Positions 1 through 64,000 of a DNA stretch of 64,000 nucleotides are shown in pieces; position 1 is the stretch's first letter, and each line of letters begins with the position of its first letter. Source of the DNA: a virus; IMG/VR virus record IMGVR_UViG_3300003267_000132, positions 1 through 64,000 of that record. One strand, 5' to 3'. A program made the position numbers and the translations under genes. Under the pieces are notes generated by a model, which was not told the origin of the DNA, made no database searches, and saw only the letters and a program-made list of their open reading frames with translations.

Positions 1-947
1 TAGTCGTCGTGGTTGCAGTCGAAGCGGGCGTCGTGACCGGAGTCGCCGCACACAACTTGCATCTGCACCCCGGACGCGTCGGAGTAGCACATGCGGTCGT
101 ACTCGTCGACGCAGTGGTAGTGCCCGGACGAGTGTGGCGCGGAAAGTTGGACGGCCCCGAGGGTGTGCATCAGTTCGTGGGCTTCGACGGGGCCACCCCA
201 ACACTGCGTGTCGACGCGCGCCCACGACGGCCCCGCGTTGTTGATGTTGGTCGAGGCGTTGCTGTCGTCGCTGAACACGGTGCCGATGCCGCAGTAGACC
301 TTGGCGTCGACCCAGATCAGGTACTTCCGGTCGGTGCGGCTGTATCCCATGCCGCGCAGTTCTTCGATCGTGTTGGAGAACGAGTCATCACCGCTGGCGG
401 TCAGCGTCACGTCATGCACGGTGAGGTTGCAGGCACCAGGGTCGGTGACAAAGCGCAGATGACGACTGCCCCCGGTTTCGGCTGCCGAGAGATTGAAGAC
501 GCCGTCGGCATTGGCGGCTGCGCCACGCAGGTTCGGAATCTGCGCTGCGTAGCGGGACCCGACGTCGGCGGCGTGCGCGTAGATCGCTTCGATCCGATTT
601 CCGGACGTGCCGTCGCCGTAGCAGAACACCTGCCCACCTGCTTGCGCGGCTTCTTCGGCGGTCAGCGGTGGTTGCGCGCCGAGCCGGTCGGGGCCGTGGG
701 TACAGAGGTCCTTGCCATGGACGGTCGCGATCTTGGTGCCACCGGGGCAGGGACCGGGCGGGTTGACGTGTCGGTAGAGGACCGGGCCGACGAACCAGAT
801 GACGAGGACCAGCAGTGCCAGGCAGGTCGCGAACGCCAGAACTCGCTCGATCCAGTAGCGCCTGATGTCGTGCGGTCGCCGCCCGGCGTGTGGTGGGGTG
901 TGCGGACGGAGCCGTTCGACGATCGGCCCGGAAGGCCGCCGCGTCAC
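1..947 (-). CDS. Membrane-anchored zinc metalloprotease (C-terminus cut by window edge)
   Basis: Begins at a GTG about 30 bases after the preceding gene and runs off the left edge, giving at least 315 codons. A short basic cytoplasmic stretch is followed by one hydrophobic segment (about residues 45-62), which suggests a type II membrane anchor with the catalytic part outside. Near residue 275 there is a metzincin-like zinc site AHELMHTLGAVQ followed by SAPHSSGHYHC and DEYDRMCYSD. This combination is seen in secreted actinobacterial metalloproteases. Several Cys residues suggest disulfides. It closes the lysis region, so cleavage of cell-surface or lytic proteins is a reasonable inference. 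The substrate is unknown. Confidence 0.8.
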   Translation of the reverse strand, partial: MTRRPSGPIVERLRPHTPPHAGRRPHDIRRYWIERVLAFATCLALLVLVIWFVGPVLYRHVNPPGPCPGGTKIATVHGKDLCTHGPDRLGAQPPLTAEEAAQAGGQVFCYGDGTSGNRIEAIYAHAADVGSRYAAQIPNLRGAAANADGVFNLSAAETGGSRHLRFVTDPGACNLTVHDVTLTASGDDSFSNTIEELRGMGYSRTDRKYLIWVDAKVYCGIGTVFSDDSNASTNINNAGPSWARVDTQCWGGPVEAHELMHTLGAVQLSAPHSSGHYHCVDEYDRMCYSDASGVQMQVVCGDSGHDARFDCNHDD

Positions 948-977
948 TTCATGGCGGGGCGGGAGTTCGTCGTTCAA

Positions 978-1313
978 CTACGCGCCGTCGGAAGGAATCA
1001 GCGACGGCTTCGCCGACGAATCACCCGAGTCGATGGCCTGCTTGACGTCCACGATGGTCGACGCCAGCGATGAAAACAGCATCCCGACGAGCACGACCGA
1101 TCCGGCATCCAGCGTGTGCATCGGTGCGGACAGGCCGGGCAGGGTGAGGTTGGCAGTCACGGATGCATGCGCCGACAGCGCGGCGAGCGCGATGCCCGCC
1201 CCCCAGGCCGACAACTGCGTGAGAACAGCCGACTTCTGGGTCTTCAGGTTGGTCAACTCCCGGAGGAAGTCGATCACCTGCATCACGAGGGTTGCCAGCA
1301 GAACGGCGCTCAT
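978..1313 (-). CDS. Holin-like membrane protein
   Basis: A 111-aa protein with three hydrophobic stretches: residues 2-16, about 32-46 and 70-85. There is a short polar stretch between the first two and a charged C-terminal tail. A GAAGGGAG Shine-Dalgarno precedes the ATG. Size, topology and position next to the endolysin region fit a phage holin. There is no family-specific motif I can name, so the role is inferred from context. Confidence 0.6.
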   Translation of the reverse strand: MSAVLLATLVMQVIDFLRELTNLKTQKSAVLTQLSAWGAGIALAALSAHASVTANLTLPGLSAPMHTLDAGSVVLVGMLFSSLASTIVDVKQAIDSGDSSAKPSLIPSDGA

Positions 1314-1352
1314 GGCGCGCTCCCTTCGACGGTCACGCCCGGAATGGTACGA

Positions 1353-1865
1353 CTACGGGCACAGGATCGGACGGACCACGCATGGCCGCGGCAGGGTCGT
1401 CGTCGTGGTCGAAGTGCTGGTCGTGGGTGCTGGACGGGTCGTCGTTGTAGAAGTTGGAGATCTTGTAGTCGTCGTCGAAGGGCGGGTCGTCGTGGTGGTG
1501 ACCACCGGGCGGCGACCCAGTTGGACAATCTGCGCGATCAGCGCCCCCTTCTCGGCTTCCAGTCGGGCAAGTTCAGCCCGGTCCGCGGAGCGGTCGTTGC
1601 GCAGTTCGTCGATCTTGGTTTGCAACTTCTCGACCTGGTCTTGGAGCTTGTCGTAGGCCGAGTCCTTGCGCTTCGTTTCCGAGATGGCCGCGTCGCGCTG
1701 GCGTCGCGAGTCGCGCCTGTCGGCATCCAGCGACACGACGGCAATGAATAGGGACGCGCTCAAGAGCGCAATGGCCGCGGTCAGAAGGGTGTTGCGGATC
1801 CGTCGCCACACCTGGTCGGAAGTGCGCCTGCCGTGGGGCCACAGGATGCGGTGGTCGGGGTTCAC
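1353..1865 (-). CDS. Membrane protein with coiled coil and Thr-rich tail (possible spanin-like)
   Basis: A GTG start overlaps the stop of the upstream gene (GTGA), giving 170 aa. A basic N-terminus is followed by one transmembrane helix (about 26-45), a long charged coiled coil (about 50-115), then a low-complexity tail of Thr with Pro, Ser and Arg (121-159), and a short end with two Cys. One membrane anchor plus a coiled coil beside holin genes recalls i-spanins or Rz, but the Thr-rich tail is not typical of them. Thr-rich linkers often cross actinobacterial cell walls and can be glycosylated. Function unproven. Confidence 0.6.
   Translation of the reverse strand: MNPDHRILWPHGRRTSDQVWRRIRNTLLTAAIALLSASLFIAVVSLDADRRDSRRQRDAAISETKRKDSAYDKLQDQVEKLQTKIDELRNDRSADRAELARLEAEKGALIAQIVQLGRRPVVTTTTTRPSTTTTRSPTSTTTTRPAPTTSTSTTTTTLPRPCVVRPILCP
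1389..1505 (-). repeat. Low-complexity Thr-coding repeat
   Basis: The stretch encodes TTTTT, TTTT and TTT runs separated by RPS, RSP and RPA. On the plus strand it appears as repeated gtcgtcgt and gtggtc. Slippage during replication could change its length. Confidence 0.7.
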
Positions 1866-2134
1866 TTGGCCGTCGCCGTCTTGACCGCCCACACCGCCGC
1901 GATTCCCATTCCGATCAGCGTCCCCCCGATGGTGCGGATGACCCACTGGTTGGCCTGCTCCAACCGGGTCACGCGTTCCAGGACCGCCTTGCTCTGTGTC
2001 TCCTGGACGTCGAGACGTCCGGTGATGGTCGCCTTGGCCAGTTCGATGCGCTGTTGGTTCTGGCGGTCGGAAAACTCGATCAGGTCGCGCAGGCCGTCCA
2101 GCTTGGCGTGGATCGCCTCATCGGAGGGCGGCAT
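1862..2134 (-). CDS. XhlA-like small membrane protein (holin-associated)
   Basis: A 90-aa protein with an amphipathic, coiled-coil-like N-terminal two thirds (residues 5-65) and a single C-terminal transmembrane helix (about 66-86: IGGTLIGMGIAAVWAV). This is the architecture of XhlA/DUF2746-type proteins found beside holins and endolysins. The start overlaps the end of the receiver-domain gene by 17 bases, and the stop overlaps the next start by 4. Confidence 0.6.
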   Translation of the reverse strand: MPPSDEAIHAKLDGLRDLIEFSDRQNQQRIELAKATITGRLDVQETQSKAVLERVTRLEQANQWVIRTIGGTLIGMGIAAVWAVKTATAK

Positions 2135-2453
2135 GCAACTCCTCCATCCTGAACGGTTTGAGCAGGACGGTATCAGCAGCGAGCACCGGGATCGCCGGTC
2201 CGTTGTCGCGTGCCGCGGTCATGGCGACACGCCGGATGTGCGGGTGATGTTCGGCCAGGTAATCGAGAACTGCTTGACCCGACAGGTCCGCGCCCAGCCG
2301 TAGATCGACCAGGGCGACGTCGACGCCGTCATAGAGATCCGACCCGATCAAGCGACGGAAGTCGTGGGTGACCGAGATGACGTCGTGATCAGCCAGCAGC
2401 TCCACCAGGTAGCGGCACGTCATCTCGTCGTCGTCGACCACGAGAATCTTCAT
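2118..2453 (-). CDS. Stand-alone response regulator receiver (REC) domain
   Basis: A 111-aa single receiver domain. It shows the acidic cluster D7-D9 (LVVDDDE), the predicted phospho-acceptor D50 (VALVDLRLG), the switch residue T79 (VAMTA) and the conserved K99 followed by P (LLKPF). All active-site positions for Mg2+ binding and Asp phosphorylation are present, so it looks functional. There is no output domain. The gene overlaps the upstream EAL gene by 4 bases (ATGA), so the two are probably made together. Phosphorylation by a host histidine kinase, perhaps controlling the EAL partner, is an inference. No kinase is seen in the window. Confidence 0.85.
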   Translation of the reverse strand: MKILVVDDDEMTCRYLVELLADHDVISVTHDFRRLIGSDLYDGVDVALVDLRLGADLSGQAVLDYLAEHHPHIRRVAMTAARDNGPAIPVLAADTVLLKPFRMEELHAALR

Positions 2454-3127
2454 CCCAGTACCTCGGCGGCCGGACGGGGTTCAGCGTAGAGGTACCCCTG
2501 GGCGTAGCGGATTCCCACTTCGGCGAGCCAATCCGCTTGGCGCTGCGTCTCAACCCCTTCCGCCGCGACGATGCAACGCAGCTCCAGGCCGATCCCCGCC
2601 ATCGCCCGCGTGATCGCCCGGTTGCCGGGGAAGCGGTCGAGGCCTTCGACGATGGACTGGTCGATCTTGATGATGTCCGGGTTGACCTGAATAATCGACT
2701 GCGACGACGCGTAGGCCCGACCCACATCGTCGAGGGCGACGCGCACGGCCTTGGCGTGCAGTTGCCAGATCGTGCGGTACGCGAGCAGCGGGTCGATCAG
2801 GGTCCGTTCCGACACCTCGACGACGAGTCGGGCAGCATCCGCAGATGTCAGCCGCGCCAGGTGCGACAGCACGTCGCCACGGTGCAGCGCCTCGACGGTC
2901 GCGTTCACCGCCAGATAGAGCGGTTGCGGAACTTCCGGGAGCAGGTCGACAGCCAGGTCGAAGCAGGCCATGTCGAGGTCGATGAGCGTGCCGTCGGTGG
3001 CCGCAGCCTCGAAGGCCCGCTCGGTCGGCATGTCGGGGAACCGCGCCAACGCCTCGTATCCGATGATGGTCTGCGGGTCAGCGACCGCCACGATCGGTTG
3101 AAGGTAGAGCGCAGCGGGGGCGGTCAC
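2450..3127 (-). CDS. EAL-domain cyclic di-GMP phosphodiesterase
   Basis: A 225-aa protein made of one EAL domain, which hydrolyses c-di-GMP to pGpG. All key positions are recognisable: E25 in GYEALAR, N75 in LAVNAT, E104 and E107 in VVEVSE, D133-D134 in ALDDVG, K154 in IIKID, E190 in AAEGVET and Q210 in AQGYLYAEP. Loop 6 is DDVGRAYAS instead of the usual DDFGTGYSS, a mild divergence. There is no GGDEF, sensor or membrane segment, so it should be cytoplasmic. It sits between the endolysin and a receiver-domain gene. It probably lowers host c-di-GMP late in infection (inference). A c-di-GMP-binding role without hydrolysis is possible. Confidence 0.88.
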   Translation of the reverse strand: MTAPAALYLQPIVAVADPQTIIGYEALARFPDMPTERAFEAAATDGTLIDLDMACFDLAVDLLPEVPQPLYLAVNATVEALHRGDVLSHLARLTSADAARLVVEVSERTLIDPLLAYRTIWQLHAKAVRVALDDVGRAYASSQSIIQVNPDIIKIDQSIVEGLDRFPGNRAITRAMAGIGLELRCIVAAEGVETQRQADWLAEVGIRYAQGYLYAEPRPAAEVLG

Positions 3128-3133
3128 CGCTGC

Positions 3134-3856
3134 TCAGTCGTCAGCGACAGTGACCAGCACGTAGGTCGTCGTGTTCGGTGCGCCTTCCTCGACAACCAGC
3201 GCCAGTCCGCCCTTCTCGTCCATCCACCCGACGTCCGCGATCGGTCCGCCATGCCCGTCGCGTGGAGGCCACGCCGTGCCGTGTGGCGACACCGCCAGCA
3301 CCTTGCCAATCGGAATGTCGGACGGGGTCTGCCCTTCCCCCGGCCACCAACCGCCACCGGTCGGGCCAAGGACAACAGGGATGACGTGGCGTGCCACAGG
3401 ACGACCTCCCAGGTGCAGGTGGGTGACGGTGCGGTTGGGAACGGGTTGCGGAACTGGACGGCGCGGCCATGTCAAGAACACACCCTTGTCGACCGCAGCG
3501 TGAACATGGTCATGGTGACCATCGCGGACGACCTTCGGGTAGACGAACGGCTTGCCCGCCTTGTAGCAGACGGCGGGCTTGCCATCGACCGGGCCTGCGT
3601 AGATCAGTTCGTACAGCTGCGTTTTGACCAGCGACAGCGCCTGGTAGATGTGGGCGTGTTCCAGGGTGTCGCGCCCGCCATGGCGCCCGGCGAAGTCGAC
3701 GGCCAGCCCTTGCCCACCGGTACCCTGCTGGACATGCCGCGACGTGCCCCCAGTCGAAGTCGACATCGAGTGGTTCACCGTCGACGTGACCACGTACGGG
3801 ACGCCGCTGTCGTGCACGTACGCGATCAGCGCCTGGTCCTCGCGGGAAAGCGTCAC
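3134..3856 (-). CDS. Endolysin, M15/VanY-type peptidase
   Basis: A 240-aa protein. The first 130 residues carry the LAS-type zinc peptidase signature: SRH (H41) followed by GLAVDF (D54), and later HHDHVHAAV (H117-x-H119). This suggests a D-Ala-D-Ala carboxypeptidase or L-Ala-D-Glu endopeptidase acting on peptidoglycan cross-bridges. The C-terminal 110 residues have no motif I recognise and may bind the cell wall. There is no signal peptide, so export would rely on the nearby holin candidates. Its start overlaps the stop of the small coiled-coil gene upstream (ATGA). Confidence 0.8.
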   Translation of the reverse strand: MTLSREDQALIAYVHDSGVPYVVTSTVNHSMSTSTGGTSRHVQQGTGGQGLAVDFAGRHGGRDTLEHAHIYQALSLVKTQLYELIYAGPVDGKPAVCYKAGKPFVYPKVVRDGHHDHVHAAVDKGVFLTWPRRPVPQPVPNRTVTHLHLGGRPVARHVIPVVLGPTGGGWWPGEGQTPSDIPIGKVLAVSPHGTAWPPRDGHGGPIADVGWMDEKGGLALVVEEGAPNTTTYVLVTVADD

Positions 3857-4086
3857 TTGCCCACCTTACGGGTTGCTGGCCGTGGCTTCGGGGATGAGGG
3901 TGCATCTGTCGGTGCGGCCACCGCGGGTGGTTCCCCCTGCATGACAAGGGGTGGCTCTTTGGCGTCCTTGAGTTGTCCGAGTTCGGCTCGAAGGTGCTCA
4001 ATCTCGTCGTACAGCTTGGCGTTCTCGGCTTCCAGCATCTCCAGCGTCCGCCCGAGCTTCTGGATGATGTAGAGCAAGCCGTCCAT
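3853..4086 (-). CDS. Small coiled-coil protein
   Basis: A 77-aa protein. Residues 10-42 form a charged heptad-type helix, followed by a Pro/Ala-rich basic tail. It overlaps the upstream tail gene (TGATG) and the downstream endolysin (ATGA), so it is translated with them. Function unknown. An endolysin partner or a tail-tip protein is possible. Confidence 0.6.
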   Translation of the reverse strand: MDGLLYIIQKLGRTLEMLEAENAKLYDEIEHLRAELGQLKDAKEPPLVMQGEPPAVAAPTDAPSSPKPRPATRKVGK

Positions 4087-4781
4087 CAGAACGTCTCCGT
4101 CACCGTCATGGAGGCGTGGTCGTTGTTATCCGTCACCGCCTGCTCGTCAGCGTTCTGCGTGCGCCAGCGGAGCTTGATCGTCTTGCCCGTTCCAGCAGCG
4201 ACGCCGCCGATCTCCCAGTGCTGAGAGAACTGCTTGTGCGACGACGGTTCGTTCGTAAACGCCCGCACCCACGTCTGGTCGGTCCCGTCGAGAGCGACTG
4301 TGAACTCGGTGTATCGGTTGTTGACTACGTTGACGTACCACGACAGGTGCACGTCGACAATCAGCTTCGTCGCCGCGAGCACCTTCACGAAGTTGGTCAC
4401 CTGGACGGGACCGGGATAGTCGGCCCCCGTCGTCGACGTGGTGTTGCCGCTCGTCACCGACGCGACGCCGACGGAGTCGGTGTGGGGCACCATCACAGAG
4501 AACGGGTCGAGCCGCCCGATTACGATCGGGTCGGGACCGGCGAAGTCGATGAAGACGACGTCGCCCGCCACCGGGCTGTAAGACGTCAGGAACTTGACCC
4601 CGGCGATGGTGGCGCCGCCGAGACTGATCGTGACCGAGCCGGTCTGGACCGAAGCGACTGTCGCCTGACGACGGATGCGCAGGTCCGCGCGGTCGGCGGA
4701 CAGGAGGCGGCTGGCGACGTCGATTTCGAGCGCCCGGCGGACCAGGTGGTCGGGGTGGTCGTCACCCCGGTCGAAGGTCAC
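4086..4781 (-). CDS. Minor tail / baseplate spike-type protein
   Basis: 231 aa. The N-terminal half (about residues 40-95) reads as an OB-like phage spike domain: TVASVQTGSVTISLGG, then SPVAGDVVFIDFAGPDPIVIG. The second half is beta-rich and carries aromatic residues, like a jelly-roll receptor- or carbohydrate-binding domain. It follows the hub protein gene with a 4-base overlap, which fits the tail tip. Confidence 0.65.
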   Translation of the reverse strand: MTFDRGDDHPDHLVRRALEIDVASRLLSADRADLRIRRQATVASVQTGSVTISLGGATIAGVKFLTSYSPVAGDVVFIDFAGPDPIVIGRLDPFSVMVPHTDSVGVASVTSGNTTSTTGADYPGPVQVTNFVKVLAATKLIVDVHLSWYVNVVNNRYTEFTVALDGTDQTWVRAFTNEPSSHKQFSQHWEIGGVAAGTGKTIKLRWRTQNADEQAVTDNNDHASMTVTETF

Positions 4782-5893
4782 GTGATCGACCTCTGTCCGC
4801 GCGTGGCGTACACCGCTTCCGCGGCGAGACCGATGTCGATGGTGAACTGTGACAACACGACGTTGCGCGCCAAACCCAGTCGTTCATTCTCGACGTAGAC
4901 GACGTCGGACGCGTCGTGCGCCGGGTGCGGGACGGCAACGAACGCCACGATCTCGGCGGTCCCGGCCTTCTGCAAGAGCAGATTGTTGGCCGCATCCTGT
5001 GCTTGCGCGGTGGTCGTGATCGTCGGTGACGAGAAGAAGAAAGGGCGTCGACCGAAGGTGGCCGGGAACACGGGGGACGTCGAGTCGGTGATCTCGGCGG
5101 TGGCCCGCACCGGCGTCGTCACCCCCGAGCCTTCACCCGTCACGACGACGACATTGATGGCATCGCGCGACGACTGGCGGCTGTCAGCGCGCAGGATGAT
5201 CGACTGGTTATCCGGGCGGTAGAACCAGACCGGACTGTCAAGTGTCGGGTCGGGGATCGGCTGGAGTACGACCGCGCCGTTGACGTCGAAGAAGACTTCC
5301 ATTCCGTTCGACGCGGCAAGCTGTTGGACCGACTGCCAGGGGTCGACCCCTTCGAGGAAGGTGGTCGTACCGGGCACCGTAATCGTGGTGACCGGGAAGT
5401 TGTACGTCAGACCGGCAAAGCGAGAGTTGATGATGTCGTGGATCACCGCGCCGAGTTCTAGCGACGGGGTAGCGGTCGCCACGTTGTACGGCGATTCAAA
5501 GACGGCGCGGGTGATAATCGTCGAGCGGTCGACGGCGTCGATTTCGATCAGCCCGTCCCACCGGGGATTGACGTCTTCGATACGGAAGACACCCATCGGG
5601 ACTCGTTCGACGCCGGTGTCGGACAGATTGAAGCCAACCGCCACGACCAGTTCGTTGCCATAGGGCGCTAGCAGGTCGGTCTGATCGGTGGGGATGAATG
5701 AACCGTCCGAGTCAATGACGGAACATCGCAGGCGGCGGCGGGCGGCGGCGGTGCCATCGACGGTCACCTGGCCACCAGGTGCGATTGGCAGGTCTTCGTA
5801 GATCTTGACCCCGCCGCGATAGACGTCGACGCGCGTCGATACGATGCCGCCTTCAATGAGCTGTTCGTCGAAGTCATCAGACCGCGGGTACAT
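4778..5893 (-). CDS. Tail hub protein (DUF5047-like minor tail protein)
   Basis: 371 aa, soluble and beta-rich. It resembles the DUF5047-type minor tail proteins of actinophages, which occupy the place of the gp27-like baseplate hub. Recognisable parts are RRRLRCSVIDSDGSFIPTD, VPMGVFRIEDV and a later AQDAANNLLLQ segment. It begins at a TGATG junction with the large minor tail gene and ends overlapping the spike gene. Confidence 0.7.
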   Translation of the reverse strand: MYPRSDDFDEQLIEGGIVSTRVDVYRGGVKIYEDLPIAPGGQVTVDGTAAARRRLRCSVIDSDGSFIPTDQTDLLAPYGNELVVAVGFNLSDTGVERVPMGVFRIEDVNPRWDGLIEIDAVDRSTIITRAVFESPYNVATATPSLELGAVIHDIINSRFAGLTYNFPVTTITVPGTTTFLEGVDPWQSVQQLAASNGMEVFFDVNGAVVLQPIPDPTLDSPVWFYRPDNQSIILRADSRQSSRDAINVVVVTGEGSGVTTPVRATAEITDSTSPVFPATFGRRPFFFSSPTITTTAQAQDAANNLLLQKAGTAEIVAFVAVPHPAHDASDVVYVENERLGLARNVVLSQFTIDIGLAAEAVYATRGQRSIT

Positions 5894-8800
5894 CAGGGAC
5901 GGTCGACTTCGATCAGGTCGAAGCTCACAGTGCGATGCTGGCGGTACTGCGTGTCGGCCAGGAAGTTGGTCGACAGCCGCACCGTACGGTGCTCCGGTCC
6001 GAAGCGGACGTAATACTGCTCCTGCGGGGAGGGGTCTTCGAAGTTGCGGTCGCCATAGCAGGTCTTGAACAACATGACTTCTTGCGCGGCGCGCAAGGTC
6101 TTGAAGCTCTCCCAGTCGTCGTCCTCATCGAAGTACACGGTGATGTGGAACCGCTGGCCATGCACCGTGTCGACGTTGACGACCGGGTTGCGCCGCCCGA
6201 TTGGCTGGAACTCCGACTGCGACTCGGTCGACACCGATTCGACCTGGGTGCCGGTGACACATAGACGCGACACCAGTTCCGGGTGCTCGACCGAGCGCAG
6301 GATCATGTTGCCGTCGGACTCAAGGGTGATGGGACCGGCGATCGTGTACGGCGATGCCAGGTCACCGACCTCAGTCGTTGCGTTCACCGCATCGATGCGG
6401 CTGACCTTGGCGAACATGCGCGCCCGGTACCAGAGTGCCCCGCCGCGCGGCGCTTCGTAGTCGTCGATCACCAGCCGTTCGGTGTGGTCGCCAAGGTCGA
6501 AGTTCCATTCCTCGTCCTCAACTTCATCCCACGTCACCTGGTCGTCTTGGGATCGGTCTAGCGCGAACCATTCATGCAGCTCCCCGGCGGGAACCCACAT
6601 GTCGGACACACCCTCCCAGAAGCCGAACAGATGGAACCGATGTTCCTCTCCCGCCGCTGGCGACAGGACGTTGACGACGACCCGCGCATACGCGGCATCG
6701 GATGGCGCGATCGCCACACAGCACATGAAGCTCCAGCCGCCAGCGATGGACGGCTGAAACGCCGTGCCTGTCGTCGACGCCGTAGATGATGCTGACCCGT
6801 CGGCCTTGAACCAGAAGATGTCGAAGCGCATCTGCCGGGTCGTGGTGACCGGCTTCCCCCATCCCATGAACGTGTGGAACCGGTCAGGGGTGACCGGCAG
6901 CGTCGGTGGGGTCTGCATACTCATGTCGGCTGCAGCGACTGCGGTCATGCTCCAGCACGGACCGCTGTCGAACCCCAGGTTCGCCTTTCGCTGCACCGTA
7001 GCGTTCGACTTGTTCGACCATCCGTCCTGGGTCGTCGCGGACGCCTGCGCCTCGCTGAGCAGATTCGGTCCAGCGACAAACCCGCCCGGCTGAAACCCGG
7101 TGTCCGCGCCATTGCGGGTGACCTGCACCGAGTCGATGATGTGGTTCTCATTGGCGACCGACGCCTGCGTCCCGAAGCGCAGCACCATGAATCGCGCGGT
7201 AGCGGGCACCGGCAGCGCCAGCGCGGCCGAGTTGAACGTAGCGCCGGTCCTCGCCCATGCCGTCGTGCTCTCCGTCAGCACTGTCGCCGTAGCCGACGAC
7301 CCGACCGACGCACCAGCCGCAGTCTTGAAGGTGACCGTCAGGGTGCAGGTGCGCGGGTTGCTCAGTGCGCGGAACGCGCAGCGCGCCGCCCAGTCGTCGC
7401 CCGGATTGACGGGTACGACGATCTGTGGCAATGCATCGCTGTCGAAGGTGACCCCACCGGTGCTGGTTGCCTGCACGGTGATTACGTCTTGGCCGTGCTC
7501 GGCGCGCGAGTCGGTGTTCATGGTGAGGTTGGCGACGTTGCTGATCTTGGTGAAGTGCGGGTTTCCCGAGTTATTGAGATCGAGGCCGGGACCTTCCGCG
7601 GAGATACCCTGCGGTGCCAGGTTGCCGTATCCGGTGACGATCGCGATGATCCGTTCGAAGCCCAACCCGAGCGACAAGGTCGGTGCGTTGGGGACATCAA
7701 TGGCGAGCGAGAATGCGTTGTTGTCCCAGGGTGAGTAGCGCCCGCCGCTCCCGGAGTCGCCAACCTTGACGTAGACGACGTAGCTGTTGGCGGGGATCGT
7801 GTCGCTCGTCGCCTGCTGCGCGCTGGACAACACTTCGCCGGAGTCCCACGTCGCGGTGGTCGTATCCGGGTCGAAGCTCGGCAGCGTCGTCGCGAGCAGT
7901 GTGAAGATCTTGACCCGGTACCGTTCCTGGGTGTCGACGTCCGGGTCGTAGAACGTCCACCGGACCGACACCTGACCGCTTGTGTGAAGGACCTGCCCTT
8001 CCGTTGGCGCGGTGATCCAGTTAATCGTGCCGGTCGTGATAGCAACACCGGTCGCCGTCGCACTTGCGTTGGCCGACATCGTGGGCTGCTGCACGACGTT
8101 GCCGGTGCTCATGTTGCCGGTGCCGCCGGTGCATCCCGTAAACGTCGTCGCCGTCTTGCCGGTATAGGTGACGACCTGGCGGCCTGCCGACGTGTCGATC
8201 TCGATGCGGCCCGACGCCGCGAACGTCGACGCGTCGGCCACGTTGATCGTCGCGGTAGGGAGCGCGACGCCGTTGCTGCCCGACGCAATCGTCGTCGCTT
8301 TGATCGACGCAATCGTCGTTCCCGCCGGAATGCCAGCCCCGGTGATCGATCGACCGACGTCGGTACCGGACCCCAACGCCGGACGTCGGAACAGGGTCTT
8401 CGGGCTGGTGATAATCGGGGACCCGGAAGTCGTCTGCCCGTCGTCAGTCGTGCGGGTGGAGTTCGGTGCTTCGTTCCACTCGACGATCGCCGCAATCTCA
8501 TAGATGTTCGGGATGGTCCCGCCCACTACTCCGAAGATGCGGACGCGCAGGTTGTCGATGTCGGCTTGGGTCCACGACCCGCTCGGTCCGGTTGTGTGGC
8601 TCGGACCGGTGACTGTGTGGGTGGTCCCGTCCCCAGTGACGGTACTGAAGCTGCCGATGATGCCGTCACCCGTCACGCCGTCGACGAGTCCCATCGCAAG
8701 GACCTGAGACGTCGAGCCGGAGATGCGGACTCGGACCGACACGCTTCGGATCTGTGCTCCGGTCGGAACGGTGAAGGTGCCGAGCGACACCTGGAAGTTC

Positions 8801-8958
8801 GCCGTGTCCGGACCGCCGCCGTCGCTGATGAAGGTGCTGTCGAGGTCGTCGTTGGTACACGCCGCGGCATTGGTCGGGCCGCCATTGAACGTGATGTCGA
8901 ACCGTTCGGACGTAATCTCCGCGTCGGGCCGCAGGGCCGTGGACTGATTGATCGTCAA
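5893..8958 (-). CDS. Large minor tail protein with Ig/fibronectin-like domains
   Basis: 1021 aa and strongly beta-rich, directly downstream of the tape measure gene, the usual place for distal tail proteins. The middle holds fibronectin-III-like segments (for example WITAPTEGQVLHTSGQVSV and RVKIFTLLATTL). Two carbohydrate-binding-module-like blocks follow (around residues 480-760). The C-terminal 200 residues form a compact domain with an RLVIDDYEAPRG motif typical of actinophage minor tail proteins. It likely contributes to host recognition. No enzyme motif was seen. Confidence 0.75.
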   Translation of the reverse strand: MTINQSTALRPDAEITSERFDITFNGGPTNAAACTNDDLDSTFISDGGGPDTANFQVSLGTFTVPTGAQIRSVSVRVRISGSTSQVLAMGLVDGVTGDGIIGSFSTVTGDGTTHTVTGPSHTTGPSGSWTQADIDNLRVRIFGVVGGTIPNIYEIAAIVEWNEAPNSTRTTDDGQTTSGSPIITSPKTLFRRPALGSGTDVGRSITGAGIPAGTTIASIKATTIASGSNGVALPTATINVADASTFAASGRIEIDTSAGRQVVTYTGKTATTFTGCTGGTGNMSTGNVVQQPTMSANASATATGVAITTGTINWITAPTEGQVLHTSGQVSVRWTFYDPDVDTQERYRVKIFTLLATTLPSFDPDTTTATWDSGEVLSSAQQATSDTIPANSYVVYVKVGDSGSGGRYSPWDNNAFSLAIDVPNAPTLSLGLGFERIIAIVTGYGNLAPQGISAEGPGLDLNNSGNPHFTKISNVANLTMNTDSRAEHGQDVITVQATSTGGVTFDSDALPQIVVPVNPGDDWAARCAFRALSNPRTCTLTVTFKTAAGASVGSSATATVLTESTTAWARTGATFNSAALALPVPATARFMVLRFGTQASVANENHIIDSVQVTRNGADTGFQPGGFVAGPNLLSEAQASATTQDGWSNKSNATVQRKANLGFDSGPCWSMTAVAAADMSMQTPPTLPVTPDRFHTFMGWGKPVTTTRQMRFDIFWFKADGSASSTASTTGTAFQPSIAGGWSFMCCVAIAPSDAAYARVVVNVLSPAAGEEHRFHLFGFWEGVSDMWVPAGELHEWFALDRSQDDQVTWDEVEDEEWNFDLGDHTERLVIDDYEAPRGGALWYRARMFAKVSRIDAVNATTEVGDLASPYTIAGPITLESDGNMILRSVEHPELVSRLCVTGTQVESVSTESQSEFQPIGRRNPVVNVDTVHGQRFHITVYFDEDDDWESFKTLRAAQEVMLFKTCYGDRNFEDPSPQEQYYVRFGPEHRTVRLSTNFLADTQYRQHRTVSFDLIEVDRP

Positions 8959-11231
8959 CTGGCACGCCCTGTTCCGGCCACGGCGTGGTCGATGATGCGC
9001 CGCAGCGATGCGCCAATCTCGTCGCGGGCGACGGTGCGGAACGCCTCGACGGTGGCGCGGTCAGCACTTCCCTGCACCGCGACGTTCACCTGCACAGCAC
9101 CATCCCCGATCGTTATGGTGCTGGCCGTCGAGTTGTTGACGGCCCGCCCGGACACCAATGCCTGCGTCAGCGCGGCGGGGATGACCAACTCGCCACCGTG
9201 AGCGATGACCAACTGCGGGCTGCCGACCGGACCGGCGACGATTCCTCCGCTGCCGAGGATCTGGCGCGCGACGTGGAAGATGCCGCGGGCGACACTCTTG
9301 GCGGGACCGGGAAGGATGTCGATGGCGTCGTTGATGACACCCTCGATGGCTTTCTTCACGTCACCGACGAGCGCCTTGATGCCATTGGTGATCCCGATGA
9401 TGATCGACTGCGCGAGCCGGATACCGGCCTTGGTGAAGTCGCCCACCAGGTTCTCGGCGGTCGTCAGGATGCTGCGGATGACGTTCTCGATCGTGCCCCT
9501 GATGTCATTGAAGATGTTGATGACCGTCTGCTTGATCGTATTGAACGCCCGCGACCAGTGACCGGTGAGCAGGTCGAGGAAGGTGCCAATGATGCCCAGT
9601 ACGAGATCGCGGGCGACGCGGAAGATTCCTGCGATCTGGTCCCACCCGATACGCACAAGGCCAACGATGAAGTCGAAGCCGATCGTGAAGGTCGCCCTGA
9701 TGCTTTCCCATGCCAACGTGACCAGCGGCACGACAATGTCGCTCAGAATGCGGAACGTGTTCGCCAGTTGATCGGCAAACGGTCGCAGGATCGACACCAT
9801 CAGGTCGAGAGCGCCCTGGAAGATCTGCTTGATCTCGTCCCAGTGGGTCCGCCAGAACTCGGTCAGCGCGGCGATGTTCTCCCGCAGGAACCCGACCGGA
9901 CCGGACCCACCAACGAACTCGATCACCCGTTGACCGAACCTGCCGATGGCACCGACGACATCTTCCAAGGTTCGACCGAACGCCACGAACGCGTCGCCAA
10001 CGGCATGCACGATGTCCCGGAAGGTCTGAGACTTCTGGTAGGCGATGACGATCCCCGCGGTCAGGGCGGCGACTGCGGCGATGACGATCGTGATCGGTCC
10101 GCCGATCAGCGCAATGGCACCTTCCAGTAGGGTGCCACCTTCGGCGGCGGCGGCCATTGCCCCGACAAGCTCGGAGATCACCTGGACGAAGTTGACGACC
10201 TTGATAGCCGCGAACGCCGCCGCCAAGGCTTCCAGGATGGGGACGAGATTGGTCCCGATGTGTTCGGCCAGGCCGTCAAGCGCGGGGAGCAGCGTGTCGC
10301 GCACGAACTCACCGAGAAACTTGACGGGTGGGTTCACCTTCTCAAACAGCACCGCGCCGAAGACCGCTGCCTTGGTCTGCGCGGCCCCGATCTTGTCCGT
10401 GCCTTCGCGGAACCCACCGATGAAGTCGCGTATCGGGGTAACGACACGCCCAATAGCTCGGCTTGTCGCGTCGATCGCCGCGGGCAGATGGGCGGACATG
10501 AACTCGGCCATACGGTTCAGGACCGGGAGCACCGCGTTGCCGATCTGCTCCTGAATGTTCCCGAGTTGCACCTTGAGCTTGCCAATCGGAGTGGCGACCG
10601 CTTCAGCCGACCCTCCGAACTCTGTCGTCAGTTCCTTGAGGATGATCTTCTGCGCGTCGAGGGCGTGGCCGGTCTTGACCAGCGTTTCGATCTGGTCCTT
10701 CTGTGACTGCGTGAACGACACTCCGACGCGCTGGAGAGCGGTGACGCCCTTGATCGGATCGTTGAGTGCCTTGCCCAACTGGATTGCCGACGACGACACG
10801 TCGGTCCCCAGGGCGACGCTCATGTCGGCCAGGATCGATGTCGCCTGGTTGAAGATGTCGTTGCCCTTGCCCGCTTCGTTGCGGACGTTGGTGAAGGTGA
10901 GCAGCAGGTTCTCACCCTTCTCGATGGCCTCGTCGTCGATGCCGGTCAGGTTCGACAGCGACGTCGCCAGCTTGTCGACGTCGGCGGTCGACACCTTGGC
11001 CGCGCCGCCCGTCGACTTGATCACTGCCGCCGTCTGCGCCGCGATCTTGTTCGACTCGGCCGCGGCTTCGACCGACTTCTTCACGAAGTCGAAGCCCTCG
11101 CGGACCGCGAATGCCCCGGCAAAGACGGCGGCTGCCTTCTTGGCAATGGACCCGAACCGCGACTCGGTCTCGCGTTCGAAGTCCTTCGTGTCGGGCCGAA
11201 TCCGGATACCGGCTTCGCCGATGATGTCCAC
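8955..11231 (-). CDS. Tail tape measure protein
   Basis: 758 aa. Long helical N-terminus with alternating charge, an Ala-rich hydrophobic centre (about residues 330-400, including ITIVIAAVAALTAGIVIAY), Trp-containing helical repeats (about 440-600), and a C-terminal Gly-rich GGIVAGPVG / HGGELVIPAALT segment common to phage tape measures. It determines tail length. At about 1.5 angstrom per residue it predicts a tail of roughly 110 nm. It lies directly after the frameshifted chaperone pair. Confidence 0.9.
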   Translation of the reverse strand: MDIIGEAGIRIRPDTKDFERETESRFGSIAKKAAAVFAGAFAVREGFDFVKKSVEAAAESNKIAAQTAAVIKSTGGAAKVSTADVDKLATSLSNLTGIDDEAIEKGENLLLTFTNVRNEAGKGNDIFNQATSILADMSVALGTDVSSSAIQLGKALNDPIKGVTALQRVGVSFTQSQKDQIETLVKTGHALDAQKIILKELTTEFGGSAEAVATPIGKLKVQLGNIQEQIGNAVLPVLNRMAEFMSAHLPAAIDATSRAIGRVVTPIRDFIGGFREGTDKIGAAQTKAAVFGAVLFEKVNPPVKFLGEFVRDTLLPALDGLAEHIGTNLVPILEALAAAFAAIKVVNFVQVISELVGAMAAAAEGGTLLEGAIALIGGPITIVIAAVAALTAGIVIAYQKSQTFRDIVHAVGDAFVAFGRTLEDVVGAIGRFGQRVIEFVGGSGPVGFLRENIAALTEFWRTHWDEIKQIFQGALDLMVSILRPFADQLANTFRILSDIVVPLVTLAWESIRATFTIGFDFIVGLVRIGWDQIAGIFRVARDLVLGIIGTFLDLLTGHWSRAFNTIKQTVINIFNDIRGTIENVIRSILTTAENLVGDFTKAGIRLAQSIIIGITNGIKALVGDVKKAIEGVINDAIDILPGPAKSVARGIFHVARQILGSGGIVAGPVGSPQLVIAHGGELVIPAALTQALVSGRAVNNSTASTITIGDGAVQVNVAVQGSADRATVEAFRTVARDEIGASLRRIIDHAVAGTGRAS

Positions 11232-11281
11232 GGCGCTCCTTTACCTGGATTCGGTCAGCCGCTGCACCCCGCCATGATTAC

Positions 11282-11620
11282 TCAGAGCACAGAGGCTTTC
11301 GCGGACGCACCGCGCAGAGCGAGTTGCGCTTCCGCAGAGGTGCCCCAGGTATCCGGGTTCCACTTCGACTGGGTGGGGTGACCTTCCTCGTCGTGCTCAC
11401 CGATCAGGACGTCGAAGTGTTCCCGCTGCTCCTGGTTCATCCACTCGACGATGCTGGAGTAGCCGGTGTTGATGAAGGCTCGAAGTGAGAGGCCGAGAAG
11501 ATCGGCTCCACCTCCGCGGAGTTGTCGTCCGTCAAGTTCTGCATAGTGTTCGGCCGTCCATTCCCAGAGGAATCGGACGGCTCGGTAGGGCGGCCGCCAC
11601 CGTATTCCGAGATCAGCCAC
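11282..11620 (-). CDS. Tail assembly chaperone, frameshift extension (gpGT-type second frame)
   Basis: A reading frame of up to 112 codons, -1 relative to the preceding chaperone frame and overlapping it for about 180 bases. The same frame stays open further upstream, so translation probably enters by -1 ribosomal slippage. The GTG at 11620 is then not necessarily used. The product is rich in aromatic and acidic residues (LWEWTAEHY, NPDTWGTSAEAQ). I cannot identify a perfect X XXY YYZ slippery site. GGGAAT near 11563 is only a candidate. Confidence 0.65.
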   Translation of the reverse strand: MADLGIRWRPPYRAVRFLWEWTAEHYAELDGRQLRGGGADLLGLSLRAFINTGYSSIVEWMNQEQREHFDVLIGEHDEEGHPTQSKWNPDTWGTSAEAQLALRGASAKASVL

Positions 11621-11889
11621 TGGACCAGTTCGGTCAACTGATCCAGGGTGACGATGTTGTCGCGGTCGTGCAGAACGTCGAAGAACCGCGCCGCGTCGTC
11701 GTCTTCGATGACACCCCGCAGGAACGCGTCGAGGTCGGGCATCGACACCCGGTCATGGCGCAGGATATCGGTGAACAGCCCTGCCGGAGCCGACGGGATG
11801 CAGCGGAAGCTCTGGCCACCCAGCCGGAACTCGATGGGTTCCGACTCCCGTTCCGCCACGGCGGCGTCGAAGTCACGGAATCGTGTCAT
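11437..11889 (-). CDS. Tail assembly chaperone (gpG-type)
   Basis: 150 aa, encoded just before the tape measure with an overlapping second frame downstream, the hallmark of G/GT tail chaperones. The N-terminal part reads EPIEFRLGGQSFRCIPSAPAG and then helical acidic segments, as in actinophage homologues. The last 40 residues in this frame are low-complexity Ser/Pro/Thr and probably appear only in the non-shifted product. Confidence 0.75.
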   Translation of the reverse strand: MTRFRDFDAAVAERESEPIEFRLGGQSFRCIPSAPAGLFTDILRHDRVSMPDLDAFLRGVIEDDDAARFFDVLHDRDNIVTLDQLTELVQWLISEYGGGRPTEPSDSSGNGRPNTMQNLTDDNSAEVEPIFSASHFEPSSTPATPASSSG

Positions 11890-11900
11890 GAGCCGGGAGC

Positions 11901-12314
11901 CTAGCGTTCGACCCTAAGGCTGCTGAGCATCCCGCGCGCCTTGCTGAAGCCTTCCTTCAGCTTCTTCTTCAGGTACGGCCCGAAGTCGGAGCCGGGGTGG
12001 TTGACTCGCGGCAGGAAAACGACCCGCCCGACCTTGGGCCAGAAGAAGACCAGCAGCGGATTGCCCTCGATGGGGTGCGGTCGGGTCTTGGTCTTCTCCG
12101 ACCCCACGTCGACGAAGCCACCGGTCCCGTCGACACCGACCCGCTTGACCAGTGACTGCCCCAGGAACTCCTTCGGGAACTCCGACCGCATCGCCCCGAT
12201 GGTCTCTCGCTTGACCTGCTCCGAGAAGACGATGCACAGCCGCATGGCCGGGCCGTCCTTGCCGACCAGGAGCTTGGATACCGCAATCGGGTCGAAGCGG
12301 ATATTGGTCGCCAT
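11901..12314 (-). CDS. Head-tail joining / tail completion protein (putative)
   Basis: 137 aa, basic, with mixed alpha/beta pattern. It lies between another neck-region gene and the tail chaperone, where neck (HK97 gp10-like) or tail terminator proteins are encoded. The C-terminal stretch GPYLKKKLKEGFSKARGML is a basic helix. The assignment rests on position and size. Confidence 0.55.
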   Translation of the reverse strand: MATNIRFDPIAVSKLLVGKDGPAMRLCIVFSEQVKRETIGAMRSEFPKEFLGQSLVKRVGVDGTGGFVDVGSEKTKTRPHPIEGNPLLVFFWPKVGRVVFLPRVNHPGSDFGPYLKKKLKEGFSKARGMLSSLRVER

Positions 12315-12802
12315 CAGAGGCCGATCTGGATGGTGAGCAGCATCCCCGCGAACCCGCCTTCCGGTCCGACGGCAAGGCAGCGCCCGAGCGAGATGTTGGA
12401 GCAGCGCCCGAGAATCTGGTCGTTGCCGTGACCGAGCACGACGGCTTCGACCATGAGCCAGCCGTCGATCATCCGCTGGCGGGCTTCCTGGTCGAGGACG
12501 GTCGGGGTGGGTGGCGTCTTGACGTTCGGCCCGTCAGACACCGAGGCGCAGCGCAGGATCAGAGCGCCGATCTCAAGCGTCCGCACCGAGCCGCAGTTGA
12601 GTCGATTGGTGTTCTCCTGACCGGGACCACCCGAGAAGGCACCGATCATCCCGACGACGACTTCTTCGCACTCCCACACGATCTGCCCGGTGTGGACGTA
12701 CCGGCGTTCGGGGAGAGTCACGCCCTGCGCGGTGAAGTGCGACTCGATGACCGACAGAACGTCGTGGCAGACGTCGTACAGGATGGGTGGGGCGTAACTC
12801 AC
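12314..12802 (-). CDS. Neck / tail-terminator-type protein (putative)
   Basis: 162 aa from a GTG that overlaps the stop of the glycosyltransferase gene (GTGA). The frame is open further upstream but would lie inside that gene, so the coupled GTG is preferred. The N-terminal segment APPILYDVCHDVLSVIESHF is helical and the rest is beta-rich, as in minor tail or neck proteins. It ends on the A of the next gene's ATG. Position makes a head-tail connector or tail terminator likely. Confidence 0.5.
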   Translation of the reverse strand: MSYAPPILYDVCHDVLSVIESHFTAQGVTLPERRYVHTGQIVWECEEVVVGMIGAFSGGPGQENTNRLNCGSVRTLEIGALILRCASVSDGPNVKTPPTPTVLDQEARQRMIDGWLMVEAVVLGHGNDQILGRCSNISLGRCLAVGPEGGFAGMLLTIQIGL

Positions 12803-13932
12803 AGGGCACCACCGTAGGCCCCGGTCACCACGGCTTCGCGGATCGCGACCGCCGCGCGCTGCGCCGCGCGCCCGTCGCGGGTCCATGGCGGGAACACCGA
12901 GTCGACCATGCGTTGGCGACCCAGCCGGTGCTCCGGGTAGTCGGCCAGCGCCGTCGAGATAGCGGCAGCCAGGTCGGCGGGGTCTTCGCAGTGGGGCACA
13001 TCGACCGTCCAGTCCCAGAAGCGCCCGCCATGGTGGACGTCGCGTCGGTACCACGGCGCGGACAGCCAGACAATGGGCTTGCCGGTTACCGCGAACTCGA
13101 CCCCGGTGCTGCTGTTGTCGATGACGTAGCAGTCGGCCCGATCCATGACAGCTTCGAAGGACGGTTCGAACTCGATCCCGTTCATCTCCCACCAGCGTCG
13201 CAGCCGGTCACCCCATCGTGGGTGTGCGTGACCGAACAGCCGGAAGTGCTGCGCCAAGCCGGGCACGTGCCCCCGGAAGTGCTCCCATGCCGAGGTCGTC
13301 TCGTTGATGAGCCGGATATCGGCATGGAAGGACACGCAGACAAGGGGAGGGTCGAACCCTCGCGCAGAAGGTTTGGCGACGATCGACGGAGACGTCCGAC
13401 CCTCCGTGGCGGACCCGGGGAGTCGAACCCGCGGTGTCTCCGGCTTATGAGGCCAGCGTGGAACCGTTTCACCCGTCCGCCTGTCGTCGACCTTAGTCCA
13501 GCGGTCAAGGCGTGGCGACCCGATGGTGATTGCCGGTGCGTCGGGGTAGCGGTCGCGCCAGCGGCGGGCGATCTGCTCGTTGGGGCACAGAAACAGGATG
13601 CAGTCTTCGTGTTCGACCGACCCTGCGTAGGACGGATGGGCGCAGCCCACCGGGTCGCCGTCGTAGGTCTGGCCTGCGCCGTGCTCGACGTAGATGAACG
13701 GGCGGCGGCACGCTCGCGAGTCCTGGAAACTGGCGACGACGATTGGCTGACCGTTGACGGTGGGGTGGCCATGGCGCACGTGTTCGGGGTCGACGCCGCG
13801 ACTGGTCGCGTAGAGCATCAGGTCCTGCCGCACCCACCACGTTCCGCGTTCTTCGGGGTCGAGCGCGAACCAGATGTCGAACAAGTGGTCGGCGTACTGC
13901 GACTCGCTGGCCGAGAAGTCAAGCGGCAGCAC
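12799..13932 (-). CDS. GT-B glycosyltransferase / CDP-glycerol glycerophosphotransferase-like
   Basis: 377 aa from a GTG that overlaps the end of the large glycosyltransferase gene. Motifs match the glycerophosphotransferase / GT-B fold: YVEHGAGQTYDG (about 82-93), ITIGSPRLDRW (136-146), VCVSFHAD (about 199) and DNSSTGVEFAVTGKPIVWL (about 272-290), which binds the nucleotide-activated donor. Between the two Rossmann halves there is an unusually long linker (about 145-195). Residues 151-175 of it coincide with a tRNA-like sequence. It belongs to the glycan island and probably transfers a sugar or polyol phosphate to a glycan or virion protein (inference). Confidence 0.65.
   Translation of the reverse strand: MLPLDFSASESQYADHLFDIWFALDPEERGTWWVRQDLMLYATSRGVDPEHVRHGHPTVNGQPIVVASFQDSRACRRPFIYVEHGAGQTYDGDPVGCAHPSYAGSVEHEDCILFLCPNEQIARRWRDRYPDAPAITIGSPRLDRWTKVDDRRTGETVPRWPHKPETPRVRLPGSATEGRTSPSIVAKPSARGFDPPLVCVSFHADIRLINETTSAWEHFRGHVPGLAQHFRLFGHAHPRWGDRLRRWWEMNGIEFEPSFEAVMDRADCYVIDNSSTGVEFAVTGKPIVWLSAPWYRRDVHHGGRFWDWTVDVPHCEDPADLAAAISTALADYPEHRLGRQRMVDSVFPPWTRDGRAAQRAAVAIREAVVTGAYGGAL
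13407..13481 (-). tRNA. tRNA-Met-like sequence (anticodon CAT), imperfect T arm
   Basis: Reading the minus strand, a 7-bp acceptor stem is perfect (GGCGGAC with GTCCGCC). The D stem pairs 3 of 4 (GTGA/CCAC) with GG in the loop. The anticodon stem CTGGC/GCCGG pairs fully around CTCATAA (anticodon CAT). A TTCGA T-loop is present. The T stem pairs only about 4 bases and needs a bulge or an 8-base loop, so it may be degenerate. It lies wholly inside the reading frame of a glycosyltransferase gene, in a variable linker. It could be a decayed tRNA, a real overlapping tRNA or chance. Confidence 0.4.
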
Positions 13933-16705
13933 GGGTGGCGAGCCGCGCGAAGAGTTCTTCGTAGTGCGGGATGAGCACGTCCCAGGAGATGCCCGCCGCA
14001 ATCCTGTCGGCCTCGGCTGACAGCGATGCGACTTCGGCTGGTCGCGCCGCGAGTTCGTCCATCCGGCGCGCCAGGTCGCGCGGGGACACGTCATGCAGCG
14101 GGATCGGACCGACGAGTGAGTTGAACTCGCGGCGCGACTGGCAAGGCAGGCGCATCCCCGGCGGGAGAATCTGGCGTTGCGGCTCGGCGTCGGGCATGAG
14201 CACGACCAACCCCGACGACAGCGCCTCGTTCATGGGGAGGCTCTGCCCGCCATAGCGGCGGGGAAGCACCAGGACGTCGGTGTCGTCGTAGAGCTGCCAG
14301 TAGTCGGGCATGTCGCCAATGTGGACCTCCAGGTCGATGTGCGCTCCGTAGCGCATCGGTGCCCGGCACGGCTGCATGGATCGGACGACGACGTGCATCG
14401 GTTGGGAGACGAAGCCAAGTGCTTCCCACAGCACTCTGGTCCCGGCGCGGTCATGCGCGGCGGGGTGCCCGATGACGTGCAGGAAGGTCTTCGCCTCGGT
14501 CCGCTGCCGATAGGGCAGCCGCTGCCGGTCGACGCCATGCGGAAGCAGGACCGGGTCGGGCAGTCGCTCCATGTTCCACGTCGTCGGCACCGCCAGCACA
14601 TCGGGGATCGGTGCCCAGTCCGGGGCGAGGATGTGATGGGTGAACTCGTAGTTCGCCACAAGAATCGTGTGAATTTTCATATCGGCGCACAGCCGAGTGA
14701 ACCAGGGCAGGTAGAACGTCTCGCACCCGAGCACCACGTCGAGATCCGCGAGCCAGTTGCGGACGTCGACCTCAAAGATGCGGTCATGGCGCGCCACCGC
14801 CAGCGTGGCCGGGTTGTACTCCCGCCAGCTACAAGGGTACGGGGACAGATCCCCCATGTCGATCCCGAACACCTTGGCCGGTTGCAGGTGGCGCGCTAAC
14901 TCCGACGTCTGCACCGCCAGCCCGCGTCGGTCGGCGCGTGCACCGAAGAGACCGACCCGGATGGCGCGCGATATTTCGCGCGGCGCGACGTAGGCGGCGG
15001 GCACGTCGCGGTGGGGATTGGGGGCACCGAACGGGACCATCGGCGTGTCGTAGGCCCACCGCATCTCGTACTTGGACTCACCCTCGCGCCCGTCGAGATG
15101 CGTCGACCGCTTCATGTCGCCCGACGGCGCGTAGATCCAGGTGCGGAACCGCTCCCAGCCTTCGTAGCCGTACTCCTGCCAGTGAGTGACGAGCACCCCG
15201 TACATGGAGTCCTCGATCATCGTCCGCGCTTCTCGCCCGAAGAACCGGGTGAGCATGTCGCGGTAGAAGTCGGTTCGCGCCAGGTGTGGTCGCTGGCTCC
15301 ACTGCACGGTGCGCAGTAACGGCGCTCCCGCGACGTCATGCGGCTCGGCGTCGAGAACGAGATGGCGATGCGGCTCCAGGATCGACGCTTCGTGATGGAG
15401 CCGGATCAGGTTGCAGGTGCCTTCCTGTAACCCGTCGAGCAGCGATTGCCACGGCAACTGCTCACCGAACAGCGGCGTGTCGTGTTCGACGAACAGGATG
15501 GCCGGGGTGCGCACCAGATCGAGCACCCGCCGGGTCATCTCGGCCTGATGCAGATGCTCGTCGTGCAGGACCGGCAGGACGTTGCGCCAGCGGTTGTTGG
15601 CCAGCCAGAGCAACCGCCGCGTGTACTCCGCGTAGTCGGCCCGCCGCCCTTCCTGTTCGGCGCGAACCCCGTCGACCATGACCAGGATCTCGGCGCGCGG
15701 CAGGCGTTCCCGCACCGACGCGACGGTCTGTTCAATGACCGAGGTGTCCGGGTGCGACGGAATCGGGGACGTCGGGATCAGAACGGTGATCCGGTCGTCG
15801 ACAGTCGGTTCGCTGTCGTCGGTTTGTCGGACGCTCACCAGGTCGTCGCGCAGCGCGTATGCCAGTTCCCGCTTGTGGTGCTGCCACCACGCGAAGATGC
15901 GGTTGGCGTTGGCGGGCCACTCGCGGACGAGTTCGTCGATGGCCTGGTCGATGTCGGTCCATGACCGCAGGACAGGCAACGGATGCTCGTCACCGAACAA
16001 GGTCTGCCAGTACTCGGGCGACTCGACGATGGGGATGCACCCGGCTTCCAGAGCTTCGAAGAGCCGGAAGGTGTCCGGGGTCTGCGGCCCCGCGGGACAG
16101 GGAGCGACCTTCGCCGCGACCATGCCCGCCGCGTACTCCGCGATGTCGACCCCTTCCATGAACCCCGCGGTTTCGATGACGCGCCCGTCGCCACGCCTAC
16201 GCCGTGAGAGCGCACCGGCAAGTTCCTGGCGGGACCGATGCGAGATCTGACCCGCGAAGAACCAGTTGAGCGGCTTGTCCAGGGGGTCCGCTGGCAGATG
16301 CTCGCGGTAGGACCACGCCCAACCGTCCCCCAGGGGCCTGTCTGTGCCCGTCACGCTGCCCGCGACCGGCGTCTGCACCCAGCGACGCATCTGCACGTTC
16401 GCCAGCTTGTGGCGGGGAAATACGCCCTCCTCGTCACCGGTCAGGATCACCAGCGCCCACCCCAACCGGTAGAGCCATGTCGCGATTCGGTCGGCGTCTT
16501 GGACATGCCAGCGCGCCGGGATGACGACGACCGCACCGGGAGCGTCCGCGGGGAGCGCGTCAAAGCCACCTTCGTGGTGGCGGAAGGTCGGGTGTCCCGG
16601 CGCGCGCCAGAGGGTGCCCGCCATGAGTTCTTCCAGCAGACACTGATCGGCATACCCGCGGGCACGGATGTCGTCGTGCAGCGAGAGCCAGAGGACGTCG
16701 ATCAT
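13919..16705 (-). CDS. Three-domain glycosyltransferase
   Basis: 928 aa from an ATG overlapping the methyltransferase stop (ATGA). The N-terminal third (about 1-310) resembles exostosin/GT47-like enzymes, with TFRLFEALEAGCIPIVESPEYW as the donor-site signature. The middle (about 315-600) is GT2-like, with ITVLIPTSPIPSHPDT, RAEILVMVDG and LFVEHDTPLF. The C-terminal third (about 605-928) is a GT-B/GT4 domain with VGLFGARADRRG, LLPHGVDRQRLP, DVLVLPRRYGGQSLPMNEA and a SWDVLIPHYEELF end. Such a chain suggests stepwise synthesis of a short glycan by one polypeptide, placed in the structural region beside methyltransferases. Confidence 0.8.
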   Translation of the reverse strand: MIDVLWLSLHDDIRARGYADQCLLEELMAGTLWRAPGHPTFRHHEGGFDALPADAPGAVVVIPARWHVQDADRIATWLYRLGWALVILTGDEEGVFPRHKLANVQMRRWVQTPVAGSVTGTDRPLGDGWAWSYREHLPADPLDKPLNWFFAGQISHRSRQELAGALSRRRRGDGRVIETAGFMEGVDIAEYAAGMVAAKVAPCPAGPQTPDTFRLFEALEAGCIPIVESPEYWQTLFGDEHPLPVLRSWTDIDQAIDELVREWPANANRIFAWWQHHKRELAYALRDDLVSVRQTDDSEPTVDDRITVLIPTSPIPSHPDTSVIEQTVASVRERLPRAEILVMVDGVRAEQEGRRADYAEYTRRLLWLANNRWRNVLPVLHDEHLHQAEMTRRVLDLVRTPAILFVEHDTPLFGEQLPWQSLLDGLQEGTCNLIRLHHEASILEPHRHLVLDAEPHDVAGAPLLRTVQWSQRPHLARTDFYRDMLTRFFGREARTMIEDSMYGVLVTHWQEYGYEGWERFRTWIYAPSGDMKRSTHLDGREGESKYEMRWAYDTPMVPFGAPNPHRDVPAAYVAPREISRAIRVGLFGARADRRGLAVQTSELARHLQPAKVFGIDMGDLSPYPCSWREYNPATLAVARHDRIFEVDVRNWLADLDVVLGCETFYLPWFTRLCADMKIHTILVANYEFTHHILAPDWAPIPDVLAVPTTWNMERLPDPVLLPHGVDRQRLPYRQRTEAKTFLHVIGHPAAHDRAGTRVLWEALGFVSQPMHVVVRSMQPCRAPMRYGAHIDLEVHIGDMPDYWQLYDDTDVLVLPRRYGGQSLPMNEALSSGLVVLMPDAEPQRQILPPGMRLPCQSRREFNSLVGPIPLHDVSPRDLARRMDELAARPAEVASLSAEADRIAAGISWDVLIPHYEELFARLATRAAA

Positions 16706-17328
16706 GGTCGGACCCTTCCGACGGTCCAGAGCCAGTCGGGGAAGATCTTGCCGCGCTCCTGGGTCACGTCGACCAGTCCCGCCAGGCGGAACCACTCGGC
16801 CACGACCGCGGGGGGTACATGCCCTTCATCTTCGAACTCCCGGTCGTAGACCGTCTGGATGACCAACGAGCCGCCTGGCCGCAGGTAGTGGGCGACGTTG
16901 GCGATGATGGCGAGCGCGGTCGGGCGCAGGACGTGCTGGAGGACAGCCACCGAGTACGCGGCTTCCAGGGCGAAGACCGGGAGCGGTCCTTGCGCGGGGC
17001 TGCACACGAAGTGGACTCGGTCGGTCAGTCGCCGCCGGTACGACTCCTGATGGGCGTACTCCAACAGCCGCACCGAGAAGTCGATGCCATAGACCTCGGC
17101 ACCGGGGAACGCTTCCGCGATGGGAAGGGTCAGCCTGCCGATGCCGCAGCCGACTTCCATGACGGACCGGACATCGAAGGGCAGCAACTGGCGCAGCAGG
17201 TCGACGCACTTGGTCGTCGTGGCGTCGTAGTCGTCGGGGTCGACCGACCAGACCGCGAACCGCGCTTCCGCCAGCGAGTCGGCCTGCCGGTCCCAATATG
17301 CCGGGGATGACTCCTGCTGCAAGCTCAC
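16702..17328 (-). CDS. Class I SAM-dependent methyltransferase
   Basis: 208 aa from a GTG that overlaps the FkbM gene stop (GTGA). The long in-frame extension upstream lies inside that gene and was discarded. Motif I VMEVGCGIGRLTLPIAEAF (about 50-68), motif II acidic loop AEVYGIDFS, and a later LRPGGSLVIQTV give a typical small-molecule methyltransferase fold. Located between two glycan genes, it probably methylates a sugar or nucleotide sugar. The acceptor is unknown. Confidence 0.8.
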   Translation of the reverse strand: MSLQQESSPAYWDRQADSLAEARFAVWSVDPDDYDATTTKCVDLLRQLLPFDVRSVMEVGCGIGRLTLPIAEAFPGAEVYGIDFSVRLLEYAHQESYRRRLTDRVHFVCSPAQGPLPVFALEAAYSVAVLQHVLRPTALAIIANVAHYLRPGGSLVIQTVYDREFEDEGHVPPAVVAEWFRLAGLVDVTQERGKIFPDWLWTVGRVRP

Positions 17329-18083
17329 TTCGGCTTCCGACCCAACTGGTGCCAGAACACCCAGTGCTCTTCGTGGTCGACGGCCAGGCACATGCCGACG
17401 TAGCCGACATCGGCCATGAAGTGCAGGAGGTCGGTCGGGGTGTCGCCGTACAACTCGTCCATGAATTCGGGGTGCATCGACAGGTAGACGAGTGGCTTCA
17501 TGCCGTGTAGGAGGACCCGCGCCCCGCGCAGCACCCGCAACTCCGACCCCTCGACGTCCATGGTGATCACGTCGGGGATGATGTTGGTCTGGCGCACGAA
17601 GTCGGTCAGGGTGATCTGCGGGGTCACGTCGGTTTCTTGCGCCAGGTGCCGGAAACCATGGTCCCCGATTACCGGTAATTCGGTCGCGCACCGGGGCCAC
17701 CCCGACTCGGGATCGTGGGCGAGCAACAACAATCCGGCGTCGTCGAGCAACGCCGCATCACTCGTCGCGTCGGATGCGAACCCGACCCAGGTCGCCAGCG
17801 GGTGCCGCAAGTTGTTGGCGTCCCAGATGGCCTTGATGTTCGGCCAGACCTTGGGGTTGGGTTCGAACAGGCACACCCCCCCGTTCGGCCAAACCCACGA
17901 CGCGATGAGCGCCGAAATGTCGCCTTCCTCGGCCCCGATGTCGTACACGATGTCGCCGCGCCGAATGTTGGCGTTCATCGAGTCGAGCCGTTCGACTTCC
18001 CATCCCGTCTGCCACTCCGGCCGCGCCGCCCGGTGCTCCGGGAGCATGAGGTTCCAGCGCCCGTTGATCTTCGTGTCGATCAT
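17325..18083 (-). CDS. FkbM-family methyltransferase
   Basis: 252 aa. SAM motif DIVYDIGAEEGDISALIASW, acidic position CLFEPNP, and the FkbM-type VITMDVEGSELRVLRGA segment with a preceding LTDFVRQ. FkbM enzymes O-methylate sugars or similar hydroxyls. The ATG chosen overlaps the stop of the Pro-rich protein gene. Seven codons earlier there is another in-frame start. Part of a coupled methyltransferase-glycosyltransferase series. Confidence 0.8.
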   Translation of the reverse strand: MIDTKINGRWNLMLPEHRAARPEWQTGWEVERLDSMNANIRRGDIVYDIGAEEGDISALIASWVWPNGGVCLFEPNPKVWPNIKAIWDANNLRHPLATWVGFASDATSDAALLDDAGLLLLAHDPESGWPRCATELPVIGDHGFRHLAQETDVTPQITLTDFVRQTNIIPDVITMDVEGSELRVLRGARVLLHGMKPLVYLSMHPEFMDELYGDTPTDLLHFMADVGYVGMCLAVDHEEHWVFWHQLGRKPK

Positions 18084-18394
18084 TGCATCGGGTACCGCTC
18101 GCACTGCCAGTCAATCCAGGGCTTGTCTTCCTGGAGTTGCGCGCAGAGGCCCTTGTAGTACTCATCTTCGAACGGTCGCTGGATCGGTGGCTCAACGATT
18201 GGCGGCACATCGACCACAGGTGCAACGGTGGGTGGCGCGATGACTGGGGGAGGGGTGATTACCGGTGGTTCGACGGTCGCGGGAATGGCTTGAGGAATGA
18301 TTGCCGGGGGTTCTGCTGTCTTCGCCGACCCCGCGGGTGCGGCTGGCATGACGATGGACGCCAGCGCGACGGTCACCGCTACGACGTACTTCAT
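18080..18394 (-). CDS. Secreted Pro-rich small protein
   Basis: 104 aa. The N-terminus MKYVVAVTVALASIVMPAAP is a clear signal peptide, probably cleaved near APAGSA. Then comes a Pro/Val/Ala-rich repeat (PPVITPPPVIAPPTVAPVV, about 43-72) and a C-terminal charged tail with two Cys. Probably exported and extended across the cell wall. Function unknown. It is coupled to the nuclease gene before it and the FkbM gene after it. Confidence 0.65.
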   Translation of the reverse strand: MKYVVAVTVALASIVMPAAPAGSAKTAEPPAIIPQAIPATVEPPVITPPPVIAPPTVAPVVDVPPIVEPPIQRPFEDEYYKGLCAQLQEDKPWIDWQCERYPMQ

Positions 18395-18738
18395 CGTGGA
18401 CCTCCTGCGTAGTGGACGGCGTGACCGTCCGCGACCATCTGCTCATTGACGTTCATGCCGTCGTCCCGGATCAGCACCGCCAGATAGCGACCGTACTTCT
18501 CGCGGTGGTCCTTGATGGTCCGCACGGTAACGACCCGCTCGACCAGGTGGTTGGCGGGCGAGAGTAGTTGCACCAGATGCGACGTCGCGGCGTCACCTGC
18601 GGCCGTGCCGTGCTCAGGGGCATTGATGCCGTGCAGCCGAAGCGTCACGTCGATTCGCACGTCGAGTCCCAGGTCCAGCCGGGCATGGATCGTGTCACCG
18701 TCGACCACCCGCGTCACCTCACCCCGATACTCGTACAT
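18391..18738 (-). CDS. Thermonuclease (SNase-like)
   Basis: 115 aa. Staphylococcal-nuclease fold with VVDGDTIHARLDLG (D13, D15), LRLHGINAPEHG (R34, E42) and REKYGRYLAVL (R84), which correspond to the catalytic Arg-Glu-Arg and Ca2+-binding Asp positions. No signal peptide. The start shares an A with the stop of the glycosyltransferase gene (TGATG). It likely cleaves DNA or RNA with Ca2+. Host DNA breakdown is possible. Its place within a glycan island is unusual. Confidence 0.85.
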   Translation of the reverse strand: MYEYRGEVTRVVDGDTIHARLDLGLDVRIDVTLRLHGINAPEHGTAAGDAATSHLVQLLSPANHLVERVVTVRTIKDHREKYGRYLAVLIRDDGMNVNEQMVADGHAVHYAGGPR

Positions 18739-19709
18739 CAGATCATCCCCTCCGACCGCAGCAGGTGTTCCAGTTGCTGCATCCGCACTTCGTAGGTGTG
18801 GTGCTCCAGGACGTGGGCACGACCAGCGCGGCGGACCTCTTCTCGTTCGTCGGCATTGGCCAGGTAGTAGGCGATCGTCGCGTCGAGTTCGTCCCACTGC
18901 CCCAAGAGCCACAGCGCCAGGTGCTTGCCGTCGGTGAAATGCTCGTCAATCCCGTCGACCCAGGGATGGACCAGGAATCCGCCCCGCCCGAGGGTTTCGG
19001 GGATGCGGTCGGACCAGTAGCGGGCCAGCGGTCCATCGCCGCGGGGGATCAGGCAGGAGTCTCCGACGACGACCTTGGTCGACGCGTAGACGGCGTTGAG
19101 CAGCGCGCCGCGGACGGGCTGGTTGGGGTGCGCTGGCCAGAACCGCGCGTTCCATCGGGTGCGCAGATGTTCGACGAGTCGGGGTCGATGGGTCCACTCC
19201 GGGTGGTAGCCGCCCCGCCATGATCCGACAAACGCCACGTCGGCAGCCAGCGCGGCGCGCGGCTCCTGCGGTCGGCAGTCGAACCCGGCGACGGCTGGTG
19301 GGAACCAGCGGTGATTGATCCCCACCCTGCGCCACTCGTCGTCGTGCCCGCCATCCGCAGTACACAGCAGGTTGACGCGGAAGAACGGCTCGACCGAAAT
19401 CTGGTCTTGGCGGTCCAGCCCCCACCATCGATCCAGGTGATAGCCGACGGTCGGCACGCTGTGGTCCCGCAGGACCTCGATCATCTGATGACGCTCGTCC
19501 AGCGTCCCCCCGGAAACGGCAAGGCCGTACGTTTGCGTCCACAGCAGGAAGTCGGCGTTGACCGCCATGACCGCGGACGGCACGTCGACGGCGCGGATCT
19601 CCCCTTCCTGCAAGCGGATGACGTCGTGGCCGAGCGTTTCCAGAGCTTCGGCGATGTGGCTCTCGGTCGAGAACGTCGGGCGGTGGTTGCCCAGGTAGGC
19701 GACTATCAC
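18738..19709 (-). CDS. GT-B glycosyltransferase (CgeB-like)
   Basis: About 323 aa from a GTG (VIVAYLGNHRP). An ATG at 19751 would add 14 residues. Features include VIVAYLGNH with FSTESHIAEALETLGHDV, a central VAFVGSWRGGYHPEW, then PETLGRGGFLVHPWVDG and a final acidic patch before AGRAHVLEHHTYEVRMQQLEH. These match the glycosyltransferase-1-2 / CgeB type of GT-B enzymes. First gene of the minus-strand glycan set, facing away from two plus-strand genes with only about 40 bases between. Confidence 0.75.
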   Translation of the reverse strand: MIVAYLGNHRPTFSTESHIAEALETLGHDVIRLQEGEIRAVDVPSAVMAVNADFLLWTQTYGLAVSGGTLDERHQMIEVLRDHSVPTVGYHLDRWWGLDRQDQISVEPFFRVNLLCTADGGHDDEWRRVGINHRWFPPAVAGFDCRPQEPRAALAADVAFVGSWRGGYHPEWTHRPRLVEHLRTRWNARFWPAHPNQPVRGALLNAVYASTKVVVGDSCLIPRGDGPLARYWSDRIPETLGRGGFLVHPWVDGIDEHFTDGKHLALWLLGQWDELDATIAYYLANADEREEVRRAGRAHVLEHHTYEVRMQQLEHLLRSEGMI

Positions 19710-19750
19710 GCCGGGCAGACTAACCGGCCTGAGGTCCGCGCAGGGGGACA

Positions 19751-20083
19751 ATGCTGGCGGTACCGTTCGCGGTCATGGCAGCCACTCGCGTCAAGCACGG
19801 CACACTCGTCGCGAACCAGATCGACACGGTGTCGTTCGACTTCCGGTACCGCACGGTCGAAGTCGTCAACCTCGACAGCAGCGCCCGCATCTACTTCACG
19901 ACCGACGGGTCGGCACCAAGCGTGGCCGGGGATGACGTCGATGTCGTCCCCCCGTCATCGGCCCTGCGTGTCGTGGTCGGACGACAGTCCGGTGGCCCAG
20001 CGACGCAGGGAACGACGGTGAAGTTGGTCTCGACCGGCACCCCTGCATACAGCGTCAGCGGTGACGACGAGTCGTCGGAATGA
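19751..20083 (+). CDS. Small beta-rich virion-type protein (plus strand)
   Basis: 110 aa. The ATG at 19751 has a good Shine-Dalgarno (AGGGGG) just upstream. A second in-frame ATG at 19775 is an alternative. The sequence TVSFDFRYRTVEVVNLDSS followed by IYFTTDGSAPSVAGDD looks like a small beta-sandwich decoration protein. It overlaps the next plus-strand gene by 4 bases. Function unknown. Confidence 0.65.
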   Translation: MLAVPFAVMAATRVKHGTLVANQIDTVSFDFRYRTVEVVNLDSSARIYFTTDGSAPSVAGDDVDVVPPSSALRVVVGRQSGGPATQGTTVKLVSTGTPAYSVSGDDESSE

Positions 20084-20835
20084 CACCCGAGCGCAGGTTC
20101 CTGGGTGGCGGTGGCGGTGCCGCTGGCGCGCTCGTCCCGGCACTGTCGAGCTACGCCTACCGCGGCATCGTCGGAACCTTCGCGGTGTCCGCCAGCGAGC
20201 AGACGATCTACACCGTGCCCAGCGGCAAGAAGGCGCTTCTGTTTCGACTCCAGTACTTCTACTCGTCGGGCACGCCGTCACCGCTTGTTTATCTGGTGCC
20301 CAGCGGCCAGTCAGCCAACGATCCGAACAACAAGGCGTCGACGCCGTCACTTAGTGCTGGCCCGTCCAACCCGTCGGCGGACCTGTACTCGGTCCTGTCG
20401 GCGGGCGACACCGTGCAGGTCAACACGCAGAGCTTCAACGCCAGCAGCCTGAACTACGCACTCAACGTCATCGAGTTCCCGTCCAGTGAGCCGATGTTCG
20501 GCGTGTTTCGTTCCCAGCTTGCATCCGGTGCCGACAACACCGTCTACACCGTTCCGACCGGCAAGAGCGCCCTCGTCGCCCCGATCATCGAGCCGGTCCT
20601 GCGTGCCGGGTGGGTCTACAACAACGCGGTGTCTTCGCAGGCGCTCCGCTGGAAGGTGACACCCAGCGGCGGGTCACTCACTCAGATCCGCAGCGACACC
20701 TACGGATCGAAGGCGACCGGCTCGCCTCTCAACGTGTCATTCCCGGCTGGTCTCACTTTGGGGGCTGGTGACGCGCTGGTCGTAAATCCGAACGGCAGCG
20801 GGTTCAACGTCTGGCTCGTCGGCTTGGAGCACTGA
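20080..20835 (+). CDS. Virion surface protein with duplicated YTVPxGK module (plus strand)
   Basis: 251 aa. Gly-rich N-terminus, then two copies of a beta module marked by IYTVPSGKKALLFRLQ (about residue 43) and VYTVPTGKSALVAPI (about 153). The same motif recurs in the protein encoded at 32157-33128, so these are probably related capsid or tail decoration domains. It ends LTLGAGDALVVNPNGSG, a common closing strand of phage decoration proteins. It is one of few rightward genes and converges with the minus-strand genes. Confidence 0.7.
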   Translation: MTPERRFLGGGGGAAGALVPALSSYAYRGIVGTFAVSASEQTIYTVPSGKKALLFRLQYFYSSGTPSPLVYLVPSGQSANDPNNKASTPSLSAGPSNPSADLYSVLSAGDTVQVNTQSFNASSLNYALNVIEFPSSEPMFGVFRSQLASGADNTVYTVPTGKSALVAPIIEPVLRAGWVYNNAVSSQALRWKVTPSGGSLTQIRSDTYGSKATGSPLNVSFPAGLTLGAGDALVVNPNGSGFNVWLVGLEH

Positions 20836-21031
20836 TACGTCCCACTGCCGGTGCGGGCACGGCTGGCGGTCGCACGCTGGACGGTGGTGCTGGCGGTGCG
20901 GTGATGAATGCCTGCCACCCGATCAGGACTTCGACTCCGAAGAAGGTGACCCGCCACCGCCAGTTCCGAAGGATGGTCAGGTGTGGCGCGGACGCAGGAA
21001 GACAACCCCCCGCTACGAGTCGGGTGACCAC
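20804..21031 (-). CDS. Small hypothetical protein (possible)
   Basis: A 75-codon frame from a GTG inside the end of the Cys-rich gene. A central RNWRWRVTFFGVEVLIGWQ stretch has real-protein character and is followed by a Pro/Ala-rich tail. Its stop overlaps the 3' end of the convergent plus-strand gene by about 30 bases. Uncertain. Confidence 0.35.
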   Translation of the reverse strand: MVTRLVAGGCLPASAPHLTILRNWRWRVTFFGVEVLIGWQAFITAPPAPPSSVRPPAVPAPAVGRISAPSRRARR

Positions 21032-21177
21032 TCGTCGAACATCTGACAGGGGCATCCCGGCGACTTGCATGGCACCCGGTCCCAGTGACCCCGCTCGTAG
21101 TTCCAGACCAGGTGCGCCGACCGCCTATGCCAGCAGGCTTGGCACAGTTCCCAGGGGTGGACGTTGCGGTCAGTCAC
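21013..21177 (-). CDS. Zinc-knuckle-like microprotein
   Basis: 54 aa starting at a GTG that overlaps the end of the adaptor gene. Contains CQACWHRRSAH and CKSPGCPCQMF, two Cys/His pairs that could bind one zinc. Typical of the very small actinophage proteins with CxxC pairs. Function unknown. Confidence 0.65.
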   Translation of the reverse strand: MTDRNVHPWELCQACWHRRSAHLVWNYERGHWDRVPCKSPGCPCQMFDEWSPDS

Positions 21178-22312
21178 CAGTCCGACGGACCCGACGACCC
21201 TTGTCCGGACGCAGCACCGTCGACCGCCGCGACAGCTTGTTCGGGTTCACCGAACGCAGGAACAGGTCGACTTCGTACAGCCCCGTCTTACCTTCGTCCA
21301 AGAAGGCCATCGGGTCGAGCACGACCGCCGTCACACCCTGGCGGGTGATCTGGGTGACCCGCTCCGGCAGGTTGCACGCTCCGACCGTCTCCGGCTGACA
21401 TGCCAGCGCCAGTTCGCATCCCAGCCGCGCCGCGGCGCGCATCCCCGCCACCGGCGGGGGCTGGCCGTACAGGAAGGTGACCTCCCACGTCCCGACTTCG
21501 GTCGTCGGAAGGTCCATCCGCTGGCAGCACGGCCACCCCTGCGCGTTCCCGTTCGCGTCGGCCAGACGCACCAGGTAGCGGTCGTCGTCCACGCGGTACT
21601 CCGACGACGGCAGCACGACTCCATCCATGCGGACTTCGGTCACCCGCTGGATCGGATACGCGCCAAGGGTGATCTCGGCGATCGAGCCGCACCCGGTGCG
21701 TTCGGTCCGATTGCAGGAGCAGAACCCCCACGACGGCGACCAACTCCAAGAGCCAGGAACGGGCCAGTAGGTCCCGTAGGGTGAGTAGGCCGGAATCGGG
21801 CGGCCCCGGTCGCCAGAAGCGTGCTGCGCGCAGGGACGGACCGTCGCCTGGCAGGTGCCGGGGAACTGGCGGCCCGACAGCTGGAACAGCACGTCGCTGG
21901 CCGCTTGCAGGCAGTCCATGAGCAGCAGCGAGTCGAAGGCGTAGTCGTCGCATGGTGTGCATACGTCGGTCGTCGTCGCCCACGGCTCGCACGTGAATGC
22001 GCCGGGCGACTGGAAGCTGATCGACCCGCCGTCGACCACGTCCCACTGTTCGTTGTCACAGACCGACACGCCGTTGATCACGCCGCACCAGTGGGCCGTC
22101 CACGCCCCCAGGGGAGCGAGGGCCGGGACCGAGTAGCTGTACTCGTAATGGCCAAGCGACAAGAAGGTAGGGGTGACCGGCCCGACAATCAGGACGTTGT
22201 TGGGGTCGAAGATCTGGATGGTCGGGTTGACCGGCGCGACCAGCGCCCCGGTGCCGTCGCGGTAGAACGCGTCAAGCACGATGGTGTTGCCGCGGGCGAC
22301 TCGCTGGCTCAT
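21170..22312 (-). CDS. Head-to-tail adaptor-like protein with Ig-like N-terminus
   Basis: 380 aa. Residues 1-105 look like an Ig-type beta-domain (VLDAFYRDGTGALVAPVNP, APLGAWTAHW). The rest is rich in Cys and Trp, with helical DYAFDSLLLMDCLQAASDVLFQL and AARLGCELALAC segments as in phage adaptor proteins. Large Cys-rich adaptors of this type occur in actinophages, but the identification is tentative. Its end overlaps the zinc-knuckle gene. Confidence 0.5.
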   Translation of the reverse strand: MSQRVARGNTIVLDAFYRDGTGALVAPVNPTIQIFDPNNVLIVGPVTPTFLSLGHYEYSYSVPALAPLGAWTAHWCGVINGVSVCDNEQWDVVDGGSISFQSPGAFTCEPWATTTDVCTPCDDYAFDSLLLMDCLQAASDVLFQLSGRQFPGTCQATVRPCAQHASGDRGRPIPAYSPYGTYWPVPGSWSWSPSWGFCSCNRTERTGCGSIAEITLGAYPIQRVTEVRMDGVVLPSSEYRVDDDRYLVRLADANGNAQGWPCCQRMDLPTTEVGTWEVTFLYGQPPPVAGMRAAARLGCELALACQPETVGACNLPERVTQITRQGVTAVVLDPMAFLDEGKTGLYEVDLFLRSVNPNKLSRRSTVLRPDKGRRVRRTGD

Positions 22313-22602
22313 GTCCGCGCCACGTCGCAGCTCTTACACGGACAGTCGCAGGCCCCTTCATGGGTGACCATCGTCATCGCGCAGTAGTGGCGCGCCACCT
22401 GTCGAATCATGGCTTCGGTGACCTCGACGATGGTCCCGCTTTCGTCTCGCACGTACAGCATCAGGTTCAAGCCGTCGCCGTACCGGTACTTCAACTGGTT
22501 CAGGCAGTCGCCGCAGTGCATACAGACCGCCAGGTAGCTCGGTGACGCGCCAAGGTCCTGGATCTGCAGCATCCCGATCCCGGGAACGGGAATCTCACCC
22601 AC
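22309..22602 (-). CDS. Cys-rich small protein
   Basis: 97 aa with CMHCGDC in the middle and CDCPCKSCD near the C-terminus, separated by a helix ending in HYC. Two zinc-binding clusters are likely. Its stop overlaps the adaptor gene start (ATGA). Role unknown. Confidence 0.65.
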   Translation of the reverse strand: MGEIPVPGIGMLQIQDLGASPSYLAVCMHCGDCLNQLKYRYGDGLNLMLYVRDESGTIVEVTEAMIRQVARHYCAMTMVTHEGACDCPCKSCDVART

Positions 22603-22611
22603 GATGCGATC

Positions 22612-22806
22612 CTACGCTGGCGCGCAGGGTCCGTACGTCTGCTGCTCCATGACGTCCAGACCCTCCAGTCGCTGCATAGTGTGAAGGCCACCGACGACCT
22701 CAATCCGCCAGGTCGCATCCGGCAGCATGAACATCTGGCCGCACCCTGGGCAGAAGTCTTCGACTCGGGCGCTCAGGTCGATGGGGACCGGCTCCACCTC
22801 GGGCAT
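22612..22806 (-). CDS. Zinc-ribbon-like small protein
   Basis: 64 aa. The ATG at 22806 has a strong GAGGAGG Shine-Dalgarno at good spacing, so it is preferred over an upstream in-frame start at 22830. CPGCGQMFMLPDATWRIEV followed by a late YGPC suggests a treble-clef or ribbon. Function unknown. Confidence 0.65.
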   Translation of the reverse strand: MPEVEPVPIDLSARVEDFCPGCGQMFMLPDATWRIEVVGGLHTMQRLEGLDVMEQQTYGPCAPA

Positions 22807-22820
22807 CTTCCGCTTCCTCC

Positions 22821-23153
22821 TCAGCCGCACAACCGCGCGCCGTCAATGTCCAGTGCGGTGATGTCCGGGTTGAGCAGCGTCCGGGTTTCCCGCCCCTGCC
22901 GATCGATCTCGATCGTCGCGACGACCACACCCCGCGCATTCACACCTTCGTAGGCAACTTCGTCACCGCGGCGGAGAAAGACCTCGATCCAGCCGTCCGG
23001 GTACACCGGATAGCCGGTCGACGGCCGCACACCGGGTGCGCCCCAGTAGGTCGTGTCGCCACCCACCGATGTCAGGTACGTCACGACTCCCGGTGGGTCG
23101 CTTTCCAGCAGCGGCAGCGTGCGTACACCCGGCCTGGGTACCGGCACCTTCAC
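22821..23153 (-). CDS. Hypothetical beta-rich protein
   Basis: 110 aa, predicted mostly beta (VVTYLTSVGGDTTYWGAPG, WIEVFLRRGDEVAYEGVNARG). It is coupled to the methyltransferase gene upstream by a 4-base overlap. No recognisable family. A structural or glycan-related role is possible from its neighbours. Confidence 0.6.
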   Translation of the reverse strand: MKVPVPRPGVRTLPLLESDPPGVVTYLTSVGGDTTYWGAPGVRPSTGYPVYPDGWIEVFLRRGDEVAYEGVNARGVVVATIEIDRQGRETRTLLNPDITALDIDGARLCG

Positions 23154-23740
23154 CGCTTGACCGCCTGCATCTGCACGACCATGTCGGACACCACGTTCAC
23201 ATAATGGCGGATCGCGAACTCCCGGTCGCGGTCTTCAGCCCGGTCCCACGGCTCGTTGAGCATCAGGTCCATGCTGGCGATCTTGAAGTCGGCAACGATT
23301 GGGTAGTGGTCGAGCCGCTGCGATTCCCGCCACTGGCGCTGCACGTACAGGTAGCTGGCTTCGCTCATAGCGCGCAGATGAGTCGGGTCCTGCCAACAGC
23401 GGACCGATGTCCAGTACGGGTGAATCATGGTGACGTGCGCGCCGTGGTTGCAGACCCGCCATAGCTCGTTCCAGAACTTGACGAGGTCGGGGACGTGCTC
23501 GACGAAGTGGGAGCAGTAGACCTGACCGACCGAGTCATCCTTGAACGGCCATGGCGTCGAGAACAGGTCGGCCTGGACGTAACCGGGATCGTCAGCGGGC
23601 CACGCGTTCGGGATCACGATGTCGACGCCGGTAAACCCCGGCTGGCGGTTCTGGCCACACCCCAGGTCCAGCCGCCATGCATCCTTGTCGATCACCAAGT
23701 AGGTGCCGTTATCCGTTGCGGCGACAGCAGTCGGGTTCAC
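23150..23740 (-). CDS. Class I methyltransferase
   Basis: 196 aa, GTG start overlapping the upstream stop. Motif I is DLGCGQNRQPGFTGVDI. The acidic residue follows in TGVDIV, and YCSHFVEHVPDLVKFWNELWRV matches motif IV of SAM-dependent methyltransferases of the UbiE/DUF sugar type. It sits among surface-protein and glycosyltransferase genes. Probable sugar or small-molecule substrate. Confidence 0.75.
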   Translation of the reverse strand: MNPTAVAATDNGTYLVIDKDAWRLDLGCGQNRQPGFTGVDIVIPNAWPADDPGYVQADLFSTPWPFKDDSVGQVYCSHFVEHVPDLVKFWNELWRVCNHGAHVTMIHPYWTSVRCWQDPTHLRAMSEASYLYVQRQWRESQRLDHYPIVADFKIASMDLMLNEPWDRAEDRDREFAIRHYVNVVSDMVVQMQAVKR

Positions 23741-24051
23741 GCGACGACCGTCATATCGAGTGGTTCGGCGTAACGCATTCCCGGCGCGATGTCAGCGTGG
23801 CGGCCCGCACTGCATTCGTGGACCGACGCGCGTTTGAACACATACGGGTCGCCGGTCGACGGGTCCTTCGCGCAGAAGTCGATAGCCGCCATCCGTCGAT
23901 CCTGGTCGAACTCGACCACGGTGCGCGCCCACTGCGGTCGCCGGTCCAGCGGTTGGTGCAGTTCACCGTGAGCGTCACATTCGGTGCATGACCAAGCGAC
24001 GACGGCAGCGTCTTCGCCGGTCATCTCGACCGTCAGGGTAAGGCCGGTCAT
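23737..24051 (-). CDS. Small Cys-containing protein
   Basis: 104 aa. CTECDAHGELH (about 22-32) with later Cys residues at about 60 and 80 could form one zinc site. Mixed alpha/beta. It overlaps genes on both sides by 4 bases. Function unknown. Confidence 0.6.
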   Translation of the reverse strand: MTGLTLTVEMTGEDAAVVAWSCTECDAHGELHQPLDRRPQWARTVVEFDQDRRMAAIDFCAKDPSTGDPYVFKRASVHECSAGRHADIAPGMRYAEPLDMTVVA

Positions 24052-24254
24052 TCGCCGGGCGGGGTGCCCGCGTGTTCATGGACGACTTCGCCGTCCCACT
24101 GAAACGTGATCGTGCCGTCGTCGTCGAGCGTCGCAGTCCACCGTTCCCAGTCGGTGTCGATGATGTCCGCCCATGCCCCACACTCGCTGCACGTGAACCG
24201 CGTGAAACCGAGCAGCGGGGGTGTGATTGGCGCTGGCGCTGCGTTGAGTTCCAT
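24048..24254 (-). CDS. Small zinc-binding-type protein
   Basis: 68 aa. FTCSECGAWADIIDT is a CxxC pair followed by a short beta-sheet region (TATLDDDGTITFQWDG) and an EHAG end. The ATG shares its A with the preceding stop (TGATG). Unknown role. Confidence 0.6.
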   Translation of the reverse strand: MELNAAPAPITPPLLGFTRFTCSECGAWADIIDTDWERWTATLDDDGTITFQWDGEVVHEHAGTPPGE

Positions 24255-24967
24255 CACGTTCCCGTCCACTGCGTCCGCGTCTCGACGGTGATGTCGTACG
24301 CCTTGGAGTTGAAGTCGAGGATGAATCCGCTGAGCATGGAGAATAGCGACGACGCCGAGTTCGCCGCGGAACCGCTGCCGCTGTTCGTGTTGTTGTGCAG
24401 CCCGTAGCGCCGGTGAATCTGGTCGGACGACGTCGGGGTGAAGTTCGTGTCGGTGATCTGGAAGCTGGCCGTGATGGTGCCGGTGTTGCCCGACAGACCG
24501 TATGACGGGCCTGAAACGAACGTGTTGGTGACGAATCGCACGAAGTGGGTCGTGGCGTTGGTGCCGGTGTTGAACTGGTGGGTCGAGTTCGCGACCGCCG
24601 CCGTCCCGGAGTCCACCCCGCCACCGACGACGCCGCCTGCGTTGGATGACGTGCCGCCGCCGCCAGGAATGTTCGACATCTGGAATGTGCGCCGGGCTGC
24701 GATCTCCAAGCCGCTGTTGACGGCGAGGTTGTGTTCGGCGGGCAGGTAGAGCGCGCCGTCATAGATCAGCGGGTCGCGTCCGAACCAGTCCAGTTCAACG
24801 GCGTCGACGAGTTCCTTCAGCGTCGAACGTCCGTCGACTGGCTTGATGCGCGCACCGAAGACGACGCCCTTGTCGACACCGCCCTGACGCATCTCGGCGC
24901 GGACCGTCGCTTCCGCTTCGGCCCAGGCCCCGGCGATGCGGTCAAGGACTCCTACGTCGTCTCGCAT
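24254..24967 (-). CDS. Virion-associated Gly/Ser/Thr-rich protein
   Basis: 237 aa. A helical N-terminus (about 1-55), then a Gly-rich stretch (about 100-120), then a Thr/Ser/Asn-rich beta domain with alternating hydrophobic strands. Such composition is typical of tail or capsid appendages. It is preceded by the GT2-type glycosyltransferase gene, whose end it overlaps by 16 bases, so it could be a glycosylation substrate (inference). Confidence 0.55.
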   Translation of the reverse strand: MRDDVGVLDRIAGAWAEAEATVRAEMRQGGVDKGVVFGARIKPVDGRSTLKELVDAVELDWFGRDPLIYDGALYLPAEHNLAVNSGLEIAARRTFQMSNIPGGGGTSSNAGGVVGGGVDSGTAAVANSTHQFNTGTNATTHFVRFVTNTFVSGPSYGLSGNTGTITASFQITDTNFTPTSSDQIHRRYGLHNNTNSGSGSAANSASSLFSMLSGFILDFNSKAYDITVETRTQWTGT

Positions 24968-25758
24968 GGCTGTGCTCCTTCGCAGCCAGGGCAGTGCCCC
25001 GGTGAGTCCTCATGGAAGCCGTGGTGCTCGCAGAACCAGCCGTCGCGGGTCGCGACGCGCAGGTAGCCGGTGAAATGTCCGCGGTGGATGGGCAGGACCG
25101 CCATGTGGGCGCACTCGATGTCGGGGAGTGCCCATACGTCGATCCCCATGTCGCGCACGCGGTCGAAGAACCAGACGTCTTCACCCATCGCTTCGCCGTT
25201 GCGCGGGTCGATGTTCTGCACGAACCACAACTCGTCGTCGAACTTGTCGCGCATGTTGCGGAGCAGGTCGATCCGCATGAGCACCGCACCCAGCCCGAGA
25301 CCCCCGACGCGGCATGGGTTGGGTTCGTCGACGATGCCCCAGTAGGGGCGGATCTTCTTCGGTTCCTCCGGGGGCCAGAGCCACGTGACCGGCTCGAACG
25401 GCGGGTGCTTCTTGTAGTACACGCCGCCGCACACCTGCTCCCCGGAATCGAGCAGGAACCGCGCCATCGCCGCGACCCCGGCAGGTGGGATGCAGGTGTC
25501 CTGGTCGGTCCACATCACCAAGTCGGCGTTGGACCCGCAGGCGAAGCGGGCAAGACTGTTGCGGGACACGTCGATATACGGCATCCCGCCATCTTGCGCG
25601 TCGATGTCGAACCCTTCATGCAGGGTGCGGATCTTGACCGCGGTGTCGGCCATGTCGGCTGGCGGGAAGGTTCCGCCATAGAGCGGGCGGACGAACAGGA
25701 TCTTGGCGATACCCGGCGTCCGTTCCGGCGGGTCGGCAGGCGCTTCCAAGAAGTTCAT
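24952..25758 (-). CDS. GT2-like glycosyltransferase
   Basis: 268 aa. A GT-A fold signature: KILFVRPLYGGTFPP at the start, LVMWTDQDTCIPPAG with a DxD-like DQD (85-87) for metal and nucleotide-sugar binding, and GEDVWFFDRVRDMGI near residue 195 as the acceptor-side acidic motif. The C-terminus carries CEHHGF and HCPGCEG, likely a zinc ribbon. Predicted to transfer a sugar to a virion or host glycan. Confidence 0.75.
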   Translation of the reverse strand: MNFLEAPADPPERTPGIAKILFVRPLYGGTFPPADMADTAVKIRTLHEGFDIDAQDGGMPYIDVSRNSLARFACGSNADLVMWTDQDTCIPPAGVAAMARFLLDSGEQVCGGVYYKKHPPFEPVTWLWPPEEPKKIRPYWGIVDEPNPCRVGGLGLGAVLMRIDLLRNMRDKFDDELWFVQNIDPRNGEAMGEDVWFFDRVRDMGIDVWALPDIECAHMAVLPIHRGHFTGYLRVATRDGWFCEHHGFHEDSPGHCPGCEGAQPCETT

Positions 25759-25952
25759 CGGGGTCGCCGCCGCAGGAGCCGCCGCCAGCGCGGGCGGCCG
25801 TCATGCAGGACCGTCCCGTCGTTCATCTTCAGCACCACGCCATCACCGGGCCGCAACCCGCCCGGTACGCGGATATCGAGGCCGATCTGTGTACCGATTC
25901 CCGCCGTCCCGTAGAGGTTGGTCGACGCGTCCGATCCCGATTCGTCAGGCAT
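25755..25952 (-). CDS. Small basic-tailed protein
   Basis: 65 aa from an ATG. Beta-like centre (IGLDIRVPGGLRPGDGVVLKM) and an Arg-rich C-terminus (RWRRLLRRRPR). It overlaps the glycosyltransferase start (ATGA). Unknown function. Confidence 0.5.
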   Translation of the reverse strand: MPDESGSDASTNLYGTAGIGTQIGLDIRVPGGLRPGDGVVLKMNDGTVLHDGRPRWRRLLRRRPR

Positions 25953-25990
25953 GGCCGCATCGTACCGACCTGGCGGGGTACTGGCGGGGA

Positions 25991-26269
25991 TCACAGTTTG
26001 AGCACGATCTGACCGACACCCAACCCGACGGTCACCTGGTGGGCGCAGAGGAGCATGTTGTGAACGAAGACGACGCCACTGACCGTCGTGGCAGAGTCGA
26101 TTTCGGTGACGATCATGGGCCATACCGACGCCAGGCTCACACCGAGAGGGGTCGACGGGCTGGCGTGTGGGACTTGGACACTGCCATGCCGATGGGGATT
26201 GTTGATGACGTCGACGTCTGCCGCAGTCAGCTTGTAGTACGCGATTGCACCAAGCGCGGGGAGGGCCAT
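25991..26269 (-). CDS. Small structural protein (hypothetical)
   Basis: 92 aa. N-terminus MALPALGAIAYYKLTAADVD, then beta-rich sequence ending with LGVGQIVLKL. No motif. The ATG overlaps the stop of the zinc-finger gene (TGATG). A virion component is possible from position. Confidence 0.5.
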   Translation of the reverse strand: MALPALGAIAYYKLTAADVDVINNPHRHGSVQVPHASPSTPLGVSLASVWPMIVTEIDSATTVSGVVFVHNMLLCAHQVTVGLGVGQIVLKL

Positions 26270-26412
26270 CAGGTGTTGACCGCCGCGAACGGCAACCCGC
26301 ACACCGGGCACTTGGCGTCGATCACCAAGACGCCGTTCTCGATGAGCGCGTCGATCCGTGTGGCGTCGGACTCGTAGACGTGTCCGGTCGGGCACTGGAT
26401 CTTCTGCGCCAT
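26269..26412 (-). CDS. Zinc-binding microprotein
   Basis: 47 aa. CPTGH near the start and CPVCG near the end make one CxxxH plus CxxC site, spaced by a short helix (TRIDALIENGVL). Function unknown. Part of a run of small Cys-rich genes. Confidence 0.6.
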   Translation of the reverse strand: MAQKIQCPTGHVYESDATRIDALIENGVLVIDAKCPVCGLPFAAVNT

Positions 26413-26414
26413 GA

Positions 26415-26627
26415 TCAGACCCCGTACAGGTTGTCGAAGTAGGCGACGACCTCGGCAACGGTCGCGTCGGGATTGTCCGCTTCGACGTGGCTCACGCAGT
26501 ATCGGACGCGGCGCGCCAAGTCGGCTTCGGGATCGACTTCGATGATCAACGGTTGGCCGGTGTCGGTGCCGTCGTTGATGTAGCTGACGACACCTGTCGT
26601 TGGATCGGTCGCTTTCAACCACGCCAT
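26415..26627 (-). CDS. Small hypothetical protein
   Basis: 70 aa from an ATG that shares a base with the tail protein stop. Begins MAWLKATDPTTGVVSYIND and ends with an acidic helix. No recognisable domain. Coupled to the repeat-containing protein gene. Confidence 0.5.
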   Translation of the reverse strand: MAWLKATDPTTGVVSYINDGTDTGQPLIIEVDPEADLARRVRYCVSHVEADNPDATVAEVVAYFDNLYGV

Positions 26628-28591
26628 CAGAACAGCACCAGGAAGATGTCGTCGAACCATTCGACCGAGGCGGTGCTGGACTCAAGCCACGAGAACCCGA
26701 AGAACCCGGTCGCCGCGGCGGGTGTCCCTCGCTTCGATGCGTCCCCCGGCTCGTCGGCGAAGATGCTCGTCCAGGTTCCCGCGCCGCTGAGTCGCCGGAT
26801 CGTCAGCCTGCCACCGGTCCGCTCGTCGGCAAGCCATGACAGCCACCACAGGTCGGACACCTTGTCCTGCGTGCCGTTCGGTGTCATGCCGAGTCCCGCG
26901 CCGGTCACGGTTTTGAGGACGTTCACGCCGCCCCCGCTGTCGATCACGTCGAGTTCGACGGCGTCGTTGGCGGCACCGGTGCCGTAGGTGATGTCGAGCC
27001 GGTAGGACGAGTTCTCCGAGTTGTTCGCCGCTGCCCACCAGCGGAACTGGACCGTGTTGGTGCCCGCCGCGGGTCGGGTGGTGCCGGTGCGGAAGAACGC
27101 TTCGAACGACCCGGTGTGCTGGAGCGTCGTCGTGTTCACCTTCGACGCGGCGGTGGTCGAGCCATTGGCGAGACGGCGACTGGCGGTGGTCGGGAGCGAG
27201 CCGGTGATGAGGGTGTACGCGAGCGACGTGCCACCCGAGTTCGCCAACTCACGGCTGATCGTCGGCGCGCTCAGGTTGGAGTCGCGCAGCACGATCATCC
27301 AGACCGCGCCGTCGAAGTGCGCTCGACCGGCGACGGCGGCGCCGGTGGCGTGGCGCATCGACACGTAGCCGCCGTTGATCAGGTCGTTGAGTCCGGTGAG
27401 GGTTGCCGCGACGCCGTCAACGTCGGTGCGCGCCGTCTCGGCGGTGGCGTTGTTGGTGTCGAGCAGTGGACACCAGATTGAAGCGTTGGTGTCCTGGTTG
27501 TCGACGGCGGCACCCGCCAGCGGCACCGCGAACGTCGCGCGCGCCGTGGCCGCCGCGCCCGCCTTGATTTGGTACGTGTAGGTGCCGAGCGCGTCCGCGT
27601 CGGTCGCACCCGACAGGAAGATGCGCGTCAGCGACGGGATCCATGTCCAGCCAGTGATGGACGTGAGCGTGGTGATCGACACCTGCAACTCACCGCTCGT
27701 GTTGGTGCCAATCGCGTCGTCGGCGGTCGTATTGTCGGGCTTGCCGGTGGCGTTGGCGTCACTGTTCCAGTTGGTGGACACGTCGTTGGTGGTCGTGCCG
27801 TAGAGGAACAGCACCGCGAGTCGATGTGATGCACCCACGACACCGACCGCGCCGACCGGCTCGATGATCTTGTTGAACCGCAGGATCGAATCGCCAGCAA
27901 CATTGATGGTTCCGAAGACCGGGTTGACGAGAGGCTTGAACGGGTTCCAGCGCAGCACCGTGTCGCCGCCGACGACGACGTCGCCGGTGCGCAACACGAA
28001 CGGCTTGGCACGGAAAACCGTTTCGGATGCGATCGCTATCGCTCCGAATAGTGCACGGAGCGGGTTGTACCGCAGCACCGTGTCGCCACCGATGTTGATC
28101 GCGCTTGTCAAGCCGAGCACGTCGATCCCGTTGAGCGACGCGAACTCGGCGTCGATGTTGACCGTACCGGTCTGAATCGCGAGCGGCTTCCAGCGCAAAA
28201 CCGTTTCGGAACCGACATTCACGGTGCCGACGCTCTGAATGATCTTGTTGTACCGGGCGGTCGTGTCACCCTGGATGCCGACAACACCGACCGTTTCGGG
28301 AATGAATGGCTTCCAGCGCAGCGTGTCTTCGCCGCCGATATTGACGGTGCCGACGTTCTCGATCGTGTTCTTGTACCGCAGCTGTGTCTCGCCCTGAATG
28401 TTGTTGACGCCGAAGCGGCCGCGGGTCGCGTCGGTGTTGCCGGGCAGGAACGGTTTCCACCGCAGAATGTCCATCTGCGCGGTGACTCGACCGACGTCGA
28501 AGAACAAGTCGGCTGGGTCGGGTGGGCATGGCGTCGTACCACCGCCGCCGACCGACGGGGTGCGGCTGCGGATCCGGGTGCGGATACCCAT
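26627..28591 (-). CDS. Tail fibre / surface protein with 20-residue repeats and lectin-like domain
   Basis: 654 aa. A Gly/Pro N-terminal linker, then about ten imperfect 20-residue repeats (residues 34-246), with units such as GTVNIGGEDTLRWKPF alternating with units such as GVVGIQGDTTARYNKI. The rest (about 250-654) has a concanavalin/LamG-like beta pattern with Ser/Thr-rich loops (VQFRWWAAANNSENSSYRLD). Likely an extended surface appendage with a C-terminal glycan-binding domain. Its end overlaps the next gene. Confidence 0.65.
   Translation of the reverse strand: MGIRTRIRSRTPSVGGGGTTPCPPDPADLFFDVGRVTAQMDILRWKPFLPGNTDATRGRFGVNNIQGETQLRYKNTIENVGTVNIGGEDTLRWKPFIPETVGVVGIQGDTTARYNKIIQSVGTVNVGSETVLRWKPLAIQTGTVNIDAEFASLNGIDVLGLTSAINIGGDTVLRYNPLRALFGAIAIASETVFRAKPFVLRTGDVVVGGDTVLRWNPFKPLVNPVFGTINVAGDSILRFNKIIEPVGAVGVVGASHRLAVLFLYGTTTNDVSTNWNSDANATGKPDNTTADDAIGTNTSGELQVSITTLTSITGWTWIPSLTRIFLSGATDADALGTYTYQIKAGAAATARATFAVPLAGAAVDNQDTNASIWCPLLDTNNATAETARTDVDGVAATLTGLNDLINGGYVSMRHATGAAVAGRAHFDGAVWMIVLRDSNLSAPTISRELANSGGTSLAYTLITGSLPTTASRRLANGSTTAASKVNTTTLQHTGSFEAFFRTGTTRPAAGTNTVQFRWWAAANNSENSSYRLDITYGTGAANDAVELDVIDSGGGVNVLKTVTGAGLGMTPNGTQDKVSDLWWLSWLADERTGGRLTIRRLSGAGTWTSIFADEPGDASKRGTPAAATGFFGFSWLESSTASVEWFDDIFLVLF
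27854..28492 (-). repeat. Array of about ten 60-bp coding repeats
   Basis: Imperfect in-frame repeats, each near 20 codons, encode alternating LRWKPF-type and RYNKI-type strands. The nucleotide trace is a recurring ttccagcgcagcaccgtgtc-type stretch. Units range from 20 to 24 codons. Confidence 0.75.
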
Positions 28592-30150
28592 TAGGCGACT
28601 TCCATGACCGACAGCCGCGAACTTGAACCCGAGTTGCTGATCGCCCAGATGTCGACGGTGCCGCCGCTGTCATTCTGGTCGGAGAGTTCGATGTCGACCG
28701 AGTCGCCCACGGAGAGCGGGAACCCCGTCGTCGTCGTCACCGACGCTGACGTACCGATGTAGATCACGACGTTGTTGCCGTTGTCCGGGTTCGCCTTCAG
28801 CGTGATCGTCTTCGCCTGCGCGAGCGACCTCGACACCTGCACGGAGCTTGTGCCAACGGCTTGCTGGTTGGTGGCGAACTGGGTGAGCGGCAGGATGTCG
28901 GTGCGGGTGACTTCGCCGGAGAATGTGTTGCGGGGGACGCGCTGGTTGAGAGGAACCGCGACCGGCTGCAGGCGAGATCCATCGAACTGGGTCTGCAGAT
29001 GGAACGTTCCGGTCTGCGCTCCGGTGCTCGTGTTGGTGTAGGAGACCCGGACGTAGCGAGCGATGACGGGGACCGAGAAGTGTTGACCACCAGCAGCTGC
29101 GAAGTAGGTGAACCTGAACGGGCGGTCCAGAGTGACGCCGTCGCTTGAGTAGTCGATGACGATGCCGTCGACCGCGCTGTCGACGCTGGCGTTGATCACG
29201 ACGGTCAGGGACACGTAGTTGAGAGCGTCGACGAAGGCACCGGTGAAGGTGGCACCAGCCCCGAGCAGGGCTGTGGTGGAGTTCTCGTTGCTGATCTTCG
29301 CTGGGCGCAGCGCGCCGATGGCGGAGGCGCGCCAGCTCGACGTGCCGAGTGTGATGTTGGTCGCACCCGATGTCTTCGCGACCGCCGCGCGCAAGGGCAG
29401 AGTTGGGTCCGCGATGGAGGGGTTCGCCGAGAGGTTCGGCTGGCGGACGACGTGCATTACCAGCCAGTCGCCGTCGGGTGACATCACCTCGAAGAGGATG
29501 ACGGCCGCGCCGAGCCATCCGAACCGGATGCGGAACACGTTCTCTTTGGTCGGGTCGAGTGCCTCGACGACGCCGCCCCGTGTGAAGTTCGAGGTCGCAC
29601 CGCCGTCGCACTTGTCGCCGTTCCAGGAGGTCTGCGCCGTGAACGTGTCGGCCCCAGCGTTGCGGACGAGCACCGAGAACGAGGTGCCGTTATAGCCGAC
29701 CGCGAATCCGTTGTTGGCGTCGAAGAGGCCGATCAGCGCTGTTGAGTTCGCTGCAGGTGTGCTCCACACGCCGGTGAAGAGGGCTTGGGTTTCGTGGCCG
29801 GGCCGGTAGTCGACGGAGTCGCGCGTCTGGATGGCGGCCGCACCGGTCGCGCCCGTGGACGAGGCTAGGTTGATGCGGGCGTTCGACGACGTGACCGTGC
29901 CGCCGCCGGACACCGTCTGGTCGACGAGGTTCCCAGCGCTCGCGACCGAGAAGTCGATGCTGATGTCGTCGGCTTCGAACCCGATGACCTGAGCGCCGAA
30001 GATGGCCCTGTCGCCGTGGGGTGCTCGAAACCGTTCGAGGAATCGCGAGCTGGAGACGATGAGGGGGTTGGTGTCGACGCCCTTCTCGATCCCGTTGATC
30101 TCGTCCCAGATCGAGACGTTCTCGGTCGCCTTCGTTCGGACGTCGGGCAT
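28591..30150 (-). CDS. Virion surface protein, multi-domain beta-rich
   Basis: 519 aa. Residues about 40-270 form a lectin-like beta-sandwich (DSVDYRPGHETQALFTGVW, FAVGYNGTSFSVLVRN). The C-terminal part resembles discoidin-like or F5/8-type and small barrel domains (VIARYVRVSYTNTSTGAQTG; SLSVGDSVDI-type ending at GSSSRLSVMEVA). This final domain is common in phage decoration proteins. Probably an appendage with carbohydrate-binding ability. No enzyme motif. Confidence 0.65.
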   Translation of the reverse strand: MPDVRTKATENVSIWDEINGIEKGVDTNPLIVSSSRFLERFRAPHGDRAIFGAQVIGFEADDISIDFSVASAGNLVDQTVSGGGTVTSSNARINLASSTGATGAAAIQTRDSVDYRPGHETQALFTGVWSTPAANSTALIGLFDANNGFAVGYNGTSFSVLVRNAGADTFTAQTSWNGDKCDGGATSNFTRGGVVEALDPTKENVFRIRFGWLGAAVILFEVMSPDGDWLVMHVVRQPNLSANPSIADPTLPLRAAVAKTSGATNITLGTSSWRASAIGALRPAKISNENSTTALLGAGATFTGAFVDALNYVSLTVVINASVDSAVDGIVIDYSSDGVTLDRPFRFTYFAAAGGQHFSVPVIARYVRVSYTNTSTGAQTGTFHLQTQFDGSRLQPVAVPLNQRVPRNTFSGEVTRTDILPLTQFATNQQAVGTSSVQVSRSLAQAKTITLKANPDNGNNVVIYIGTSASVTTTTGFPLSVGDSVDIELSDQNDSGGTVDIWAISNSGSSSRLSVMEVA

Positions 30151-30153
30151 CGG

Positions 30154-30288
30154 TTACTTCTCTCGGTCGCGCTTCGCTGCGTCTGCTTCCGCGACGACGC
30201 CGTCCGCGATGGCCTCCAGCGCCCGCACCACCGGATCGGCGATCCGCTCCACGACCTTGATGAGGCGATCGATCTGCGATGGCGACAT
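30154..30288 (-). CDS. Helical microprotein
   Basis: 44 aa from an ATG that overlaps the upstream stop (TGATG). Predicted as a single long amphipathic helix (QIDRLIKVVERIADPVVRAL). Possibly a coiled-coil partner of the repeat protein before it. Confidence 0.5.
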   Translation of the reverse strand: MSPSQIDRLIKVVERIADPVVRALEAIADGVVAEADAAKRDREK

Positions 30289-31496
30289 CAGACCTCGACC
30301 CAGGTCACGGTGCCGTAGACGTCGGCGGCTTGGATCGGGTCCATGTTTGTGACCAGTACGCGAAGCTTGTTGCCAGCACCGGACGCTTGGGTGATTTCGT
30401 CGGGGTCCTTGGGCTGATAGGTGAACGGCTCGCCAGCTTCCACGAACCACGTCCGCTTGGTCGTGCCGGTCGACGCGGTGAAGGTCTGCGCTTCGACCTT
30501 CAGCCGCACCGACGAGGTCGCTGTGATTTCGATGAGCTTGCCGGTCCCGGACCCGATGTCGGCAGGGGCCAGCGCGACCGACGCACCGGCGGCCAACGAT
30601 GCGCTCGTCAACTGTCCCGAGTCGACAAGCGTGCCGCGGGTTGCCTGTACGTCGACGGGGATGGGGTTGCTGACGGTGATGTCGCCGTTGGCGTTCTTGA
30701 GTCGGGTCCAGATGGCACCCGATGAGTCGGTGGCCAGCGGCGTGTAGTCCAGGTCGGTCGACGTGAGCGCGGCAAGTGCGTCGTTGCGGACACCGAGCGC
30801 GAACGATCCGATGTCACCGCTGGCGTGCCCTGCGTCTTCGGTCTTCTCGGCTCGCGCGAACAGTCGCCCCGCGCTGTCGATGCTGACTGCGCCGAAGTCG
30901 CCATCGGTCGACGTCTGCGCTGCCTGATTGTCGTTGCGGACCCCCAGGATCGCGGCTCCGAAGAACCCGGACGCCGCGGCGGCGTCTTCCTGCTGCTCGA
31001 TGGACGGGATCAGCCGCCCGGCGCTGTCGATGGCGAACCCACCGAAGTCGCCATCGGTCGACGTCAGGCCAGCGCGGGCGTCGTTGCGGACACCAAGGGT
31101 CGGTACGCCAATGAAGGCGTTGCCAGCCGCGTTGTCTTCGACGGCAGAGGCGCGGATGCCGACCCGGCCAGCGGAGTCGATCTGGATTGCGCCATAGTCA
31201 CCGTCGGTGTCGGTCAGCGTGGCGGAAGCGTCATTGCGGACACCGAGGATGAACATGCCGCGGTCACCGGATGCGGACGCGGCGTCTTCGGCCTTGGTGG
31301 CGTCGCTGGTGCTGGCCAGCGACACCCGCATCGCACCAGACAGGTCGACCGACAGCAGGACCTGACGACCTTCCGTGTAGGAGGGCGCGGCGGCGTTGGC
31401 GACAGCGGTCAGCGCGGCGACGTGGTCGCTGGTCGGCGCAGCGGCGTTGTTGGTCTTGCGGCCTTCGATCGGGAGCGGCCTGTTGGTATCAGCCAC
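30288..31496 (-). CDS. Virion protein with four 50-residue tandem repeats
   Basis: 402 aa. After an N-terminal unit resembling half a repeat, residues 70-269 contain four consecutive 50-residue repeats with a shared core LGVRNDA, TSTDGDFG and IDSAGRL. The C-terminal 130 residues form a beta domain ending TVTWVEV. The LGVRND/TDGD repeat is seen in other phage surface proteins. The exact repeat length suggests a repetitive extended stalk. Confidence 0.7.
   Translation of the reverse strand: MADTNRPLPIEGRKTNNAAAPTSDHVAALTAVANAAAPSYTEGRQVLLSVDLSGAMRVSLASTSDATKAEDAASASGDRGMFILGVRNDASATLTDTDGDYGAIQIDSAGRVGIRASAVEDNAAGNAFIGVPTLGVRNDARAGLTSTDGDFGGFAIDSAGRLIPSIEQQEDAAAASGFFGAAILGVRNDNQAAQTSTDGDFGAVSIDSAGRLFARAEKTEDAGHASGDIGSFALGVRNDALAALTSTDLDYTPLATDSSGAIWTRLKNANGDITVSNPIPVDVQATRGTLVDSGQLTSASLAAGASVALAPADIGSGTGKLIEITATSSVRLKVEAQTFTASTGTTKRTWFVEAGEPFTYQPKDPDEITQASGAGNKLRVLVTNMDPIQAADVYGTVTWVEV
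30690..31289 (-). repeat. Four tandem 150-bp in-frame repeats
   Basis: Each unit is exactly 50 codons and starts at an ED-type dipeptide: E70, E120, E170, E220 of the host protein. The units share gttgcggac and ccatcggtcgacgt-type blocks on the plus strand. The fourth is the most diverged. Confidence 0.85.
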
Positions 31497-31716
31497 CGTT
31501 GATCTCCTTGTTCAGTGCGGTCAACTCCGCGATGCGTTCCTGCGCAGCAGCGATGGCCTGCTCCGTCGCCCGGTCTCCTTCTTCCATCTGCGCCAGTTCC
31601 AGTTCGACCCGGTGACGCCGGTGTCGTGAAGCGGCGAGATTCGTCTGCAACTGCAAGACCTCGCGTTCCATGTTCAGGATCTCACCGACATAGTCGGGCT
31701 TCGGACCGTCACTCAT
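31489..31716 (-). CDS. Coiled-coil protein
   Basis: 75 aa, almost wholly helical with heptad pattern (ILNMEREVLQLQTNLAASR, then QAIAAAQERIAELTALN). The start overlaps the preceding gene by 4 bases and its stop overlaps the repeat protein gene by 8. Could trimerise an appendage. Confidence 0.6.
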   Translation of the reverse strand: MSDGPKPDYVGEILNMEREVLQLQTNLAASRHRRHRVELELAQMEEGDRATEQAIAAAQERIAELTALNKEINGG

Positions 31717-32138
31717 GTCCGGAACACCGTCCCCTCGTACAAGGAGACGTCGACCGCGTCACAGCGCACCACCAGTTCCACCTGCACTCCCGGATCGACC
31801 AGCAACTCCACCGGCGAGGTCAGCAGCAACGATTTCGCCGCGGCGTGGATGTAACCCACGAGCTTCGGTATGCCATCCAGTTCGAGCGAGAAGCGGGCGT
31901 CGCCTTCCCCCGCTGCCGTGAACCCGGCGAGGCGAGTAGGTGCTGCGGTTAGGAATGAGATGATTGCCGACGTCTGGGCGGGTACGAGCGTGTCGCTGCC
32001 ATACTCCCATGTCATCGACCCCGCAGGCGCAGCCGCGACGACGATGCTGATCGAGCCGTCGGCATTGATCTGAAGCTCGTCGCCGTCGGCATCGCAGATC
32101 TTGACGCACCCGCCCGGCCCGATAACCTCAGCCGACAC
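31713..32138 (-). CDS. Hypothetical beta-rich virion protein
   Basis: 141 aa. N-terminal DADGDELQINADGSISIVV followed by a jelly-roll-like pattern (FSLELDGIPKLVGYIHAAAKSLLL). Such short beta proteins occur among phage decoration proteins. No specific family recognised. Confidence 0.55.
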   Translation of the reverse strand: MSAEVIGPGGCVKICDADGDELQINADGSISIVVAAAPAGSMTWEYGSDTLVPAQTSAIISFLTAAPTRLAGFTAAGEGDARFSLELDGIPKLVGYIHAAAKSLLLTSPVELLVDPGVQVELVVRCDAVDVSLYEGTVFRT

Positions 32139-32156
32139 ATCGAACCTCCCGCGCCA

Positions 32157-33128
32157 TTACGGCAGCTCCCACGCGGTGATCCACAGGTTCATTGTGCTCG
32201 ATGCCGACACGGCGAGTATCTGATCTCCCGGCGGCACCAGAGTCCCCCACTTGTTGAAGAGACCCTGCGTGTTCTGCGCGACGCTGAGCGCACCGATTGA
32301 CGTCACTGACCCACCAGACTTCTTGTACTTGACCGTCAGCACCGCGGTGGCGTTCGGGTTGAAGCAAGCCGCCAACCCGAAGGACACCCCCGTAAACAGC
32401 GCTCCCTCGACGGTGCTCGGTACGGTGTAGAGCACCACGTCGGCCCCGCTGCCGACGTTGACGATCCCAGTATTGACGACGTTCTCGTCGCTCTCCAGTT
32501 CGCATGCCAGCACCAAGACGTTGACCGACTGGTCGCTGACGACGCGAAGCGTCTGACCGGCACCGAGCACGGGCAGGATCGTCTGCTGGTTGTCAAGATT
32601 CGGGTTGACCGTGATCTGGGCGAGTTGGTTCGCGGCCACCGCGGAGTCGATGTACAGCTTGACCGTCGCGGTGGAGCCGGTGTTGTTGAACACCTCGACC
32701 CGCTGAAGAACCGCCTTCTTGCCAGCCGGGCAGGTGTAGACGACCGTGTCAGTGGTTACCGCCGTCGTGATCGTCGACGTCGGGTTCTGCTTGCCTCGGA
32801 TGACCGGGAAGAACAGCAGACCGGGGCGCTCCATCGACTCCAGGAAGTCGGGTAGAACGGACACGGTCAGGGTTGCTCGCAGCGTTCCGACGCTGTCCTT
32901 GAGCTTGATCACATGCAGACCTGGCTCGGCAAAGAACGTGAAGTTGCCCAGCACGCCGGTCGACACGATGTTGTTGCCAAGTGCCGTCGCCTTGGTGCGG
33001 TCGGTCCACAGCGTGGATGCTGTCGTGCCGTTGGAGTCGTACACCTCGACGGTGCCGTTGAGTAGGGCTTCGCCATGAATGTCGATGGCGGCTTCCGGGC
33101 CGTACTGCCCGGCAAAGCGGGTGGTCAT
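32157..33128 (-). CDS. Virion surface protein with YT(C/V)P-type decoration modules
   Basis: 323 aa. Residues 1-100 are an Ig-like domain (VYDSNGTTASTLWTDRTKA). The remainder has two similar beta modules: VYTCPAGKKAVLQRVEV (about 130) and LYTVPSTVEGALFTGVS (about 230). Both resemble the modules in the plus-strand gene at 20080-20835. Directly after the major tail protein pair, so probably attached to tail or capsid. Confidence 0.65.
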   Translation of the reverse strand: MTTRFAGQYGPEAAIDIHGEALLNGTVEVYDSNGTTASTLWTDRTKATALGNNIVSTGVLGNFTFFAEPGLHVIKLKDSVGTLRATLTVSVLPDFLESMERPGLLFFPVIRGKQNPTSTITTAVTTDTVVYTCPAGKKAVLQRVEVFNNTGSTATVKLYIDSAVAANQLAQITVNPNLDNQQTILPVLGAGQTLRVVSDQSVNVLVLACELESDENVVNTGIVNVGSGADVVLYTVPSTVEGALFTGVSFGLAACFNPNATAVLTVKYKKSGGSVTSIGALSVAQNTQGLFNKWGTLVPPGDQILAVSASSTMNLWITAWELP

Positions 33129-33135
33129 ACCGGCA

Positions 33136-33807
33136 TCACGACGCGCTCAGCGTCTGCGCACCGCAGTGCGGCGTCGGGAGCGAGTTGGTCGGGAGCGACG
33201 CATAGCAGGACGTGCTCGCCACCGGCCAGTCGTTCCCCGGCCCGTTGAACCAGTTCGGGTTCTCCTGTCCCCACCCGTCCAGCACCGACAGCTGCACGCC
33301 GTCTTCCAGCTTCCGGCCACCGAAGGTCCAGTAGGTGCGGGGGAACACGAACTGCTCGTACGCGAAGGTGTCGTCCCCACCGCCATGCTGTCGTCGCTTC
33401 ATCCACACTTCCAGCGACACACCTGACGGGGTGGGGTCGATCCCGACCCGCGGGGCGGCATAGCCGGTGCGCTCCCCCGACCGCAAGACCGTGCCGCCCC
33501 GCAGAAGTTCGAACAACTCGGGGTCGTAGGGACAGATGACCAGGTTCAGCGTGACCCGCTTCAGCAGGTCGTCGGTGCGAAAACTGGCGCAGATGTCGCC
33601 CCGGCCGTTCTTGACCGTGACGTCGGTGCCCTTCTCGACTTCTTCGGTGTACGTCAGTTCGATCATGCCATCGCTGACATACAGGTTGTTCGGTCCTGGT
33701 GCCGGGACGCCGATCGCGTCGAGACGCGCCAGACGGATCGCGCAGGCTTGCAGCACGACGGGACACGTATTCCCCGAATCCGCTGGCGGGCCGACGACGA
33801 TCGGCAT
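33136..33807 (-). CDS. Major tail protein paralogue 2
   Basis: 223 aa. Clearly homologous over its whole length to the gene just upstream: shared CPVVLQACA, GPNNLYVSDGMIELTYTEE, ICPYDPELFELLRGGTVL and PNWFNGPGNDWPVAST. This family and position match actinophage major tail subunits. The duplication could provide two tail-tube proteins or a decorated variant. Confidence 0.7.
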   Translation of the reverse strand: MPIVVGPPADSGNTCPVVLQACAIRLARLDAIGVPAPGPNNLYVSDGMIELTYTEEVEKGTDVTVKNGRGDICASFRTDDLLKRVTLNLVICPYDPELFELLRGGTVLRSGERTGYAAPRVGIDPTPSGVSLEVWMKRRQHGGGDDTFAYEQFVFPRTYWTFGGRKLEDGVQLSVLDGWGQENPNWFNGPGNDWPVASTSCYASLPTNSLPTPHCGAQTLSAS

Positions 33808-33828
33808 CGAGCATCAGACCCCCGTAGA

Positions 33829-34473
33829 TTACGAAGCAGGAAGCGTGCTGTACCCGCAGTGGATGACCGGCAGGTTGTTGGTCGGCAACGACGCGTAGAC
33901 CGACGTCGACGCGACGGGCCAGTCGTTGCCGGGGCCGTTGAACCAGTTGGGGTTCTCATCGCCCCAGCCGGTGAGGACGGCGATCTGGAAGCCGTCTTCG
34001 ATCTTGCGGGAACCGAACGCCCAGTGGGTGCGCGGGAAGATGAACTGCTCGTACTGGAACGTGGGGTCGGGTGAGCCGTTGATGTACCGCTTGCACCACA
34101 CTTCCAGCGACACGCCGTTGGGCTGCGGGTCGTTGCCGACGCGCGGCGCGGCATAGCCGACTCGACCACCCGACGCCGTGAGCACGGTGCCGCCGCGGAG
34201 CAGTTCGAACAGTTCCGGGTCGTAGGGACAGATCTGCATGTCGAGGGTCACTCGCTTGAGCAGGTCCGGGCCGCGGAACGTCGCGCAGATGTTGCCGCAC
34301 GCGTTCTTGACGGTGATGTCCTCACCCTTCTCCAGTTCTTCGGTGTAGGTGAGTTCGATCAGACCATCGGTCACGTAGAGGTTGTTGGGTCCCGGCTTGG
34401 GGACGCCGTTGGTGTCAAGGCGAGCGACCCGCATGGCGCACGCCTGCAAGACGGACGGGCAGGTGTTGGACAT
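33829..34473 (-). CDS. Major tail protein paralogue 1
   Basis: 214 aa, with a good AAGGAGCG Shine-Dalgarno before the ATG. Shares ICPYDPELFELLRGGTVL, PRTHWAFGSRKIEDG and NPNWFNGPGNDWPVAST with the adjacent copy, from which it differs mainly at the N-terminus and in loops. It is the better candidate for the main tail-tube subunit because it directly follows the capsid genes. Confidence 0.75.
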   Translation of the reverse strand: MSNTCPSVLQACAMRVARLDTNGVPKPGPNNLYVTDGLIELTYTEELEKGEDITVKNACGNICATFRGPDLLKRVTLDMQICPYDPELFELLRGGTVLTASGGRVGYAAPRVGNDPQPNGVSLEVWCKRYINGSPDPTFQYEQFIFPRTHWAFGSRKIEDGFQIAVLTGWGDENPNWFNGPGNDWPVASTSVYASLPTNNLPVIHCGYSTLPAS

Positions 34474-34497
34474 GTCAGGTCGCTCCTTGCGAGGACA

Positions 34498-35388
34498 TTA
34501 CGACGCACCTCCGACGAGGCACTTGGGTAGATCGACTTCGATGGCCAGGTGGCAGCAGGTCGAGAAGTCCACGCCTGCCATCCGCTCTGCCCGCCACTCG
34601 ATGTCATTGGTGCCGCGGACCGTTGCTTCTCCGAGGGTGTCGGGGAAGACGACGATCTGACTGCGGCGGACGGTGATCATCGATGTCGCGTAGGCCCACT
34701 GCGACCCGGCGAGCGCGGGCTGGCCGTACGGACCGGACCCGTCGTATCCCGCGTCAGGGACGACGATGGTGTCGTTGATGGTCAGGATCAGGCCGTTTTC
34801 CTTGCGCAGCGCGCCACCCAGGTTCCACGCCGTGGCGAGTTCGCGGGTGCAGTGGATCATGCCGCGCGCTCCGCATCCGCAGTCGGCCAACCCCTGCTCC
34901 AGGCAGGCCAGGGCGTTGTTGACCGACAACGGCGTTCCTGGGGACGACAGCGTGTCGGACAGCGGTGACGCCAGGTACCTGTTCGGCCACCCCTGCGCGG
35001 ACGCCAGCGTGCCCTTCCAGAACTCCGCTGCGATCTGCTTGGACTCGCACGCCAGCAGGGCGCGGGTGGCCCGGCCCTTGAAGTCACGGGCCGACCACCC
35101 AAAGGTCGTGCACTTGTCGCCGGTCCAGACCTGGAACGGCTGCACCTGGACGTTGGACGGGTTGGACGGGATCGTCTTGGACGTCGTCCCGCAGGGGTCG
35201 GAAACGCCGCCCTGGTTGCACTGCTGCTCCGGGTTGTACGAGTACCCGGTTGCCCAACGAGAGACGTGCCCGTCGACGACGACAGCTTCGTCGACGGGCA
35301 GGAAGTCTCCCGAAAGTGATGCGATGAGTCCGACGCGGGGCGGGACCGCCAGCGGGGAGGGGATCGGTGCCAACGAAGGTGTCGTCAT
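34498..35388 (-). CDS. Capsid-adjacent structural protein
   Basis: 296 aa, GGAGGATT Shine-Dalgarno and ATG. Contains several Cys (GLADCGCGARGMIHC; CSAI-type spacing) and beta-rich segments such as SMITVRRSQIVVFPD. The position between the capsid and the major tail protein suggests a capsid decoration or neck protein. The end FSTCCHLAIEVDLPKCLVG resembles proteins next to capsid genes in actinophages. Confidence 0.55.
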   Translation of the reverse strand: MTTPSLAPIPSPLAVPPRVGLIASLSGDFLPVDEAVVVDGHVSRWATGYSYNPEQQCNQGGVSDPCGTTSKTIPSNPSNVQVQPFQVWTGDKCTTFGWSARDFKGRATRALLACESKQIAAEFWKGTLASAQGWPNRYLASPLSDTLSSPGTPLSVNNALACLEQGLADCGCGARGMIHCTRELATAWNLGGALRKENGLILTINDTIVVPDAGYDGSGPYGQPALAGSQWAYATSMITVRRSQIVVFPDTLGEATVRGTNDIEWRAERMAGVDFSTCCHLAIEVDLPKCLVGGAS

Positions 35389-35445
35389 CCGAAATCCTCC
35401 CTACTGACGGTGCCCGCCTGCGTGTCGTAACGCTGCACCGGTTCC

Positions 35446-37248
35446 TTACGAACCGGAGACGCAGAGGCTGCTCGTGTCGGCAAGGCTTGCGCGCTGGCCG
35501 CTCGGGCAGGTGTCGATGGTGATCTGCAGCGACTCGTGGCCGCGGAAGATCGCCTTCTCGAACGTCTCCGAGAACATCTGGAAGTTGTTCGTCGCGTTGA
35601 GCGTGCTGTCTCGGACCATGCCGAGGTTCAGTTCGCCGCCGTCGAGGAACGTCCACGCACCTTCGTGGAACAGCCAGACGATCGCCTTCGACGGCCAGGG
35701 CAGGAGTTGACCTGCACCCTGGACACCGAAGCCCTGGTTCGGGTTGGCACTGGTGGGTGAGTCCATGGCGAAGGACACGTTGACGCCGAGCGCAGCGAAG
35801 AAGCCGAGCACCGTCGACTCTGCCACCGCCCACTGCTCGTCGGTCGTGCCCAGGCCGGGAGCCTGCCGCGCGATGTCGGCCCGCATGTTGCCGAGCAGCC
35901 ACCGCGGCATGATGAGCCGCATCGGGGTCGCCGGGTCCATGCGGTGGCGGTAGCGGTAGGCCTCGACGGCCCGGCCGAGTTCCGCCAAGACTTCCGGCGT
36001 CGTTCCGACGATCTGCGCGCCGGAAGTCGTCGCCGTCGATCCGTCTGCGATCTGCTTCAGGATCGTCGCCTCACCGAGGCGAGAGTGCACCGCGTCGACG
36101 GTCTCCAGGTACTGCGCAATCTGCTCCGGGAAGAACCGCGACTGGAAGTTGCCGAACTGCACGATCGACGTCACCGCGTCGACGGTGTCTTCCTGCACCG
36201 ACTGACACACGAAGGTGGCGTGCGGCTTGGTCGTCGGGCTGGTCGGGTTGGCGTCGTTGGCCGCCGTCCAGATGGACGCCGGAGCGTCCGCGGTGACCTG
36301 GGCGAGGGTGTGCGGACGGATGTACCGCAGACCGCCGCGGGAAGCACCGAACTGGGCCAGGCCGTCACGGACCGGACGAGCCGCCGAACTGATGTTGATG
36401 ACGTTGTAGTCGACCGCCACCGGAGCGCAGATACCACCCGACGCCACCAGCGCCTCGCGACCGGCTACCGCGTCCAGCTTCCGTTCGTTGTTGATCTCGT
36501 TCTCGTCGAGCCACCGCTCGTCCGGGTACTGGACCTTGATCTGACCGAGGTAGATCAGTTCTGAGTCGGACGGACCGGCGGTCGCCTTGCGGACGGCTTC
36601 GAACTTGCGGACGACACCGCGCGCCCACTGCTCGGGATCGACCGGCTGACCAGCACTCATGCCAGGAACGTCCGCCGACGCCACCAGGACCGGGCGGGAT
36701 GCCCGGGAAGTGGCGGTCGGGACCGGCTTGTGGGCAGGCGCACGCCGCGCCGCGAGCCGGGTGATCGACGGAAGCGCGGACGCCGCGACCGGCTGACGCA
36801 CTTCACCCTCGACTGCGGGCTGGGTCTCGACTGCTTCCCCGCCGCCGTCCGCACCCTCGGTACCGTCGGGCGGGTTGACCTCGACCGGGCCGTCGCCACC
36901 GGGTTCTGCCGGAGGCGTCTCGGTGTCACCACCGTCGCCACCGTCACCTGCACCGGGGTCCGGGTCTTCGGCTGCGACCGGAGCGATCTGCTCCAGAAGC
37001 GCCTGCGCTGCGGCGGCGCGTTCCTGCTGCGCTGTCGTACGCGTCTCGATCTCGGTACGGATCAGCTGTGACGCCTGCGCGGCCTCGGTGAGCACCGCGA
37101 TGTCGTCGTCGGTCGCCGACGTCGGGTCGATGTCGCTGGCGATGGCCGCGACCCTGGACTGGAGATCCGACAGTTCCTCGTCGGAAAGGGGGTTGGCCTG
37201 CTCGGTGTCGGTCAGGCGCTGAAGAAGCTCAAGAAGCTCCGGGTCCAT
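35446..37248 (-). CDS. Major capsid protein with long N-terminal scaffold-like region
   Basis: 600 aa from an ATG with a GGAGGGAG Shine-Dalgarno. A longer frame up to 37326 lacks such support. Residues 1-190 are helical and acidic, with a Gly/Pro/Asp-rich linker (about 85-150), as expected for a fused scaffolding or delta region removed by the protease. The rest resembles HK97-fold actinophage capsids (GGICAPVAVDYNVINISSA, RPVRDGLAQFG, MRLIMPRWLLGNMRADIARQ). No separate scaffold gene lies between protease and capsid. Confidence 0.85.
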   Translation of the reverse strand: MDPELLELLQRLTDTEQANPLSDEELSDLQSRVAAIASDIDPTSATDDDIAVLTEAAQASQLIRTEIETRTTAQQERAAAAQALLEQIAPVAAEDPDPGAGDGGDGGDTETPPAEPGGDGPVEVNPPDGTEGADGGGEAVETQPAVEGEVRQPVAASALPSITRLAARRAPAHKPVPTATSRASRPVLVASADVPGMSAGQPVDPEQWARGVVRKFEAVRKATAGPSDSELIYLGQIKVQYPDERWLDENEINNERKLDAVAGREALVASGGICAPVAVDYNVINISSAARPVRDGLAQFGASRGGLRYIRPHTLAQVTADAPASIWTAANDANPTSPTTKPHATFVCQSVQEDTVDAVTSIVQFGNFQSRFFPEQIAQYLETVDAVHSRLGEATILKQIADGSTATTSGAQIVGTTPEVLAELGRAVEAYRYRHRMDPATPMRLIMPRWLLGNMRADIARQAPGLGTTDEQWAVAESTVLGFFAALGVNVSFAMDSPTSANPNQGFGVQGAGQLLPWPSKAIVWLFHEGAWTFLDGGELNLGMVRDSTLNATNNFQMFSETFEKAIFRGHESLQITIDTCPSGQRASLADTSSLCVSGS

Positions 37249-37422
37249 GTGTACGGACTCCCTCCGTGTCATGTCTTCACTTCGGACACAGAGACGGAGC
37301 TTGGTCGACAGCTGCCAGGCGGCCATCGTCCTTGATGGGCGCTCTGCTAGGCCGGGCGTCGCTCAAGGTCTCGGCGCGCAAGATACACGGCGCGTCGCAA
37401 GAAGTCGTGGACCCTTTCGGGA

Positions 37423-37638
37423 TCAGTCGTCTGCGGTGGGCAGGACCGGGTGCAACCAGTAGGGCACGGTGGGGTGCGCGGCACCCAGCATGACCCGCAT
37501 CTGCTCAGCGACCTGGCGGTCCGCGATGTCGGGCGACTGGCGAGTCTTGGTCGGCCCGTCGACGACGTACCAGGCGATCGGAGGGCGGATGGTCAGGCGG
37601 TGTCGCCCCGACGTCGTGATCGAAGCGTTCCTGCCCAC
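37423..37638 (-). CDS. Small hypothetical protein
   Basis: 71 aa, GTG start. Basic N-terminus, centre PPIAWYVVDGPTKTRQSPD and a helical part AEQMRVMLGAAHP. Lies between the capsid and a zinc microprotein. The 170 bases between its stop and the capsid start hold no gene. Function unknown. Confidence 0.5.
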   Translation of the reverse strand: MGRNASITTSGRHRLTIRPPIAWYVVDGPTKTRQSPDIADRQVAEQMRVMLGAAHPTVPYWLHPVLPTADD

Positions 37639-37656
37639 GGACTCGTAGGGTAGCGG

Positions 37657-37803
37657 CTACTCGTCGGGTTGTGTCAACGGCTCTTCGCCAGCATCGCCGA
37701 AAGATGGGACGCCGAGCAGGACCGGCATCTCACCTCTCTCGATCTGCTGGATGCGGAGCCACATCTTGCAGTCCGTCGCACCGCAGACCGGGCACGGTTC
37801 CAT
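37657..37803 (-). CDS. Zinc-binding microprotein
   Basis: 48 aa, not obvious because of its size. ATG shares the A of the capsid protease stop (TGATG). MEPCPVCGATDCKMWL holds a CxxC plus Cys knuckle. The C-terminal half is acidic. Translationally coupled to the protease gene. Confidence 0.6.
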   Translation of the reverse strand: MEPCPVCGATDCKMWLRIQQIERGEMPVLLGVPSFGDAGEEPLTQPDE

Positions 37804-39710
37804 CAGGTGTTGACCGGGGTCAGCGCGTCACCGTTGAGCGAGGCGATCAGGTGCTCGGCTGCCTGCCCGCGGACCGCGCTGGTGACCCGCTCTGCCCGAT
37901 CGAGTCGTTCCCGCAACGCCGCGACTTCGGCGCGCAGTGAGTGCACGGCTTCTTCCCATGGCAGGGGACGGGGGACGATGCCCGCGGCGACGAGTGCTGT
38001 GACATGCCCGTCAGACCACCCCATCTTGGGCATCATTGGCGCGCCGGACGCGGCGATGGGGAACCCTTGGACCGGGACCGACAGGACCGCCAGCAGTTCC
38101 AGTCCTTCGCCGGGGACGACTTCGCGCCAGTCACCCGACAGACCTTGCGCGCAGAACTCGCGGATCTGTTCGTCGGTCACGCCGGGTCGGAGCGCACCCG
38201 CACACCAGATGCCGTGCTTGTCTTCACCCGCGGTCACGTCGGCCATCTGGACCGCACCGGGACCGCCGTCGTAGTGAGCCTTGGCGAGCTTCGCTCCCAA
38301 GCTCGGGGAGTCGGAGGCGTGCCCGCAGCCCATTGTCAACTGGCCGACCCGGACCGTCGTGCCTTCCTTGGTCACCAGCGCGCCGGTCGTGAAGAAGGCG
38401 TACCCCGACCGGGAGTGGGGCGGACGCACGCACTTGTTGGCGAATCCGGTGTGGCACGACTCCCACGCCGCGATGTGTCCGTAGACGCGACCTTCCGGCG
38501 TGACCGTCAGCGGCGTCGGCTTGGTCAGGTGCGGGTCTTCGAACCACTCGGCGGGGGGACGCAGCGGTGCTGCCGCGGCGGCCAGCGGTGCTGCGGATGT
38601 CGACATGTTGTTGCTGACTCCGCTGGCGACCCATGCGCCATTGGTGGCCTTGAACGTCGTCCGAATCGCTTCGCTGACGGTCGACGACTGCGCACCTGGG
38701 GCATTGAGGTCGATGCGGATGACGCCACCGGTGGCTTGCTGTTCGCAGTCGACGCACGGCTCGCCAGCAGCGTTGACCGTCTGCTGGTTGAGTTCGATAA
38801 AGGCGTCTTCGAACGCGGGGAATGGGGTGCCGGTCAGACCCATCACCCGGATCAGCGAGAACCGCATCTCGCCGTCGATGCAGTACCCGTCCTCATCGAC
38901 GTCGGTGCAGATCATCTCACCTTCGGCTTCGGCGACGTCGATGCTGACACCGAAGCGGCCGCGCGCCGAGATGATGTCGCGGAACTGGCGACCGGCGTCG
39001 TTGTCGTCGAAGGTTCCTGCACCGACGGCGACCTCCCCGATCATGCCGACGCTGGTAATGGCCCCGGCCAAGACCGCGCCGAAGTGACCGATCTCGGTTT
39101 CGGTCTGGAGCATCAACGGCATCGGGCAGTCGCGGAACTCGATGGCTCCTGATTCGATGAAGCGACCGTCGCCGGTCGAGCGGTTCTCGAACGCCATGTC
39201 GCTGCGCCACAGTTCGGGGAGCACCCCGCCCTGCTGCATGGTCTGACCGATCTTGGCCACCGCTTCCTGGTAGGTCCCGAAGGAACCCGCGGGAGCACCC
39301 TCCTTGTCGTACAGCGTCCACGACTCGGGGTGATCGTCGTCACCCGGCACCTGCTCGACACCCCACGGCGATCCGAGCACGGTCATGGCCGCGGTCAACG
39401 ACTCGTAGACGGGGCCAGGCGCCTCTGTGCCGGTCCTGACGAACCCCGCGGCACCCAGCGGTCCCTCGACCGGGACGGCGGGGAGACGCATGCCGTGGTC
39501 ATGGCCATGGTGGGCGTCCCCGTTGTGGGAGTGCATGTGTTCGTGGGTCACGTCGCCCCCCTGGGAGCCATACGCGGCGTGCGCGTGGGTGTGCGCGCCA
39601 TTCACCGGGCCGTGGTTGGCCATGACGTCGTCGTGGTCGTGGTCCATGGTCATCTCCGGTACCTCGGTGGCGGTTGCGAGCAACTGGCGGGCACGGTCGA
39701 CGGTGGTCAT
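37803..39710 (-). CDS. Capsid maturation protease
   Basis: 635 aa. Located between portal and capsid, as in actinophages, and matching their large protease family by GRFGVSIDVAEAEGEMIC, LTVTPEGRVYGHIAAWESC, RVGQLTMGCGHAS and a final coiled-coil EEAVHSLRAEVAALRERLD. A His-rich stretch at about residues 23-73 (HDHDD, HTHAHAAYG, THEHMHSHNGDAHHGHDHG) is unusual and could bind metal ions. Expected to process the capsid's N-terminal arm. Confidence 0.8.
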   Translation of the reverse strand: MTTVDRARQLLATATEVPEMTMDHDHDDVMANHGPVNGAHTHAHAAYGSQGGDVTHEHMHSHNGDAHHGHDHGMRLPAVPVEGPLGAAGFVRTGTEAPGPVYESLTAAMTVLGSPWGVEQVPGDDDHPESWTLYDKEGAPAGSFGTYQEAVAKIGQTMQQGGVLPELWRSDMAFENRSTGDGRFIESGAIEFRDCPMPLMLQTETEIGHFGAVLAGAITSVGMIGEVAVGAGTFDDNDAGRQFRDIISARGRFGVSIDVAEAEGEMICTDVDEDGYCIDGEMRFSLIRVMGLTGTPFPAFEDAFIELNQQTVNAAGEPCVDCEQQATGGVIRIDLNAPGAQSSTVSEAIRTTFKATNGAWVASGVSNNMSTSAAPLAAAAAPLRPPAEWFEDPHLTKPTPLTVTPEGRVYGHIAAWESCHTGFANKCVRPPHSRSGYAFFTTGALVTKEGTTVRVGQLTMGCGHASDSPSLGAKLAKAHYDGGPGAVQMADVTAGEDKHGIWCAGALRPGVTDEQIREFCAQGLSGDWREVVPGEGLELLAVLSVPVQGFPIAASGAPMMPKMGWSDGHVTALVAAGIVPRPLPWEEAVHSLRAEVAALRERLDRAERVTSAVRGQAAEHLIASLNGDALTPVNT

Positions 39711-39732
39711 GGCGCCTCCTTGCCCGCCAAGG

Positions 39733-42240
39733 CTACGACTCCGGCAGCAGGATCGTCGGGATCATGTCGCACACACACCCATCGTGGTCACCGGGGAAGA
39801 AGTACGGCACCGGTGGCCACCCTTCGGTGTTGGCCAGGACCGGCTCGTCGAAGGCAACGAACTCCGCGCCGTCGAGTTGCCGATGCGGTTCGAACGGGGA
39901 CTTGCGTGGGGCGCTGCCGTAGTCCCACACGTACCCCTGGATTCCCGCCCCCTGATCGGTGAGCAGCGCCAGGATGTCACTGCCTGCCGCGACACCGCCG
40001 ACCGGCTTGTCGTCCAGCAGCCCGACGACCGCCCCCTCCTGCTCAGCGACGTCGTCGCCACCCGCCACCGCCAGTGCCTCGCGGACGTAGGAAGCGGGGA
40101 TACGCAGCACGACGTCTTCCTCACCGGTGATGATTCGCGGCCGGGGTGCAGCGGTGATCGCGGTCGGGTCGTACAGCCTGCGGGCCGCGAGTGCGAGGAG
40201 CTTGGAGTTGAACAGCCTCCAGGCTTCGACACGCAGGACGGCCTGCCGGTGGCGCAATGTCTCAAGAACGTGAGGATCGATTGTCGTCCTGCCCTGGTTG
40301 GCCAGCGCGGTGTTGACGAGCCGAATGGCGTCTTCCTGAGCCTGGGTGACCTGCTGGTCGAAGTCGACGGCCAACCGATCAAAGGCGCGTTCCAGCAGTT
40401 CCTGGTCGGTCAGGCCGAGCGACGCGATGAGTGTCGGGCCAAGGGTGGCGCAGATGCGGTCGGCGCAATCGGCCGACGCCGCGACCGCGGCAGCCGTGGC
40501 GTCACCTTGGGCGCGCGAGTTGGCGCGGTTGCCCGCCTTCTCCAGCGCCCGGTTCATGGCCTGGTCTGCGGCGACCCGCAGACGTGTGCGCAACTCCCGG
40601 TCGATGGCGACCAGCCGCTGGCCGAGCCTGGTCGCCGCGGACCGCGCTGCTGCCGCGGTGACGGGTGGCGCGGACGACGACGCTTCCGGGACTTCCAGGC
40701 CGGGGGCCATCCCGGTCATCACCAAGATCTGCGCCAGCAGGTTCGGGTCGCTGATGGTCCCCGACGTCACCATGCGGCGCAGCACTTCGATGGGTTCGGG
40801 GGCATCCGCTTCGCTGTACCCCTGGTAGCGGCGGCGCGCCTCGTCGGAAATGACGCCGTCTTCGTGGGCCTTCTCGGCGTTGTCGGTCGGGTCGGGAGCG
40901 GCGATGCAGTCGGTCGGATCGAACCAGATGAACAGGTCACGGGCGACTTCGGGTGCGATCCCGGCTGCTTCCAGCGCGGGCTGGTAGTACCCGGCGGTCA
41001 GCGCGTCGCACATGAGGACGGCGCGCGGTTCACCGTAGCTGTCCCACTCCGACTTCTTGACCTGCGCGGCGTTGGCAAAGGTCGTCTCCTGCAAGCCGGT
41101 GGTTACTTCGACCGGCATGTTCAAGCCGCGCGCCAGTCGCATGACCCGACCTTCGATGCGCTTGTCGAGACCTTCGTCCATGGCGCGACCGAAGGTCAGC
41201 AACCGGAACACTTCGGGCTTGAGAAACTCGGCAGGACCACGGACGACACCGGGTGCGACTGCGGCTGCGGAACCTTCGTCGGTGATCGGAGAGATCAGGG
41301 TGTCGAGCAGTTCGTCGTCGAAGGGGTCGTCGGTTTCCTCCCCGTCCGACTGATCGCGGGTCGGGTCCTTGGGGCCGAACGACAGCTCCTGGGGAACCAG
41401 CAGCAGACCCGCCGACAGCCGGGACTTCGCGACCGCCCTGATCTCCCGACCGAGCAGCAGCAGCGATTCCATTTCCGCGACCTGGCGGCGCATGGCGCTC
41501 ATGGCCAGTTGGGAGAAGCGGGGATGACGTTGCCAGAGGCGCACGACCAGATCTTCGGGTGGAATCTTGACCACGGCATTGTTGTCGAGTCCCATCCGCA
41601 AGCCGAACATATCCGACTGGACGACCAACTCATCGACCGAACGGATGTTCCACTCTTCCTCGCCGGTCTCCGGGTCCAGATGCGCGTGCAGGTAGCACTC
41701 GCCCGCCACGTCGAAGTTGATCGTGATGTCGCGCTGGAGCGCGGCCTGCCCACCCTGCGCGGACGACAACCGCCGCAGCGTCTCGATGCAGATCTTGGCC
41801 GTCGTCGGGTCGACCCCGGCTTCTTCGTCGTCAACTGGGACGGGGGCATCCTGGGTGTCGACGCGGGTGGCCGCGAACAACCGGAGCTTGGACAGCAGGT
41901 TTCCCGCGAAGTCGACAGTCGCCCCCGCTTCGGGTACCTCGTCGTAGTAGTCCCACGCTTCGGTCTGCCATGCCTGACGACGACGACGCAACGCCGCGAC
42001 CGACCGCTTGTCCTGCATGTCGATCTGAGCCGCCGACGCAATGATCGCGTTGTGCTCGCCGGGTCCACGCTTGCGCCCGTAGGTACGCCCAGGTTCCTCG
42101 ACGAACTCGACTTCCGGCTCGGCCTTCCCCGCTGCGGCATCGCGCTCGCGTCGCGCCGCGGGACTGTCGGTGGTGCGCAGCCGCGCCGGTGCCTTCTTGG
42201 CGGTCTTCTTGGTCGGCTTCGACGGCTTGTCGTCTGTCAT
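39733..42240 (-). CDS. Portal protein with C-terminal MuF-like domain
   Basis: 835 aa. Lys/Ala-rich N-terminus, then a portal core (about 100-480) with AWDYYDEVPEAGATVDFAGN, WNIRSVDELVVQSDMFGLRMG and IEGRVMRLARGLNMPVEVTTG. Helical region 520-660, then a MuF-type end with VPYFFPGDHDGCVCDMIPTI, resembling the HxxCRC motif of the minor head protein. The gene thus seems to fuse portal and MuF. It lies directly before the protease gene. Confidence 0.8.
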   Translation of the reverse strand: MTDDKPSKPTKKTAKKAPARLRTTDSPAARRERDAAAGKAEPEVEFVEEPGRTYGRKRGPGEHNAIIASAAQIDMQDKRSVAALRRRRQAWQTEAWDYYDEVPEAGATVDFAGNLLSKLRLFAATRVDTQDAPVPVDDEEAGVDPTTAKICIETLRRLSSAQGGQAALQRDITINFDVAGECYLHAHLDPETGEEEWNIRSVDELVVQSDMFGLRMGLDNNAVVKIPPEDLVVRLWQRHPRFSQLAMSAMRRQVAEMESLLLLGREIRAVAKSRLSAGLLLVPQELSFGPKDPTRDQSDGEETDDPFDDELLDTLISPITDEGSAAAVAPGVVRGPAEFLKPEVFRLLTFGRAMDEGLDKRIEGRVMRLARGLNMPVEVTTGLQETTFANAAQVKKSEWDSYGEPRAVLMCDALTAGYYQPALEAAGIAPEVARDLFIWFDPTDCIAAPDPTDNAEKAHEDGVISDEARRRYQGYSEADAPEPIEVLRRMVTSGTISDPNLLAQILVMTGMAPGLEVPEASSSAPPVTAAAARSAATRLGQRLVAIDRELRTRLRVAADQAMNRALEKAGNRANSRAQGDATAAAVAASADCADRICATLGPTLIASLGLTDQELLERAFDRLAVDFDQQVTQAQEDAIRLVNTALANQGRTTIDPHVLETLRHRQAVLRVEAWRLFNSKLLALAARRLYDPTAITAAPRPRIITGEEDVVLRIPASYVREALAVAGGDDVAEQEGAVVGLLDDKPVGGVAAGSDILALLTDQGAGIQGYVWDYGSAPRKSPFEPHRQLDGAEFVAFDEPVLANTEGWPPVPYFFPGDHDGCVCDMIPTILLPES

Positions 42241-42458
42241 TGGTCACCTATGTCGAGCACGACGTGCAGTTCCGCCGACCCTTGAGACAGGTCGTCCCAC
42301 AGTTCGCGGTGCGGGGAGCACAGTCCGATGACCACGACCATCTGTCCCTGCACGCGGCACACCCGCAGTACGTCGGCTTCATTCTGGCAGGGATGGTGCC
42401 GTTCCGCCCCGCTCTCGGTCAGCCCGCCGGTCGGATACGCGGCGGCGCACTTGTTCAC
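42237..42458 (-). CDS. Small hypothetical protein
   Basis: 73 aa from a GTG overlapping the preceding stop, and overlapping the portal ATG at its end. CxxAAAYPTGG start and a single VVVIGLCSPHRELW hydrophobic strand. Possibly a beta-alpha fold with three Cys. Function unknown. Confidence 0.5.
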   Translation of the reverse strand: MNKCAAAYPTGGLTESGAERHHPCQNEADVLRVCRVQGQMVVVIGLCSPHRELWDDLSQGSAELHVVLDIGDQ

Positions 42459-42742
42459 GCCGACACCTCGGCCAGCAACCCGCTCACAGCGGAGAACGCC
42501 AGCACGCGGCGCATCGACTTCCACCACGCGAATCGCTTGACGACGAACACCAGTCCCAGTGACACCCACATCGAGAAGCACCACGGGCAGGTGATCAGTT
42601 CGGCGTACGGCGAGTCCTTGCCACGCTTCTCGTCCCACTCGATCAGCGCCTCCCGCGCCTTGCGGACCGGGGGCAGCGTGTCCTGGGTGACCAGCCTGGT
42701 CAGTCGGAAGACAGCCAGCGCGTCGAGCACGTCGTCTTCCAT
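42455..42742 (-). CDS. DUF1360-like small membrane protein
   Basis: 95 aa. Contains FRLTRLVTQDTLPPVRKAREALIEWDEK and then YAELITCPWCFSMWVSLGLVFV, the pattern of DUF1360-type membrane proteins often found near phage portal/terminase genes. One to two transmembrane helices at the C-terminus. A GTG six bases further upstream is an alternative start. Confidence 0.7.
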   Translation of the reverse strand: MEDDVLDALAVFRLTRLVTQDTLPPVRKAREALIEWDEKRGKDSPYAELITCPWCFSMWVSLGLVFVVKRFAWWKSMRRVLAFSAVSGLLAEVSA

Positions 42743-42744
42743 GC

Positions 42745-43062
42745 TCACGCCGGTACGCCAGCGAGATCGAGCAACCCGCGTACCGATGCGCGCTTGAGCG
42801 GATTTCCGCAGCCGCAGCCGCGCGACTGGATGACCCGCCAGGTCGTGCCGTCTTCCAGCGTGAACAGCCACGGCCCCAGGCCGCGGACCTCACTGATGTT
42901 CCAGTCGACGAAGCGCAAGGCGCGGAGCAGTTCGACCCCCTGCGGACCTGACTGGAATAGCAACAGCCAATCTTCAGCGACCAGGGCGCGCACGGTCTGG
43001 AACGCGCCCTCTGGTGACTCCACCAGGGCAGGGAAGACATCGAGCATCGGCGTGCCGCTCAT
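42745..43062 (-). CDS. Hypothetical protein
   Basis: 105 aa from MSGTPMLDVFP; an ATG at 43089 would add nine residues. Helix-rich with strands, ending RGCGCGNPLKRASVRGLLDL, where two Cys lie close together. Function unknown; the C-rich CGCGNP motif recurs in actinophage proteins near the portal. Confidence 0.5.
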   Translation of the reverse strand: MSGTPMLDVFPALVESPEGAFQTVRALVAEDWLLLFQSGPQGVELLRALRFVDWNISEVRGLGPWLFTLEDGTTWRVIQSRGCGCGNPLKRASVRGLLDLAGVPA

Positions 43063-43110
43063 CGCTTCTTGCAGCGTAGAGCACCGCATCGGATTCGTCG
43101 TTGACCCGAA

Positions 43111-43335
43111 TCAGAGCATTCCGTTGGTGACGTGCACGTCCTGGTAGCGCGACGAGTTCAGGTCGATGTCGAGCAGGGCTTCGAGGATCCGCTCGATGCG
43201 GGTGATGCGGTGCTCAAGTTGTTCCAGCCGTTCCTCATCAAGGGTGAGTTGCTGGCGCATCCCACCCGTCTCGACCTGTGCTCGGCGTACCGCCAGCAGA
43301 ACGCCGCGGTCTTGGAGGGGGTCTCGACCGGCCAT
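43111..43335 (-). CDS. Coiled-coil hypothetical protein
   Basis: About 74 aa from the ATG at 43335, helical and charged (LTLDEERLEQLEHRITRIERILEALL). The frame is open further upstream, towards the divergent plus-strand hydrolase, but has no supported earlier start. Unknown function. Confidence 0.45.
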   Translation of the reverse strand: MAGRDPLQDRGVLLAVRRAQVETGGMRQQLTLDEERLEQLEHRITRIERILEALLDIDLNSSRYQDVHVTNGML

Positions 43336-43467
43336 CGCAGATCGCACGATAGCGTCGTGTCGTTGGCGAGCGGCACGATCCACAACCTGGACGATAAACC
43401 CAGTGCCGTACCCATGTCCGGGCAAATCCAACACTTGTTCTTCGAATGGGGTTAAGGTCCCCCGCTG

Positions 43468-44082
43468 GTGACCCCGAGGAAGGCGGGGGTCGCGCTCCCC
43501 GCGCTTCTTCTGGCGGCGACCGCGTTCTCGTCCCACCCGGTGCGACCCGAGGGCACCCTCATGGTGCACGCGTCTGCTCGGTTCGCGGAACCCGTCGTGG
43601 CACCGGCCACACCCACGACGGCTTCTTCAGCGAACCCACCCAGATCACGCGCAGTGACGACGCGGCAAGCGTCACCCAGGGTCGCCAGCAACCGAGCGTC
43701 ACGCTCCGTTATGCAACGGAGCATGGTCCATGGTCCATGCTCCATGCCCTGCACCCCGGTCGCCGCGGCGCTGTCTATGGTCGGCACGCCGTACCGGTGG
43801 GGTGGCTCGACACCGTCTGGCTTCGACTGCTCCGGTCTGACGATGTGGGCTTGGTCGAAGGCGGGTGTCGCGCTTCCCCATAACGCTGCGGCGCAATATC
43901 GGTCACGACCTCATGTAGCGGTCGCACAACTGCAGCCTGGCGACCTCGTCTTCTATGGTCGCGGTCCGGGTCACGTCGTCATGTACGTCGGGAACGGGAT
44001 GATGATCCACGCGCCAGGGCGGGGACGCCGCGTGCAGGTAGTACCGCTGCGACCGGGAGCGGTCGGCGCTATCCGGCCCTGA
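43468..44082 (+). CDS. Secreted NlpC/P60 peptidoglycan hydrolase (plus strand)
   Basis: 204 aa from a GTG. N-terminal signal peptide ([18 protein letters not shown]), a variable Ser/Thr/Pro linker, then an NlpC/P60 domain (about 97-200) with the catalytic Cys in [12 protein letters not shown] (C121), His in [10 protein letters not shown] (H169) and MIHAP (H181). It cleaves peptide bonds in peptidoglycan stems. The opposite orientation and signal peptide suggest independent expression and Sec export, distinct from the main endolysin. The weak Shine-Dalgarno AAGG lies about 10 bases before the GTG. Confidence 0.85.
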
Positions 44083-44278
44083 AGGCGCCCGGCCTGGTCG
44101 GCCAGTCCCACTTATCGGAAGGGCGTTGCCAGCGGCACCGCTCGCACGCCTCCCAGAACGCGCCAGGAAACTGCGGGTCGTCGGGACGCTGATACCACCG
44201 GAACCGGTGCCCGCCGCGCAGGCGACACCGCAGCATGCCGAGCCGGGTCCAGTTGGCGCGTGAGTGCACGACGATCAT
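44069..44278 (-). CDS. Small Cys/Trp-rich protein
   Basis: 69 aa. [19 protein letters not shown] and [15 protein letters not shown] suggest a compact zinc site with many aromatic residues. ATG overlaps the preceding stop. The end overlaps the convergent plus-strand hydrolase by 14 bases. Confidence 0.6.
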
Positions 44279-44556
44279 GGCGCGCACTCTGGCCCGATAG
44301 GACCGACCCATGCGGGCAGCGACGAGCCAGTAGCGACGGCGCGTGAGTGCGCGTCCCGCTCGCACGGCCAGCCCTCGCGTGGGCGGTCGGTCATGCACGA
44401 CGGTTCGGTCGAGCATCCGAACGAACAGGTGCCCTCGCCTCGGTAGTAGGCGCAGGTGCCGCGGTCCACGTACCAGCACTCGTCGTTCGGTTCGTGCATC
44501 GGGTAGCCGCACGACGGGCAGACGGCATCACTCAGCGATGTCACTGTTTTGCCCAA
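44275..44556 (-). CDS. Cys-rich small protein
   Basis: 93 aa (an internal GTG at 44544 is an alternative start). CPSCGYPMHEPNDECWYVDRG then CAYYRGEGTCSFGC and later Cys, enough for two zinc sites. Function unknown. Confidence 0.6.
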   Translation of the reverse strand: MGKTVTSLSDAVCPSCGYPMHEPNDECWYVDRGTCAYYRGEGTCSFGCSTEPSCMTDRPREGWPCERDAHSRAVATGSSLPAWVGPIGPECAP

Positions 44557-44785
44557 CCAGAAACTTGCCGTGGACGTGGCAAAAGCTCATGCCATCCACG
44601 CCGCAGGCGCACTCGGGTGTTTCCACGATGCGGGCTTTCGCTTCTGCGATGGCCTCTTGTAGTGCATACCGCTCACGGACCACTTGACTGATAGCTCGTT
44701 GTCGCCACTGGTCGGGCGTGCAGCGGTCCTCAGCGGCATACTGCTCGACCAGTTCGTCAAGGTGCTCCAGAATCCAACTCATCAC
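44528..44785 (-). CDS. Helical small protein with CxC-type site
   Basis: 85 aa. Helical start (WILEHLDELVEQYAAED), then TPECACGVDGMSFCHVHGK, which could bind zinc with Cys and His. No known family. Neighbours are similar small accessory proteins. Confidence 0.55.
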   Translation of the reverse strand: MMSWILEHLDELVEQYAAEDRCTPDQWRQRAISQVVRERYALQEAIAEAKARIVETPECACGVDGMSFCHVHGKFLVGQNSDIAE

Positions 44786-44788
44786 ACC

Positions 44789-44953
44789 TCAATCCCTCTT
44801 CGGTTCCCATGATGTTCCACATGACGGGCAGATGTGCGGGAGTTCGCACGGTTTCACAAGGTCAGCCCGTATGTACTCAACGGCCACATCGGGACGCCAC
44901 GTTCTCGCCGTCACATCACCAGGAACGGTCGCATGAGTCGCCTCAGTCCGCAT
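44789..44953 (-). CDS. Zinc-ribbon microprotein
   Basis: 54 aa from MRTEATHATV. Ends PHICPSCGTSWEPKRD, one CxxC with an upstream Cys (KPCELP). The ATG lies inside the end of the preceding gene. Unknown role. Confidence 0.55.
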   Translation of the reverse strand: MRTEATHATVPGDVTARTWRPDVAVEYIRADLVKPCELPHICPSCGTSWEPKRD

Positions 44954-45347
44954 GGTCAGCCTCTTGCCCAGGCCAAACCCAGTAGCCAATGCCGTCCCTT
45001 ACTTCAAGCACCTTGCCTGGCTCATATCTCGTTGGGTCGTTGGTCTCCTCGGGCGCGGCTGTGGGCACTCGACCGTGAAGGCGGGCGTGCTCAAGCACGG
45101 CCTCGAACGCCGTGAACAGGTCGTCCTCGTCAACGCCCTCGAACCGCCACGGTTCCTTGCCGTCACCCTGGATGGACCACCCGAGCGGTTCTTTTGAGTC
45201 CTCGCCGTATTCGACGGCAAGCGCGAACCCACGAGGGTGAAAGACGACTCGGTTGATGAGCCAGAGGACGCCCGTGTCGTGCAGTCGGTGAAAGCCGAAG
45301 GCGACACGCTCGCCCTGGGGTTCGACTTCGGTCACTGGCCTACTCAT
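44943..45347 (-). CDS. Hypothetical protein
   Basis: 134 aa. Mixed beta/alpha with VLWLINRVVFHPRGFALAVEYG and VDEDDLFTAFEAVLEHARLHG. No motif known to me. Overlaps the zinc microprotein; the ATG lies two bases from the frameshifted gene's stop. Confidence 0.55.
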   Translation of the reverse strand: MSRPVTEVEPQGERVAFGFHRLHDTGVLWLINRVVFHPRGFALAVEYGEDSKEPLGWSIQGDGKEPWRFEGVDEDDLFTAFEAVLEHARLHGRVPTAAPEETNDPTRYEPGKVLEVRDGIGYWVWPGQEADHAD

Positions 45348-45583
45348 CGACCCGCTCCTCAGTCCCTTCTTGCCCTAGCGCAGCTTCGATGCGCGCCACG
45401 ATGTCGATGTAGCCCTGGTCGCCCTGGATGATGTCGGCCGCTTCCCGCAGTAGGGACTCGGCTTTCTGGGCACGGCGATGGATTCGGCTCTTGGGCGTCG
45501 CGCAGCGCGTCGCGCTCTGCTTCCAGCTCCGCGATGCGCCGCGCCTGCGACTTGATCCGGTCCGCCGCGGTCTCTGTCGTCAT
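45340..45583 (-). CDS. Small helical protein, interrupted by a frameshift
   Basis: The start is coupled to the upstream gene (ATGA). The N-terminus reads TAADRIKSQARRIAELEAERDALRDA in one frame. The sequence then continues coherently in the +1 frame as SRIHRRAQKAESLLREAADI, ending VARIEAALGQEGTEERVDE just before the next ATG. The switch is near a GCCCAAG run at about 45490. A one-base insertion in the CCC, a real pseudogene or a programmed +1 shift would explain it. Confidence 0.55.
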
Positions 45584-45870
45584 CCGACCTCGCCGCCGTC
45601 GAAGATATGCCACACGAACGGTCCGTCTTGCACCGATCCGACGTAGCGCGCTTCGTTCATGGGGGGAGCAGGGTTACCAGTACCGACGACAGCGATCCGA
45701 CGAGAGCATGTTGGTTCTTCCCGGTCAACCCAAGCCCACAGCTGGATCCACCGCAGCCGCCCTTCGTTCGGGTGTTGGATACCGACGTGGAGCAGAGCCG
45801 CCCCGCTCGGCATCATCACCTCTTGGACGTCGGTCACGGCGAGGTCGTACTTCCAGACGGTGCTAGGCAT
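45580..45870 (-). CDS. Hypothetical protein (DUF7352-like)
   Basis: 96 aa, mostly beta. Starts MPSTVWKYDLAVTDVQEVMMP and contains ALLHVGIQHPNEGRLRWIQLWAWVD; this pattern resembles small conserved actinophage proteins that I associate with DUF7352. Function unknown. Confidence 0.6.
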   Translation of the reverse strand: MPSTVWKYDLAVTDVQEVMMPSGAALLHVGIQHPNEGRLRWIQLWAWVDREEPTCSRRIAVVGTGNPAPPMNEARYVGSVQDGPFVWHIFDGGEVG

Positions 45871-46195
45871 CCGGTGTCAGTTCTTGTTCGTCGTCGAAGT
45901 CGCGCGCCAGGTGGTCGGTCAGCACATCGACCACCTTCTGCGCGTCCGTCAGCATGACAGCAGCCGATGTACTCGCCCTGCGTGCATGTTGCAAGGGCAT
46001 GGGTTTGGGTCGCCGCTGGCGAACGTTCGCGTCGTCGCTGATCCGCCAGCGTGACGAGATACCGGTCGGGTTCTGGCTGTTCACGAACGCTTCGACTTCT
46101 TCCACCGGCGTGTCGGCAGGTGCGCACACCGAGCAGTAGACAAGCCCGCTCCGGTAGATGCCGATGGCGTCTTCATCCCATGGCAGGTCGCTCAC
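45863..46195 (-). CDS. Hypothetical protein with CxxC
   Basis: 110 aa. IYRSGLVYCSVCAPADTPVEEVEAFVN resembles other actinophage proteins that carry a single CxxC and a bulky loop. The middle (SSRWRISDDANVRQRRPKP) is basic; the C-terminus is helical. Confidence 0.55.
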   Translation of the reverse strand: MSDLPWDEDAIGIYRSGLVYCSVCAPADTPVEEVEAFVNSQNPTGISSRWRISDDANVRQRRPKPMPLQHARRASTSAAVMLTDAQKVVDVLTDHLARDFDDEQELTPDA

Positions 46196-46368
46196 GATCC
46201 CGTCTCGATCGAGAGCGCGCTTATGGCCAGTTCCATTGTGAGCAGGTCGCGGTCCCGCTCCGTCGTCCGCCAGTCGATGGCGAGAATCTCCGATGCTTCG
46301 GCGCGACCGATCACACCGTCGTCGTCTTCGAAGTAGATCTGCACCCGTTTCACATTCCGCAAGTTCAC
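46192..46368 (-). CDS. Small hypothetical protein
   Basis: 58 aa from a GTG. VQIYFEDDDGVIGRAEASEI followed by a helix DRDLLTMELAISAL. It follows a conserved upstream element at 46379-46392. Confidence 0.55.
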   Translation of the reverse strand: MNLRNVKRVQIYFEDDDGVIGRAEASEILAIDWRTTERDRDLLTMELAISALSIETGS

Positions 46369-46378
46369 GCCCGCCAGT

Positions 46379-46392
46379 CTAAGGGCGCTTAG
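46379..46392 (-). promoter_or_regulatory. Recurrent CTAAG...CTTAG element, copy 1
   Basis: The plus strand reads ctaagggcgcttag, an inverted repeat CTAAG-N4-CTTAG eleven bases before the GTG of the gene at 46368. One of seven similar sequences in front of minus-strand genes from 46 to 62.5 kb. Confidence 0.5.
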
Positions 46393-46443
46393 GAATGGCG
46401 GCAATGACGTTGCGACTCGCTCGCCAGCGGGTAGATCAGCGGC

Positions 46444-46545
46444 ATGATTGCAGGAGCTATCGGCACGCTGTTCTGGATCATTGTCATCGGCTTGATCTTG
46501 CTCGGCGTCCTCATTGGGGGGACGCTGTTCCGGGGGCGCGGCTAG
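46444..46545 (+). CDS. Single-transmembrane microprotein (plus strand)
   Basis: 33 aa: a short start, one hydrophobic helix (FWIIVIGLILLGVLIGG) and a basic end. Its stop shares the palindromic CTAG with the stop of a converging membrane microprotein. No obvious ribosome site precedes the ATG, so translation is uncertain. Confidence 0.4.
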   Translation: MIAGAIGTLFWIIVIGLILLGVLIGGTLFRGRG

Positions 46546-46613
46546 AAGACGTGCAGCGCCTTGAGAATCAAGACGGCCAGGATGATGCCTGCGGCGATGA
46601 TGATCACGCTCAT
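46542..46613 (-). CDS. Single-transmembrane microprotein
   Basis: 23 aa, almost only a transmembrane helix (VIIIAAGIILAVLILKAL). The ATG overlaps the stop of the winged-helix regulator (ATGA), which supports coupled translation. Converges with the plus-strand microprotein at a shared CTAG. Confidence 0.5.
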   Translation of the reverse strand: MSVIIIAAGIILAVLILKALHVF

Positions 46614-46876
46614 GGCCACATTGTGCCCTGGATGTCGGTGACGAACCCGACCTTCGGGTGGATGGTGCCGTGCTTGCCGTCCTCATAGTCAAGCAAGCCG
46701 TGGTCGCGGAGTCGCCGGGTGTGCAGCCACACCGTCGAAGTCGACAGGCCCAGCCGCCGCGCGATCTCGGTCATGTTCCACTCGCCATCGAGAATGGCCA
46801 GCATGATCCGGGTCGCGGAGTCACCGAGTGGACGCGTACGCCGCGTGCTGGCGGCCCGACGAAAGACCCTGGTCAT
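46610..46876 (-). CDS. Winged-helix transcriptional regulator
   Basis: 88 aa. An Arg-rich N-terminus, then a typical winged HTH: LGDSATRIMLAILDGE, MTEIARRLGLSTSTVWLHTRRL as the recognition helix region, and LLDYEDGKHGTI as the wing. ArsR/MarR-like DNA binding. No effector domain. Could regulate nearby early genes. Confidence 0.8.
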   Translation of the reverse strand: MTRVFRRAASTRRTRPLGDSATRIMLAILDGEWNMTEIARRLGLSTSTVWLHTRRLRDHGLLDYEDGKHGTIHPKVGFVTDIQGTMWP

Positions 46877-47448
46877 CCGGGCACCGGGACCGGGATCAGC
46901 CGCCGTACCTGCAACCGCGCCGCGACACGTTCCCGAATCGTCTTGCCAGACCCACCCTTAAACATCGTCGAGCAATACAGCGCCGACAGGTAGAGCGGCC
47001 AGTGCAGTAGACCCCAGGTGTTGTCCAGGTACGCCCGCGTCAGCGCGGTGCCAAACGCATACGACACGACGACGATGACACCCAGGAGCTTGCGGAAGCG
47101 GATGATCGGCGAGAGCAGGTTGACGTCCCTGAGCGACAGCGCGTTGTCGCCGTTGTCGAGCCGATCCTGCAACGCTTCCAGCTTGCGGGTCCGCCGCCAG
47201 TCGGTCGGGAGAATCCAGGCGAACCACCACGCGTCGACGAACACCATGAGCAGACTTCCGTCGACGTGCATCGTGTACAACTCGCTCGCCGCGAAGATCA
47301 CGCCGAAGCACAACAGCAGGCATCGCGCCAGCGTCTGCGTCGACCACCCCGTTTTCAGACACACCCAGTGGACTGGCGGCATCACGACTCGCTCCGCGAT
47401 CATCTGATCGACGCGGCCACGCGACAAGACCCAGATGCCGTCGTTCAT
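46873..47448 (-). CDS. Multi-pass membrane protein
   Basis: 191 aa with about four hydrophobic segments: LARCLLLCFGVIFAASEL, LLMVFVDAWWFAWILP, KLLGVIVVVSYAFGTAL and LHWPLYLSALYC. Basic C-terminus. Coupled to the regulator and to a two-TM protein. No enzyme motif. A role at the membrane such as exclusion is possible but unproven. Confidence 0.6.
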   Translation of the reverse strand: MNDGIWVLSRGRVDQMIAERVVMPPVHWVCLKTGWSTQTLARCLLLCFGVIFAASELYTMHVDGSLLMVFVDAWWFAWILPTDWRRTRKLEALQDRLDNGDNALSLRDVNLLSPIIRFRKLLGVIVVVSYAFGTALTRAYLDNTWGLLHWPLYLSALYCSTMFKGGSGKTIRERVAARLQVRRLIPVPVPG

Positions 47449-47609
47449 CGCCAGCCCGCCAAGATGCCAGCGACGACAAGGCCATTGACCAGGACGATGA
47501 ACGTCGCGGCCTGGGGCGTGATCGGTTCGCGCGGCTTGTCGACGATGGCCACGTTCACCAGAGCCGACGACGCGAACAGCGCGACGAGCACCCAGTCGAA
47601 CCAGGTCAT
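47445..47609 (-). CDS. Two-transmembrane small protein
   Basis: 54 aa. WVLVALFASSALVNVAIV and FIVLVNGLVVAGILAGW, with a short charged loop DKPREPI. Overlaps start and stop of both neighbours by 4 bases. Typical of small phage membrane proteins; function unknown. Confidence 0.55.
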   Translation of the reverse strand: MTWFDWVLVALFASSALVNVAIVDKPREPITPQAATFIVLVNGLVVAGILAGWR

Positions 47610-47917
47610 CGGATCACCACGTGGTCACCCTCGTGCATCGTGCTCCATTCTGACCGCTGGAGGTAGACGGGGTGGCGCTTCTTGTCCTTGTCCCCCAGGA
47701 CGACCACCCAGTACTCGGTGTCGACGTGCTCGGTCCAGGAATACGGCACCCACACGATGCAGCCGTACTTCCCCCACGCCGCGCACAACATCGTCTGCCG
47801 GAACTCTTCGTGCTCGGGGTTGGTGCCCTTCCCCATCACGACACCCGGACCCTTCCAGTGCCCGCAGCCGCTCAGCAGGGCGACGGCCAGGACCAGCAAC
47901 GCCAGCCGTCGCTTCAT
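47606..47917 (-). CDS. Lipoprotein
   Basis: 103 aa from MKRRLALLVLAVALLSGC, a signal peptide ending in the lipobox LLSGC, so the Cys should be lipidated. The mature part has Trp/Tyr-rich strands (VWVPYSWTEHVDTEYWVVVL). Located on the outer face of the host membrane. Superinfection exclusion is a common role of phage lipoproteins, offered here only as inference. Confidence 0.75.
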   Translation of the reverse strand: MKRRLALLVLAVALLSGCGHWKGPGVVMGKGTNPEHEEFRQTMLCAAWGKYGCIVWVPYSWTEHVDTEYWVVVLGDKDKKRHPVYLQRSEWSTMHEGDHVVIR

Positions 47918-48369
47918 CGTCCGTCGCTCCACTCGCCTTCGCCCCAGTAGCGCGGCTCGACGTCGAGCGCCCCGTCTGGACCGCGCAGGTCGTTGTCTTC
48001 GGTCGGGATGCGCTGCAGTCCGACCTTCCGCAGGTCATCGTCGGACAAAGACTCGATCGACACTCCCGCGCTTGCCTGCTGCACGACGACCGGCATCTTG
48101 ATCTCATCTGCGAGATGTTCCGCCAGCCGCCTGACGCCCTCTCGGTCATTGAGATTGTCGAAGACGATCAGCATCAGGCGGGCCTCGTCCAGGTCGACCA
48201 ATCGCCCCTCGACGAATCGCCCGTCTTCTCCCGGCGCGACGGTCCCGATGGCATAGACCGGAACCCGCCCCGGATGCTCGTCGTCATTGATCGTCGCGTC
48301 GTTGTCGCGCAGCGAGAAGCGGGGGTCCCAGTTCTTGACGTAGCCGACTTTGACCAGCGGGAGGCTCAT
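47914..48369 (-). CDS. Hypothetical protein
   Basis: 151 aa from an ATG overlapping the previous stop. N-terminal half beta (VPVYAIGTVAPGEDGRFVEGRLVD), then DEARLMLIVFDNLNDREGVRRLAEH, suggesting an alpha/beta fold. An acidic C-terminus. No known family. Confidence 0.5.
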   Translation of the reverse strand: MSLPLVKVGYVKNWDPRFSLRDNDATINDDEHPGRVPVYAIGTVAPGEDGRFVEGRLVDLDEARLMLIVFDNLNDREGVRRLAEHLADEIKMPVVVQQASAGVSIESLSDDDLRKVGLQRIPTEDNDLRGPDGALDVEPRYWGEGEWSDGR

Positions 48370-48602
48370 CGGCTTCCCTTCGGTAGCGCCACCGGCTTGT
48401 CGTCGTCGTAGAGCACGCGGCTGAACATGACCTCGTCGACCCAGTGCGCAGGCTTGGGGTGCCGGTTGGTGATCGTCTGCTTGGTCAGGTCGCGGTCGAG
48501 CTTCTTGGCCACGCGCAGCAACGCCTTCTGCTCGGCGTCGGTGCGGCTCTCGGTCAGGCACGCCAGACCCAGGACCACTTCCGGGTCGTCGCGGTTGGTC
48601 AC
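48366..48602 (-). CDS. Small helical hypothetical protein
   Basis: 78 aa from a GTG. Helical with CLTESRTDAEQKALLRVAKKLDRD and a C-terminal FSRVLYDDD. Coupled to both neighbours. Unknown. Confidence 0.5.
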   Translation of the reverse strand: MTNRDDPEVVLGLACLTESRTDAEQKALLRVAKKLDRDLTKQTITNRHPKPAHWVDEVMFSRVLYDDDKPVALPKGSR

Positions 48603-49021
48603 TCGTCGTCTTCCTTCCCTCGGTCGAACTGGGTACGGACGCTCCGCAAGAGCTTGACTGCGGCGAGCACGACCTCGCCGGGCACTGGTGCGTCGGAGTT
48701 CAGGTCCAGCTTCTCGATCAACGTGCGCAGGTCGTCGACCTCGCGCCATCCGACGTGGACCGCGTGGCAGTCCTGCCCGATGGGGTAGACCGGCTCACCG
48801 CAGGTGATGTGGACGTCGCACACCATGTAGGTCTGGACGTCGAGCACGCCACCCTGACTGCGGTCCCGCTTGCCGACCCTGATCCACCCGACCGTTACCC
48901 GGTCGCAGAAGTCGCATGAGAAGCCATTGCCCCCGACGCGCATCCAGCGCGACTCGTCGTAGCGTCGGAATTGGTCGCGGTGCATCATGTCGCGGAGCCG
49001 CCAGCGGACCTCGTCGTTCAT
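48599..49021 (-). CDS. Cys-containing hypothetical protein
   Basis: 140 aa from MNDEVRWRLRDMMHRDQ. Zinc-type CDFCDRVTVGWIRVG with later VCDVHITC, then helices rich in Leu/Asp. Possibly nucleic-acid related because of the finger; no family recognised. Confidence 0.55.
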   Translation of the reverse strand: MNDEVRWRLRDMMHRDQFRRYDESRWMRVGGNGFSCDFCDRVTVGWIRVGKRDRSQGGVLDVQTYMVCDVHITCGEPVYPIGQDCHAVHVGWREVDDLRTLIEKLDLNSDAPVPGEVVLAAVKLLRSVRTQFDRGKEDDE

Positions 49022-49359
49022 CTGGCGTCCTCGACCAGGCGGTACTGCCAACTGGTCCCGCCGCCAGGATGCGGGCGCTTCTCGATGACGATCGGGAACC
49101 GCGCTTCGGCTTCGCGCAGACGGCGCAGCCCTTCGGACCCACCGACCTCAGGGGTGGTGAGTTCGGTCCCGTCGACCCACACGTTGGGGCGTGCCCGCAG
49201 GTAGCGCAGCACTCGGCGGACCTTGGTGTCTCGGGTCGGTTCGAACAGGCGGGCCGCGGTGTGTGCTGTCGACGGGTCGCTGGCGCGGACGATGGGAGGC
49301 CGGTCGCCATGCCACGGCTGAAGCGGGCGCGGCGCGTTCGGGTCGTCGAAGAGCGTCAT
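49018..49359 (-). CDS. Winged-helix-like protein of actinophage type
   Basis: 113 aa. SDPSTAHTAARLFEPTRDTK and VRRVLRYLRARPNVWVDGTEL, then GGSEGLRRLREAEARF, which fits a small winged helix, common in actinophage accessory regions. A promoter-like element precedes it. Confidence 0.6.
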   Translation of the reverse strand: MTLFDDPNAPRPLQPWHGDRPPIVRASDPSTAHTAARLFEPTRDTKVRRVLRYLRARPNVWVDGTELTTPEVGGSEGLRRLREAEARFPIVIEKRPHPGGGTSWQYRLVEDAR

Positions 49360-49367
49360 CGGGGCGC

Positions 49368-49395
49368 AGCATAATGCGGCTTAGCGCCCGGATAA
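49368..49395 (-). promoter_or_regulatory. Promoter-like site with recurrent element, copy 2
   Basis: On the minus strand, TTATCC is followed after 16 bases by TATGCT, just upstream of the gene at 49359. It contains ataatgcggcttag (plus strand, 49371-49384), part of the recurring motif family. Confidence 0.45.
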
Positions 49396-49401
49396 GGGAT
49401 A

Positions 49402-49803
49402 TTAGGTTGTCTGGACCAGCCAGACTTCGGGACCCAGCCGACGGAAACCTTCCGCGAGCACGACCGGCTCGTCGGCGCGCGCCCACTCACCCTTCGGGTT
49501 GATGATGACCCGGCTGCACCCCGACCGCACGACGGCACGCAGCGTGTCCGGTCGAAGCTGACCCAGGGGTGCACCGACGCGGCGCAGCCGACCGATCAGC
49601 TTGACGATGCTCATGTCCTCGTGGGTGAACAGCCGGGCACTGCCCGATCCGCGGCTTTCCGCCATGGACGGCGCGACGAGTCCGATGCGGACCCAGTAGT
49701 CGAGCATTCGGTAGGACACCCCGGCCATCAGCGCGACTTCGTCGGTGCGGTATCCGGCGGGGACGGGGAGTGCCAGTCTCAGTTCTTCGGCGGCTACAGC
49801 CAT
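49402..49803 (-). CDS. MerR-type DNA-binding regulator
   Basis: 133 aa, AGAGAGG Shine-Dalgarno. The N-terminal HTH reads YRTDEVALMAGVSYRMLDYWVRIGLV, the wing RGSGSARLFTHED, then MSIVKLIGRLRRVGAPLGQLRP, the MerR pattern. The C-terminal half has no ligand motif I recognise. It could act as an activator of nearby genes or as an excision factor. Confidence 0.75.
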   Translation of the reverse strand: MAVAAEELRLALPVPAGYRTDEVALMAGVSYRMLDYWVRIGLVAPSMAESRGSGSARLFTHEDMSIVKLIGRLRRVGAPLGQLRPDTLRAVVRSGCSRVIINPKGEWARADEPVVLAEGFRRLGPEVWLVQTT

Positions 49804-49862
49804 GACGTCGCCTCTCTCTGAAAACTGCCGACCGTTGCCATCCCGGTAGTTTACGAGGATTA

Positions 49863-49895
49863 GCCCTGGTCAAGCGGCATTTACCCCACCAGGGC
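49863..49895. promoter_or_regulatory. 8-bp inverted repeat between terminase and MerR gene
   Basis: GCCCTGGT and ACCAGGGC are perfect inverted arms separated by 17 bases, in the 116-base gap after the large terminase. The left part overlaps a TTGACC hexamer on the minus strand that could be a -35 box for the MerR gene. It may be an operator of this regulator. A terminator is less likely because the loop is long and no U run follows. Confidence 0.45.
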
Positions 49896-49919
49896 ATGAA
49901 ATGAATCTGAATTCTGTGA

Positions 49920-51605
49920 TCAGCGACCCAGCCGTGTGATTCGCGCGGTGTGCGCCGGGCGGGTGTTGATCGGCGTCTTGGGGAGTTCGCCGCGCCGCGC
50001 GAACGCCGCTGCTTCCGAGTGCGACAGCTTCGACAGGGCTTGGCTCATGGCGTCCACCTGGTCGTCGTGGGCACCCTGCGGGAACGACGACGTCTCGTCG
50101 ATGAACACACCGAGCCACACGGCGCGCGCTGGCAGGTGGACGTCGCCTGCTTCGATGTACGGGGCGACGGCTCGGGCGCGGACGGCCTTCGGTCCCTTGG
50201 GGGTGTTGGCGACCAGCCCTGGTAGGCCGCGCTGGCGCAGCGCCGTCACCTTGTCGCGTTCGTCTCCAACCATGCCGAGTTGCCCGGCCATCTCGTCGGA
50301 CACGACGTAGGTGGGAAGCGGGGTGCGCAGCGCGGCCATGACCTCGGGTCCGTTGCCGGTGTTCTCGATGACGTGCATGGCGGCATACGGGTGGCGGATC
50401 GCCATGAGGGCGATCGCGTTGATCGTCGTCGCCTGGTCCCACTGGCCGCGCAGCTGGTCGATCATCCAGAAGTCGCGCCCGGTGCGGCCCCAGACCTGAC
50501 CGACCACGTAGTCACCCGACTCTTTGTCCTTGAGCTTCATGTCCCACGACGACAGCGCCTGGTCGTACTGGGCGGGCAACGCGTCCTCCAGCTTCCACCA
50601 CGCCCGCTTGATCTCCCCGCCTTCTTCGGGCGCGGGGCGCTGCTGGTGCATCCCCGCCCAGAAATACGACTGGGCCGACAGCTTGCGGGCCGCGACGGCT
50701 TCTGCGTCGAAGCGACCTGGTTCCAGGATCTCGCCAGGACTGCGCCCAAGAGGATCTGGCAGCCTGAGCACCGGGTCGAAGGCTTCCGGGTCATGGGTCT
50801 CTGCCACTTCCGGCAGGCGCACCAGTTCGAACGGCTCACCCCGCCCCTCCAGCCCGTCGACGTAGAGCTGACCCGCGAGGTCGTGTTCGTGCCATCGGGT
50901 CTGGACCAGGATCAGGAACGCGTCCCCCGACGTGAAGCGTCGGGTGAACACCGAGCGGTACTGGTCGACGACGAGCTGGCGATACGCGGCGCTGTGGGCC
51001 TGGACCCAGTTGGAATACGGGTCGTCGATGACGATGCCGTGGGCACCGAAGCCGGTCGCCTCACCCTTGATCGTCGTGGCCAGCAGGCCGCCGCCCTGGT
51101 CGGTCGAGAAGCGGTCTTGGCGTTGCTGGTCGGGCCGCAGGATGACGTTGAGGGCGTCATGGGTGCGCAGGATGCGGCGCACCTCGTAGCTGTTGCGGGT
51201 GGCGATGTTGGACCCGTACGACGCGAGCAGGATCCGCTTGTTCGGGTAGCGGTCCAGGAACCAGGCCGGTCCCCACTGCGACGCCACGGTCGACTTGCCG
51301 TACTGCGGGGGCAGCGTCCAGATCTGCCGTCGGCTGCGGCCCTCCACCGCGTCGACGAACTTCTCGCCCAGGAGCTGGCTGTAGCGGAACAGCCTGACCT
51401 CGCCGCGCGTCAGGTGATGCGCCATGGTCACAGGCGTCGCTCGCCAGTCTGCGGCCCGGTCGGTGTCGGCCTGGGTCACCAACGCTTCCGCTTCGGTGAG
51501 CCGCTGCATGACCACCGGCGCGGCGTCGGGATTGACCTTGAGGTAGGCAAGCAACTCGTCGGGGCTGAGTCGCAGAAGCTGTCTCGCGAAGGTGTCCAGC
51601 GACAT
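49920..51605 (-). CDS. Terminase large subunit
   Basis: 561 aa. ATPase part: LPPQYGKST (98-106) as a divergent Walker A, GIVIDDP (190-196) as Walker B, LVQTRWHEHDLAG as the coupling motif. Nuclease part: SWDMKLKDKESGDYVVGQVWG and AHDDQVDAMSQAL with catalytic Asp residues (RNase H-like). It packages DNA into the head through the portal. Ends near an inverted repeat; a gccttagctaaggc palindrome lies just upstream of the ATG. Confidence 0.93.
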   Translation of the reverse strand: MSLDTFARQLLRLSPDELLAYLKVNPDAAPVVMQRLTEAEALVTQADTDRAADWRATPVTMAHHLTRGEVRLFRYSQLLGEKFVDAVEGRSRRQIWTLPPQYGKSTVASQWGPAWFLDRYPNKRILLASYGSNIATRNSYEVRRILRTHDALNVILRPDQQRQDRFSTDQGGGLLATTIKGEATGFGAHGIVIDDPYSNWVQAHSAAYRQLVVDQYRSVFTRRFTSGDAFLILVQTRWHEHDLAGQLYVDGLEGRGEPFELVRLPEVAETHDPEAFDPVLRLPDPLGRSPGEILEPGRFDAEAVAARKLSAQSYFWAGMHQQRPAPEEGGEIKRAWWKLEDALPAQYDQALSSWDMKLKDKESGDYVVGQVWGRTGRDFWMIDQLRGQWDQATTINAIALMAIRHPYAAMHVIENTGNGPEVMAALRTPLPTYVVSDEMAGQLGMVGDERDKVTALRQRGLPGLVANTPKGPKAVRARAVAPYIEAGDVHLPARAVWLGVFIDETSSFPQGAHDDQVDAMSQALSKLSHSEAAAFARRGELPKTPINTRPAHTARITRLGR

Positions 51606-51614
51606 CGCAGAGGG

Positions 51615-51637
51615 AGCGTAGCCGCCTTAGCTAAGGC
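51615..51637 (-). promoter_or_regulatory. Palindrome and recurrent element upstream of terminase, copy 3
   Basis: Contains the perfect 14-bp palindrome GCCTTAGCTAAGGC (51624-51637) and a TACGCT hexamer on the minus strand, 10 bases before the terminase ATG. A TTG-type -35 is not evident. It shares the CCTTAG core with the other copies. Confidence 0.45.
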
Positions 51638-51877
51638 TCACGCGAGTGGAGTCGTCACAAAAGAGCGCCAGAAGCCGAGCGCGGCGCGATCAGGGATGCG
51701 ATTCGGAACACCGTTCGGGATGCGGGTGGGGACGCGGTCGGCGGCATCGATGCGGGTGGTTCGTTCGGCTGGCGTCAGGTTGGTGAACCAGTAATCCGGG
51801 GTGTCGTCGGCTTCTTCGTCGTCGTCCCATTCGGGCACGTCGGTCAGGTCGAGCGGGACGGGTTCGGGGTCGGTCAC
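51638..51877 (-). CDS. Acidic small hypothetical protein
   Basis: 79 aa. An acidic N-terminus (EPVPLDLTDVPEWDDDEEADD) and an Arg-rich, repetitive VPTRIPNGVPNRIPDRA segment. Coupled to the membrane microprotein upstream. Confidence 0.5.
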   Translation of the reverse strand: MTDPEPVPLDLTDVPEWDDDEEADDTPDYWFTNLTPAERTTRIDAADRVPTRIPNGVPNRIPDRAALGFWRSFVTTPLA

Positions 51878-51990
51878 GTGACGATCCAGTGCAGGATCAC
51901 GGCCAGCACACCGACGACAATGATCGTCGCCAGCGCCAGGACGAATCCGCCGATCAGTTCGCTCGGGGTGTCTTCGTCGTCGTCGATCAT
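51874..51990 (-). CDS. Single-transmembrane microprotein
   Basis: 38 aa. An acidic head (DDDEDTPSE) and one transmembrane helix (LIGGFVLALATIIVVGVLAV). The ATG overlaps the preceding stop. Function unknown. Confidence 0.55.
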   Translation of the reverse strand: MIDDDEDTPSELIGGFVLALATIIVVGVLAVILHWIVT

Positions 51991-52196
51991 GGCTCGATCC
52001 TGCGCCGGTAGCGACCGGCGAAGACGTCGCCGCAGCGCAGGCAGCGGCGGGGCGGGATGGTCTGGTCGTGGTAGCTGACGAAGCGGGAGCCGCAGCGGGG
52101 GCAGACGCCGCGCCGGGAGGAGGCGACGGTGGCCACGACCAGGGCCAGCAGGACGTACGCCGACGCCACGACCACGAAGACCTGGAGGACGGTCAC
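51987..52196 (-). CDS. Membrane-anchored zinc-ribbon protein
   Basis: 69 aa from a GTG. An N-terminal transmembrane helix (LQVFVVVASAYVLLALVV) followed by CPRCGSRFVSYHDQTIPPRR and CLRCGD, a complete four-Cys ribbon, and an Arg-rich tail. Function unknown. Confidence 0.65.
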   Translation of the reverse strand: MTVLQVFVVVASAYVLLALVVATVASSRRGVCPRCGSRFVSYHDQTIPPRRCLRCGDVFAGRYRRRIEP

Positions 52197-52636
52197 GCGT
52201 CGCGCTCCAGGAACGGGTTGCGGGTGCCAAGCCACTGACTGCGGAACCGGCCTCCGGGCCACAGGTCGGGTTCGAAGATGTGCGGGTGGCCTTCGACCTT
52301 CTCGTGGTCCCGCGGGAGCAAGCAGCGCCAGTCGGTCAGGAACGGGCCGAGCCGCCAGACCTTGCACCGGCGTTCTGCGCCATGCCATGGGAAGCGGCTG
52401 CGGTGGTGGCGCTGAACCTTGTCCAGCGCGTCGGTGCAGCGGGTGGCGTCGTCACGGGCATCGACCCATCGCTTCCCAAGCTCCAGCGTGGCTTCGCGGC
52501 GCGCGGTCTTCTCGCGGGTGAGTTTGGCCCGGAGCATGAGCACTTCGTCGATGAGTTGCTCGCTCTCGGCCAGGCCGAGCCGCCATCCATCTGCCAGCCG
52601 CCGTTTCCAGAACTTCAGTTGCTCGTCGTTCAACAT
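52193..52636 (-). CDS. Hypothetical protein, helical N-terminus
   Basis: 147 aa from MLNDEQLKFWKRRLADGW. Helical to about residue 80, then HGAERRCKVWRLGPFLTDWRCLLPRDH and a Trp-rich C-terminus. Actinophages encode similar proteins near the terminase. No catalytic motif known. Confidence 0.5.
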   Translation of the reverse strand: MLNDEQLKFWKRRLADGWRLGLAESEQLIDEVLMLRAKLTREKTARREATLELGKRWVDARDDATRCTDALDKVQRHHRSRFPWHGAERRCKVWRLGPFLTDWRCLLPRDHEKVEGHPHIFEPDLWPGGRFRSQWLGTRNPFLERDA

Positions 52637-52668
52637 CGTCCGGTCGCCCCCTGGGTACATGCGCCAGC

Positions 52669-52866
52669 ATGAAGCTGCCCGACCCGAACCCGAAGACCAT
52701 GGTCCGGTTCCATCTCGGAATGATGGGCCTGTGGCTCGCAGTCACACCGGTCACCTTGATCTATCCCAAGAGCGTGCTCTGGGTGGCGATCATGTCCCAA
52801 TACGCGAATTTCGTCGGGCACTTCGCGGGGTACGACGCCGCCCGCGCCGAGAAGAACTCCAAGTAG
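52669..52866 (+). CDS. Small membrane protein (plus strand)
   Basis: 65 aa. Start MKLPDPNPKTMVRFHLGMMGLW, then two hydrophobic stretches (WLAVTPVTLIYP, VLWVAIMSQYANFVGHFAG). Divergent from the neighbouring minus-strand gene by about 30 bases. Similar small proteins occur in actinophages. Function unknown. Confidence 0.6.
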   Translation: MKLPDPNPKTMVRFHLGMMGLWLAVTPVTLIYPKSVLWVAIMSQYANFVGHFAGYDAARAEKNSK

Positions 52867-52868
52867 GG

Positions 52869-53039
52869 TCATGGCGCATCGCCTTCCAAGGCCTGGATGA
52901 CGACCTCGCGCGGCAGCGACCGCAGGGCGTCGAGCACCCGCATCTCGGTTCGCATCATGAGCTGGTCATAGGTCCAGTCCGGTGTGCTCAGCGCCGCCCG
53001 CCGAATGGCCGCGAGCACGGTCGCCTCATCTTCGGTCAT
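52869..53039 (-). CDS. Small helical hypothetical protein
   Basis: 56 aa. MTEDEATVLAAIRRAALSTP and LMMRTEMRVLDALRSLPREVV, both helical. ATG overlaps the preceding stop. Unknown function. Confidence 0.5.
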   Translation of the reverse strand: MTEDEATVLAAIRRAALSTPDWTYDQLMMRTEMRVLDALRSLPREVVIQALEGDAP

Positions 53040-53269
53040 AGCGTCCACCCGTCCGAGTCGACGTGAACCGTGATCGTCTCGGTGAACTCCGGGTCACCTG
53101 CACTGATCGGCGGCATCCGGCCCAGTTGTGCAGACGCATGCCACACCGCGTGACGATCGGTGTCGTGGACTAGCGCGGCGCAGGTCAGACACGCCCACGG
53201 TGAACGGCGCGCCCACCATCCCATACTGCGTCTGAACCGGGTGGTGCTGACGACCTGGCGTTCGGTCAC
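53036..53269 (-). CDS. Small hypothetical protein with CxxC
   Basis: 77 aa from a GTG. RSPWACLTCAALVHDTDRHAV carries the CxxC and nearby His. A Thr/Asp-rich tail. Coupled to the HNH gene before it. Confidence 0.5.
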   Translation of the reverse strand: MTERQVVSTTRFRRSMGWWARRSPWACLTCAALVHDTDRHAVWHASAQLGRMPPISAGDPEFTETITVHVDSDGWTL

Positions 53270-53553
53270 TGATCCTCCCAGGAGTGGCGCAACAGCCCCC
53301 GCTGTTCGGCTTCCAGCGGGTGGTCGTGGACCCAGTCGTGGTGCTGGCGGCACAGGGCGACGGCGTTGTCGGGGTCCAGGATCGAGCCGCCGCGGGCGCG
53401 GGTCTTCGGTTCGTGGACGTCGAAGCTGTCGCGGCGACACTCGGGCCACTGGCACACCGGGTGCTGGCGCAGGAAGTCCGCCACGAACGCGCGGCGGTGC
53501 ATGGCGCGCTCGACCGCCTTGGCCGACTGGCGCGGCAGCCGCGACCGCTTCAC
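53266..53553 (-). CDS. HNH endonuclease
   Basis: 95 aa from a GTG. CQWPECRRDSFDVHEPKTRARGG and NAVALCRQHHDWVHDHP give the paired Cys and the HNH (His-Asn-His) active site. Small HNH proteins next to terminase genes assist genome packaging in many siphoviruses. About 1.7 kb separate it from the terminase. Confidence 0.85.
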   Translation of the reverse strand: MKRSRLPRQSAKAVERAMHRRAFVADFLRQHPVCQWPECRRDSFDVHEPKTRARGGSILDPDNAVALCRQHHDWVHDHPLEAEQRGLLRHSWEDQ

Positions 53554-53771
53554 CAGAACACGTCCCACTGCAAGCGGATCGGTTCGCCGTCGTACGGGAA
53601 CCAGCCCGACCACGCCGAGTAGACCCTGCCCAGGAAGGGCAGCACCCGGACCCGCGGTCGGAAGGCCCGGAAGCGAACCGAGTTCGGTCCCAACGGCCCC
53701 AGTTCGATGAACGCCTCGATGCCAGACCGGGGCGGCAGGTCCACGACGAACAGCTTGCGCGGGTCGATCAA
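53550..53771 (-). CDS. Small hypothetical protein
   Basis: 73 aa from a TTG in a coupled junction. Beta-strand rich (FVVDLPPRSGIEAFIELGPLG and VRVLPFLGRVYSAWSGWF). No family. Confidence 0.45.
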   Translation of the reverse strand: MIDPRKLFVVDLPPRSGIEAFIELGPLGPNSVRFRAFRPRVRVLPFLGRVYSAWSGWFPYDGEPIRLQWDVFW

Positions 53772-54193
53772 AGATCACGCTCCCGGAGTTCCCTGCGCAC
53801 CGCGATGGGGACGACCTTGGCCACCTCGGCCTGGACCAGCTTGTGCACACCGTCGAGGGCCGCTTCGCTGGCGGCGTCCATGGCCTTGGTCATGGCCCTG
53901 GCCCACATGTCCCGGTTGGCCGTGACGTAGCTGTCGAAGTGGGCGATGCCCCGCTCGACCAGGGCGGTCATGCGGTCCGCCGTACCTTCGGTGGCGTCCG
54001 TCACCAGCGACTTGAGCTGCGACCGGGCGTCGTCCATGACGATCTCGACCGCCCGCTTGACCGTGCCCGGCATGTCGCTGAAGCCGAGGTCGGTCATGGT
54101 CGCCTTGATCTCGCGCAGCGTGGCGCGGGCGTCCTTGGTGGCCGCGTGCAGGTCGCGGATGAGTTCCCTGATGGCTTCCGGGTCGTCAGTCAT
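53768..54193 (-). CDS. Helical hypothetical protein
   Basis: 141 aa, long amphipathic helices (REIKATMTDLGF, MWARAMTKAMDAASEAALDG) with no hydrophobic segment. Its composition recalls phage scaffolds or DNA-associated helical proteins. Coupled to the preceding gene. Confidence 0.5.
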   Translation of the reverse strand: MTDDPEAIRELIRDLHAATKDARATLREIKATMTDLGFSDMPGTVKRAVEIVMDDARSQLKSLVTDATEGTADRMTALVERGIAHFDSYVTANRDMWARAMTKAMDAASEAALDGVHKLVQAEVAKVVPIAVRRELRERDL

Positions 54194-54485
54194 TGAACAC
54201 CCGCACACGGCAGTCGGGGTTGGCCCCAGGCTGACCCGGCGCGACCACCAGGTCCCAGTGGGTCAGGTCGTCGTCTTCGTCATGGCCAATCTCGTCGATC
54301 ACAAAGACGACCTCGCGACCGGTACGCGCCGACACCAGCGTCAGACCTTCGTCGCAGGCGTCGGCGTAGACCCGACCGAACTTGACCGGCAGCGACGACG
54401 CTTCCGCCACGAACGTGCGGATGTCGTTGCACCAGGTGAAGAACCGGGTCGAAACGGGGGACGGGTGGAGCAGGTTGCTGGTCAT
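54186..54485 (-). CDS. Hypothetical protein
   Basis: 99 aa from an ATG with an AGGAGGGC Shine-Dalgarno, preferred over an earlier in-frame ATG at 54521. PVKFGRVYADACDEGLTLVSA followed by a beta-alpha segment VVFVIDEIGHDEDDDL. First gene after a good promoter-like site. Confidence 0.5.
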   Translation of the reverse strand: MTSNLLHPSPVSTRFFTWCNDIRTFVAEASSLPVKFGRVYADACDEGLTLVSARTGREVVFVIDEIGHDEDDDLTHWDLVVAPGQPGANPDCRVRVFND

Positions 54486-54527
54486 GCTTTGCCCTCCTAC
54501 AGGCGCTTGGGTGATCGGCATGACCTG

Positions 54528-54556
54528 AGCATAATGCGCCTTAGCTTGCCGTTCAA
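54528..54556 (-). promoter_or_regulatory. Promoter with TTGAAC and TATGCT, recurrent element copy 4
   Basis: Minus-strand TTGAAC (54551-54556) and TATGCT (54528-54533) are separated by exactly 17 bases. The spacer contains ctaaggcgcat. It should drive the gene at 54485 and those downstream. It has the best spacing and hexamers of the motif-bearing sites. Confidence 0.6.
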
Positions 54557-54633
54557 GTGCCCGGCCCCGCCAAGCCTACGGATTCGGCTTTGCCCGCCGC
54601 TGACGGGTGCCGAGGGTCAGCGGGACCGGACGG

Positions 54634-55215
54634 CTACTCGCCCGTCGCCAGCGCCAGGAACTCGCTCCGGCAGCGGGCGTCTTCGTAGAAGCACCCGCGC
54701 AGGGTGCTGGTCACCGTGGGTGCGATGCGGCGCACGCCGCGGACCGCCATGCAGGAGTGGGTCGCCTTGACGACGACTCCGACACCCGCGGCGTCGACGT
54801 GGGTCGCCAGCGCATCCGCGATCTGGACCGTCATCCGCTCCTGCACCTGGAGCCGGTGGGCGAAGACGTCGACCAGCCGCGCCAGCTTCGACAGCCCGAC
54901 GACGCGACCGCGCGGCACGTACCCGATGGCGGCCGTGCCCGTGAAGGGCAGAACGTGATGTTCGCAAAGGCTGGCGAACTCGATGCCCTGGACGACGACC
55001 ATCTCGTCGTACTCGCACTCGAACGTCGCACCCAGGACGTCGGCGGGGTCCTGGAGCATCCCCTTGGTCATTTCCCGCCAGGCCCGCGCCACTCGCTCGG
55101 GGGTGTCGCGCAGGCCGTCGCGCTTCGGGTCTTCCCCGATGGAGTGCAGCAGATCGATCACGGCAGCTTCGGCGAAGGGGTAGTCGAATCGGTCCTCTGC
55201 GGGGCTGGCGGTCAC
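54634..55215 (-). CDS. folE: GTP cyclohydrolase I
   Basis: 193 aa from a GTG. EGHDRDTPERVARAWREM-like LRDTPERVARAWREMTKG, the zinc motif SLCEHHVLPF (C84, H86-H87), YVPRGRVVGLSKLARLVD and SCMAVRGV (C155) match type I FolE. It converts GTP to 7,8-dihydroneopterin triphosphate, the first step to 7-cyano-7-deazaguanine. Found with queD, queE, queC and a DpdA homologue in the same window. Confidence 0.93.
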   Translation of the reverse strand: MTASPAEDRFDYPFAEAAVIDLLHSIGEDPKRDGLRDTPERVARAWREMTKGMLQDPADVLGATFECEYDEMVVVQGIEFASLCEHHVLPFTGTAAIGYVPRGRVVGLSKLARLVDVFAHRLQVQERMTVQIADALATHVDAAGVGVVVKATHSCMAVRGVRRIAPTVTSTLRGCFYEDARCRSEFLALATGE

Positions 55216-55772
55216 AGTTCGTCCGTTCCGTCGACTGCCCGATAGATGGCCTGCGCCCACAACGCGTCGCCCATTGCGGTGTGCCGGGGGAACCGGTCAG
55301 GGTCGACGCCGAGGTACTTCGACAGTTCGTCCGAGTCCCACGGCAGCTGCGGTTCCTGGCCCCGCGCCCGCATGTAACCGACCGCCAGGGCTTCCACGTC
55401 GATGATGTGGTAATGCCAGGACGGCACTTGGTCGTGCTTGTAGAGCAAGCGACGGAGCCGTTCCTCGTCGAAGGACACGACCGCTCCCGCCAGATGAACA
55501 CCGTGGGTGAGTTCCGCGAAGTCGAGAGCGAAGTCCGCAGGGTCGGTGATCGGGGTGGTCACCTTCCCTTCGTCGGGTTGGTTGTTCCCCCAGGGGTGAC
55601 GGTCGTGGTAGCCGCCGATCGAGAGCGCCACCGGGTCGGCGCGGTCGAGCCGTTTGATCGGCAGCCACCAGTGCCGCGGGTTGTCATCGATCACCAGCGC
55701 GACTTCGTAGATCTCGTGGACGTGCGCCAGCAGCCCCGTCGTTTCGGTGTCGACGAACGCGATCTTGCTCAC
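55212..55772 (-). CDS. DEDD-type 3'-5' exonuclease
   Basis: 186 aa from a GTG. ExoI motif FVDTETTGL (D8, E10), ExoII region with VVSFDEERL (about 100), and ExoIII-type HTAMGDALWAQ (H164, D169) place it in the DnaQ-like DEDDh group. It degrades DNA or RNA ends; a proofreading or repair role is possible. Coupled to folE and to a zinc-ribbon gene. Confidence 0.8.
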   Translation of the reverse strand: MSKIAFVDTETTGLLAHVHEIYEVALVIDDNPRHWWLPIKRLDRADPVALSIGGYHDRHPWGNNQPDEGKVTTPITDPADFALDFAELTHGVHLAGAVVSFDEERLRRLLYKHDQVPSWHYHIIDVEALAVGYMRARGQEPQLPWDSDELSKYLGVDPDRFPRHTAMGDALWAQAIYRAVDGTDEL

Positions 55773-56038
55773 AGGTTCACCATCTTTCCGCACTTGCACG
55801 CCAACCGACCGCGGCCCGCCGAGTGCATGTTGCTCCCACAGGCCGGGCAGGTTTGCCAGCGCCGTTTGGTTGTCCCGGTCGGTGTCGGTTGCGGTCGGAG
55901 CGCGGCGCGCGCCGTGAGGACTCGGGTCGCCGCGGCCGCGATCCGTTCGACGTCTTCGTCGTCGATGACCTTCCAGGACCGGATCGGCGCTTCGATCAGC
56001 GTCGCCACCGCGACCTTTACGTCGGCTTGCGTCACCAT
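55769..56038 (-). CDS. Small zinc-ribbon protein
   Basis: 89 aa. A helical N-terminus (KVAVATLIEAPIRSWKV, DDEDVERIAAAATRVLTARA) and a C-terminal CPACGSNMHSAGRGRLACKCG ribbon. Coupled to the exonuclease; possibly a nucleic-acid-binding partner. Preceded by the recurrent element. Confidence 0.65.
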   Translation of the reverse strand: MVTQADVKVAVATLIEAPIRSWKVIDDEDVERIAAAATRVLTARAALRPQPTPTGTTKRRWQTCPACGSNMHSAGRGRLACKCGKMVNL

Positions 56039-56040
56039 GG

Positions 56041-56054
56041 GTAAGGCACCTTAG
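56041..56054 (-). promoter_or_regulatory. Recurrent element, copy 5
   Basis: gtaaggcaccttag, with TAAGG-CA-CCTTA as an inverted repeat, three bases before the ATG at 56038 and in the short gap after the HTH gene. Confidence 0.45.
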
Positions 56055-56079
56055 ACGCTGGCGGACCGGGCGGCGCGGA

Positions 56080-56751
56080 TCAGGCTTCTTCGACGTCGTC
56101 CAGCAGTTCGGCGTCGACGATCTCGTTGTCGTCCAGCAGCGCACGCAGCCCACCGGGACGGGCCTGAAGTTCGGCCAGACGGCGGGCAGCCTCGCGGGCG
56201 ATACGGTCGGCTTCCGCGTCCTCATCGGTGTGGACGGTCAGGTCGACTTCGACCGGCGCGGGCCGCAGCTTGGATGCGCGCCAGATGAGTGCCCGCACGT
56301 CGGGTGGTGCTTCGATGACCGTCGTTTCCGCGGCGTAGACCGGATTGCCCCGTTCGTCGAACTGCCCCGTCCATCGCTGGCGGGTGGTGCGCGTCACCTG
56401 CGGGCGGGTACCGGCGTCGACGATGCGCGCCACCAGTCGGGCGTATCCCTCCGACTGCGCGATCGGAAGCGCGTCCGCGAATCGGATGCACAACTTCTCG
56501 TGCGGGGTGATCGGTTCGCCCCGGTTGAGCTTGGCGGTGGCGTGCTTGGCGTAGCGCAGCCAGTGGTACACCGCCATCTTGTGTACGCCGTTGATCTGGC
56601 ATGCGTCGGTCAAGTACTGGCCGGTGCGGATGGCCTGGCAGATGGCGTCGATAAGTGCGACGGTGAGCTTCGGGGGCCGCCCACCGCGGGCGACCTGCTG
56701 CGACATGGGGATGACCTTGGCCGGTTCGGCATTCTGGTCAGGCTCGGCCAC
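56080..56751 (-). CDS. HTH DNA-binding protein, possible terminase small subunit
   Basis: 223 aa. GGRPPKLTVALIDAICQAIRTG, then YLTDACQINGVHKMAVYHWL, an N-terminal HTH that fits terminase small subunits or related regulators. Middle: a conserved ARLVARIVDAG helix. The C-terminal acidic region is NEIVDAELLDDVEEA. It is 4.5 kb from the large terminase, so the assignment is not certain. Confidence 0.55.
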   Translation of the reverse strand: MAEPDQNAEPAKVIPMSQQVARGGRPPKLTVALIDAICQAIRTGQYLTDACQINGVHKMAVYHWLRYAKHATAKLNRGEPITPHEKLCIRFADALPIAQSEGYARLVARIVDAGTRPQVTRTTRQRWTGQFDERGNPVYAAETTVIEAPPDVRALIWRASKLRPAPVEVDLTVHTDEDAEADRIAREAARRLAELQARPGGLRALLDDNEIVDAELLDDVEEA

Positions 56752-56767
56752 GGCCCCGAAGATACCG

Positions 56768-57394
56768 TCAGACGCCCAGCGTTGGCGACCACAGATGCCG
56801 GTTCGTGTCGAGGTGCTGCAACCAGCCGATCAGCTTGGGCAGATTCACGTCGGGACCGAATCCGGTGTAGTTGCCGTCCGCCGAGTCGAACAGTGAAAGC
56901 GACGCGGCGCGCAGGCGGCGAAACGAGTTGACCCGGCCCATGTGAACCCACTTGTTCCGTTCGCACGCTTGGTCGGCCAGCCGATAGGCGTCTTCGGACA
57001 GCTTCCAACGGGTCGTCCCGCCGATGAACAAGCAGTCGAACTCGTCCCAGGGTGGGTCAGTCAGTCCGTCCTGAGCGACGAGCGCGGCGCGGAACCCGTG
57101 GTCGCGGAGCAGCGGCAAGACTGGTTCGGCGACCGTCCAGGTGGCGGCGGGGTCAGCCAGCCGGTCGGGGGCGGTGATGAACAGCGCATCGCGTGGGAAC
57201 GGGTCGAGCCACGCAAGATACTGCCCCAGGTCGAAGGAGTCCGGTTTGGTGAAGCAGCCAGTGTCCGCCGCCCACGCCGTGTACGTCGTCGTGTCGGGTC
57301 TGCCCCAACGGGCCGGGGTCAGCATCACGCCGATCCCGTGCCGACGGTACAGAGCGGCGCGGTCTTCGGTCGGCGGCGTCGCGAGATAGATCAT
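56768..57394 (-). CDS. dpdA: DpdA-like DNA guanine transglycosylase (TGT family)
   Basis: 208 aa from MIYLATPPTEDRAAL, overlapping the queC stop. The TGT-like phage DpdA group is recognised by ATPP, GVMLTPARWG, WAADTGCF with Asp44 as the likely nucleophile or general base, VAQDG (108-110) and IGGTTRWK (124-131), HMGRVNS (151-157) and SADGN. It would exchange selected guanines in phage DNA for the 7-deazaguanine base made by folE, queD, queE and queC, protecting DNA from host restriction. The base inserted cannot be known from sequence alone. Confidence 0.8.
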   Translation of the reverse strand: MIYLATPPTEDRAALYRRHGIGVMLTPARWGRPDTTTYTAWAADTGCFTKPDSFDLGQYLAWLDPFPRDALFITAPDRLADPAATWTVAEPVLPLLRDHGFRAALVAQDGLTDPPWDEFDCLFIGGTTRWKLSEDAYRLADQACERNKWVHMGRVNSFRRLRAASLSLFDSADGNYTGFGPDVNLPKLIGWLQHLDTNRHLWSPTLGV

Positions 57395-57951
57395 GCGAGC
57401 GCCCGCGCACGCTCGGTGCAGGCCAGACAGGTCAGGCACGGCGAAGTGCCGTGCCCGTAACACGACCAGGTCTGGTCAAGCGGCGCTCCCAGCGCGCGAC
57501 CAAGCTCGACGACCTTGCGCTTGCCGAAGTCCAGGAACGGCGTCCACAACCACACCTTTCCGTCGGTCGCGACCCGCAGGACTTCGTTCATCGCTTCGAT
57601 GAACTTCGGGCGGCAGTCGGGGAACAGCGCGGCGTCGTCGGCGTGGGGTGAGAAGCCGACCGCGACCGCGCCGACCTGCAAGGCATGCGCCGCGGCAAGA
57701 GAGACCAGGATGGCGTTGCGGTTCGGAAATATCAGGTCGTCGGGCACCCCGAACGTGCCGCTGACTTTGACTTCGTCGTACCAGACCCCCGCTTCCTTGG
57801 CGATGACGTAGGCGGCTTCCAACTCCTTCACATGGGGCTGTCCGTAGTCGACACCGAACGCCTGCACGGCATCGAACTGCGTGCGCGCCAGGTACAGCGC
57901 CACCGTCGAGTCGATGCCGCCGCTGAACAGGATCAGGCACTTAGACGCCAC
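57391..57951 (-). CDS. queC: 7-cyano-7-deazaguanine synthase QueC
   Basis: 186 aa, GTG start. The PP-loop FSGGIDSTVALYLA (9-22), FPNRNAIL for the PGRN-type motif, VGFSPHADD and the zinc motif C164 with C172, C175 and C178 (PCLTCLACTER). It turns 7-carboxy-7-deazaguanine to preQ0 using ATP and ammonia. Overlaps queE by 11 bases and the transglycosylase by 4. Confidence 0.92.
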   Translation of the reverse strand: MASKCLILFSGGIDSTVALYLARTQFDAVQAFGVDYGQPHVKELEAAYVIAKEAGVWYDEVKVSGTFGVPDDLIFPNRNAILVSLAAAHALQVGAVAVGFSPHADDAALFPDCRPKFIEAMNEVLRVATDGKVWLWTPFLDFGKRKVVELGRALGAPLDQTWSCYGHGTSPCLTCLACTERARALA

Positions 57952-58666
57952 GGCGATCTCCCCACAACATGACGTGCTGACGTCCCGACAGATTCCATCC
58001 TCGCCCGATCACCCACGGCGCGAGTTCCTTCGCGCGTGCCGTAAGCGTGTCCGCGTCGGTCCCGGCGGGCATCACCCACACAGTCTCCGGGCACAAGCCA
58101 TGCACCTTCGCGAGCACCGCAATCTCGTCAAGGTCGGACACATCTGCGGCGACGAACTTGAAGCATGCCTTCCCGCGGGTAGCCAGACTTACGAATCGGT
58201 CCAATGCCTCGGGGTTGTAGCGCGCATGCGGATCGCATCCGGAGTTCGACAGCTTCGGTGACACGTTGAACCGAGTCACCCAAGGCACCAAGTTAGGCCC
58301 TGGGATTCGGGTCCCGTTCGTTTCGATCTCGACTTCGGTGAACGCCGCCAGACGAGGGGCGAGTTCCAGCAGGGCGTTCTGCTGGATCATCGGTTCCCCT
58401 CCGGTGATGACGACCAGCCCTACCGGGCGGACCTGGCTGACGACTTCGTCGACGGTCATGCCATGCAGTTCTTTGGCGGGGTCCTGCGCAGGCCCGATCT
58501 TGCCCCGCCAGTCCCACGTGTACGGCGTGTCGCACTTCCACCCCGCGCCACTACCGGATCCACAGTCGAGGTTGCAGCGACCCAGCCGCAGGAAGAACGC
58601 GCGGCGACCCGCTGACGGGCCTTCGCCCTGGATCGAGTCGAACATCTCATTGACGACCAGCTTCAT
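57941..58666 (-). CDS. queE: 7-carboxy-7-deazaguanine synthase QueE (radical SAM)
   Basis: 241 aa. The radical SAM cluster Cys are C31 and C35 (CNLDC) and C45 (KCDTPYTWDW), with nine residues between the second and third, instead of the usual CX3CX2C. ITGGEPMIQ (88-95) is the GGEP SAM-binding motif. The later RFNVSPKLSNSG is the strand that closes the barrel. It rearranges carboxy-tetrahydropterin to 7-carboxy-7-deazaguanine. Overlaps the 86-aa gene. Confidence 0.9.
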   Translation of the reverse strand: MKLVVNEMFDSIQGEGPSAGRRAFFLRLGRCNLDCGSGSGAGWKCDTPYTWDWRGKIGPAQDPAKELHGMTVDEVVSQVRPVGLVVITGGEPMIQQNALLELAPRLAAFTEVEIETNGTRIPGPNLVPWVTRFNVSPKLSNSGCDPHARYNPEALDRFVSLATRGKACFKFVAADVSDLDEIAVLAKVHGLCPETVWVMPAGTDADTLTARAKELAPWVIGRGWNLSGRQHVMLWGDRRGV

Positions 58667-58923
58667 GCGTCCGCCTTGTCGAGCAGGAGCGAAAGCGCCT
58701 GGATCAGTTCGGTATGGACCGTGGCCCCGAGCGGCAGGTTGGCCAGTTCGCCGTACTCGCGGACCTGCCACACGACCCGGGGTGTCGTGCGCAGCGACGG
58801 CGAGGTGTTGCGGTCCTTGGCCTCTCGGCGCGCCGCGGCGCGTGACTGCATCGGCTCGACCTCCAGTACCTTGCCAGTGTCGAGGTTGACTTGCAGCAGC
58901 ACGGCACCGGGCAGATCGGTCAC
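58663..58923 (-). CDS. Unknown 86-aa protein within the preQ0 operon
   Basis: A beta-strand N-terminal part (GAVLLQVNLDTGKVLEVEPM) and a helical C-terminal half (ELIQALSLLLDKAD). No known motif. It lies between queD and queE with 4-base overlaps on both sides, so it is translated in the same operon. It might bind deazaguanine-pathway enzymes or phage DNA; this is an inference from position. Confidence 0.6.
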   Translation of the reverse strand: MTDLPGAVLLQVNLDTGKVLEVEPMQSRAAARREAKDRNTSPSLRTTPRVVWQVREYGELANLPLGATVHTELIQALSLLLDKADA

Positions 58924-59357
58924 GGTCGATACGCCGCGCTATTGACGGCGGTCTCCTGAATGTGCACCGACTCGACGAACGCTTCGGCGACGACCAAGCC
59001 GTTGTCGGTCATGCGGTACAGCATCTCGTCTACCCGGTCGTAGAGCAACCGCGCCAGCCCCTCGGTCGTCGGGTCAACGTGGAGCCGGGTGACAGACGAC
59101 CCATGCTGCTCCAGCGGGTCAGCGACCGGGTCGAGTTCATTGAGCAGGATGCTGTGATCCCACTCGGAGTCGAGCATTCCCCGGACCTCTCGCTTGAGCG
59201 GTCCGAAGTCCACGATCATTCCGTACCTGTCGACATCGGGTGCCGCGACGGTGACTTCCGCCAGGAACGAGTGGCCGTGGACGTTGTGGCACTTCCCGCT
59301 GGTCAGCCACAGCCGGTGCGCCGACTCGAAATTGTGCTTGATCGACACCCGGTACAT
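58920..59357 (-). CDS. queD: 6-carboxy-5,6,7,8-tetrahydropterin synthase QueD
   Basis: 145 aa. H14 (FESAHRL), C23 and H27, H29 (CHNVHGHSF) with the zinc ligands, D67 and H68 (WDHSILLN), PTTEGLA with E99, and ESVHIQET near the C-terminus. It makes carboxy-tetrahydropterin from dihydroneopterin triphosphate. First gene of the queD to dpdA operon, with the recurrent element just upstream. Confidence 0.92.
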   Translation of the reverse strand: MYRVSIKHNFESAHRLWLTSGKCHNVHGHSFLAEVTVAAPDVDRYGMIVDFGPLKREVRGMLDSEWDHSILLNELDPVADPLEQHGSSVTRLHVDPTTEGLARLLYDRVDEMLYRMTDNGLVVAEAFVESVHIQETAVNSAAYRP

Positions 59358-59366
59358 GCGGTGCAG

Positions 59367-59380
59367 CCTAAGGGTGCTGG
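59367..59380 (-). promoter_or_regulatory. Recurrent element, copy 6
   Basis: cctaagggtgctgg, 9 bases upstream of the queD ATG, resembling copy 1 in its TAAGGG part. The right half is diverged (no CTTAG). Confidence 0.35.
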
Positions 59381-59398
59381 CGCTGCGATGGGGAGATA

Positions 59399-59683
59399 TC
59401 ACCACGGCGGTTCGCGGGTCATCTCGTCTTCCCGTCCGCCACGGTCAACGGCAGGGCACGCCAACCAGCCGTCCGGTAGTTGCGCCATCTCGTCGTCGGT
59501 CAGGGGCCAGCGGAAGTGAAGCGACCAGCGATCGGTGTGCCAAAACCCGCGCTCGTGGTCACCGACACCTTCTGCGAGTTGTTGCACCTTGACCTTGAGC
59601 AGGAGCCGAGTCGGCTGGGTGATGTAGCGAATCGGCGTCGGGTCGCCCGCTCGCCATCCTGCGGACACGCTGACTTCCCACAC
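59399..59683 (-). CDS. Hypothetical protein
   Basis: 94 aa, GTG start. Beta-rich (VSAGWRAGDPTPIRYITQPTR, RWSLHFRWPLTDDEMAQL). Not recognised. It precedes queD in the transcription order. Confidence 0.5.
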   Translation of the reverse strand: MWEVSVSAGWRAGDPTPIRYITQPTRLLLKVKVQQLAEGVGDHERGFWHTDRWSLHFRWPLTDDEMAQLPDGWLACPAVDRGGREDEMTREPPW

Positions 59684-59707
59684 GGGGATGCCGTCGAAGA
59701 TGTTGAG

Positions 59708-59845
59708 TCACCGGTTGACAGTCAGGCCCGACGTCAGCAGTTGCCCACGCATCGGGGACTTCTCGACCCGCCAGAACCGGGAGTGCAGGATCTCTGGTGC
59801 CCGCCCGCAGGGGTGCGCGAGCGCCGTACGCTGGCGCTCGTTCAT
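59708..59845 (-). CDS. Small basic protein
   Basis: 45 aa from the ATG coupled to the upstream stop (TGATG); a start two codons earlier is possible. Basic with RFWRVEKSPMRGQLLTSG. Function unknown. Confidence 0.4.
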   Translation of the reverse strand: MNERQRTALAHPCGRAPEILHSRFWRVEKSPMRGQLLTSGLTVNR

Positions 59846-60045
59846 CACCATGTCCAGTCGACGTGGCGGTAGAGCGGGATGAGCACGGCGTCGACCCCTT
59901 GCTCTTCCAGCCACTGAGTAGCCTCGGCATCCGTCGCGAACGGGCCGAAGTAGCAGTCCGATCCGTTCGGTTGACGGTAGTGAACGGCGATCCAGCCGGT
60001 CGCGGCGTCCAGCCGTTCCTGGCGTTCTTGGTCGGTCCGCCTCAC
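59845..60045 (-). CDS. Small hypothetical protein
   Basis: 66 aa, GTG start overlapping the preceding stop. WIAVHYRQPNGSDCYFGPFA then DAEATQWLEEQGVDAVLIPL looks like a small alpha/beta fold. Unknown. Confidence 0.5.
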   Translation of the reverse strand: MRRTDQERQERLDAATGWIAVHYRQPNGSDCYFGPFATDAEATQWLEEQGVDAVLIPLYRHVDWTW

Positions 60046-60290
60046 GTCGGAATGAAGTCGAAGTACAGCCGGGGCTGGTGGATGAACTCCAGCGTGCCCT
60101 GCACCCCGTCGCTCTTGCGGCGCACCAGCACGAACGGGGCGGCGAAGCTCAGGACGTCAAACTCATTGGTCAGGTCCGCCGTCTGCCACACCGGGCCACC
60201 CGCGTCGAGGATATGCCCCAGGTCGATCTGTGGCACCCCCGCTTCGATCAGGGACTTGCGCAGGTCCGCCATTCCATCGTCGGTCATCAT
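60042..60290 (-). CDS. Small hypothetical protein
   Basis: 82 aa. Helical start, then beta (FVLVRRKSDGVQGTLEFIHQ). Coupled at both ends. Unknown. Confidence 0.5.
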   Translation of the reverse strand: MMTDDGMADLRKSLIEAGVPQIDLGHILDAGGPVWQTADLTNEFDVLSFAAPFVLVRRKSDGVQGTLEFIHQPRLYFDFIPT

Positions 60291-60634
60291 CGGTTTCCCC
60301 CTGGCCGCAGGACTCGTCCACCCCGCCTAGGCGCCTGCGTGTCGCTCTCGGGTGGGGGTGCTGCACTGCTTGGCGCGGGCGGGTCGGTTGGGCCAACAGG
60401 CGGCTTCCCTTCCCACACCCGCAGCATGTCGACAACCAGGTCCCACGTCGCTTTCGACGGCGGGTGCACGTCGATCACTTCCGCCAGCGCGCGCTGCCCC
60501 GCTCGGGACAGGTTGACCGCCAGTTCCGAGTCCGCCAGGTCGGCGTCCCGGTTGATCCACCGGAACTTCTCCGCGAGGCGCAGCGCCTTGATGGCGCGCC
60601 AGTGCGCGAAGTGGTCCTCCTGGCTCGGTATCAC
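60287..60634 (-). CDS. Hypothetical helical protein
   Basis: 115 aa, GTG start. The first 80 residues are helical (AHWRAIKALRLAEKFRWINRD); the C-terminal 35 are Pro/Ala-rich. Unknown function. Confidence 0.5.
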   Translation of the reverse strand: MIPSQEDHFAHWRAIKALRLAEKFRWINRDADLADSELAVNLSRAGQRALAEVIDVHPPSKATWDLVVDMLRVWEGKPPVGPTDPPAPSSAAPPPESDTQAPRRGGRVLRPGGNR

Positions 60635-61128
60635 TCGGGCTTCTCCTGCGGCAGTCCGAGGTCATGGCGCAGCAGCGTGGTCGCCGCGACGCGCTTGGAG
60701 GTCAGGTCGGCCACCTTCTGCAGCGACTCGCGGAACGCGAAGTTGTCGGGATCGGCCAGCGCCTGGCGCAGCATGGTCACCGATTCGACGACGATCGACA
60801 GCAGCGACCGCAGATCGGTCCGCGCCGGTTCGGTCATCTTCGGTTCCAGCGTCAGTAGCCCATCGCGGTAGTTCTCGAACAGGACGGCAGCCGACGCCAT
60901 GACCTCGCGGATGGCGGGGTAGTCGGACTCACCGGCTGCGTCGAGCCGGTCGGTGACTTCAGTGAACCGCGCGTTCAGTCCGTCAACCAGACGGCTGTAC
61001 TCGTCGGCTACCAGCGCGTCGTCGCGCGCAGCGACTTGGACGACCGGTGGTGCCGCCTTCGGTTTCTGCGCCGCCGCGCTGTGACTGCATGCCGCCAGCG
61101 CGACGAGCAGGACCGCCATGCGTTTCAT
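60631..61128 (-). CDS. Lipoprotein with long helical mature part
   Basis: 165 aa from an ATG preceded by AAGGAGG. The signal peptide MKRMAVLLVALAACS contains a lipobox-like LAAC. The mature region is helical and charged (DEYSRLVDGLNARFTEVTDR). Anchored at the outer face of the host membrane. Function unknown; a surface protein that blocks superinfection is one possibility. Confidence 0.65.
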   Translation of the reverse strand: MKRMAVLLVALAACSHSAAAQKPKAAPPVVQVAARDDALVADEYSRLVDGLNARFTEVTDRLDAAGESDYPAIREVMASAAVLFENYRDGLLTLEPKMTEPARTDLRSLLSIVVESVTMLRQALADPDNFAFRESLQKVADLTSKRVAATTLLRHDLGLPQEKPE

Positions 61129-61139
61129 CGGTGCCTCCT

Positions 61140-61412
61140 TCACGTCGACAATCCCAGCTTCTCCCGCCAGTCCCGCTCCAGCCGTCCGATCACGTTCTCG
61201 ATCTCGCGGATCATGCGGTTCCTGGCCTCATTACCGATGATCGTCACGACGGTGTCGACTTCCGCGTGGATGGCATCGGCAATGACCTTGCGGTGTGACT
61301 TGATCACGTCCTGCGCCGCGGCCCGCGCTTCGTGCAGCTCCCGGACGGCGTCCTTGGCCTCCAGGATTGTCGCCGTGAGTTTGCGCAGCGTCTCTTCGGG
61401 TGCGGCGGGCAT
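61140..61412 (-). CDS. Helical small protein
   Basis: 90 aa, ATG coupled to the previous gene. Helix-rich (LRKLTATILEAKDAVREL, DVIKSHRKVIADAIHAEVD). Composition resembles the helical protein at 53768-54193, but I could not show clear homology. Confidence 0.5.
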   Translation of the reverse strand: MPAAPEETLRKLTATILEAKDAVRELHEARAAAQDVIKSHRKVIADAIHAEVDTVVTIIGNEARNRMIREIENVIGRLERDWREKLGLST

Positions 61413-61633
61413 CAGCGCCTCCTGATCTTGCGGCGCGCAGGTCGGCTGTAACCACCCTTGGGTGGCGGACCGACCCCGACCCACACGGTGTTGAACGCGA
61501 CCGGCTCACCGGGGTGCTCCTGCTGGTAGTGGCCGTCGGTCAGATCGATCTGCTCGGCGTCGAAGAACTCCATGCCGCAGTGAGAACAAACCACCTTCCA
61601 GTTCTCACCGTTGGCCGGGTTCATGTCGCGCAT
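61412..61633 (-). CDS. C2H2-like zinc-finger protein
   Basis: 73 aa. CSHCGMEFFDAEQIDLTDGH (then YQQEH) has a CxxC and a His-rich end, like a small finger. The C-terminus is basic (YSRPARRKIRRR), suggesting nucleic-acid binding. Coupled to its neighbours. Confidence 0.6.
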   Translation of the reverse strand: MRDMNPANGENWKVVCSHCGMEFFDAEQIDLTDGHYQQEHPGEPVAFNTVWVGVGPPPKGGYSRPARRKIRRR

Positions 61634-62049
61634 CAGTCGCTCGCCCATCCGAAGAAGATGAACTTGCCGCCCGGTGCTGCGAAGCACCCCGCCGGTCCCC
61701 ACTTGTCGTCGACCTTGCGCCCGATGTCGAGCGCCGCCTGCCATTGCGGCTCGGTCAGTTCCACGTAGTCGTAGTCGAGCCACCGCTTCTTGGCGTCGTA
61801 CGGCTCCTGCTGGTCGGCTGCCCAGTCCCAGGTCTCGCCGAGGATGTTGCAGCACACGTAGGCGTACTTCATCAGCAGGTTCGGCGGGATCCCCGATGGC
61901 GGGGTCAGCACGACGAACGAGTCCTTCTCCGCGATCGTCCCGGTGTAGCCGCCGTGGCCATGGTCGTACTGCGCCCGTTCGACTGCATCGTGGAAGGCCT
62001 GCTGCGCGCTGGCCCCCTCCTGCACGGTGACGAAGATCGATGATCCCAT
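61633..62049 (-). CDS. Hypothetical actinophage protein
   Basis: 138 aa from the ATG at 62049. MGSSIFVTVQEGASAQQAFH, ERAQYDHGHGGYTGTIAEKD and KWGPAGCFAAPGGKFIFFGW; the first two are typical of a conserved actinophage protein without known function. No catalytic motif seen. Confidence 0.65.
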   Translation of the reverse strand: MGSSIFVTVQEGASAQQAFHDAVERAQYDHGHGGYTGTIAEKDSFVVLTPPSGIPPNLLMKYAYVCCNILGETWDWAADQQEPYDAKKRWLDYDYVELTEPQWQAALDIGRKVDDKWGPAGCFAAPGGKFIFFGWASD

Positions 62050-62222
62050 CACGCCCCCTTCGAGTGCGCGACGAGACGCCGCGACGCCTCGCGCATGATT
62101 GCCCTGGTCAAGCCCTTGTGGGTCTTGAGCGCCCGCGCCAGCAACTCGGTCGCCAGCCGCTCGTCATCCATCATCGACGCCTGCAACTCGTAGGCGTCGT
62201 CGTCCTGGCGCTCGCGGCTCAC
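62049..62222 (-). CDS. Small helical protein
   Basis: 57 aa, GTG start. AYELQASMMDDERLATELLAR and basic REASRRLVAHSKGA; coupled at both ends (GTGA, TGATG). Unknown. Confidence 0.5.
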   Translation of the reverse strand: MSRERQDDDAYELQASMMDDERLATELLARALKTHKGLTRAIMREASRRLVAHSKGA

Positions 62223-62428
62223 TCGGCACCCGCCTGCGTCGCAGCGTGCTTGACCAGGTCAGCGAACGCGGCCGCGTCCTCGACAGCGACCGACCCGATC
62301 GCGGGCCAGTTGATCTGCACGTCGCGGTCCGGGATGGCATAGGCCGTGACCGTCACCTTGCGACCGGACACCGGCAGCGTTGCCGTGTACTCCACGACAT
62401 CACCGCAATCGAGCACCTGAATCTGCAT
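62219..62428 (-). CDS. Small hypothetical protein
   Basis: 69 aa from an ATG with a strong AGGAGGAAG site, preferred over an earlier ATG. CGDVVEYTATLPVSGRKVTV is beta-rich. Preceded by a promoter-like element. Confidence 0.55.
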   Translation of the reverse strand: MQIQVLDCGDVVEYTATLPVSGRKVTVTAYAIPDRDVQINWPAIGSVAVEDAAAFADLVKHAATQAGAE

Positions 62429-62461
62429 CGCTTCCTCCTCTTGGATGATCGGCATACCGCC

Positions 62462-62491
62462 ATGCTAATGCGGCTTATGCCGTCCGTTCAA
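62462..62491 (-). promoter_or_regulatory. Promoter-like site with recurrent element, copy 7
   Basis: Minus-strand TTGAAC (62486-62491) with a TTAGCA or TAGCAT hexamer 17-18 bases downstream; plus-strand gctaatgcggctta (62464-62477). It overlaps the 3' end of the HAD-QueC gene and lies before the gene at 62428. Confidence 0.5.
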
Positions 62492-63648
62492 GTGGTGGAG
62501 CGCAGAGATTCGATGACCGCCAGCGTCGACCGGCAGCGCGCCGGGCTGTACCGCGAGTAGTCACCGGTGTCGAGCGCGGAACGCATCAGCGGCTCGTACT
62601 TCTCGATGTGCGGGGTCCAGTCGGCACCGTCGAACTCTGGCGTCGGGACGCCGCAGGCGGTGAAGGCGACGAACTTGCGGAAGCACGTCTGGCACTTCCC
62701 GCACGCCCGCGCGAACTCGTCGAAGCACGACTTGGTGTTGCGCAGCAGGTCGATCTGGCCGCGCGCCTGCCACCAACGGACCAAGTCGACCTTGTCCATG
62801 CCGCGCAACGGCGACATCAGATGAACGTCGTAGCCGAGCACGGTCAGCAGATGCTGCGTCGTCAGCATGAAGCGGGCGCTCTTGTCGCCCCCGATCGCGG
62901 GCGTCTCCCCGGCCAGGTTCCCCAACCAGAGTTCGCCCCACCACCCAGCCGCTTGCATGTACCGCGCCACCGTGAAGATCACGGTCGCGTTGCGGCCCGG
63001 AATGATGTGTTTGAAGCGGCGGGGCAAGTGCGTCCCGGTCAGCCACACCGGCTGCCTGCACAGTGACGACGCTGCTTCCAGTTCGGCGGCGGCATACTCC
63101 TGACCGACGTCGACATAGACCGGGGCCGGGTCCAGTCCCGCCTCGATGGCCATCCACCACAGCGTCGTGGAGTCCATGCCCCCCGTCACCGGAATGACGA
63201 CGCGGTACTTGTCGGCGCGACGCCGTGGCACCAGGTCGGGGTTTTCCGGGACGGCGTCCTGGTCGATTGCCCAGTGGCTTGCCATCGTTCCGTCACCGAG
63301 CGCACCCAGCGGGTCGTCGTGTTCCTTCCATGCGATCAGCGCGTCGAGTGCTTCCAGGCAGGGGAACAGACCGGCGTCGTCGATGAACAGATCGGCGGGC
63401 GGCTTCGCTCCGCACGCGACCTGGTGGAAGTGGAGTTGCCGTTCCCGGCACCACTGTTCAATGGCGGGGCCATGCGACACCGGGCGGGACGAGTGGACGA
63501 CGACGTTCCACCCGCGTGCCGCGGCGTCGTTGACCAGATCGATCATGTCCCAGTTGGCTTGACCCGGTTCAGTCGACCGCGTGTCGCGACAGAGCGTCCC
63601 GTCGAAGTCCACTGCCAGCGTGCGGCGGTCGTAGTGGTTGCGGATCAT
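62488..63648 (-). CDS. HAD phosphatase fused to a QueC-like PP-loop ATPase
   Basis: 386 aa from MIRNHYDRR, ATG overlapping the previous stop. Residues 1-110 are an HAD-type phosphatase: DFDGTL (D14, D16), HSSRP (S53/S54), K82, and DLFIDD (D86, D90) as motif IV. Residues 145-386 are a QueC-like synthase: IPVTGGMDSTTLWW (155-160), GQEYAAAELEAA, PGRNATVIF, and Cys C308 with C316, C319 and C322 (CGKCQTC). It is distinct from queC at 57.4 kb. It may modify or recycle a deazaguanine intermediate or nucleotide; unknown. Confidence 0.8.
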   Translation of the reverse strand: MIRNHYDRRTLAVDFDGTLCRDTRSTEPGQANWDMIDLVNDAAARGWNVVVHSSRPVSHGPAIEQWCRERQLHFHQVACGAKPPADLFIDDAGLFPCLEALDALIAWKEHDDPLGALGDGTMASHWAIDQDAVPENPDLVPRRRADKYRVVIPVTGGMDSTTLWWMAIEAGLDPAPVYVDVGQEYAAAELEAASSLCRQPVWLTGTHLPRRFKHIIPGRNATVIFTVARYMQAAGWWGELWLGNLAGETPAIGGDKSARFMLTTQHLLTVLGYDVHLMSPLRGMDKVDLVRWWQARGQIDLLRNTKSCFDEFARACGKCQTCFRKFVAFTACGVPTPEFDGADWTPHIEKYEPLMRSALDTGDYSRYSPARCRSTLAVIESLRSTT

Positions 63649-63713
63649 TCCCATGACCAATGACCCTTCGGATGCCGCGGCAGGCGGGCACAGGGGCGCA
63701 CAGGCGGTGTCAT
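63645..63713 (-). CDS. Coupled 22-aa ORF
   Basis: A 22-codon frame, MTPPVRPCARLPRHPKGHWSWE, whose ATG overlaps the preceding stop and whose stop overlaps the next ATG. Might encode a real microprotein or only serve translational coupling to the HAD-QueC gene. Confidence 0.35.
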   Translation of the reverse strand: MTPPVRPCARLPRHPKGHWSWE

Positions 63714-63991
63714 TCCTGCTCGGCCGCGACCTTGGACGCCTGGACGAGATGCGGGGGATATCCGTCGACGATGTAGATCTTCGGGCCGGTGAGGTACCGC
63801 ATCGTGTCGGAGTAGAACGTCGACAGGTACAGCTTCAGACCCTGCGCCGCCAGCCCCAGGTCCGGGGTTTCGGTGTGGACCCCGCGGCTCCCCCGCGAGT
63901 CGGCCAGATATACGCGCAGGTGATCCGGCTCGACCATGCCACGCGGCGGGCCGATGGGACCATGCCGTCGCCGCAACCACTGTTCGAACAT
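63710..63991 (-). CDS. Hypothetical protein at window edge
   Basis: 93 aa, first ATG at 63991 near the right edge, so an upstream start cannot be excluded. Segments RVYLADSRGSRG and SDTMRYLTGPKIYIVDGYPPH suggest an alpha/beta fold. No family recognised. Confidence 0.5.
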   Translation of the reverse strand: MFEQWLRRRHGPIGPPRGMVEPDHLRVYLADSRGSRGVHTETPDLGLAAQGLKLYLSTFYSDTMRYLTGPKIYIVDGYPPHLVQASKVAAEQE

Positions 63992-64000
63992 CAGCCAGGC

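Follow-up and report, generated by a model that had tools for sequence, protein, structure and literature searches.

We identified a phage protein that joins a HAD phosphatase domain to a QueC-like domain in a single chain. It is encoded in a 64,000-base stretch of viral DNA (hereafter the window), which forms the first part of a 66,303-base viral record that we also read past the window's edge. The fusion is real, comprising one 386-residue frame in which both halves have intact motifs (Table 1), and because its two parts repeatedly travel together in the DNA-modification clusters of other phages, it probably helps to build a not-yet-described guanine derivative for phage DNA. As a tentative reading, held with less than even confidence, we propose a bifunctional enzyme in which an ATP-dependent ligase would join 7-carboxy-7-deazaguanine (CDG, the QueE product) to an amine other than ammonia, and the HAD domain would remove a phosphate from the donor or the product.

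Table 1. Coordinates of the fusion gene, its domains and motifs, and neighboring genes in the window.
Feature	Position	Strand	Details
HAD-QueC-like fusion protein	62488..63648	(-)	386 aa; 388 aa from SD-preceded ATG 63654
HAD phosphatase domain, about aa 1-110	63319..63648	(-)	motif I D14/D16, II S53-S54-R55, III K82, IV D90-D91
QueC-like (DK-type) domain, aa 146-386	62491..63213	(-)	TGGMDS 155-160, VDVGQEYAAAE 179-189, IPGRN 216-220, GGDK 253-256, Cys4, C-terminal helical extension
GGDKSARF, DK signature replacing YPDC	62869..62892	(-)	
Cys4 zinc-site motif SCFDEFARACGKCQTC, aa 307-322	62683..62730	(-)	C(x)7CxxCxxC
dpdA 3' part	63710..64000	(-)	whole gene 63710-64741 of contig; DpdA HMM built here 7.3e-62; phrog_887 4.3e-48
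queD	58923..59360	(-)	PF01242 1e-26
queE	57944..58666	(-)	phrog_2076 8.8e-51
Gene with canonical QueC motifs	57391..57951	(-)	SGGIDS, YGQPHVKE, FPNRN, FPDC, Cys4; PF06508 1.4e-45
Second TGT-like protein (phrog_15826)	56768..57463	(-)	45% identical to Arthrobacter phage Sonali gp81
folE (GTP cyclohydrolase I)	54634..55260	(-)	PF01227 1.3e-69

The fusion occupies one unbroken minus-strand open reading frame (62488-63660) with candidate starts at TTG 63660, ATG 63654 and ATG 63648, the latter two being likely. Since the sequence GAAGGG precedes ATG 63654 by 9 nt, the N-terminus may be MGMIRN. The coding score exceeded that of all other predicted genes from 52 to 63.6 kb, GC3 stood at 0.82 for the HAD part, 0.77 for the linker and 0.89 for the QueC part, and the strong coding signal showed no break at the HAD/QueC junction. 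The first-pass annotation had described one chain with full HAD motifs, the QueC PP-loop and the Cys cluster, all of which we could locate, and had raised the scenario of two genes joined by an assembly error. An artefactual join, or an inactive protein, would be in keeping with a gene known in its exact form from one contig and with no close relative of the whole protein: neither tblastn of phages at 1e-5 nor viral scans with window peptides returned a homologue of the whole architecture. We nevertheless regard this explanation as highly improbable, given the continuous coding signal, a position after ParB and DpdA that is the usual place for its QueC relatives, a fusion of opposite order elsewhere (L024/L025), and the retention of all catalytic motifs of the HAD and the PP-loop.

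The N-terminal half is a capless HAD domain with all four motifs (VDFDGT, aa 13-18; HSSRP, 52-56; K82; FIDD, 88-91), in which D14, D16, the motif II Ser, R55, K82, D90 and D91 were invariant or nearly so across 10 domains. It matched the HAD family phrog_1238 at aa 4-95 (1.3e-13) and scored 18.9 bits versus 165 for the NCBIfam BT0820 equivalog, indicating a related protein that is not an equivalog. In a separate structure prediction (core pLDDT 82-97), the best structural match was BT0820 (2obb), with 9iqw among the weaker ones; 9iqw was also the second-best sequence-profile match and is, according to its PDB title only, phage HY126 AfhF, a D-arabinose 1,5-diphosphate phosphatase. BT0820-type capless HADs including AfhF, which is likewise phage-encoded, resemble the fusion HAD in the four motifs, size and fold, but have no fused QueC domain. 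The distant similarity of this half to the phosphatase domains of polynucleotide kinases (phrog_415, 0.0015; T4 Pnkp) could suggest that the QueC half works on a deazaguanine that is part of a nucleotide or of DNA, amidating it there, with the HAD acting as a nucleotidase or end phosphatase, and the deaminase and phosphoribosyltransferase in two of the clusters described below (L018 and L054) would fit such a role. However, BT0820 and, in the sequence-profile search, the sugar-phosphate phosphatase match the HAD best, and the adjoining DpdA is expected to insert a free base, which makes this alternative unlikely.

Judged by its motifs and model scores, the C-terminal half is not an ordinary QueC. 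Its score against the QueC equivalog TIGR00364 was 47.5 bits, far under the 150.3 cut-off. The PP-loop TGGMDS retains the SGGxDS motif with Thr for the first-position Ser, VPxRN is present as IPGRN (aa 216-220), and the zinc-site motif is present as C308(x)7C316xxC319xxC322 instead of the canonical C(x)8CxxCxxC, a spacing common to the window queC and Sonali QueC. The fusion thus resembles canonical QueC (PF06508, TIGR00364; cluster 1 of PMC13329287), which works with QueD and QueE, in the PP-loop, PxRN, the conserved Asp and Lys and the Cys4 site, but differs from it in the fused HAD, the C-terminal extension and the loss of two motifs: YxQxHxxE (Y35) is replaced by VGQEYAAAE and YPDC (aromatic residue 131) by GGDK (aa 253-256). 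The first-pass annotation had also considered that this half might merely resemble a tRNA or NAD synthase. Contrary to that possibility, PF06508 was the sole Pfam family above its cut-off (51.4 bits; cut-off 22), no NAD, tRNA or GMP synthase-type PP-loop family matched the fusion in Pfam at E up to 1, and the top structural matches were QatC, Cap9 and QueC.

The predicted structure of the QueC half (pLDDT mostly 90-97) matched QatC with Z 17.6, Cap9 with Z 17.0 (2.4 Å, 174 residues) and QueC with 15.7, where matches within 1 Z of each other are tied; in the region of the C-terminal extension QatC remained alignable, giving an alignment across 227 residues. Foldseek placed Cap9 first, and Cap9 was also the best single-sequence PDB match of the fusion (2.8e-5). 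An alignment of the phage clade to which the domain belongs (DK clade, below), used as a profile against the PDB, returned QueC first and then Cap9, so sequence does not single out Cap9. Cap9, the amide-forming enzyme of type IV CBASS, shares with the fusion a close fold, the absence of the QueC His, a short stretch before PxRN and the Q(x)5E spacing of its Y/FxQ(x)5E variant motif, the fusion having V where Cap9 has Y/F; it differs in keeping the YxDC substrate motif, which is GGDK in the fusion, and in sitting with a CD-NTase, whereas the fusion has a HAD half and sits with DpdA. No CD-NTase was seen among the annotated neighbors of the fusion. QatC (qatABCD) is comparable in fold, in its N- and C-terminal extensions and in its remodelled substrate pocket, but has Thr in place of both Tyr and Asp, and the PADLOC QatC model did not match the fusion; only the PADLOC QueC model did. 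The phage Gat-QueC proteins (dG+ phages, e.g. 9g) likewise combine a QueC domain with another enzyme in a DpdA-type DNA-modification cluster, although their partner is an amidotransferase, not a phosphatase.

Two aspects go beyond the earlier reading, namely the separate phage clade of the QueC half and the gene directly adjoining the fusion. The first-pass annotation had placed the fusion near a preQ0 DNA-modification operon; the link to DNA modification holds, but the nearest such gene is not part of the operon at 54-59 kb. Instead, dpdA, which lies mostly outside the window and is preceded by a ParB-like gene, ends 50 bp upstream, making the fusion a direct neighbor of DpdA and not an outlier 5 kb from the operon. 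The order ParB-DpdA-DK-QueC is common to the fusion and L011-L013. Downstream of the fusion lie small unknown genes, queD, queE, a queC with canonical motifs, the second TGT-like gene and, further on, folE. An 86-aa gene between queD and queE (58663-58923) had no Pfam or PHROGs match. The phrog_15826 protein was dropped as the main DpdA once the gene at 63710-64741 had matched the DpdA HMM at 7e-62; it overlaps queC and is very distant from the DpdA adjoining the fusion, and two distinct transglycosylases may serve base insertion in the window phage.

The normal queC previously placed about 5 kb away was borne out by the canonical-motif gene, about 4.5 kb downstream of the fusion. Its 186-aa product has all motifs in canonical form and falls just under the TIGR00364 cut-off (143.5 vs 150.3). 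With this gene present, a requirement for the fusion in making preQ0 becomes less likely; the shortness of this queC and its score just below the cut-off call for caution here. Its SGG-to-PxRN distance is 65, a Cap9-like value.

Aligned with phage relatives from a profile scan, the QueC half fell in a distinct group, which we refer to as the DK clade, with xxDK in place of YPDC and mostly Tyr at the YxQxHxxE His; a few members have DQ or DS instead of DK. The alignment adds Q(x)5E spacing and a short PP-loop-to-PxRN stretch to this signature: from SGG to PxRN we counted 57-72 residues in six DK proteins and 65 in Cap9, versus 82-87 in four canonical phage QueCs. In a 63-protein tree the DK proteins formed one side of a branch with support of 94/77 (97/82 without L016), the window fusion grouped with L011, L012 and L013 at 99/98, NCTB (DST) fell inside the clade and Cap9 fell outside it; L010 is canonical by motif. 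Almost all canonical phage QueCs have an aromatic residue two positions before the Asp, and YPDC was present in 79/80 QueCs of a bacterial genome scan.

Members of the DK clade retain the Asp, PxRN, Lys and Cys4 and have lost the Tyr that stacks on deazaguanine. In E. coli QueC, this Tyr is Y131, and alanine changes at Y35 and Y131 abolish function (PMC13329287); in Cap9, the corresponding Y115 stacks on deazaguanine and the matching Asp reads the Watson-Crick edge (PMC13279940). Because this Asp is retained, a guanine-like substrate is still plausible, and we infer that a deazaguanine-type substrate may be accommodated in a changed pocket. The closeness of the Cap9 and QatC folds, and the C-terminal extension that lets QatC align so far, could alternatively point to modification of a protein, as Cap9 carries out and QatC is proposed to, perhaps directed against host deazaguanylation-based immunity. 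We consider this very unlikely, as the DK genes are located in DpdA clusters and no CD-NTase, Cap10 or QatB was noticed among their annotated neighbors.

Among 33 phage records with a DK-type protein, this was the only PF06508 member in 31, the exceptions being the window and L014. QueD and QueE were each found in 26/33 records, and the neighbors of DK-QueC, often in one operon, included DpdA (26 loci), QueE (26), FolE (23) and QueD (21); since the records are often fragments, absences are soft. PF01702 (TGT) detects none of these DpdAs, so its silence is uninformative. The record containing L014 has two tandem divergent QueC-like genes (L014:7905-9642), one with DQS for DK, and no QueD or QueE.

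As DK-QueC sits with DpdA, QueD, QueE and FolE, it appears to replace QueC in its clusters. The main rival to the ligase reading builds on this: DK-QueC would be a remodelled QueC that has kept ammonia as its substrate and supplies DpdA with ADG or preQ0, and the HAD would have an accessory role, for example removal of a phosphorylated inhibitor or adjustment of nucleotide pools. Such a role would account for DK-QueC standing in for QueC in otherwise complete FolE-QueD-QueE-DpdA clusters, for the retained Asp, PxRN, Lys and Cys4 sites, and for minimal clusters (L005, L048) with no extra enzyme between ParB and FolE. Conversely, the clade has lost two residues reported to be essential in E. coli QueC (Y35 and Y131; PMC13329287), and the window has both QueC types. 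Campylobacter phage CPt10, which reportedly replaces its dG with dADG (as cited in PMC8306585), encodes a QueC of the FPDC type that falls outside the DK clade; this weakened DK-QueC as a candidate for the ADG synthase of dADG phages. On balance, the ammonia-dependent role seems doubtful, if the most serious of the alternatives.

We then considered whether the two halves are associated elsewhere. L024/L025 have a HAD of the family seen in the window fusion, attached C-terminally to DK-QueC and in that respect opposite in order; in L036, L038, L041, L042, L054 and L063 the HAD and DK-QueC genes overlap or abut, in L017 and L018 one gene separates them, and in the Mendera type the HAD gene overlaps DK-QueC from upstream. 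With phrog_1238 as a neutral model, a HAD was linked to DK-QueC in 10 records, the window included and the Mendera type additional, and to canonical phage QueCs in 0/22 (Fisher test of 11/28 vs 0/22, p about 0.001, which ignores relatedness). Within 6 kb of bacterial QueCs, a HAD or DpdA of these families was found in 0/80 (HMM built here for the HAD). In the tree the linkage is scattered over about five distinct positions; most DK clusters are without a HAD. Because both fusion orders and both gene orders occur, these arrangements argue for a functional coupling of the HAD and DK-QueC.

Additional enzymes accompany the pair in some phages. Between DK-QueC and the HAD, L017 and L018 encode a class-V aminotransferase whose nearest families are SerC/PhnW; it is limited to these two closely related lineages. 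In general metabolism, serine synthesis uses SerC and then the HAD phosphatase SerB, a parallel that readily suggests an amine produced via a phosphorylated intermediate. A gene for a myo-inositol-phosphate synthase is next to DK-QueC in L013 and to the HAD in the Mendera type; the window's contig yielded neither this enzyme nor the SerC-like aminotransferase. Genes with weak similarity to glycosyltransferases are present in L051 and L054. A deaminase (cytidine/dCMP-like, L018:10125-10610) and a phosphoribosyltransferase-like gene (L054:9073-9495) lie inside DK-QueC/HAD clusters.

The fusion, its intact catalytic motifs, its DK membership, the repeated HAD/DK-QueC pairing and the FolE-QueD-QueE-DpdA context can be read from the sequences; from there we infer the CDG substrate, the non-ammonia amine, the phosphatase substrate, the order of steps and the DNA target. 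In the ligase reading, the QueC half would adenylate the carboxylate of CDG with ATP and pass the activated CDG to an amine other than ammonia, yielding an N-substituted 7-amido-7-deazaguanine; the HAD half would take the phosphate off the amine donor or the conjugate, and DpdA would exchange the finished base into DNA. A precedent is provided by Cap9, a QueC relative shown to join CDG to a non-ammonia amine, on a protein N-terminus (PMC11996544, PMC13279940). The features common to the DK clade and Cap9 (Q(x)5E spacing, loss of the QueC His, short SGG-to-PxRN stretch) are consistent with the ligase reading, as are the structural ranks of QatC and Cap9, slightly above QueC, and the phage sugar-phosphate phosphatase 9iqw among the HAD relatives. 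Against it, the aminotransferase is confined to two closely related lineages and missing from the window's contig, most DK clusters lack a HAD, the DK profile ranks QueC above Cap9, Cap9 does not group with the clade in the tree, and Cap9 keeps YxDC, which the DK clade does not. The first-pass annotation had suggested that the fusion may make or recycle another deazaguanine derivative, or act on a phosphorylated precursor; the comparative evidence favors this putative chemistry. Extended to the clade, and held somewhat more loosely, it is possible that a phage-specific family of QueC-derived ligases builds N-substituted 7-amido-7-deazaguanines for DNA, using phosphorylated amines that would come, in some phages, from the SerC-like aminotransferase and be dephosphorylated by the partner HAD.

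To our knowledge, the 7-deazaguanine bases described from phages are minor variants of preQ0. A pocket-remodelled QueC relative accompanied by DpdA, phosphatases and an occasional aminotransferase points to larger guanine conjugates, which could alter which restriction or defense enzymes act on phage DNA, and bears on the reuse of QueC chemistry for conjugation, as in Cap9. If correct, this would constitute an undescribed class of guanine hypermodification, two steps of which the window phage would have fused. A search of open-licence literature found no paper describing the combination of HAD and QueC, which is not proof of novelty; the main text of a 2026 survey of the QueC family mentions neither a phosphatase nor a fused protein (PMC13329287), and Hutinet 2019 (PMC6884629) describes Gat-QueC and, in the passages covered, no HAD fusion. 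The unfused HAD/DK-QueC pair is present in cultured phages, e.g. Mendera, Moby and IME-SM1 of the Stenotrophomonas Menderavirus group, where the proposal is testable by mass spectrometry.

Two further observations concern related loci. Methyltransferase-like genes adjoin DK-QueC at L011:7258-7809 and L012:3627-4274, both among the nearest relatives of the fusion. In a human gut phage, the 747-aa DpdA (L007:5632-7872) appears, by eye, to be split by an intein-like insert that spans roughly YDSMVVV to GVVVHNTTW.
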